Of a stretch of DNA of 22,788 nucleotides, positions 1 to 22,788 are shown one piece after another. Every line of letters starts with the position of its first letter. Position 1 is the stretch's first letter. This stretch comes from a virus. The notes under the pieces were generated by a model. It searched no databases and was not told where the DNA came from. It was given only the letters and a program-made list of their open reading frames with translations. Both the position numbers and the translations under genes were made by a program. The stretch lies in IMG/VR virus record IMGVR_UViG_3300031772_000304, positions 1 to 22,788 of that record. One strand, 5' to 3'.

Positions 1-2
1 TT

Positions 3-80
3 GGTGGTGCATATGGAGGTAGCAGTAGTCATATTGCTATTGAGAGACTATCACCGTTTGAAAAGACAATGTTTAGGTGA
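3..80 (+). CDS. 3' end of an upstream gene (by position, terminase large subunit)
   Basis: An open frame enters from the left edge and stops with TGA at 78-80, giving a 25-residue C-terminal tail (Gly/Ser-rich, then IERLSPFEKTMFR). Its codons look like those of the neighbouring genes, unlike the competing frame 1 reading. The tail itself matches no family I recognise. In P22-like and many other phages the large terminase gene lies just upstream of the portal gene, so position suggests terminase. That identity is inference only; another small gene is possible. The 5' part is outside the window. Confidence 0.4.
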   Translation, partial: GGAYGGSSSHIAIERLSPFEKTMFR

Positions 81-82
81 TG

Positions 83-148
83 TCGCCGAGTTATCGCCGA
101 GTTATCGCCGAGTTATCGCCGAGTTATCGCCGAGTTATCGCCGAGTTA
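83..148. repeat. Six perfect tandem copies of an 11-bp unit
   Basis: The unit tcgccgagtta repeats exactly six times without a mismatch (66 bp). It lies just after the stop at 78-80 and before the gene at 219, so it is probably non-coding. The unit is richer in G+C than its surroundings. Because 11 is not a multiple of 3 and no phase contains a forward stop codon, it is open in all three forward frames, which explains the long spurious frame across it. An array of about one helical turn per unit could be an iteron-type protein-binding site, a packaging or recombination site, or a slipped-strand expansion. The sequence does not decide between these. Confidence 0.9.
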
Positions 149-163
149 AAGATAAATCCTCGG

Positions 164-176
164 TAGGTGACACTAT
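164..176 (+). promoter_or_regulatory. Short match to the SP6 RNA polymerase promoter core
   Basis: The 13 bases TAGGTGACACTAT are identical to the core of the phage SP6 late promoter (ATTTAGGTGACACTATAG). The three bases on the 5' side and the initiating AG do not match. It lies 43 bp upstream of the gene at 219. No single-subunit RNA polymerase gene is present in the window and the gene content is P22-like, so this may be chance. Confidence 0.2.
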
Positions 177-183
177 GACACGG

Positions 184-205
184 TTTGTTGCCACTTTGTT
201 GCCAC
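184..205. repeat. Two tandem copies of a second 11-bp unit
   Basis: The unit tttgttgccac occurs twice in direct tandem, ending just before the ribosome binding site (taaggagg, 207-214) of the next gene. It has the same 11-bp period as the array at 83-148 but an unrelated sequence. It may be a slippage product or part of a binding-site cluster. Confidence 0.7.
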
Positions 206-218
206 TTAAGGAGGATAA

Positions 219-797
219 ATGGACTTTAGTAAAGCAGTAGAAATGATGGAACAAGGTAAAAAAGTAAAAAGACCTCTATGGAAAGGGTACTTGTTTCTAG
301 ACATTGATGACAATGTTAAACATGCTGGAAAGCAACCTCAAATTGAGGAATTTTGGATCATGGATACTCATTATAACGACTGGGAAGAATGTATGAATAA
401 AAATGATAATCAGAAAGATGAAATAACGACAGCAAGAATTGAAGCATTGATGGATCAAAGTTCATCTCATATTAAGAGATTGGGCTATCTTGAAGATATT
501 ATCGAAATCAATCATAAGGCCGCGACAAAGCTTGTTGACTCAGTAGTTGAGCAGATGGATGAAACAAGAAGATCTTTGTCGTCAATGTCAAAGTTTATCT
601 CTACGATAAAAGAAAAGATGGTTGATTTGTCTAGTAACTTTAACAATATGAAAGAAATGGAATATAATAATAAACAGTTTATGGTGAAAGTTCTGTCATC
701 AATAGAAAAACTTACAAATAGTCATGCAACTCTTATAAAGAAAGCTATAGAAGATAAAAAATCATTAAAAAAGATAAAAAAACCTACAAACTGTTAA
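219..797 (+). CDS. Tad2/DUF2829-like domain fused to a coiled coil
   Basis: This is a 192-residue protein. Residues 1-60 follow the pattern of the small DUF2829/Thoeris anti-defense Tad2 family: MDFSKAVEMMEQGKKVKRP, then a WKG-Y-LFL strand and an ending of WIMDTHYNDWEE. Known Tad2 proteins sequester cyclic ADP-ribose-type immune signals. The family call here is from pattern memory, and signal binding is not shown. Residues 75-185 are polar and heptad-like, probably a long coiled coil ending in a basic KKIKK tail, which ordinary Tad2 proteins lack. The start is fixed by an excellent Shine-Dalgarno (taaggagg, 207-214). The gene lies 75 bp upstream of the portal, so it could be a late virion-associated protein rather than an early anti-defense factor. 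Alternatively it is an uncharacterised phage protein with a superficially similar N-terminus. Confidence 0.6.
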   Translation: MDFSKAVEMMEQGKKVKRPLWKGYLFLDIDDNVKHAGKQPQIEEFWIMDTHYNDWEECMNKNDNQKDEITTARIEALMDQSSSHIKRLGYLEDIIEINHKAATKLVDSVVEQMDETRRSLSSMSKFISTIKEKMVDLSSNFNNMKEMEYNNKQFMVKVLSSIEKLTNSHATLIKKAIEDKKSLKKIKKPTNC

Positions 798-872
798 CAA
801 TAAGTTAATAGTTATATACTAGTTACAAATAGTTAAAGTATTTTTCGACTCCTAAGGAATAGGGATAAGAAC

Positions 873-3008
873 ATGCCAAGGAAAGACCCTGAATTATGCG
901 GCAAGATTAGAGATCGCGTTGAGAAATGGGATAAAGAATGGTCGCAAAATAGAAAGTACTATTATAAGTGGATAGACTTTGTATTGGGTAACCAATGGCG
1001 AGAAGATGAGTCAAAGTTATTTGAACGATACAATAAGGTTCCGCTTACATCTAACAAGCTGGGAACCATTGCTAATCATATCATTGGTGACCAGATTCAA
1101 AACACCCCAAACTTGCAAATATCACCAGAAGAAGATTGCGATGTTGAATATGCTCAAGTTAGAGCGGCGTTAGTTAAGAATATCTCGTTGAATTCTGATG
1201 CTAAAACCGTCTATCAAACCGCGTTCTGGCAAGCATTGATTGGTGGGTACAGCGCATTTGCTTTAAAGACTGATTATGTTAATGATGAGAGCTTTGATCA
1301 AGAAATATTGATATACGACTACAAAGACCCTAATCACTGCTATTGGGATATCCAAGCAAAACATGTCACCAAAACCGATGGTATGTTTTCTGGTTACAAA
1401 ACTAGAATGTCTAGAAAGGCTGTAAGAGATAAATGGGGTAAGGAAGTTGAAAGAGATATTGGTAGTAGCTGGTTTACTGAAGATAGTACTACTACTTTTG
1501 CCGATGATGATTCCATAACAGTAATTAATGATTACGAAAAAGAAAAAGATACTGAACATACCGCTATATACAAGTTATCCGATGGCTCTATGATTAACAG
1601 TAAAGAGTTTAAAGAGTTAGAAAAGATTAAGGTAGAAGGCAGGAAGGGTAAAGTATTAATTAAAGATGGGTTTCCCGTAACTGTATTAGAAAAGCGTGAT
1701 GTCGTTCGATATAAAGTAAAACATCGTCAAATTGCGGGTGATTACGTTCTTGAAGAGACGGATTTTTCAGGAAGAAGGCCACCTATCCTATTTTTAGATC
1801 AAAAGAGTTTCTATGACAAGAATGGTAAGCAGATTACTCGATCATTCTTTAAAGATGTTGAAGATAATCAGAAGTATTTAAACTATCTTCTTACTCAATC
1901 AGCTTATATCACAAAGATTTCTAGATATGATCAATTCATTATGCCGAGAAAATGCGCTGCAACACCTGACAGTCAAGAGCAATGGAGAGATCCATCAGTT
2001 GTAAGAGGCGCAGTTTATTATGATGAAACTCCTAGTGGCGCTCGTCCTGAGCAATTGAAACCGCCTGAACTATCTCAATCATTGCTTATTCAGTACGAAA
2101 AAACATTGATGGATATACAGACTGGTACGGGTGTGTTTGATACGCAACTAGGCGAAAAAGGTAATGAGGTATCAGGAGTAGCGATTAGTAAGCGAAACAA
2201 TTCAGGCTCCAAAAATGTTCAGATTCCAAAAACTGCATTAGAAATATCTATTGCCACCTTGGGTGAAATGGTAAATGAGATGATTCCATTTGTTTACGAT
2301 ACAGAGAGAACAATTGTCATTCCTATGGCAGACTCTCAAGAGCAACGTGTCAATATCAATAAACCTATGGATGAGTACGGAATGGGTGTTGAAAATGATA
2401 TGACCAAAGGTAGATTCAAAATAAGGTTAAAACCAGGATTAAGTTATGAAGGTCAAAAAGAAGAAGCATTACAATCACTGCAATCCGTATTTGCTGCCGA
2501 TAGAACGGGAACTACGTTCAATTTGTTGGGCGATCTATATGCTGAAAATCTTCCGTTGGATAACAACATGGAAATCAGGAATAGGCTTCGAACGATGGTA
2601 CCGCCTGAAGTTATTGAGGCTGGTAAAACGGGTAAACCATTGCCGCCAAAACCTCAAGAACCTTCACCAGAGCAGCAAATGTTGCAATTGAAACAACAAG
2701 AATTGCAAATGAAAGCTCAAGAGGCAGAACGTGAAGCACAGACAAAAGTTAGAGAGTTGGATTTGAAGCAACAAGAAATGCAGCGTAAAGCTATCGAAAC
2801 TCACCAAGATATGACGATTGCTTGGGAGAGATTAGAAGCTGAGAAGCAAGAAGCTGCTGCCGAATTACAATCTGCTATTCTTAGATATCAGGCAGAAGGC
2901 GAAAGGATTGGTGCTGATTTACAAATTAGTCATTCACAGAATCTGATTAGGTTATTAACTCATCAACCTAAGCACTTTGATCAGAAGAATATAGTTAAAC
3001 AGGTTTAA
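873..3008 (+). CDS. Portal protein, P22 gp1-like
   Basis: At 711 residues it is close to the P22 portal (725 residues). In this family the protein forms the dodecameric ring at the capsid vertex through which DNA is packaged and ejected, and it nucleates capsid assembly with scaffold. The N-terminal part (about residues 10-130, including FVLGNQWREDE and NHIIGDQIQNTPN) has the composition and motifs of P22-type portals. A central stretch (about 385-450, including QTGTGVFDTQLGEKGNEVSG) is also typical. Residues about 597-695 are a Gln/Glu/Lys-rich helical segment, consistent with the C-terminal barrel/coiled-coil region of P22 portals. A purine-rich aggga at 861-865 gives the better spacing to ATG 873; taagga at 853-858 is more distant. 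Followed after 13 bp by a tiny ORF and then the scaffold gene, as expected for this cassette. Confidence 0.9.
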   Translation: MPRKDPELCGKIRDRVEKWDKEWSQNRKYYYKWIDFVLGNQWREDESKLFERYNKVPLTSNKLGTIANHIIGDQIQNTPNLQISPEEDCDVEYAQVRAALVKNISLNSDAKTVYQTAFWQALIGGYSAFALKTDYVNDESFDQEILIYDYKDPNHCYWDIQAKHVTKTDGMFSGYKTRMSRKAVRDKWGKEVERDIGSSWFTEDSTTTFADDDSITVINDYEKEKDTEHTAIYKLSDGSMINSKEFKELEKIKVEGRKGKVLIKDGFPVTVLEKRDVVRYKVKHRQIAGDYVLEETDFSGRRPPILFLDQKSFYDKNGKQITRSFFKDVEDNQKYLNYLLTQSAYITKISRYDQFIMPRKCAATPDSQEQWRDPSVVRGAVYYDETPSGARPEQLKPPELSQSLLIQYEKTLMDIQTGTGVFDTQLGEKGNEVSGVAISKRNNSGSKNVQIPKTALEISIATLGEMVNEMIPFVYDTERTIVIPMADSQEQRVNINKPMDEYGMGVENDMTKGRFKIRLKPGLSYEGQKEEALQSLQSVFAADRTGTTFNLLGDLYAENLPLDNNMEIRNRLRTMVPPEVIEAGKTGKPLPPKPQEPSPEQQMLQLKQQELQMKAQEAEREAQTKVRELDLKQQEMQRKAIETHQDMTIAWERLEAEKQEAAAELQSAILRYQAEGERIGADLQISHSQNLIRLLTHQPKHFDQKNIVKQV

Positions 3009-3021
3009 GGATAATTACTTT

Positions 3022-3195
3022 ATGGATATTAAAATAACTTTATATGATAAGCATAAAATGGAAAAGTTGATAATAACACCGGATGGCGATGACAAAGTGT
3101 TTATTGAATTAGAAGTTTGCACGGGGTCAGAACCTCTTATTAGTGTAAGTATAGATGATTTAAGATCAGCATTGAGAAAATTGTGCGCAAAATAA
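3022..3195 (+). CDS. Small hypothetical protein between portal and scaffold
   Basis: This is a 57-residue ORF from ATG 3022 to TAA 3195. It has an aagga at 3007-3011 that overlaps the portal stop codon and sits 10 bases before the start. The protein (MDIKITLYDKHKMEKL..., ending in DDLRSALRKLCAK) is acidic in the middle, predicted mixed alpha/beta, with no signal peptide or membrane segment. I recognise no family. Good spacing, a proper ribosome binding site and phage-like codon use make it a probable real gene. An 11-bp direct repeat (taaacaattaa) sits just after it at 3193-3203 and 3219-3229. Confidence 0.65.
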   Translation: MDIKITLYDKHKMEKLIITPDGDDKVFIELEVCTGSEPLISVSIDDLRSALRKLCAK

Positions 3196-3241
3196 ACAAT
3201 TAAATATGGATTTTTTATTAAACAATTAAGGATAGATAGTC

Positions 3242-4189
3242 ATGGCAGACGTAAAGAATATTGATAGTGTATTAATGAAAGATATGGCAGATAAAGCGGC
3301 TGGTGTTGATAATTCGGCTGCCTATATTCCTGAAATGTCTCACGATGAAGTGAAAGTAGAAGAACCTGTTAAAGAAGAATCTGTTAAAGAAGAATCTGAA
3401 TCTTTACCTGAAATCGGTCAAGAAGAGTCAACATCTAGTGAACAATCCAGTGAAAATGAAAAATCCCGTGAAAAATCTAGTGAAAAATCTAAAGATTCAC
3501 CTATTGATGAGTATGGAAACCCTATTGAAAAACCTAGACTATATACTGAAGAAGAATTACAACAAAGAATTAGGGATAGATTATCCAGAGGTAAACATTC
3601 GGAACCACAATATCAACCAGATAATCAATATCAGCAACCTCAGCAATATCAACCAAATCAACAGCAAGTTCAGCAAGCTCAAGATTCAGGTTTTCAGCAT
3701 AATCCAGAAAGCGAACAATCTTGGGAAGATCAGTTATCTCAATTTATTGATAACAGACTAGAACAAAGACAAACGAAAGCGGCCGAGCAACAATGGAGAC
3801 AGCAAGAAGCTGCTAAACAAGCTGAATTTGAAAGTAAATTTTCATCTGGAATGGGAAAATATCAAGACTTTCATCAAGTAGTTGCTGGAAAACCTATTAC
3901 TGATACCATGATGATGGCTACAAGAAGCTTAGAAAATCCCGCTGCTTTTGTTTATGCTGCTAGTAAACTTCATCCTCAAGAGATTGAGAGAATATCAAGG
4001 ATTTCAGATCCTTACGCTCAAGCGTCGGAAGTTGGAAGATTACACGAGAAAATGGTGAAAGAGCGAAGAATGGTTAGCGCTGCCGCTAAACCAATCGAAC
4101 CCGTTAAAAGCGATATGCCAAGTAAAAGTTATCATACATCGCCTATTGATCAGCGAATTGCTCAACATGCCAAGAGTAAAGTAAGGTAA
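3242..4189 (+). CDS. Capsid scaffolding protein, P22 gp8-like
   Basis: At 315 residues it is close to P22 gp8 (303). Scaffold proteins co-assemble with coat and portal inside the procapsid and leave before DNA packaging. The sequence is low-complexity and highly charged, as usual: an acidic Glu/Ser-rich stretch at about residues 30-85, then YTEEELQQRIRDRLSRG at about 100-117 (an arrangement often seen in phage scaffolds), then a Gln/Pro/Tyr-rich linker to about 150. A helical part follows, and the C-terminus is basic (QRIAQHAKSKVR), which in P22 is the coat-binding end. The start ATG 3242 has aagga at 3228-3232. Position after the portal strongly supports the call. Unlike P22, the coat gene does not follow directly but lies about 3.8 kb away. 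Confidence 0.8.
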   Translation: MADVKNIDSVLMKDMADKAAGVDNSAAYIPEMSHDEVKVEEPVKEESVKEESESLPEIGQEESTSSEQSSENEKSREKSSEKSKDSPIDEYGNPIEKPRLYTEEELQQRIRDRLSRGKHSEPQYQPDNQYQQPQQYQPNQQQVQQAQDSGFQHNPESEQSWEDQLSQFIDNRLEQRQTKAAEQQWRQQEAAKQAEFESKFSSGMGKYQDFHQVVAGKPITDTMMMATRSLENPAAFVYAASKLHPQEIERISRISDPYAQASEVGRLHEKMVKERRMVSAAAKPIEPVKSDMPSKSYHTSPIDQRIAQHAKSKVR

Positions 4190-4277
4190 GTTAAGCGAAG
4201 ATAGGATAAGGTAAATATTGAATAGAAAGTAACCGACAAATGATAGATAATATTTATAACTTATAGGAGAAATTAAT

Positions 4278-4433
4278 ATGCCAATTCCAGGTGATAATGG
4301 TAATCCAAAGTTAGAGAAAAGACAGCAAGAAGAAAGAATCAGTGAAGTTGCTAATACGGGTGCTTATGTACAGAAGGAAGTTAAGATGAATCCTCCTGCA
4401 CCTAAAGAGAAATGTATTTTTGGAGAAGTATAA
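4278..4433 (+). CDS. Small hypothetical phage protein (51 aa)
   Basis: ATG 4278 is preceded by an aggag at 4265-4269 with good spacing, and the frame stops at 4431-4433. The 51-residue product begins MPIPGDNGNPKLEKRQQEER and has a charged helical first half, a Pro-rich segment (MNPPAPKEK) and one Cys. No family is recognised. It opens a run of six small, tightly packed genes between scaffold and the terminator at 5497. The next start follows its stop after two bases, so the two are probably translationally coupled. Confidence 0.65.
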   Translation: MPIPGDNGNPKLEKRQQEERISEVANTGAYVQKEVKMNPPAPKEKCIFGEV

Positions 4434-4435
4434 TC

Positions 4436-4606
4436 ATGAAAAAGAATGGCGTAGATTACGATGAATGTTGCTATAAAGAAATGACCAAGGGTGTTGGCGG
4501 GCAATCTCAACCATCTGAATGTTGGGATGAACCTATGCGTAATGCTTGGGAAAATGCTAAGCCTATGAGTAATGGTTATGATCAATCAGGGATGAAAGGA
4601 AAGTAA
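4436..4606 (+). CDS. Small cysteine-containing hypothetical protein (56 aa)
   Basis: An in-frame ATG at 4412 exists, but the ATG at 4436 is preferred. It has ggag at 4422-4425 about ten bases upstream and does not overlap the preceding gene. The 56-residue product has a Cys pair and a third Cys (DECCYKEM..., ECWDEPM) and is rich in Gly, Lys and Met. The Cys residues could bind metal, but the spacing fits no motif I know. It lies two bases after the previous stop and two bases before the next start, within one operon. Function unknown. Confidence 0.6.
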   Translation: MKKNGVDYDECCYKEMTKGVGGQSQPSECWDEPMRNAWENAKPMSNGYDQSGMKGK

Positions 4607-4608
4607 TA

Positions 4609-4728
4609 GTGGAAGAAATAATGCCATCTATTACTTTGTTTCTTTGTTTTGTATTTGTTGATGTGCTTATTATTGCATTTATTATATTACTGATACAGTT
4701 TTTAGTAGGAGCTATTAGAAATGGATGA
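4609..4728 (+). CDS. Single-pass membrane peptide
   Basis: This 39-residue ORF runs from GTG 4609. The in-frame ATG 4621, with ggaag at 4611-4615 just upstream, would give 35 residues and is equally plausible. After a short polar start the whole product is hydrophobic (ITLFLCFVFVDVLIIAFIIL and onward) and ends in a short positively charged tail (AIRNG), suggesting one membrane helix with its C-terminus inside. It overlaps the next gene by 8 bases, consistent with coupling. Tiny one-helix phage proteins can be holin-like or superinfection or morphogenesis factors, but there is no lysis gene nearby and no assignment is possible. Confidence 0.5.
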   Translation: MEEIMPSITLFLCFVFVDVLIIAFIILLIQFLVGAIRNG

Positions 4729-4927
4729 TTACTATAGTCAGTCAAAAGTTGCTTACGAAACCTCACCTAAGGAAGTTAATCACAAACGTGGATTAAATAA
4801 TGGTGATAAACAGTTCGGCAATGCAGATAAGATGCCTCAAGAAAATAAAGGTTACAAGCAGAAAGAATATAAAGCAAATCCTGTTGGGTTAGATTTGGGT
4901 AATAGAAAATACAAGGAGCATCGATAA
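4721..4927 (+). CDS. Small basic hydrophilic hypothetical protein (68 aa)
   Basis: ATG 4721 is preceded by aggag (4707-4711) and overlaps the membrane peptide by 8 bases. Its stop shares a base with the next start (TAATG). The 68-residue product (MDDYYSQSKVAYETSPKEVN...) is hydrophilic, Lys/Asn/Gly-rich and probably disordered, with no recognised domain. The tight packing, regular ribosome binding sites and operon position support a real gene. Such short disordered proteins in late operons may be minor virion or assembly components, but this is not shown here. Confidence 0.65.
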   Translation: MDDYYSQSKVAYETSPKEVNHKRGLNNGDKQFGNADKMPQENKGYKQKEYKANPVGLDLGNRKYKEHR

Positions 4928-5199
4928 TGCCGTTAAAGAAAGGAACAGGAAAGAAAACTATTAGTTCTAATATTAAAAAAGAAATGTCCGCTGGGAAACC
5001 TCAGAAACAGAGTGTAGCTATTGCATTGAATGAAGCTAGAGAGTCAGGTGCTGATATCCCTAAGAAAAAAAGTAAGGATAAACCTAAACCTAAATCAAAA
5101 CGAAAGATGGTTAAGAAACCTAAGATGGAAAAGAAAGAAATGTCACATGTTTCTGACAAGAAGATTAGTGATTATGGTAAAAAGAAAGGAAAGTATTAA
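4927..5199 (+). CDS. Lysine-rich DUF6496-like small protein
   Basis: This is a 90-residue, strongly basic protein. The first half (MPLKKGTGKKTISSNIKKEM, then AGKPQKQSVAIALNEARESG) matches a short conserved pattern widespread in phages and some bacterial genomes that I recall as DUF6496, of unknown function. The second half is a Lys/Pro-rich tail (KPKPKSKRKMVKKPK), probably disordered and suited to nucleic-acid contact. Start and stop both overlap neighbours by one base (TAATG on both sides), so translation is likely coupled. The proteins could coat or neutralise DNA inside the capsid, but that is inference. Confidence 0.7.
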   Translation: MPLKKGTGKKTISSNIKKEMSAGKPQKQSVAIALNEARESGADIPKKKSKDKPKPKSKRKMVKKPKMEKKEMSHVSDKKISDYGKKKGKY

Positions 5200-5498
5200 T
5201 GACTGAAAAACCTAGAATAGATTTATTGGATCATGTAATTATAGTCAATAAATTACAAAATAGAATAGAAAAACTTGAAGAACATAAAAACCGTCAGATA
5301 GATGAGAACAGGAAAATCAATAGAAAAGTTGATGAATTAGAATATAAAACAGACTTCATCATGAAGCGATGTAAAATAATGGTTGATAATATAAATGCGA
5401 ACTTCTATACCATCCAGAGAGTAATGAACGAAAATGGTGAAGCCGAAGAAGACGAAGAGCCACCATTTTGCCGAACATGCGGCGGAAACCATGGCTAA
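5199..5498 (+). CDS. Coiled-coil protein with C-terminal Cys/His cluster
   Basis: This is a 99-residue protein. Residues about 10-50 form a clear coiled-coil pattern (VNKLQNRIEKLEEHKNRQ...), and the rest is helical with an acidic stretch (GEAEEDEEPP). The last ten residues, FCRTCGGNHG, place two Cys and a His as C-x2-C-x3-H, resembling part of a zinc knuckle without the final Cys; metal binding is possible but unproven. It is the last gene of the plus-strand run: its TAA at 5496-5498 overlaps the first bases of a strong terminator hairpin. No family recognised. It could be a small scaffold-like or regulatory factor. Confidence 0.65.
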   Translation: MTEKPRIDLLDHVIIVNKLQNRIEKLEEHKNRQIDENRKINRKVDELEYKTDFIMKRCKIMVDNINANFYTIQRVMNENGEAEEDEEPPFCRTCGGNHG

Positions 5499-5556
5499 CC
5501 CTATAGTTATTAAATCGACATATCATAAAGACGTGTCGATTTGATAGGGTTTTTTC
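5497..5556 (+). terminator. Long rho-independent terminator ending the portal-scaffold operon
   Basis: Two nested stems are visible. The outer stem is aaccctat (5497-5504) with atagggtt (5544-5551), and the inner stem is aaatcgaca (5512-5520) with tgtcgattt (5534-5542). A T run follows at 5550-5555. The T tract makes it a plus-strand terminator. The hairpin lies between convergent genes and may also slow transcription from the minus side, though no good T tract exists in that direction. An 11-bp direct repeat (tatagttatta) flanks it at 5502-5512 and 5563-5573. Confidence 0.85.
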
Positions 5557-5570
5557 GACATATATAGTTA

Positions 5571-5843
5571 TTACTTATTACCCTTAATGATCTCTTGATC
5601 AAAATGCTTGGCGAAAGGCTGAGTAGGTTTGCTGTATTTATCTTTAGGTGTTAACACTATATTCTTAACATTCTCATTCTCATCAATATTGACTTCTTTA
5701 AACATTAATTTCCCTTCCTGAAGGTCTTTAAACATCTCTTTAAACTTAACTTGTTCAGAAGGTAATAGAGTATTCCAGAGGGTTACAGCTTCCGCTTGAG
5801 ACATTTTTGGTTGAGGAGTGTTTTTTAAGTTTGTTCTAGACAT
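5571..5843 (-). CDS. Small hypothetical protein of the minus-strand island
   Basis: The ATG with complement at 5841-5843 is chosen because it has ataaggtg (complement of 5850-5857) six bases upstream. A longer GTG start at 5852 would lie inside that ribosome binding site. The product has 90 residues: a polar N-terminus, a helical middle (AEAVTLWNTLLPSEQVKFKE), and a C-terminal part with beta-like character and a basic tail. No membrane segment, no recognised family. It is the last gene of the minus-strand run and faces the plus-strand terminator region. Its upstream neighbour ends 15 bases before, suggesting one transcript. Confidence 0.65.
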   Translation of the reverse strand: MSRTNLKNTPQPKMSQAEAVTLWNTLLPSEQVKFKEMFKDLQEGKLMFKEVNIDENENVKNIVLTPKDKYSKPTQPFAKHFDQEIIKGNK

Positions 5844-5858
5844 TTTTATCACCTTATC

Positions 5859-6104
5859 CTATTGCTTAACTATATATCCTAATACCGCTATCATTATACT
5901 AATAATAAACGTACATCCTACTACAAGAGAGCCTAATTTTATAATCATTTTGTTCTCTAAATGGGTTAAATCTTGCTTGGTTGCTATGTCTGTATTTAGA
6001 ATATTCTGTAGTTCTCCCGCGTGTACTTCTGCTAGATTCTGGTTCAAACCGCAATCTCTTAGACGTTTTTGGAAATCTATAGCGTTATAGCGGATCGTTG
6101 ACAT
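5859..6104 (-). CDS. DUF1640-like coiled-coil protein with C-terminal membrane anchor
   Basis: This is an 81-residue protein of known architecture. The N-terminal helical segment (STIRYNAIDFQKRLRDCGLN) is followed by LATK-type spacing (DIATKQDLTHLENKM), a short coiled coil, and a hydrophobic helix at about residues 58-79 (LVVGCTFIISIMIAVLGYIV). This resembles DUF1640/CCDC90-type short proteins often found in phages and mobile elements, whose function is not established. The start ATG at 6104 has aaaggga (complement of 6114-6120) nine bases upstream. Membrane location with the coiled coil inside is inferred. A homotrimeric coiled coil is plausible from related proteins. Confidence 0.7.
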   Translation of the reverse strand: MSTIRYNAIDFQKRLRDCGLNQNLAEVHAGELQNILNTDIATKQDLTHLENKMIIKLGSLVVGCTFIISIMIAVLGYIVKQ

Positions 6105-6139
6105 TTAGTGAAATCCCTTTGGGTGGTTTATGTTATTTT

Positions 6140-6448
6140 CTAGTGTTTTTTATCATTGCAAAATAGTGATTCCATTTTAATTATATATTTTAATCCTTCC
6201 TCTGATGATTGCATTATGTGTTTGAATAAAGCTAATCTAGATTTTTCATTTGCATTAGAGGAGGCGATTAATGCTGGTATAAGTGTAGTCATTGAGGTAT
6301 TCACAATTCCCATCATTACATTTATCGGTATTTCTTTAAATTTTTCATCTTTATTAAATTTATTGCATGTTTCCATTAGCAATTTACTTAAATCTTCTGA
6401 CATATTTAAATATACTTCATCTTGAGACTGGTCGTGTTTTTCATTCAT
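6140..6448 (-). CDS. Hypothetical helical protein (102 aa)
   Basis: The start ATG at 6448 is preceded by only a weak ribosome binding site (gga about 13 bases upstream). The product has an acidic N-terminus (MNEKHDQSQDEVYLNMSEDL) and is then mostly helical with a moderately hydrophobic middle (VNTSMTTLIPALIASSNAN). The C-terminal part reads like a helical hairpin ending in a basic tail. No family recognised, and no clear transmembrane helix. A candidate -10 box and several short repeats lie in the 100 bp upstream, so this may be the first gene of a three-gene minus-strand unit (6448 down to 5571). Confidence 0.6.
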   Translation of the reverse strand: MNEKHDQSQDEVYLNMSEDLSKLLMETCNKFNKDEKFKEIPINVMMGIVNTSMTTLIPALIASSNANEKSRLALFKHIMQSSEEGLKYIIKMESLFCNDKKH

Positions 6449-6550
6449 TTATTATTAATTCCATTCTGTATTACAGATTACGTTATATTACGTTATTTGT
6501 AATGGATTATACTCACTTTTTAGTATAAATAGTTATATCGATAACAGATA
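6449..6550 (-). promoter_or_regulatory. Repeat- and dyad-rich control region of the minus-strand genes
   Basis: The 102 bases between two minus-strand genes contain a perfect tandem 10-bp repeat (attacgttat at 6477-6486 and 6487-6496), a palindrome tctgta-t-tacaga (6465-6477), a dyad gttat/ataac (6532-6545) and a dyad tatact/agtata (6508-6513, 6522-6527). The minus strand reads a perfect TATAAT (complement of 6506-6511) about 60 bases before the ATG at 6448, but no good -35 hexamer is seen at normal spacing. Such a cluster suggests a regulated, possibly activator-dependent promoter. Confidence 0.4.
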
Positions 6551-7318
6551 TTATTGATTGTTATGTTCTATTTCATAAATTAATTTCATAATAGGATAGA
6601 CTGCCTGTGGAACGACAGAATTTCCTATTGCTTTTATTCTATTTTTGTCCATCCTATTGGATATCCCATCATCATTTCGCACAATTCTGGTGTTAAACTC
6701 AATCCAGTTTTCACTTTGACTAGTCGGCCAAGTGATAGGGATGAATTTTTGCCATTCTTCGTATATCTTCTGTATGTGCCAGTTGAGGTGGTTTTTATTA
6801 TATCTGTCTTTGCTATAACTGATCCTGCACTTGCGTCGCTTGCGGTAATTGTTGGCAACAATAAATAACCTTTCTCTCTTGTGTGGCGCAAAACAACCTG
6901 AAGCCGGTATAATAAATGATTGGGTAGAATATGAACTTTTTCGAAGCGACGAAATAATCTCATTGTAGGAAATTGATAAAATTCCAGTAACATTTTCGAC
7001 AATAACCCAATACGGCTTTGTTTCTTGTATGACACGAAGCATTTCAGGCCACAAGTATCTATCATCTTCTTTTCCTTTTCTTTTTCCTGCAATACTAAAT
7101 GGTTGACATGGAAAACCGCCAGTTAATATCATTATTGGTTCTTTTTCTTTATATGAAAATGTCTTTATATCATCATGTATCGGTACGTTAGGCCAATGTC
7201 TTCTTAATACCTTTTGGCAGAATTTATCGTTTTCAACGAATTGAACGGGTTTAAATCCTGCCCATTCACCAGCAATAGAGAATCCACCTATACCTGAAAA
7301 GAGATCTAAAATTTTCAT
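6551..7318 (-). CDS. C5-cytosine DNA methyltransferase, 3' half readable in two frames
   Basis: A 255-residue enzyme of the C5-methyltransferase family, which transfers methyl from S-adenosylmethionine to cytosine in a specific DNA site. Visible motifs: I (LDLFSGIGGFSIAGE, residues 4-18), IV with catalytic Cys71 in GGFPCQPFSIAG, VI with ENV at 108-110, VIII with HKRERLFIVA at 146-155, and X with GNSVVPQ at 232-238. The full set suggests an active enzyme. There is no restriction endonuclease gene beside it, so an orphan phage methyltransferase protecting phage DNA is likely. Oddly, between motifs VIII and X the +1 frame also encodes family-like sequence (LPTITASDAS... and MMGYPIGWT); see findings. 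The target-recognition region may therefore be frameshifted and specificity changed. Its ATG shares a base with the stop of the gene upstream (TAATG), implying coupled translation. Confidence 0.9.
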   Translation of the reverse strand: MKILDLFSGIGGFSIAGEWAGFKPVQFVENDKFCQKVLRRHWPNVPIHDDIKTFSYKEKEPIMILTGGFPCQPFSIAGKRKGKEDDRYLWPEMLRVIQETKPYWVIVENVTGILSISYNEIISSLRKSSYSTQSFIIPASGCFAPHKRERLFIVANNYRKRRKCRISYSKDRYNKNHLNWHIQKIYEEWQKFIPITWPTSQSENWIEFNTRIVRNDDGISNRMDKNRIKAIGNSVVPQAVYPIMKLIYEIEHNNQ

Positions 7319-7677
7319 TACAATATAACTCCTGCATCTCTAATACCTTTAATAACCATCCTTACACAATCTCTATGACCTTGAATGGCATCTTTGTATG
7401 ATGTATACCTCTCTTGATAATAATTAAGTTCTAGAATATCACTATTGAAAAATATCATTGTTTCAAACAATACTGGATTTTTAGATTTACCTGATATATC
7501 CCAATTATGATCAAGTCCTAAAAAGACAGTTGATATAGTAGCGCTATACTTATGAAGATTAGTAAACTTAATAGTTTTAGAGCCATTAGAAATTGCTTTA
7601 GTAAGCCAGTTAGCCCATAAATCTTGGGTGACTGAGTATGGAATTTTGTTTTGATCGAGTAAATAGAATAGCGACAT
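7318..7677 (-). CDS. Conserved small phage protein of unknown function
   Basis: This 119-residue product contains the segments STVFLGLDHNW and PVLFETMIF, followed by YQERYTSYKDAIQGH. I recall this combination from a widespread family of small phage proteins of unknown function, in which a 'TVFLGLDH...LFETMIF...ERY.T...A..GH' pattern is typical. The start ATG at 7677 has aaaggaag (complement of 7687-7694) nine bases upstream. It is the first gene of the minus-strand run, and its stop overlaps the methyltransferase start by one base. No catalytic motif or membrane segment is evident; the family is usually cytosolic. The longer frame that starts at 7760 in another phase is a shadow. Confidence 0.7.
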   Translation of the reverse strand: MSLFYLLDQNKIPYSVTQDLWANWLTKAISNGSKTIKFTNLHKYSATISTVFLGLDHNWDISGKSKNPVLFETMIFFNSDILELNYYQERYTSYKDAIQGHRDCVRMVIKGIRDAGVIL

Positions 7678-7720
7678 ATAGATACACTTCCTTTGGTGGT
7701 TAAGATTTTCCTTCTTTTTA

Positions 7721-7799
7721 CTATATAAACATAAGCAAACCAGGCTGAGAAGGACTTCAACTTTTCGGGAATGACCCTAGGTTTGCTATATAAAGCATA
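7721..7799. repeat. Hairpin element with 8-bp inverted ends and flanking direct repeats
   Basis: Perfect inverted ends agcaaacc (7734-7741) and ggtttgct (7780-7787) enclose 38 bases. Inside are two further potential stems with almost no linkers: gagaag (7747-7752) with cttttc (7761-7766), and ggg (7767-7769) with ccc (7775-7777). Together these give a compact three-way junction if transcribed. Near-identical direct repeats lie on both sides: ctatataaacata (7721-7733) and ctatataaagcata (7786-7799). It could be a structured RNA or a tiny mobile element with target duplication. I recognise no known RNA family or element. Confidence 0.5.
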
Positions 7800-7832
7800 C
7801 TTTATTTGACTTATTTGTTCAATTTAAAAGAG

Positions 7833-7862
7833 TTGATTGTAAATGGCGAAATAGTGCATAAT
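7833..7862 (+). promoter_or_regulatory. Sigma-70-type promoter candidate for the coat gene
   Basis: A TTGATT -35 (7833-7838) and a CATAAT -10 (7857-7862) are separated by 18 bases, close to consensus. Transcription would start near 7869 and produce a leader of about 120 bases before the coat ATG. It is needed because the preceding plus-strand operon terminates at 5556 and the intervening genes run the other way. Called from sequence only. Confidence 0.45.
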
Positions 7863-7870
7863 ATATTCAA

Positions 7871-7933
7871 TTAGCGCGTATTGTATGGTTTCCGCTAAGC
7901 CAAGATAGGCGCGTAATTAAGTCTCCCGCTTAG
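7871..7933 (+). promoter_or_regulatory. Coat-gene leader with repeated unit and mutually exclusive hairpins
   Basis: An imperfect tandem duplication of about 34 bp is visible: gcgcgta recurs at 7874-7880 and 7909-7915, and ccgctaag/ccgcttag at 7892-7899 and 7926-7933. One stem pairs ttagcg (7871-7876) with cgctaa (7893-7898). A second pairs ctaagc (7895-7900) with gcttag (7928-7933). The two share bases 7895-7898 and cannot form together. This could be a switchable leader, an mRNA-stabilising structure, or a tandem binding site for a protein. No known riboswitch motif is seen. Confidence 0.4.
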
Positions 7934-7990
7934 ACAAAGAAATAAATGGAATTTAATTTATCTTTGTTTATACGACAGGAGTCTCATATT

Positions 7991-9244
7991 ATGAGCTTTT
8001 CAGGGAATACATTTGAAGTTACGCAATACGTTTTAGACGAAACATTCATTCGCTTTATCAACTACCTTAATTTTGCCAAAGTTGCAAATCGTAACCTTGA
8101 AGGTGACTTCAAAGGGTTAAAGTATGCTACAGGCCAAACAATCAACTATCGTTTAGAAGAAAGATATCTAGGCGGTGAAGGTGCTACGGCAACTTCTGAA
8201 GCTCGCGTTCAAATAATTCGCCCACTTACTATTGAAAAGCAATTCAACACAATGGTTGAGTTTTCTGGGTTTGAACTGACATTTGATCGTGCACGTGATC
8301 AACCATACTTGGACATGATGCTTAACCCAAGAGCTAAGAGATTAGCTAATAAAGTTGAACAATTCATTGCTAATACAAAGTTTCAAAAACAAACATATCA
8401 AGCTTATGGTACGCCTGGCGTTGCTTTATCTAGAACGGATGTCTTCCAAACAGATGCTTATATGACTGAATTAGGCATTCCTGAAGACGGAAATCGTTAT
8501 TGGGCGAATCCTCCTTCAATCTCCGCTACTTTGGCTGATGATCTATCCAATGTATTTAACATGACTGTTAACCGCGGTGCATTGTTGGATGGTTTTATTG
8601 GTCATTTGTCAGGTTTTGATTTCTTTAAAACGAACTTCTTAACACGACAAATTGCTGGTGTTGGTCAAGCTGCTGGTGCACCTCCAACGGGTTACCGATT
8701 AGGTGGAACAGTAACAAACGGTCCTATTACTGGTGGTAGCACGATTTCGGTGACTGGTTTGGTAGCTTCACAACCATTTGCATTTAGAGAAGGCGATATC
8801 ATTACAATTGCTGCTGCTTCTAATGTCTTTATGGTTAATCCATTGACTTATGAACCATTGGCACAAACAGCTCAATTTGTTGTAACTGCTGATGTTGCAT
8901 CTACAGTTGGCGGCACTGCAAACATCCCTGTCAGTCCTACAATTGTGATCTCTGGCGCAAGACAAAACATCTCTGCTGCTATTCCTAATGGCGCGCAGGT
9001 ATTGCTTGCTCTTAATCATAACGTATCTATTGCTTTCCATAACCAAGCCATTGTGTTTGCTGCTCCTCCAATCAAAGAATTGAAGGGTGGTGTAGATGCA
9101 GTTACTTCTTATAGTGACCTCTACAAAATGGCGATGACGTACTCCTTGGGTGCTGATATCCGTAACTACCTTCAATTAGATCGTGTTGACGTAATTTGCG
9201 GTGTAGCTATTAACCCTGAGTTTGCTGTACGAGTAATGTCATAA
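7991..9244 (+). CDS. Major coat protein, P22 gp5-like
   Basis: With the start at ATG 7991 it has 417 residues, near P22 coat (430). It would form the icosahedral shell around scaffold. An in-frame ATG at 7946 would add 15 residues but lacks a ribosome binding site, whereas 7991 has aggag nine bases upstream. Residues about 113-127 (RAKRLANKVEQFIAN) resemble the P22 coat helix RKLANNVELKVAN. The segment from about residue 225 to 330, including REGDIITIA and VNPLTYEPL, is beta-rich and corresponds in place to the inserted I-domain of P22 coat. The gene has its own promoter candidate and a terminator downstream, suiting very high expression. Separation from the scaffold gene by an island is unusual. 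Confidence 0.88.
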   Translation: MSFSGNTFEVTQYVLDETFIRFINYLNFAKVANRNLEGDFKGLKYATGQTINYRLEERYLGGEGATATSEARVQIIRPLTIEKQFNTMVEFSGFELTFDRARDQPYLDMMLNPRAKRLANKVEQFIANTKFQKQTYQAYGTPGVALSRTDVFQTDAYMTELGIPEDGNRYWANPPSISATLADDLSNVFNMTVNRGALLDGFIGHLSGFDFFKTNFLTRQIAGVGQAAGAPPTGYRLGGTVTNGPITGGSTISVTGLVASQPFAFREGDIITIAAASNVFMVNPLTYEPLAQTAQFVVTADVASTVGGTANIPVSPTIVISGARQNISAAIPNGAQVLLALNHNVSIAFHNQAIVFAAPPIKELKGGVDAVTSYSDLYKMAMTYSLGADIRNYLQLDRVDVICGVAINPEFAVRVMS

Positions 9245-9280
9245 GTTCTTAGGTTATAGAAAGAAAGAGCACTTCTTTAG

Positions 9281-9314
9281 GGGGTTCATTTTATCCGATG
9301 AACTCCTTCTTTTT
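9281..9314 (+). terminator. Rho-independent terminator after the coat gene
   Basis: ggggttcat (9281-9289) pairs with atgaactcc (9298-9306), nine base pairs including one G-U, with an eight-base loop and a T-rich tract ttcttttt (9307-9314). A weaker stem aaagaa/ttcttt lies just upstream (9260-9278). No promoter is evident after it, so partial read-through probably feeds the downstream genes and keeps coat mRNA in excess. Confidence 0.8.
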
Positions 9315-9328
9315 AAAGGAATTTAGAT

Positions 9329-9619
9329 ATGAGTAATGGAAAAAGTGGAAATAACAACCCGATAAATATTGATAGTCATGCTAGTCAATTTCAATATCTT
9401 GGTAGATGGGTTGAAAAAAGTTCATTTAGGGCTTTTGTTTACAATGCCAAAGGTGAGGAATGTCTCGCTGGTTCATATAAAGAATTTGAAGATTTAATTT
9501 CTAGCGGTGTTTGGTTTGCTGATAAAGATAAATTGAAGGCTGAAGTAGTCAAGGATTCGACTGTTGTTGCTCCTAAGAAAGGGAAGCTAAAAGATGACCT
9601 TATACTCTCAACCGGTTAA
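9329..9619 (+). CDS. Small conserved hypothetical phage protein (96 aa)
   Basis: ATG 9329 has aaagga at 9315-9320. The 96-residue product contains GRWVEKSSFRAFVYNAKGEE followed by a helix (YKEFEDLISSGVWFADKD), then a Lys-rich tail (VAPKKGKLKDD). I recall similar short proteins next to coat genes in phages, but without a function. It overlaps the next gene by 26 bases in a different frame. It may be a minor capsid or assembly protein; the position after coat is the only clue. No membrane or signal segment. Confidence 0.7.
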   Translation: MSNGKSGNNNPINIDSHASQFQYLGRWVEKSSFRAFVYNAKGEECLAGSYKEFEDLISSGVWFADKDKLKAEVVKDSTVVAPKKGKLKDDLILSTG

Positions 9620-10322
9620 TGAATTTATTAGTGATGCTTATCAGTTAATAAGCGCTAATAGTCCTACCGTTCCTTTACAGGGAAATGATCAGCAAAAGGG
9701 TATTCAATTTCTTAATGAGTTGCTGAAAGCTTATAGTTCGAGTTCTTTATTACTAACAATTTCAAAGAAAATCACTTTCACTGTCTCTATTGGCCAGCAA
9801 TACGTGACATTTGGCGATCCTACAGTGATTCCAGCTCCGAATGTGACCGAAGGTAGATTATCAAATTTAGAAAATGCTTGGCTTGAACTTCAAGGCGTAA
9901 CTTATCCTTTAATAGACGAAAGTCGAAATGTGTTCTTCGGAAGTTATAAATATGAACCGCAAGTAGGCCTTCCTAGGTTTGTCATCATTACAAACAATAC
10001 AAACCTTACAACTATGCAGTTGTATCCTGCGCCTTCTCAGCAATACACTTTGTTTGTATATGGTAAGTTTGAATTACCCTATGTAGTTGCTGGCGCTAGC
10101 ATGTCAGGATTACCTCTGTATTACTATCGATTCCTAAGATTTGCTTTGGCAAGAGATTTATCCTTTTATAAAGGTAGGTCATCAGCTTGGGATCAGAAAT
10201 TAGAAGCGATGTATCAAGAAGCTAAGGATGATATGGAATCTGCGTCTTCCATGAATTTAGTGATTAATACGGCTGATGAAAGTTACTTGAATGGAAGTTG
10301 GCGTGTCAGAGCTGGTATATAA
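9594..10322 (+). CDS. Tail accessory/head completion protein, P22 gp4-like
   Basis: This is a 242-residue protein, longer than P22 gp4 (166). In P22, gp4 binds beneath the portal and starts the tail machine. Supporting features are the N-terminal helical stretch typical of this family (EFISDAYQLISANSPTVPLQ, then GIQFLNELLKAYSS), a beta middle (YVTFGDPTVI, LPRFVIITNN), and a C-terminal long helix (FLRFALARDLSFYKG). The gene lies between coat and the gp10-like gene, exactly as in P22. It begins inside the preceding gene, with a weak purine-rich aagggaag upstream, so translation is probably coupled. The extra length may be a beta domain inserted in the middle. Confidence 0.8.
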   Translation: MTLYSQPVNEFISDAYQLISANSPTVPLQGNDQQKGIQFLNELLKAYSSSSLLLTISKKITFTVSIGQQYVTFGDPTVIPAPNVTEGRLSNLENAWLELQGVTYPLIDESRNVFFGSYKYEPQVGLPRFVIITNNTNLTTMQLYPAPSQQYTLFVYGKFELPYVVAGASMSGLPLYYYRFLRFALARDLSFYKGRSSAWDQKLEAMYQEAKDDMESASSMNLVINTADESYLNGSWRVRAGI

Positions 10323-10343
10323 TAGATAAACGAAGGAATTACT

Positions 10344-12179
10344 ATGCTATCTACACGTAATGATGGAACATTCTCGATAGAAACATGCCCTATCATTGGT
10401 GGATATAGCCGTCAGAGATTCCCGCAATTTGGTCCAGAAGACAACGCTAACTGGTATGTTGTTACCGATGAAAACACTAAACAACAATATGCTATGTACC
10501 CTTGTCTTGGTCGTGCGCATATTAACTACCTTGGAATTAATCGCTTAGTTTACGGTAGTGAACCACGAGGACTTTTTAAAAGTATTAATTTCTCTTATAT
10601 AGTAGATGGCAACACTATATATAGGATTGATAGTCAGTATAATGAGATGGTGTTATCAGGATTACAAACGGTTTCAGGTGACATCTATTTCGCTTTCCTT
10701 GTGGTCAATACGATCGTTTTCTCTGTATTTATCGATAGTCAGAAGATATACATTTACAAAGAAGGCGGAACAGCTGGTCTTCAAGTAGTAACTGACCCTT
10801 TAGCACCTGGCAATTTTACACCTGCTGGTGGTCAGCTAACAAAACCAGGATTTATTGTGGCATTTGGTAACAGAATAGCAGTGTCAGTTGCTAATAGTTC
10901 TCAATTTGTTTTGTCATTGATCAACCTTGGTGGTAATGGATTTGACCCGTTAACTTGCTGGACAAACCCTACAACTCCACAAGTATTTGCCTTGGAAGAC
11001 GGCATTATTCGTCAGATGGGAGTGCTAAACAACACACTATATATATTTACTGACTATATAACAGGTGTTTGGTCAAATATTCCGGCTACTTTCGGGGGAA
11101 CCGTTCCAAGTGCAGTATTTCCCTGGAAGAAAAATAGTACTTATAACTGGAATTTTGGCATAGCTAACCCAACATCTCTTGATATCGACTTTGGGATGAT
11201 GGTTTTCTTAGCTAGAAATAGCGATGGGTTACTTCAATTTATGGTTAGCAATGGTGGGCAGCCAGAGAGGTTTAGCACTAAAGCCATTGATACTTTACTT
11301 CAAAAATACACTAATGCTTTGGGTGGAAATAATCCTTTCTTGGTTGGAAATTCTAATGGTTTCTTATACCAGTATGAGAATACTATATTCTATAGGATGT
11401 CAGGTGGTGACTTTAAGTATGAAGGGATACTAGATCAAGATATTAATGCCAATAGTATTGAATTTAGTTTTGAAACGAAAGAATGGCATAGATGTATTGA
11501 GTTAAATGGCGAGAGAAATAGGGTTAAAAACCATGTTTATTTTAACTTTAAACACTTAGTAACTCTTACTGGAGATAGTACCGTTTATAATATGTCTGGT
11601 CAGTATTATACTAATGAAATTTCTAATCCTGATCAGCCTAATCCACAAGAAACTGATGCTTATATTGCCTATCCATTCAGATACGAGAGAACTACGCCTA
11701 TTATATTTCAAAAGGGATATGCTGAATTTGAGACTGAATATGTTCAGATAGATTTTGTATTTGGCGATAGCAATATCAATTATTCTATTGCTCCTTTTGA
11801 AAATGCCCAGTTTCTAATAGCTGAACAACCTATAAATAGTCAGCCACAATATATGATTTCAGAGAATCTTGATTCCGATGGTCAGCCAGTTTTTATTCTT
11901 GGTGATGAAGGCGATACACCAGGTATTGGAGAGCTAACTTACAATTACCTATTCAAACCTCATATTGAGTTATTCTGGTCAGATGATGGCGGCATTTCAT
12001 TTGATTCTGCCGATGTAAGAGAATTCTCACAGATGGGAGTTTACAACTGGCGAATGAGATGGTACCAGTTAGGCTGCTCAAGAAATCGAGTATATAAATT
12101 AATCTGTGTTAGTCCGGTTCCCATTGTCATATTAGGTGCTGTTATGAATATCAGAAGAACAAGCGGTGGGGCTCATTAA
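10344..12179 (+). CDS. Packaged DNA stabilisation protein, P22 gp10-like
   Basis: At 611 residues it is longer than P22 gp10 (472). In P22 gp10 forms a hexamer under the gp4 ring, plugs the channel and carries the tail needle and tailspikes. The N-terminus (TCPIIGGYSRQRFPQFGPED, then NWYVVTDENTKQQYAMYPCL) and the repeated beta strands that follow (NFSYIVDGNTIYRI, FGNRIAVSVANSS) fit a beta-propeller-like fold of this family. The last 200 residues, including acidic Gly-rich turns (LGDEGDTPGIGELTY), seem to be an added beta domain. ATG 10344 has aagga at 10333-10337. Its stop overlaps the next start by one base (TAATG). Confidence 0.8.
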   Translation: MLSTRNDGTFSIETCPIIGGYSRQRFPQFGPEDNANWYVVTDENTKQQYAMYPCLGRAHINYLGINRLVYGSEPRGLFKSINFSYIVDGNTIYRIDSQYNEMVLSGLQTVSGDIYFAFLVVNTIVFSVFIDSQKIYIYKEGGTAGLQVVTDPLAPGNFTPAGGQLTKPGFIVAFGNRIAVSVANSSQFVLSLINLGGNGFDPLTCWTNPTTPQVFALEDGIIRQMGVLNNTLYIFTDYITGVWSNIPATFGGTVPSAVFPWKKNSTYNWNFGIANPTSLDIDFGMMVFLARNSDGLLQFMVSNGGQPERFSTKAIDTLLQKYTNALGGNNPFLVGNSNGFLYQYENTIFYRMSGGDFKYEGILDQDINANSIEFSFETKEWHRCIELNGERNRVKNHVYFNFKHLVTLTGDSTVYNMSGQYYTNEISNPDQPNPQETDAYIAYPFRYERTTPIIFQKGYAEFETEYVQIDFVFGDSNINYSIAPFENAQFLIAEQPINSQPQYMISENLDSDGQPVFILGDEGDTPGIGELTYNYLFKPHIELFWSDDGGISFDSADVREFSQMGVYNWRMRWYQLGCSRNRVYKLICVSPVPIVILGAVMNIRRTSGGAH

Positions 12180-12556
12180 TGGCAAATCAAATTAGATTAG
12201 AGGTTTTAGATACTCCTGACGTCGAACAGGTAGAAGCGGGGCCTGACTTTAAGAGATGGCTTACTAATACGGTAGACATTATTAATGCTAGTTTTGATGC
12301 TATTAATATTGTTATTGGTAATCAGGTAACTTCTGCAATTATTGATATTGGCGGATCAGGTGCTGGTCCATTATTTGTTTCAGTTCCTGGATTGACTCCG
12401 GCTAACGCTGTCATTGTCAACCTTACCAGCTCAACTAACCCTGTTACGGTTGTCAATGTTACAACAGTGACTGATGGTTTTAATGTAACTTTTAGCGGAA
12501 ACCCTGGTGCAAGTGCTATAATTGTTTATCAGGCTTTTACTAATACTAATCCATAG
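12179..12556 (+). CDS. Small beta-sandwich-type virion protein candidate
   Basis: This 125-residue product has a short helical N-terminal part (FKRWLTNTVDIINASFDAIN) and a C-terminal half of alternating beta strands (FVSVPGLTPANAVIVNL, TDGFNVTFSGNPGASAIIVY), a pattern seen in small phage adhesion or decoration domains. It stands where P22 has the tail needle gene gp26, right after gp10. It lacks the long coiled coil of a needle, so if it replaces the needle it is a different type of plug or fibre. The start overlaps the previous stop (TAATG). Identity is inferred from position and strand pattern only. Confidence 0.6.
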   Translation: MANQIRLEVLDTPDVEQVEAGPDFKRWLTNTVDIINASFDAINIVIGNQVTSAIIDIGGSGAGPLFVSVPGLTPANAVIVNLTSSTNPVTVVNVTTVTDGFNVTFSGNPGASAIIVYQAFTNTNP

Positions 12557-12589
12557 GAAAAGGTGGATTTTAAATAAAAGGATTTTGAT

Positions 12590-13270
12590 ATGGGATGGAC
12601 AGATGCGTTTAATCCAATAAGTTTACTCAAAAGTGGAGGAGGCATGATTGATAGCTTTCTTCATCCAGAACGTGGCTATGAAGAAGCTCAAAAACAAGCT
12701 GAAAAACATTGGCAAGAGGCTCAAGGTTACGAGAAACCATACTGGCAACAAGGTTTAGATCAATACGGTCGCTTAAATGAAGCTACTGGTAAGTTAATGG
12801 ATCCTTCTAAACTTCAAAATGAATGGGGTCAAGGTTACGAAACCTCACCTTATGCTAAACGTATGCTTCAAATGAATCAAGGTCAAGGTCTTGATGCAGC
12901 AAGTAGTATGGGTTTAATGGGAAGTAGTGGTGCGCTATCTAACATTCAACAAGGTGCTGGAGATATTGTTGCTAAAGATAGACAGCAATATATGGACGAC
13001 CTCATGAAGAAATACATGACAGGTATCGGTCTAGGTTCAGATATTTACGGTCATGGAGCTAGAGCCGGTGAAACACTAGCCGGTGGCGCTATGGGTCATG
13101 GTCAAAACATGGCAGAATTGGCTTACGGAAAAACAAATGCGCCAGGAAATTTACTAGGTGGATTTGCTGGTATGGCTGGAAAAGCTGCTATTAATTATAT
13201 GATGCCAGGTTCAGGAGCCGCTACGGGTGCAGCTGGTGGTGGTGGCGGAACCAATAGATTCAATCAATAA
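12590..13270 (+). CDS. DNA ejection protein candidate, gp7 position
   Basis: This 226-residue protein is Gly/Ala/Met/Gln-rich and helical. It contains HWQEAQGYEKPYWQQGLDQY, then SPYAKRMLQMNQGQGLDAAS and SMGLMGSSGALSNIQQG. A run of this kind (small helix, 'AASSMGLMGSSG.L.NIQ', then Gly/Met-rich C-terminal segments that could be membrane-active) is known from phage DNA transfer or internal virion proteins. In P22 the ejection proteins gp7, gp20 and gp16 are encoded in a row after gp10/gp26, and this gene begins such a row. Ribosome binding site aaagga upstream of ATG 12590. The family call is moderate; the exact P22 equivalent is by position. Confidence 0.65.
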   Translation: MGWTDAFNPISLLKSGGGMIDSFLHPERGYEEAQKQAEKHWQEAQGYEKPYWQQGLDQYGRLNEATGKLMDPSKLQNEWGQGYETSPYAKRMLQMNQGQGLDAASSMGLMGSSGALSNIQQGAGDIVAKDRQQYMDDLMKKYMTGIGLGSDIYGHGARAGETLAGGAMGHGQNMAELAYGKTNAPGNLLGGFAGMAGKAAINYMMPGSGAATGAAGGGGGTNRFNQ

Positions 13271-13294
13271 GAATTAATCAGGGAAGATAATACT

Positions 13295-14680
13295 ATGGCA
13301 ATGAATATTCCTTTACCAGGTGCGAATATGGAAACCTTCTTCAAAGGAGGTGAATATGCGCAATCTATGATTGATTCTATGTTGCAAAATAGACAGAAGA
13401 ATGAAGCCTTACAACAACAAAAATTAGAAGCTCAGCAAATGAATCAATATAGAATGGGTTCGTTAAAAGAAGAAACTCGCCATCATGATCAAACTAATGC
13501 TTATAATATGGGACATCTTGGCATTATGAGAATGGCAGAAAATAGAGCTCAACAACTATTACCTGGTCTATTACAGAAAGCAAAAGATGAGCATGGTATT
13601 AGCGTGTCAGAAAGTAAAGTAAAAGAATTAAAAGCGAATATTGCTCAACATGAATATAATCAAATTATGAATTCTATAAATGGACAACAAGGCCAAGATC
13701 AAGAGCAACCACAGCAACCACAGCAATATGATAAGTTAGCTTCAACGATGCCATCAATGTTTGGTTCTAATGAAAATTTAGGATATACACCTATTCCTGG
13801 AAGACAACCAGGTATACAGCCAGGAATGCAGCAACCTAATCAGCAAGGTCAACCTTCTCAATCACAAAGACAACAACAACCAGAAATACCAGAGCCACCA
13901 AAAGAATTCATTGTAAAAAAAGGAAGACCTGGATATGAACTTCAAGATAAAATGGCCGGAAGTTCTAATTTTGGTAACGGAAAAGGTCTTAAAAATACTC
14001 ATGGAAAAGATTATATTGATACTGAATATCCAAGCGGAAAAATAGTGAGAACTATGATCCCTAAAGGTGAAGATACGTCAGATCAAAAATTAGACGACAA
14101 AATGAAAAGAAGTATTCAGGCTGCTAATGAAAAAGCTGACTATAAAGACAATTTAAAACAATCTGGTGCAGTAAAGAAAAATATCACCTCTGTATTTGGC
14201 ATGGCTGATGATGTCATTAAAATGAAAGAGATATTCAATAGAAGAAAAAATTTAACCGGTCCTAGCGTTCATTATAGTAAGAAACTTGGCTTATCTTCTG
14301 ATAAAGATATAGGTAAATTAATGGCTTTAACTGGAGATTATCAAGGAAAAGTATCAGCTTATAATACCGCACGCCCAGGTGTTGGAAGTTTGAAATGGGC
14401 GGCTACAGTAAAACCTGATATTTACAATCAACAATCATTAAATGAAGGAATGGTTGATGAAGGATTGGAAAAATATAGAGATCAATTGAAATCAGAAGGA
14501 AGAGAATATAAAAGATTAACTGGTGAAGATCATCCTGAAATACAAAGTAAAATAGACAAAATAGAAAACGCTATGATGCCTCCACAAGAAGATTTAGAAC
14601 ATACAGCAAAACTTAGGGGTATTACTGTCGAAGAAGTAAAAAAACAATACAAGGCAAGGAGATTCCCAGAAAATGAATAG
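13295..14680 (+). CDS. Internal virion/ejection protein candidate, gp20 position
   Basis: This is a 461-residue hydrophilic protein. Residues 1-130 are helical with a Gln-rich coiled-coil-like part (LQNRQKNEALQQQKLEAQQM). About 130-210 is a Gln/Pro/Gly low-complexity linker. The C-terminal 180 residues are helical, including TARPGVGSLKWAATVKPD and SLNEGMVDEGLEKYRDQLKS, a pattern I recall from phage internal virion proteins. Ejection proteins of this kind are released with the DNA and help form a channel across the envelope. It overlaps the next gene by 8 bases. The coding strand is more A-rich than in the coat gene. Function is assigned by position and general character. Confidence 0.6.
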   Translation: MAMNIPLPGANMETFFKGGEYAQSMIDSMLQNRQKNEALQQQKLEAQQMNQYRMGSLKEETRHHDQTNAYNMGHLGIMRMAENRAQQLLPGLLQKAKDEHGISVSESKVKELKANIAQHEYNQIMNSINGQQGQDQEQPQQPQQYDKLASTMPSMFGSNENLGYTPIPGRQPGIQPGMQQPNQQGQPSQSQRQQQPEIPEPPKEFIVKKGRPGYELQDKMAGSSNFGNGKGLKNTHGKDYIDTEYPSGKIVRTMIPKGEDTSDQKLDDKMKRSIQAANEKADYKDNLKQSGAVKKNITSVFGMADDVIKMKEIFNRRKNLTGPSVHYSKKLGLSSDKDIGKLMALTGDYQGKVSAYNTARPGVGSLKWAATVKPDIYNQQSLNEGMVDEGLEKYRDQLKSEGREYKRLTGEDHPEIQSKIDKIENAMMPPQEDLEHTAKLRGITVEEVKKQYKARRFPENE

Positions 14681-16877
14681 AGATGTCTTGTCAGATGATT
14701 ATTATGGAAATAAAGAAACTCAAAAGAAACAGGTAAGCCAGGAAAGTACTCAATCAGGAAAAAATAGAGATGTTCTTTCTGATGAATATGGACAATTATC
14801 TATTAAACCAGGATTTGAAAAAGCTGCTCCTATTCTAAAAATAATGGCTGAAAGTGGTGCTGGCCTTCCTAGATTCATATCTGATGTGGCAACAGGATTA
14901 GGTGAAGCAGGTCAAAACTTTTCTAGCACTTTATCCGGACAAAAAACGCCAAGATATGATATTAAAAAATCATTTGGCGGAGAAAAAGGTGATCCATTAA
15001 CACAAGCCGTATCTCAGCATGCAATAGGTGTTGCTGGTGGAGGATCAACAATATTGGGTCAAATGCTATCAAATGCTGCTAATAAAGGATTGCAATATCA
15101 ACCAGGAGAGGGAAATCTACTTAGTGCGTTGCCAGAAAGTAGAGCAACTTCAATGTTAGAAGGCGCTTTAACTGGAGCTATACCTTTTGCTCAAAAACCT
15201 GGATTGAATTTAGTTAAATCAGGGTTTAATACAGGAAATCCATTATTAAAAGCGAAAATTCCACAAATAAAAGAATCTATTGCTAAAAAAGAATTATCTT
15301 TGCAAGAAGCTACCGGAAAACACGAAGCTCAAAAAGAAGCTGAACAACAAGTTAAAACATTATCAGAAGAAGAAACAGGAAAAGCAAAACCTAGTACAAT
15401 GCAATATTCTGTTTTAGAGCAAGAAAAAAACTTAGCTGAAAAAAGTAGAAAGGTTGAAGAATTAAATAAACAACTTGAAGAACATAAAAAATTGCCTGAA
15501 TTGCCAAAAATAGATACTAAAAGCCATGATACCAATGTATCTAATGCGGAAAAATCATTAAAAGAAGCTGAAGAACATATTGAAAATACAAAATCAACCC
15601 ATGAAAAATCTAAAGAAAATTTAGAATCAAATAATGAATCAATTGGTGAATATCTTAATGCTGGAAAGAAACATGACGAACTTTTCGCACAACAAATAAA
15701 ACCTCAGGTAGAGAAAATATTCGAAGATATACCAGCTAATTACAAACAGGTTGTTGATGAATTTAATAATAACAATATTCAATTAAAACCTGGTGCATTA
15801 GAAAATCTATCAACAATGACTCCTGTTAGTGAAGAAATGAATGCCTTGGTATCTGGTTCAGAAAAAACAAAAATTGATAAAAATCATTTTGTACAGGAAG
15901 TAATGGATATTGCGCCAACATCATCCGACAGTAATGCTGGTACATTTATGGATAAATTAAAAGATGCAAAACGATATAGATTTGAACTTAAAAGAAGGTT
16001 AAAAGATGAATCTTCTGCAGAAACGAGAACACAGATAATAGGTGCAATTCCGAAAATTAATAAAATAATAGAAAATAGTGAGAAAGCATTAGAAAAAGGA
16101 ATTGGTACAGAAAATTATTCTAAATATGAGAAAGTAAATAAAGCTTATTCAGATATATTTTATCCGTTAAAAAGAAATAAAGTTGTTAAAGAAATATTAG
16201 ATAATACTACTGTAACTGGAAAAATAGCGCCTAAATTAAGAGGCACATCAAAATCAAGAGTGTTATTAAGAGAAATGACTGAAGCTAATCCAGAAGCGTC
16301 AAAAGCGGTTATCGGTCAATCATACTCTAACAAGACAAAGGAATTAAATATCCATGATCCATATATCGCAGAATACATAGAAAAACATCCTGAATTAAAA
16401 AGATTATTAAATGATAATAAAGAAGCATCTCAGTTAATAAAACAATCAGAATCAAATATTAAAACCGCTAATAAAAGAAAAAAAGAAATAGAAAGACAGC
16501 ATAAAGAAGCTGTTGAAAGAAAAGGAAAATCTGAGTCAGAAAATAAAACTGTAGAGATTGAGAAAAATAAAAGAGAGTCAATAAAAACAGATATTGAAGC
16601 GCAAATAGAAAAACATAAAAAAGATATATCAGAAGGAAATTTAAAAGTAGAAAAACAGAATAAACACATTGAATCTCTTAGGTCAGAATCAAAAAAAACT
16701 AAAATGACTTTAAAGCAAAAGTCAGAAATAGAGAATGAAATAAAAAAAGAAAAAGAAAAACTTTCACAATTAAAAAAGGAAATAAACGAATCTAAAGGAA
16801 AGTTATTTAAATTTATACATGGTTCATATAGGGTTGCAAAAGGTGTAACTAGAGTATTAAAGAAAATTGGAAAATAG
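14673..16877 (+). CDS. Large coiled-coil internal virion/ejection protein, gp16 position
   Basis: This 734-residue protein is longer than P22 gp16 (609). Its N-terminus carries a duplicated short motif, NRDVLSD(D/E)Y, at residues 2-10 and 31-39. About 50-170 is a Gly/Ala-rich moderately hydrophobic segment (FISDVATGLGEAGQNF, VAGGGSTILGQMLSNAANKG) that could touch membranes. Two strongly Lys/Glu-rich coiled-coil regions follow, about 185-325 and 585-710, with a helical domain between them. The last 20 residues (SYRVAKGVTRVLKKIGK) look like a basic amphipathic helix. The large size, position after two other ejection-type genes, and lack of export signal fit a protein ejected with DNA. Coding DNA is markedly adenine-rich. 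No enzymatic motif such as a muramidase was recognised. Confidence 0.6.
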   Translation: MNRDVLSDDYYGNKETQKKQVSQESTQSGKNRDVLSDEYGQLSIKPGFEKAAPILKIMAESGAGLPRFISDVATGLGEAGQNFSSTLSGQKTPRYDIKKSFGGEKGDPLTQAVSQHAIGVAGGGSTILGQMLSNAANKGLQYQPGEGNLLSALPESRATSMLEGALTGAIPFAQKPGLNLVKSGFNTGNPLLKAKIPQIKESIAKKELSLQEATGKHEAQKEAEQQVKTLSEEETGKAKPSTMQYSVLEQEKNLAEKSRKVEELNKQLEEHKKLPELPKIDTKSHDTNVSNAEKSLKEAEEHIENTKSTHEKSKENLESNNESIGEYLNAGKKHDELFAQQIKPQVEKIFEDIPANYKQVVDEFNNNNIQLKPGALENLSTMTPVSEEMNALVSGSEKTKIDKNHFVQEVMDIAPTSSDSNAGTFMDKLKDAKRYRFELKRRLKDESSAETRTQIIGAIPKINKIIENSEKALEKGIGTENYSKYEKVNKAYSDIFYPLKRNKVVKEILDNTTVTGKIAPKLRGTSKSRVLLREMTEANPEASKAVIGQSYSNKTKELNIHDPYIAEYIEKHPELKRLLNDNKEASQLIKQSESNIKTANKRKKEIERQHKEAVERKGKSESENKTVEIEKNKRESIKTDIEAQIEKHKKDISEGNLKVEKQNKHIESLRSESKKTKMTLKQKSEIENEIKKEKEKLSQLKKEINESKGKLFKFIHGSYRVAKGVTRVLKKIGK

Positions 16878-16891
16878 GGAGAAAACAAATA

Positions 16892-19039
16892 ATGTCATTC
16901 GTACGCGGACCAAACCCAATATGGTTTATGTCAAATCTAACAGGTTCACCATTGGATGACACATACTTTGCATTCTTTTTGACTAATGATTTGCCATACC
17001 TTCCTCAAGCTGTCTATCAAGACCCTAATGGAATTAATCCTTGGTCTGATCCTATAGAATTTCAGCCATCATCCGGATTGCCTAACAATCTATACTTTGA
17101 TCCTGATAAAGTTTATAGAATTGAGATAAGACAAGGTAACACTCAAGTCGATCCTTTAATCTGGTTAGTTCAGAATTATACAGTTGGTGAGGGGTCTATT
17201 AGTCCTTTCTCTGATCCTTTAATATTTTCTAACAATATGATAACAAATCCTCAATTCTCAGATATTAGTTTTGTATCTCCTCTAACAATAAATGTAGCTG
17301 GAACATACGAGATTGCTCCTGGATGGCAATTAGTAGTCAGTGGTATTGGAGTAACAATCATTACTCACACAAGTATTTCTGGAAATTCTGATATAACAGG
17401 AAATCCACCGTATAGCTTAACTTTTAACAATACCGGGTGGTCTACAGTAAGATTAATACAAACTTTCAGTAATAATGGGGCTATTTTTGGTCATGGTGCA
17501 ATCGCTGTGGCATTTACGGCTTATTCATCCACGTTACCGACTCCTTTAACTGTAACGTATGAACCTTCAGAAACTCTTGGAAATGCTCAGACTATATATA
17601 ATGTGTCAATTCCAGCTGGCGCACCATTAACTTTTAAAAGAGCTATTACTATAAATTCATCAACAAATACCGATCTTGGCGAGTCTGCATTTGTTAATAT
17701 AGTTTTTGTTTTAACAACAAACGGTGTTATAACACTTTCTAATATACAAATTACTGGTCAAAGCAGTCCATTATCAAGTGCTTTCCTGCAAGATCAGTCT
17801 CCAGAATTTCAAGAACAAACATATGAAAGAACTGTCGACCAAGAGTTTCATATTTACAAGGATTCTTTATCAACACAACCAAAAGATAATATACTTGTTG
17901 GATGGACATTTGCGCTTAATCCTTGGCAATTTTCGACCACTGTATCTACAAATATTCCTGTTAATCAATACACAGCTGATCAAACAATATTAATTCAGCA
18001 AGCATATGTAGCTAGCGCTGTTGGAAACAACGTGGCAGTTGGCGCATCTTCTGTGGCAGATAATTTTGCATATGAAGTTAAAGCAGTTACTGTTAATAAT
18101 CAATTCGCTATTATACAATATATTGATCCTTTGAATATAAGACCTTATTGGAATCAAATATTATCTGTTATGGTAAATGCTAAAGTCGTTACAGTAAACA
18201 ATACTCAACCAAGATTTAAGGTGAGATTAATATATAGGTCTACTCTTCCTCTAACTGTCAGTCAGGTAGACCCTATTGCTACATGGGTATCTGGAACGGA
18301 TCCAGTATATGCTGCCGGCTGGAGTTTTATTAAACCATTAAATGATCCAACATATACATTATCCACATTGCCTCAGAATTTTCCTTTTGATAAATTTCAA
18401 TTGCCCGTATCGAACAATGTATTCATGACTTTAGGAATTGTTATTTATACTTTAGATAATTTAAGTTTAACAACTACTCCTGATTCAATATTATTTAATC
18501 GAGTTTCATTAGTTCCTAATGATTTTGCTGTAGACGCTAATCCAGAAACTTACGATGATACCTTTAGAAGATGTGAGTATTATTACGAGCAGAGTTTTGA
18601 TAAATTTTATGCTAGTAAAGCAAATCAACCTGGACTTAGATATGCAGATAATCCTGTAAGCAACTCACAACCTGGCGCGTATAGATTGTTTAAAAACACA
18701 TTTTCATTAATTTATAACACAATAAAAAGAGATATTCCTATAGCAAACTCGACACTTACTTTCTTTGCTCCCGATGGAACGCAAGCAAACGTTAGGCTGG
18801 GTATATTTAATGGTGTTGGATATCCGACTCCTATATTTCCTGGATCAGGTGCAAATCCACAAAATGTTCCTATTGCTGGAAATTACAATGTTGTTATAAA
18901 TACAACATCAGAAATAATTTTACAGCCAGGAAATACTACTCAATTAATTTTCTTTTCAGTAACAGATCCTAATCCAGGTCTGTCAGCCCAAGGTGATATA
19001 TACTATCATTACATAGCTGATGTAAGACTAGGACGATAA
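16892..19039 (+). CDS. Tail appendage protein with conserved phage N- and C-domain motifs
   Basis: This is a 715-residue beta-rich protein. The first about 95 residues (GPNPIWFMSNLTGSPLDDTY, FFLTNDLPYLPQAVYQDPNG, then LYFDPDKVYRIEIRQG and DPLIWLVQNY) match a domain repeatedly seen at the start of phage tail or fibre proteins, probably the virion attachment. The middle (about 110-520) consists of beta strands with little complexity, like stacked carbohydrate-binding-type sandwiches. Around residues 553-570, DDTFRRCEYYYEQSFDKF is a motif common near the C-terminal end of tail fibres, followed by a further beta domain. Likely a receptor-binding fibre or spike; no depolymerase residues can be named. 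Start after gggaga; 14 bases after the previous stop. Confidence 0.7.
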   Translation: MSFVRGPNPIWFMSNLTGSPLDDTYFAFFLTNDLPYLPQAVYQDPNGINPWSDPIEFQPSSGLPNNLYFDPDKVYRIEIRQGNTQVDPLIWLVQNYTVGEGSISPFSDPLIFSNNMITNPQFSDISFVSPLTINVAGTYEIAPGWQLVVSGIGVTIITHTSISGNSDITGNPPYSLTFNNTGWSTVRLIQTFSNNGAIFGHGAIAVAFTAYSSTLPTPLTVTYEPSETLGNAQTIYNVSIPAGAPLTFKRAITINSSTNTDLGESAFVNIVFVLTTNGVITLSNIQITGQSSPLSSAFLQDQSPEFQEQTYERTVDQEFHIYKDSLSTQPKDNILVGWTFALNPWQFSTTVSTNIPVNQYTADQTILIQQAYVASAVGNNVAVGASSVADNFAYEVKAVTVNNQFAIIQYIDPLNIRPYWNQILSVMVNAKVVTVNNTQPRFKVRLIYRSTLPLTVSQVDPIATWVSGTDPVYAAGWSFIKPLNDPTYTLSTLPQNFPFDKFQLPVSNNVFMTLGIVIYTLDNLSLTTTPDSILFNRVSLVPNDFAVDANPETYDDTFRRCEYYYEQSFDKFYASKANQPGLRYADNPVSNSQPGAYRLFKNTFSLIYNTIKRDIPIANSTLTFFAPDGTQANVRLGIFNGVGYPTPIFPGSGANPQNVPIAGNYNVVINTTSEIILQPGNTTQLIFFSVTDPNPGLSAQGDIYYHYIADVRLGR

Positions 19040-19080
19040 TATTTTAATTATTTTATTTTTTATAGAAAGGATTAGACAAA

Positions 19081-19425
19081 ATGACAACAAAATACAATCG
19101 TAATTTTGAAAAATGTTTCCCGTTCTCAGATACTGGTTTCAAGATGATATTAGCTGCTAGCACAGCTTTACCTATCACTATTCCTGGTAATGATAATCAA
19201 ATATATCGTGCTAAGTTTTCAGTAAGCTCAACCGCAGATGTATGGGTACAGTTAAACGGTACCGCAGTACTTCCAACAGCTGGCGTGGCTTCTGCAACTT
19301 ACAACCAAGAACGTATTGATATCGACTTTGTTAAGTACGTGAAAGGTGAAGATACTTTAAGTTTCATCAGTACTGGAACACCTCAAGTTGGTGTATCATT
19401 ACTCATGGTTCAAGATATTACTTAA
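19081..19425 (+). CDS. Small beta-sandwich phage protein near tail fibres
   Basis: A 114-residue, beta-rich protein (FPFSDTGFKMILAASTALPI, then STADVWVQLNGTAVLPTAG and TLSFISTGTPQVGVSLLMVQ). This pattern ('F..TGFKM.L.AST...' and '..ADVWV..N.T...P..G') occurs in small phage proteins of unknown function encoded near tail fibres or capsid decoration genes, as far as I recall. It has no signal peptide or membrane segment. aaagga precedes ATG 19081. Could be a trimeric fibre-tip, collar or decoration protein; not decided by sequence. Confidence 0.6.
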   Translation: MTTKYNRNFEKCFPFSDTGFKMILAASTALPITIPGNDNQIYRAKFSVSSTADVWVQLNGTAVLPTAGVASATYNQERIDIDFVKYVKGEDTLSFISTGTPQVGVSLLMVQDIT

Positions 19426-19469
19426 GTTAAAAGAAACAATATATATACCGTTGACAAGGATTAGTCATA

Positions 19470-20618
19470 ATGGTTAACACTATAAAGTTCTCCCAGTTTG
19501 ACCCGATAAACTTAAACAATCTAACCAATACTATGGTTGGAACTACTGATCCGTCAGGTGGGTCTAATATAAAAACTGATTTCACCACAGCATGGACTAC
19601 AACCACAAGGCCAATGTTTCCTTATGAAGGATTGCAAGGATACAATGCAACTCTTGGAGTTCCGGAGTATTGGGACGGATTAGCGTGGGTTCCTCTGGCT
19701 GGTGGAACTGGCGGTGGCGGAATTACTCAGATTAACACCGGTACCGGTTTAACTGGTGGACCAATTACAACTACCGGTACTGTATCTTTCGCAGATATTG
19801 CTGCTATGAGTCTTTGGGCGAATGTCACGGGTGCCGTAGCGGTGCCAACAGTGGTTCCTTTGTCTGACTTTCTATTGTCATCCAATAACCTTTCTGAATT
19901 AACAAACTTATCTAATGCTAGAACTAACCTATTCTTGTCTGCTACTACCGGCACAGCAGGTCAGATTCTAACTTCAAATGGGGCTGTTATCGCTCCAACT
20001 TGGCAAGATGTTGGTGCTGGAACGGTTGGCATTGGTAATATTAATGAAATTGCTCATTATCCCGTTACTGGAACATCAGTTACAGGATTGCCTACTCAAA
20101 ACTTAGGTGTATTAGTTACTGATGCAACGGGTGTTCCGTCAATATCGGCTGGCGGTCAGATTCCGGGAACCACCACTAATAACGTAGCTAATGCAGGAAA
20201 CATTGGTGAGGTTGTAGAATCAGCTTATTCAAGCGGAATTATCATGACTGTCCCTAATGTTGTATCTACTCTTGCCAGCATTAGTTTGGCTCCAGGTGAT
20301 TACGATGTGTGGGGAAATTTCTCTATTACAACTATTAATACTACTACACCATCGAGATTTTCATTAGGTGTTAGCTTAAGTGCTTCTACTGTTCCAGCTC
20401 CGTCATCTTCACAAACAGCTTCAACAGTAAAAGATTCATTTGCATTTGTAGCTTTTCCACCAGATGCTACTCTTGGAACTACTGGTACATCAATAATAAA
20501 AATACCTTCTGGGCCAGCTCAAACAGTTTATTTGAATGCTGTTTACACCGAACCAGTATCTCCGGGACTTCATAATTTTGATGTTGGCGGAATCATTATT
20601 GCAAGAAGAAGACGTTGA
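19470..20618 (+). CDS. Short tail fibre-type protein
   Basis: This 382-residue protein is assembled from modules typical of phage tail fibres. Residues about 48-78 resemble the short 'GLQGYN..LGVPEYWDG..WVPLAGG' motif. Residues 86-104 carry NTGTGLTGGPITTTGTV, and 138-172 a 'NLSELTNLSNARTNLFLSAT' type repeat followed by GTAGQILTSNG. About 188-228 have an EIAHYPVTGTSVTGLP module ending GVPSIS, which recurs in the next gene. The C-terminal 140 residues are a beta domain that starts with GEVVES and ends in a conserved IIIARRRR-type tail known from such fibres. It is probably a trimeric fibre component. ggatt precedes the ATG at 19470. No terminator is seen between it and the next gene. Confidence 0.7.
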   Translation: MVNTIKFSQFDPINLNNLTNTMVGTTDPSGGSNIKTDFTTAWTTTTRPMFPYEGLQGYNATLGVPEYWDGLAWVPLAGGTGGGGITQINTGTGLTGGPITTTGTVSFADIAAMSLWANVTGAVAVPTVVPLSDFLLSSNNLSELTNLSNARTNLFLSATTGTAGQILTSNGAVIAPTWQDVGAGTVGIGNINEIAHYPVTGTSVTGLPTQNLGVLVTDATGVPSISAGGQIPGTTTNNVANAGNIGEVVESAYSSGIIMTVPNVVSTLASISLAPGDYDVWGNFSITTINTTTPSRFSLGVSLSASTVPAPSSSQTASTVKDSFAFVAFPPDATLGTTGTSIIKIPSGPAQTVYLNAVYTEPVSPGLHNFDVGGIIIARRRR

Positions 20619-20687
20619 TTTGTTAATTAATTGTTAGTTACTTAGTTTATTAATTTTTAGTTTCACTTTTAAAAGGATTTAAAAGAC

Positions 20688-22788
20688 ATGCCTATTACCT
20701 CAATCTTAAGAGACACTAACAACAACGTCAGCATTGTAAGAATTATTTCAACAGACACTCTAGCAGATGTTGCAACTTCTAATTACATACAAGGTCAACA
20801 ACCTATTATTGATGCTATCAATCAAGGTGACTGGAGATGGTATTCAAGCGATGTTATTTTATGTGCGGCTATTGACGACAATGGATTTTTTCAATTTACC
20901 GATGATACTTTTTCTACATTAATATTAATTGCTAGCTCAACAGATGGAACGGTATCACCAGGATTAGCAAATGAAATTGCTTATTATCCTGCAAATGGCA
21001 CCACTATTGGTGGACTAGCTCCTTTAGCTAATGCAATCTTAGCCACTAATGGCTTACAAGTACCATCTTTAAGCCAATTATTGCCATCCGCTGTTCAACT
21101 TCAAACCGGTAGTTTCAATAGTGGAACTTTAGCATCTGCTACGACATTCTGGAGAGGTGACGGTACCTGGGCGGTTATATCAAGTGCAGACAGTTCTTCT
21201 ATTTATTCAGTATATGTCGCCACAGATGGTAATAATTTAACAGGTGATGGCAGTATTATTAATCCATATCAAACAATAGCATTTGCGTTATCGACTATAT
21301 TAACGCCAAGCGCTGCAACACCTTTTGAAATTGTTTGTTCTGTCGGAGATTACACGGAAACAGCCCTTGCACTTAAACCCTATGTCAATATTCGTGGTAA
21401 TAACTCATCCCTTAACGTTACAGGAAACATAAGTGCCGATGCATCTTGGGCAGCTGGTGGCAAAATATTTTTTAGTGATTTTTCTCTTTTAACTTTTGGT
21501 GGAACATTCAACATTGATGTGTCAACTGCTGGAAGCAATCTTTGTTTGATGGATTTTTCAAATGTATTTTTTGACGCCGCAACAATAAATTTTGTTGGAA
21601 GCTCAAGTCCTGGAGTATTATTAATAACTGTATTAAATAATTTAATTTCATTATCGGGTGCATTGGATTGCAATATTACGAACTCGCTAGGTGCAGTAAG
21701 AAATTCTTCTTTTCAAAACTTTTCTTATTTTGCTACCAATCCAACTGATGCTCTTAACTACCATGTTTTCACATCGTTTGTAATTGGAAATTTACTAGTT
21801 CAATCACTCGGTGCCACCGGTGGGATTCAATTGTTTTTAACGTCGTCAAATGCATTTGGGACAATTACTGGTACAGGGCCAACAGTTCAGCTACTAATTG
21901 ATGGCGGCAGTTTAACAGCATCATCTATCCCAGTTTTATCAGGCGGCGCAACTGTCGTTTATCCAAATGTATCGAATGGATTAACAGCTAATTATACACC
22001 AATCAATTATACGCCTGACGCAGCCGGTGGTACGGGCCCTGTAACCAGTGTTTCTGCACATTTACATGGAATCGATAACGCCTTAGCAACTGCTGGTTTT
22101 GTAAACTCCGCTAATACTGTATTTGTTGCAACAAATGGTACAGATAGTTTAATTACAGCTAACGGTAGTATAGCTAAACCATTTCAAACTCTTGCATTCG
22201 CATTGTCTACAATTACCACCGCAACAGACGTAAACCCGTTTAATGTTGTATTGTTAGGTGGTTTTTATAACGAGGTTGCACCATTCGCTTTGAAACCTCA
22301 CGTTAACTTGTCATCTTTTACAGCTGGCACAGTTGTTAACAACGCAATTCCAATTGTATTGGATCCTACTTGGGACACTGTTGCTAACCCTCAAGTCAGC
22401 ATAGAAAATTTACAATTTAACGGAAATATATTTTTAGATTTTGCAACAGTACCATTGGCAGTAAATGGTTTTGTTTGGATTCATAATATAAAAACACTCG
22501 GGCTATTTACAGTCAACGGTTCTACATCACCAATGTACGTGTTTATGTATGATTCATACATCACTGATTTTGTGATGAATAATATTTACGTACAAAGTTT
22601 TAATAACTTTTATACTTTCAGTTTTACAGCTGGAAACATTCCATTTACAACTAATAGTTTCCTTTTTAGTACGTCAGATTATTACAACACTTCGCCAACC
22701 CTCAATGGTGCAGCTGTTGGATTGATTACACAGCAATATGATATCAGATCATCTGTTACCGAATTGCCAATAGACATTGGCGGAAATG
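20688..22788 (+). CDS. Large tail fibre/spike with duplicated beta-helix module (3' end outside window)
   Basis: The frame from ATG 20688 (aaaagga at 20671-20677) is open for 700 codons to the window edge; the stop codon is not included. Residues 92-140 repeat the EIAxYP/GT...GL...VPS module of the preceding gene. Two copies of a start motif of parallel beta-helix domains are visible: SVYVATDGNNLTGDGSIINP at residues 174-193 with the following TIAFALSTI, and a second at 477-508 (TVFVATNGTDSLITANGSIA, KPFQTLAFALSTI). The copies are about 302 residues apart. Between them, YTPDAAGG...SVSAHLHGIDNAL (441-467) is a linker motif often found in tail fibres. Such domains in phage spikes bind or cleave surface polysaccharide; no catalytic residues can be named. 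Probably the receptor-recognition protein at the end of the cassette. Confidence 0.75.
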   Translation, partial: MPITSILRDTNNNVSIVRIISTDTLADVATSNYIQGQQPIIDAINQGDWRWYSSDVILCAAIDDNGFFQFTDDTFSTLILIASSTDGTVSPGLANEIAYYPANGTTIGGLAPLANAILATNGLQVPSLSQLLPSAVQLQTGSFNSGTLASATTFWRGDGTWAVISSADSSSIYSVYVATDGNNLTGDGSIINPYQTIAFALSTILTPSAATPFEIVCSVGDYTETALALKPYVNIRGNNSSLNVTGNISADASWAAGGKIFFSDFSLLTFGGTFNIDVSTAGSNLCLMDFSNVFFDAATINFVGSSSPGVLLITVLNNLISLSGALDCNITNSLGAVRNSSFQNFSYFATNPTDALNYHVFTSFVIGNLLVQSLGATGGIQLFLTSSNAFGTITGTGPTVQLLIDGGSLTASSIPVLSGGATVVYPNVSNGLTANYTPINYTPDAAGGTGPVTSVSAHLHGIDNALATAGFVNSANTVFVATNGTDSLITANGSIAKPFQTLAFALSTITTATDVNPFNVVLLGGFYNEVAPFALKPHVNLSSFTAGTVVNNAIPIVLDPTWDTVANPQVSIENLQFNGNIFLDFATVPLAVNGFVWIHNIKTLGLFTVNGSTSPMYVFMYDSYITDFVMNNIYVQSFNNFYTFSFTAGNIPFTTNSFLFSTSDYYNTSPTLNGAAVGLITQQYDIRSSVTELPIDIGGN

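Follow-up and report, generated by a model that had tools for sequence, protein, structure and literature searches.

A tandem-pseudoknot leader upstream of the coat gene and an accessory-gene hot spot between scaffold and coat in P22-like phages

In phage P22 the coat gene stands directly behind the scaffold gene, and in tailed phages the proportion of scaffold to coat is usually viewed in terms of a single late operon. Accessory genes, some of them on the opposite strand, are found within the late region as phage morons and as the P22 immI region, which is flanked by genes 16 and 9. Folded RNA in a phage message is described for gene 32 of T4 and RB69, which encodes a single-strand DNA-binding protein; in the portion of the source available, its autogenous operator is one pseudoknot of about 28 nt beside unstructured UUAAA repeats (PMC535899). 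The put RNA of HK022, as described in the available portion of another source, is a structured RNA of two units directly behind a phage promoter (PMC9378689).

The window analysed here, the whole 22,788-nt stretch of virus record IMGVR_UViG_3300031772_000304, departs from the P22 order. The coat gene does not directly follow the scaffold gene, and 3,801 nt lie between the scaffold end at 4189 and the coat start at 7991. The separation of about 3.8 kb given by a sequence-only reading of this DNA is thereby upheld, after the coat start was moved from 7946 to 7991 because relatives in the coat search align from about residue 16 onward, where an ATG stands behind AGGAG. Among eight recorded P22-like relatives, to which the coat is 25-29% identical, seven have a preceding same-strand gene that stops 8-29 nt before coat, three of these genes being annotated as scaffold. 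The genes and elements of the window up to the coat promoter, together with the coat gene, are as follows.

3242..4189, plus strand: head scaffolding protein gene (PHROG 8865, E 4.2e-9)
4278..5498, plus strand: block of six small genes (ORF list, profile matches), given singly in the next six lines
4278-4433, plus strand: gene 1, homologues in 23/100 non-redundant loci, all plus strand
4436-4606, plus strand: gene 2, homologues in 20/100 non-redundant loci, all plus strand
4609-4728, plus strand: gene 3, 39 aa, hydrophobic
4721-4927, plus strand: gene 4, clustered jointly with gene 5 (18/100 non-redundant loci, all plus strand)
4927-5199, plus strand: gene 5, DUF6496 / PHROG 2423, in one cluster with gene 4 (18/100 loci)
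5199-5498, plus strand: gene 6, ORF
~5497..5551, plus strand: strong hairpin with T's behind it, terminator of the plus-strand block (-22.1 kcal/mol, z -3.97)
5571..5852 (ATG at 5843), minus strand: m1, conserved protein family (ORF and alignment)
5859-6104, minus strand: small gene, one other homologue (L082) among 126 sequences
6140-6448, minus strand: small gene, no homologue among the same 126 sequences
6551..7318, minus strand: C5 cytosine DNA methyltransferase, 255 aa (Pfam C-5 cytosine DNA methylase E 3.4e-44; TIGR00675 dcm above cut-off)
7318..7677, minus strand: 119-aa accessory gene, homologues in three other islands (L079 minus; L010 and L020 plus)
7720..7787, minus strand: int-alpA RNA (RF02996), leader of the minus-strand genes (40.0 bits, curated cut-off 35.8)
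7991..9244, plus strand: major coat protein gene, corrected start (PHROG 283 major head protein, E 2.3e-41)

The six small plus-strand genes with a terminator behind them and the minus-strand run including a methyltransferase, both described in the sequence-only reading, are therefore present as six ORFs (4278-5498) with the hairpin at ~5497-5551 and five genes (5571-7677), one of them the C5 methyltransferase. The opposite strand folds into a hairpin here as well (-20.7, z -4.48). Homologues of m1 number 12 in the 100 non-redundant loci, all on the minus strand; the protein was matched by no entry of NCBIfam or the phage collection, nor by any of Pfam at that database's cut-off, and its predicted structure is weak (mean pLDDT 69, pTM 0.41). 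A C5 methyltransferase is also found in the islands of L041 (minus) and L081 (plus), and upstream of portal in L006 and L007.

The comparison draws on 189 loci with coat leaders, which were thinned to 128 non-redundant loci and then to 124 eligible ones (coat identity at least 60%; L019 and L061 left out). Gaps and islands were counted in the 100 of the 128 that have a scaffold gene upstream in the same stretch. The coat searches covered the best 80 of 269 and the best 80 of 104 candidates, and all frequencies describe this sample. Gap length ranges from 149 nt, which is roughly what promoter and leader together occupy, to 8.8 kb, with 33 gaps below 350 nt, 31 of 350-1000 nt, 16 of 1-3 kb and 20 of at least 3 kb. 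The 402 island ORFs of the 100 loci fall into 199 clusters, of which 153 are singletons, around a small core: four of the six plus-strand genes and the minus-strand gene 5571-5852 are common to 12-23 loci. Since gap length varies and genes turn over around this core, with presence and absence at the same site among relatives, the scaffold-coat interval is, as judged from gene content, an accessory-gene hot spot. On a coat tree with 40 of 95 forks open and without an outgroup root, gaps above 1 kb occur in 31 of 39 members of the window's clade vs 5 of 59 in the sister clade, and within the window's own subclade a mixed-strand island is present in each of the 13 members.

The sequence-only reading had seen in the site a likely moron insertion and had named, as the outcome that would mark it as ancestral, an arrangement with conserved genes shared by all related phages. 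Synteny instead shows a variable island, with 33 of 100 gaps below 350 nt. The variable hot spot (149 nt-8.8 kb; 153 of 199 clusters singletons) stands, whereas one-step insertion of this gene set is not supported, because core genes recur at 12-23 loci, the subclade islands are mixed-strand in 13 of 13, and the rest is turnover. One ordinary moron insertion that brought the coat promoter along would suit the opposite-strand cargo, the methyltransferase and the variable content; nevertheless, relatives with gaps of 149-350 nt carry the same promoter and leader, so that island-less relatives already contradict it, and the core common to these loci includes genes on both strands. This possibility is accordingly very improbable. 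As with morons and P22 immI, accessory genes, some of them opposite-strand, lie within the late region; unlike immI, the site falls between scaffold and coat, has two sectors and adjoins an apparently autonomous coat unit. A search of open-licence PMC articles turned up nothing usable on a scaffold-coat insertion site or on P22 scaffold autoregulation.

The two sectors are evident in the 28 islands that have at least 3 ORFs and occupy both strands, where 50 strand switches are counted vs 114.2 expected. The first ORF is plus in 28 of 28, and the last ORF before coat is minus in 24 of 28. Morons in the strict sense bring a promoter and terminator of their own; the window has its strong hairpin terminator, but over the sample hairpin terminators occur at 6 of 14 plus/minus junctions vs 13 of 70 shuffles, a weak enrichment. 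Genes of the Endonuclease VII family are present in 11 islands, on the minus strand in 10, and recur beside coat. In this they resemble free-standing homing endonucleases of Endonuclease VII type, for example F-CphI, which recur beside a conserved gene in the available part of the source; unlike for F-CphI, homing is here argued from family and position only (PMC6083498). A comparable event is described in the available text on T4, in which the homing endonuclease gene segG entered the gap before the gene 32 leader, as endonuclease VII genes lie here before coat (PMC535899). These endonucleases may drive insertion. In L019 and L061 the beginning of coat carries group I introns.

Immediately upstream of coat, on the same strand, and just behind it, the following elements were placed.

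7833..7862, plus strand: proposed coat promoter, TTGATT 7833-7838, 18 nt, CATAAT 7857-7862 (scan; fixed place relative to pseudoknot 1 in relatives)
7871..7902, plus strand: pseudoknot 1, S1 7871-7876 with 7893-7898, S2 7886-7889 with 7899-7902 (25.9 bits, E 2e-4, from a model trained on second units only)
7907..7935, plus strand: pseudoknot 2, S1 7907-7911 with 7927-7931, S2 7921-7924 with 7932-7935 (28.4 bits, the window sequence itself being included in the model)
7934..7967, plus strand: hairpin P3, 7934-7940 with 7961-7967, its foot overlapping the last two bases of pseudoknot 2
7974..7983, plus strand: mini-hairpin GAC-AGGA-GTC, which contains the Shine-Dalgarno (sequence; weak covariation, columns 135-143, z 3.1)
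9279..9308, plus strand: terminator-like hairpin after coat (window scan and comparison)

The window's promoter agrees with only 9 of 12 consensus bases, and a scan of the window alone gives 26 sigma70-like sites vs 31.4 expected, with no excess over shuffles; for this reason the promoter is argued from comparison only. When 106 leaders are aligned on pseudoknot 1, TTGACA (at least 5 of 6 bases) peaks at -40/-39/-38 with 16, 18 and 16 leaders, as against 0-4 at other offsets except 11 at -5, within the first stem. TATAAT-like hexamers peak at -16 and -18 (27 and 14 of 106; elsewhere 0-9), and the -10 end lies 5-8 nt from the first stem in 66 of 106. A -35 better than 3/6 was not found in 37 of these 106 relatives (13 with 2, 24 with 3). 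The predicted transcription start would fall at the first pseudoknot. Terminator-like sites in the window scan are likewise not in excess (4 vs 3.8 in shuffles), while a terminator-like hairpin 3' of coat occurs in 80 of 121 relatives vs 107 of 605 shuffles; this terminator does not exclude read-through into downstream genes. The coat promoter and terminator of the sequence-only reading are thus supported by comparison (106 leaders; 80 of 121 relatives), the promoter not from the window alone. Its further argument, that the island made independent coat control necessary, is not borne out, because the promoter and leader RNA are the same in relatives without an island. Coat is thus independent whether or not an island is there, and this probably makes the site tolerant of insertions.

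The leader is about 120 nt long and consists of two tandem H-type pseudoknots and a hairpin just before the ribosome site. Covariation was assessed in alignments made from sequence only, which hold 106 (unit 1) and 115 (unit 2) of the 124 eligible leaders, the anchors being missing in 18 and 9. In each unit the column pairs with the strongest covariation make up two crossing helices (z 10.3, 8.6, 7.8 and 6.6 for unit 1; 16.2, 13.5, 4.8 and 4.7 for unit 2). The P3 hairpin covaries as well (z 15.1, 8.2, 6.7), the inner pairs of its equivalent doing so in relatives. In unit 2, S1 is paired in 115/115, 115/115 and 112/115 sequences, 99.1% vs 81.5% in shuffles. In a 53-sequence count, pairing was 84% vs 74% and covariation 0.426 vs 0.241; either value was reached by 0 of 500 shuffles, and slid versions gave at most 0.112. 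An unconstrained pseudoknot search found a second non-overlapping unit scoring at least 20 in 56 of 75 leaders vs 31 of 375 shuffles. The fit is less complete in places: some S2 columns of unit 1 pair poorly (52/106 for one column pair), and the full set of core pairs in both stems is present in 70/106 (unit 1) and 91/115 (unit 2). Since S1b and S2b are not separated by a loop, the helices may form in alternation and not together. The loop motif GNGTA, invariant by construction in the alignment anchored on it, has a true frequency of 115 of 124 leaders; at least two copies are present in 108 of 124 leaders vs 32 of 1240 shuffles and 15 of 1142 random windows. A whole-leader alignment (A2) was dropped, as it mixed two registers in unit 2, and the unit-by-unit alignments were counted instead.

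It could be supposed that the tandem motif is a DNA operator, with sites for a repressor or activator, since it is repeated and overlaps the promoter region. This is hardly tenable. The stems vary freely with compensatory changes, crossing pairings are meaningless for DNA half-sites, and the units are confined to one strand, downstream of the -10 hexamer. Moreover, G-U is tolerated and A-C is rare, 17 against 0 in S1 of unit 2 and 27 against 9 in S1 of unit 1; because S1 of unit 2 has G-U and no A-C, an RNA of the coat-sense strand fits better than a DNA site.

In 40 phage records, 44 of 45 matches to the leader RNA model lie no more than 330 nt upstream of coat on the sense strand, with one site per record in 35 of 40 and the leader unrecognised by the model in 5; the sole other match has E 0.81. 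No match was found in the eight recorded P22-like relatives. Rfam (4227 families) gave no leader match in the window or six relatives at E up to 1, nor a leader family at gathering in the window or seven further loci, and a search of open-licence PMC articles turned up no tandem pseudoknot leader of a phage coat gene. The coat leader is apparently an undescribed folded RNA. Like the gene 32 operator, it places pseudoknot structure ahead of the ribosome site of a phage message, here supported by covariation (PMC535899, available portion). Unlike gene 32, it has two tandem units plus a hairpin and other conserved loop bases, and it stands before the gene for the coat protein. A looser DNA pattern was also scanned through viral_contigs; its 101 stretches added 75 new loci (L208-L282), 16 of them coat leaders and 59 not. 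This pattern gave mostly chance matches, because only two of the 59, both leaders at a stretch end, rescored above 28 bits with the covariance model. A search of genome contigs yielded three, with the labels Gammaproteobacteria, Alphaproteobacteria and Bacteroidales, and because these labels disagree no host is claimed.

The main rival explanation is a put-like antiterminator, in which nascent pseudoknots bind RNA polymerase so that the terminator after coat is read through into the tail genes, the coat promoter being the real late head-tail promoter. In the available part of its source, HK022 putL likewise lies just downstream of a promoter, with about 70 nt, two stem-loops and a triplex, and is paired from transcript base 3 (PMC9378689); here two units directly follow the predicted start, and in 80 of 121 relatives coat is immediately followed by a terminator-like hairpin. 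However, HK022 has two put sites at two early promoters, built of stem-loops and triplex (PMC9378689, same portion), while the coat leader has crossing helices and occurs once per record (35 of 40), before a structural gene. The separate covarying hairpin beside the ribosome site points to translation, and Rfam, whose 4227 families may or may not include put, has no match at the leader. We regard antitermination as unlikely.

What we consider probable is that an accessory hot spot has been built next to an autonomous coat transcription unit, with a pseudoknot leader that acts on the coat mRNA. The comparison establishes gene turnover and the positions of the predicted promoter, pseudoknots, hairpin and terminator. 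The unit would begin with a sigma70-type promoter and run through the leader of about 120 nt and the coat gene, usually to a terminator; as it occurs even where the gap holds nothing else, it would need no read-through from scaffold. Because the coat message is independent, genes of either strand could pile up in the gap without cutting coat off. Small plus-strand genes would fill the scaffold side, perhaps co-transcribed with scaffold up to the terminator, and minus-strand genes, often homing-type endonucleases, would fill the coat side, divergent from the coat promoter. Transcription would start at or within a few bases of pseudoknot 1, so that the coat mRNA would have a folded 5' end, which should protect it from 5'-end-dependent decay. 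In the available portion of one source, bacterial mRNAs gain stability from structured 5' ends because RppH and RNase E require a single-stranded 5' end (PMC3997798).

Such protection might be all that the leader provides, with the hidden 5' end stabilising the message and no regulatory partner involved. In 66 of 106 leaders 5-8 nt separate the -10 from the first stem, which agrees with this, as does the stabilising effect of 5'-terminal structure (PMC3997798, available portion), but a doubled unit that repeats its conserved loop bases (GNGTA in 115 of 124) and the ribosome-site hairpin exceed the needs of a cap; we take it as a possible reading, on the doubtful side. Under the preferred reading, the conserved loop bases, doubled unit and hairpin would form a regulatory site that tunes coat translation. 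The leader most likely controls the life or the translation of the coat mRNA, and probably helps to set the amount of coat protein made. A bolder proposal, to which we give rather little credence, is that, as tandem pseudoknots at the extreme 5' end of a monocistronic coat mRNA, it represents a new class of cis-regulatory RNA that binds free coat or scaffold and couples coat synthesis to procapsid assembly, replacing the operon balance of P22 and freeing the gap for insertion.

Ultimately, a whole uncultured P22-like clade appears to have placed coat in a unit of its own, headed by a tandem-pseudoknot RNA. RNA-level control of a capsid protein would become directly testable with a short reporter, and the arrangement may offer a reason for an insertion hot spot at this one interval, namely that the downstream gene was already self-sufficient.

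In the window, portal and scaffold are followed on the plus strand by six small genes and a strong hairpin; five minus-strand genes come next, and then coat. The sequence-only reading had described such a 3.8-kb separation, and it is borne out, as is its methyltransferase within the minus-strand run, a C5 cytosine enzyme. Since homology to coat relatives begins near residue 16 of the coat ORF as listed and an ATG preceded by AGGAG lies at position 7991, the coat start was placed there, giving a scaffold-coat gap of 3,801 nt.

Features of the window
22,788 bases: virus fragment
3242-4189, plus strand: scaffold gene
7720-7787, minus strand: int-alpA RNA (RF02996), over the cut-off

Relatives were collected from viral_contigs by scans with coat, scaffold and portal, plus a fourth with a divergent coat. 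The coat scans kept the best 80 of 269 and the best 80 of 104 candidates, and frequencies are for this sample. Removal of near-duplicates left 100 loci with both genes. Their gaps number 33 under 350 nt, 31 of 350-1000 nt, 16 of 1-3 kb and 20 of 3 kb or more; 64 contain an ORF and 39 a minus-strand ORF. The synteny comparison proposed earlier as a check on island variability was run and indicates a variable site, with gaps from 149 to 8,768 nt and 153 singletons among the 199 clusters formed by 402 island ORFs (counted at 45 aa or more). Small plus-strand genes are common to 23, 20 and 18 loci, and m1, a minus-strand gene of the window, recurs in 12, always on that strand. The cargo includes a methyltransferase (three islands), a Band 7 protein, a collagen-like protein, an exonuclease, a replication-initiator-like protein and the endonuclease VII family. 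In L006 and L007 a gene related to the island methyltransferase is found outside the island, upstream of portal, and the L034 island holds two tRNA genes (8861-8933 and 8942-9012, minus strand).

Islands have two sectors, plus adjoining scaffold and minus adjoining coat. The 28 islands that have at least three ORFs and use both strands total 50 strand switches, versus 114.2 for shuffles; all 28 open with a plus ORF, and in 24 the ORF nearest coat is minus. In a coat tree of 98 rows without outgroup (40 of 95 inner branches open), the window falls in a 13-member group (support 98) whose islands are all mixed-strand and 1.9-6.6 kb long, nested in a 39-member clade (support 100). Gaps above 1 kb occur in 31 of these 39 rows versus 5 of the remaining 59. 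The fewest changes required are nine for this gap class and 15 for presence of a minus-strand ORF.

Endonuclease VII family genes (Pfam-confirmed for six) occur in 11 islands, on the minus strand in 10 and last before coat in nine. Group I introns lie at the coat gene start in two relatives (L019, 9741-9954; L061, 10067-10287). In L055 and L057, too, the coat tblastn matches exceed the usual length. A homing endonuclease of the endonuclease VII type is already known (PMC6083498), and putative homing at coat would account for repeated entry at this site. The int-alpA RNA exceeds the cut-off in six of 44 records, including the window, L304, L305, L306 and L111. Four of these six places have an endonuclease VII family gene immediately after the RNA, as does a match in L061 (L308) that scores below the cut-off; the gene that follows in the window and L003 is not of this family. 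Mobile endonuclease genes may carry this RNA as a leader.

Likeness upstream of coat extends far beyond the island's range. In a search for H-type pseudoknots without sequence constraint, 56 of 75 leaders, versus 31 of 375 dinucleotide shuffles, yielded a second unit with a score of at least 20. Motif-bearing units number 122 in 94 scanned coat leaders versus 14 elsewhere (3.2 million strand-bases), and seven of those 14 are themselves coat leaders that the length cut had excluded or that sit behind an intron. In alignments made from sequence only, with no structure assumed, the top covarying columns form two crossing helices per unit, S1 and S2, then a downstream hairpin, P3. Pairing versus shuffles is 89.9% versus 70.4% (unit 1 S1), 71.5% versus 52.0% (unit 1 S2), 99.1% versus 81.5% (unit 2 S1), 84.3% versus 75.5% (unit 2 S2) and 88.5% versus 69.2% (P3); in each unit the weaker of the two helices is S2. 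A covariance model trained on 53 second units matches 35 of 40 records, nine at both units, and detects unit 1 of the window (25.9 bits); 44 of 45 matches are sense and within 330 nt upstream of coat. Rfam gave no match at the coat leader of the window or relatives searched. By eye, the L013 and L026 leaders appear to carry three or more pseudoknot-like units. The foot of P3 (window 7934-7967) shares bases with the 3' end of pseudoknot 2 (7907-7935); the two may therefore compete, and a switch is possible.

With relatives aligned on unit 1, TTGACA-like and TATAAT-like hexamers hold fixed places with a spacing of about 17 nt, so transcription is predicted to start at the first stem. Downstream of coat, 80 of 121 cases have a terminator-like hairpin versus 107 of 605 shuffles; in examples such as L003, L009, L016 and L034 its loop is often CATCC. 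The proposal of a separate promoter and terminator for coat is supported by comparison, but its tie to the island is not: island-less relatives carry the same promoter and leader, which makes the coat unit independent of the island. In seven of eight recorded P22-like phages taken as outgroup (coat 25-29% identical), the preceding same-strand gene stops 8-29 nt short of coat; it is annotated scaffold in three, and in the others it has no name or an odd one. The eighth has a minus-strand ORF annotated ahead of coat. The leader model's best match in these eight was no better than E 1.6. On an unrooted coat tree, the simplest reading is that the coat unit probably predates the island.

Taken together, sequence comparison establishes a conserved position for the predicted promoter, two pseudoknots, a hairpin, a terminator and gene turnover. 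The main rival for the leader's role is a put-like antiterminator (PMC9378689); the rivals' confidences overlap with that of control over coat mRNA life and translation, because mRNA protection belongs to the latter. Under such control, a coat mRNA 5' end held in structure would be protected from RppH and RNase E, as described for bacteria (PMC3997798), and the tandem unit, whose loop bases are conserved, may serve translation control, by analogy with the T4 gene 32 leader (PMC535899).
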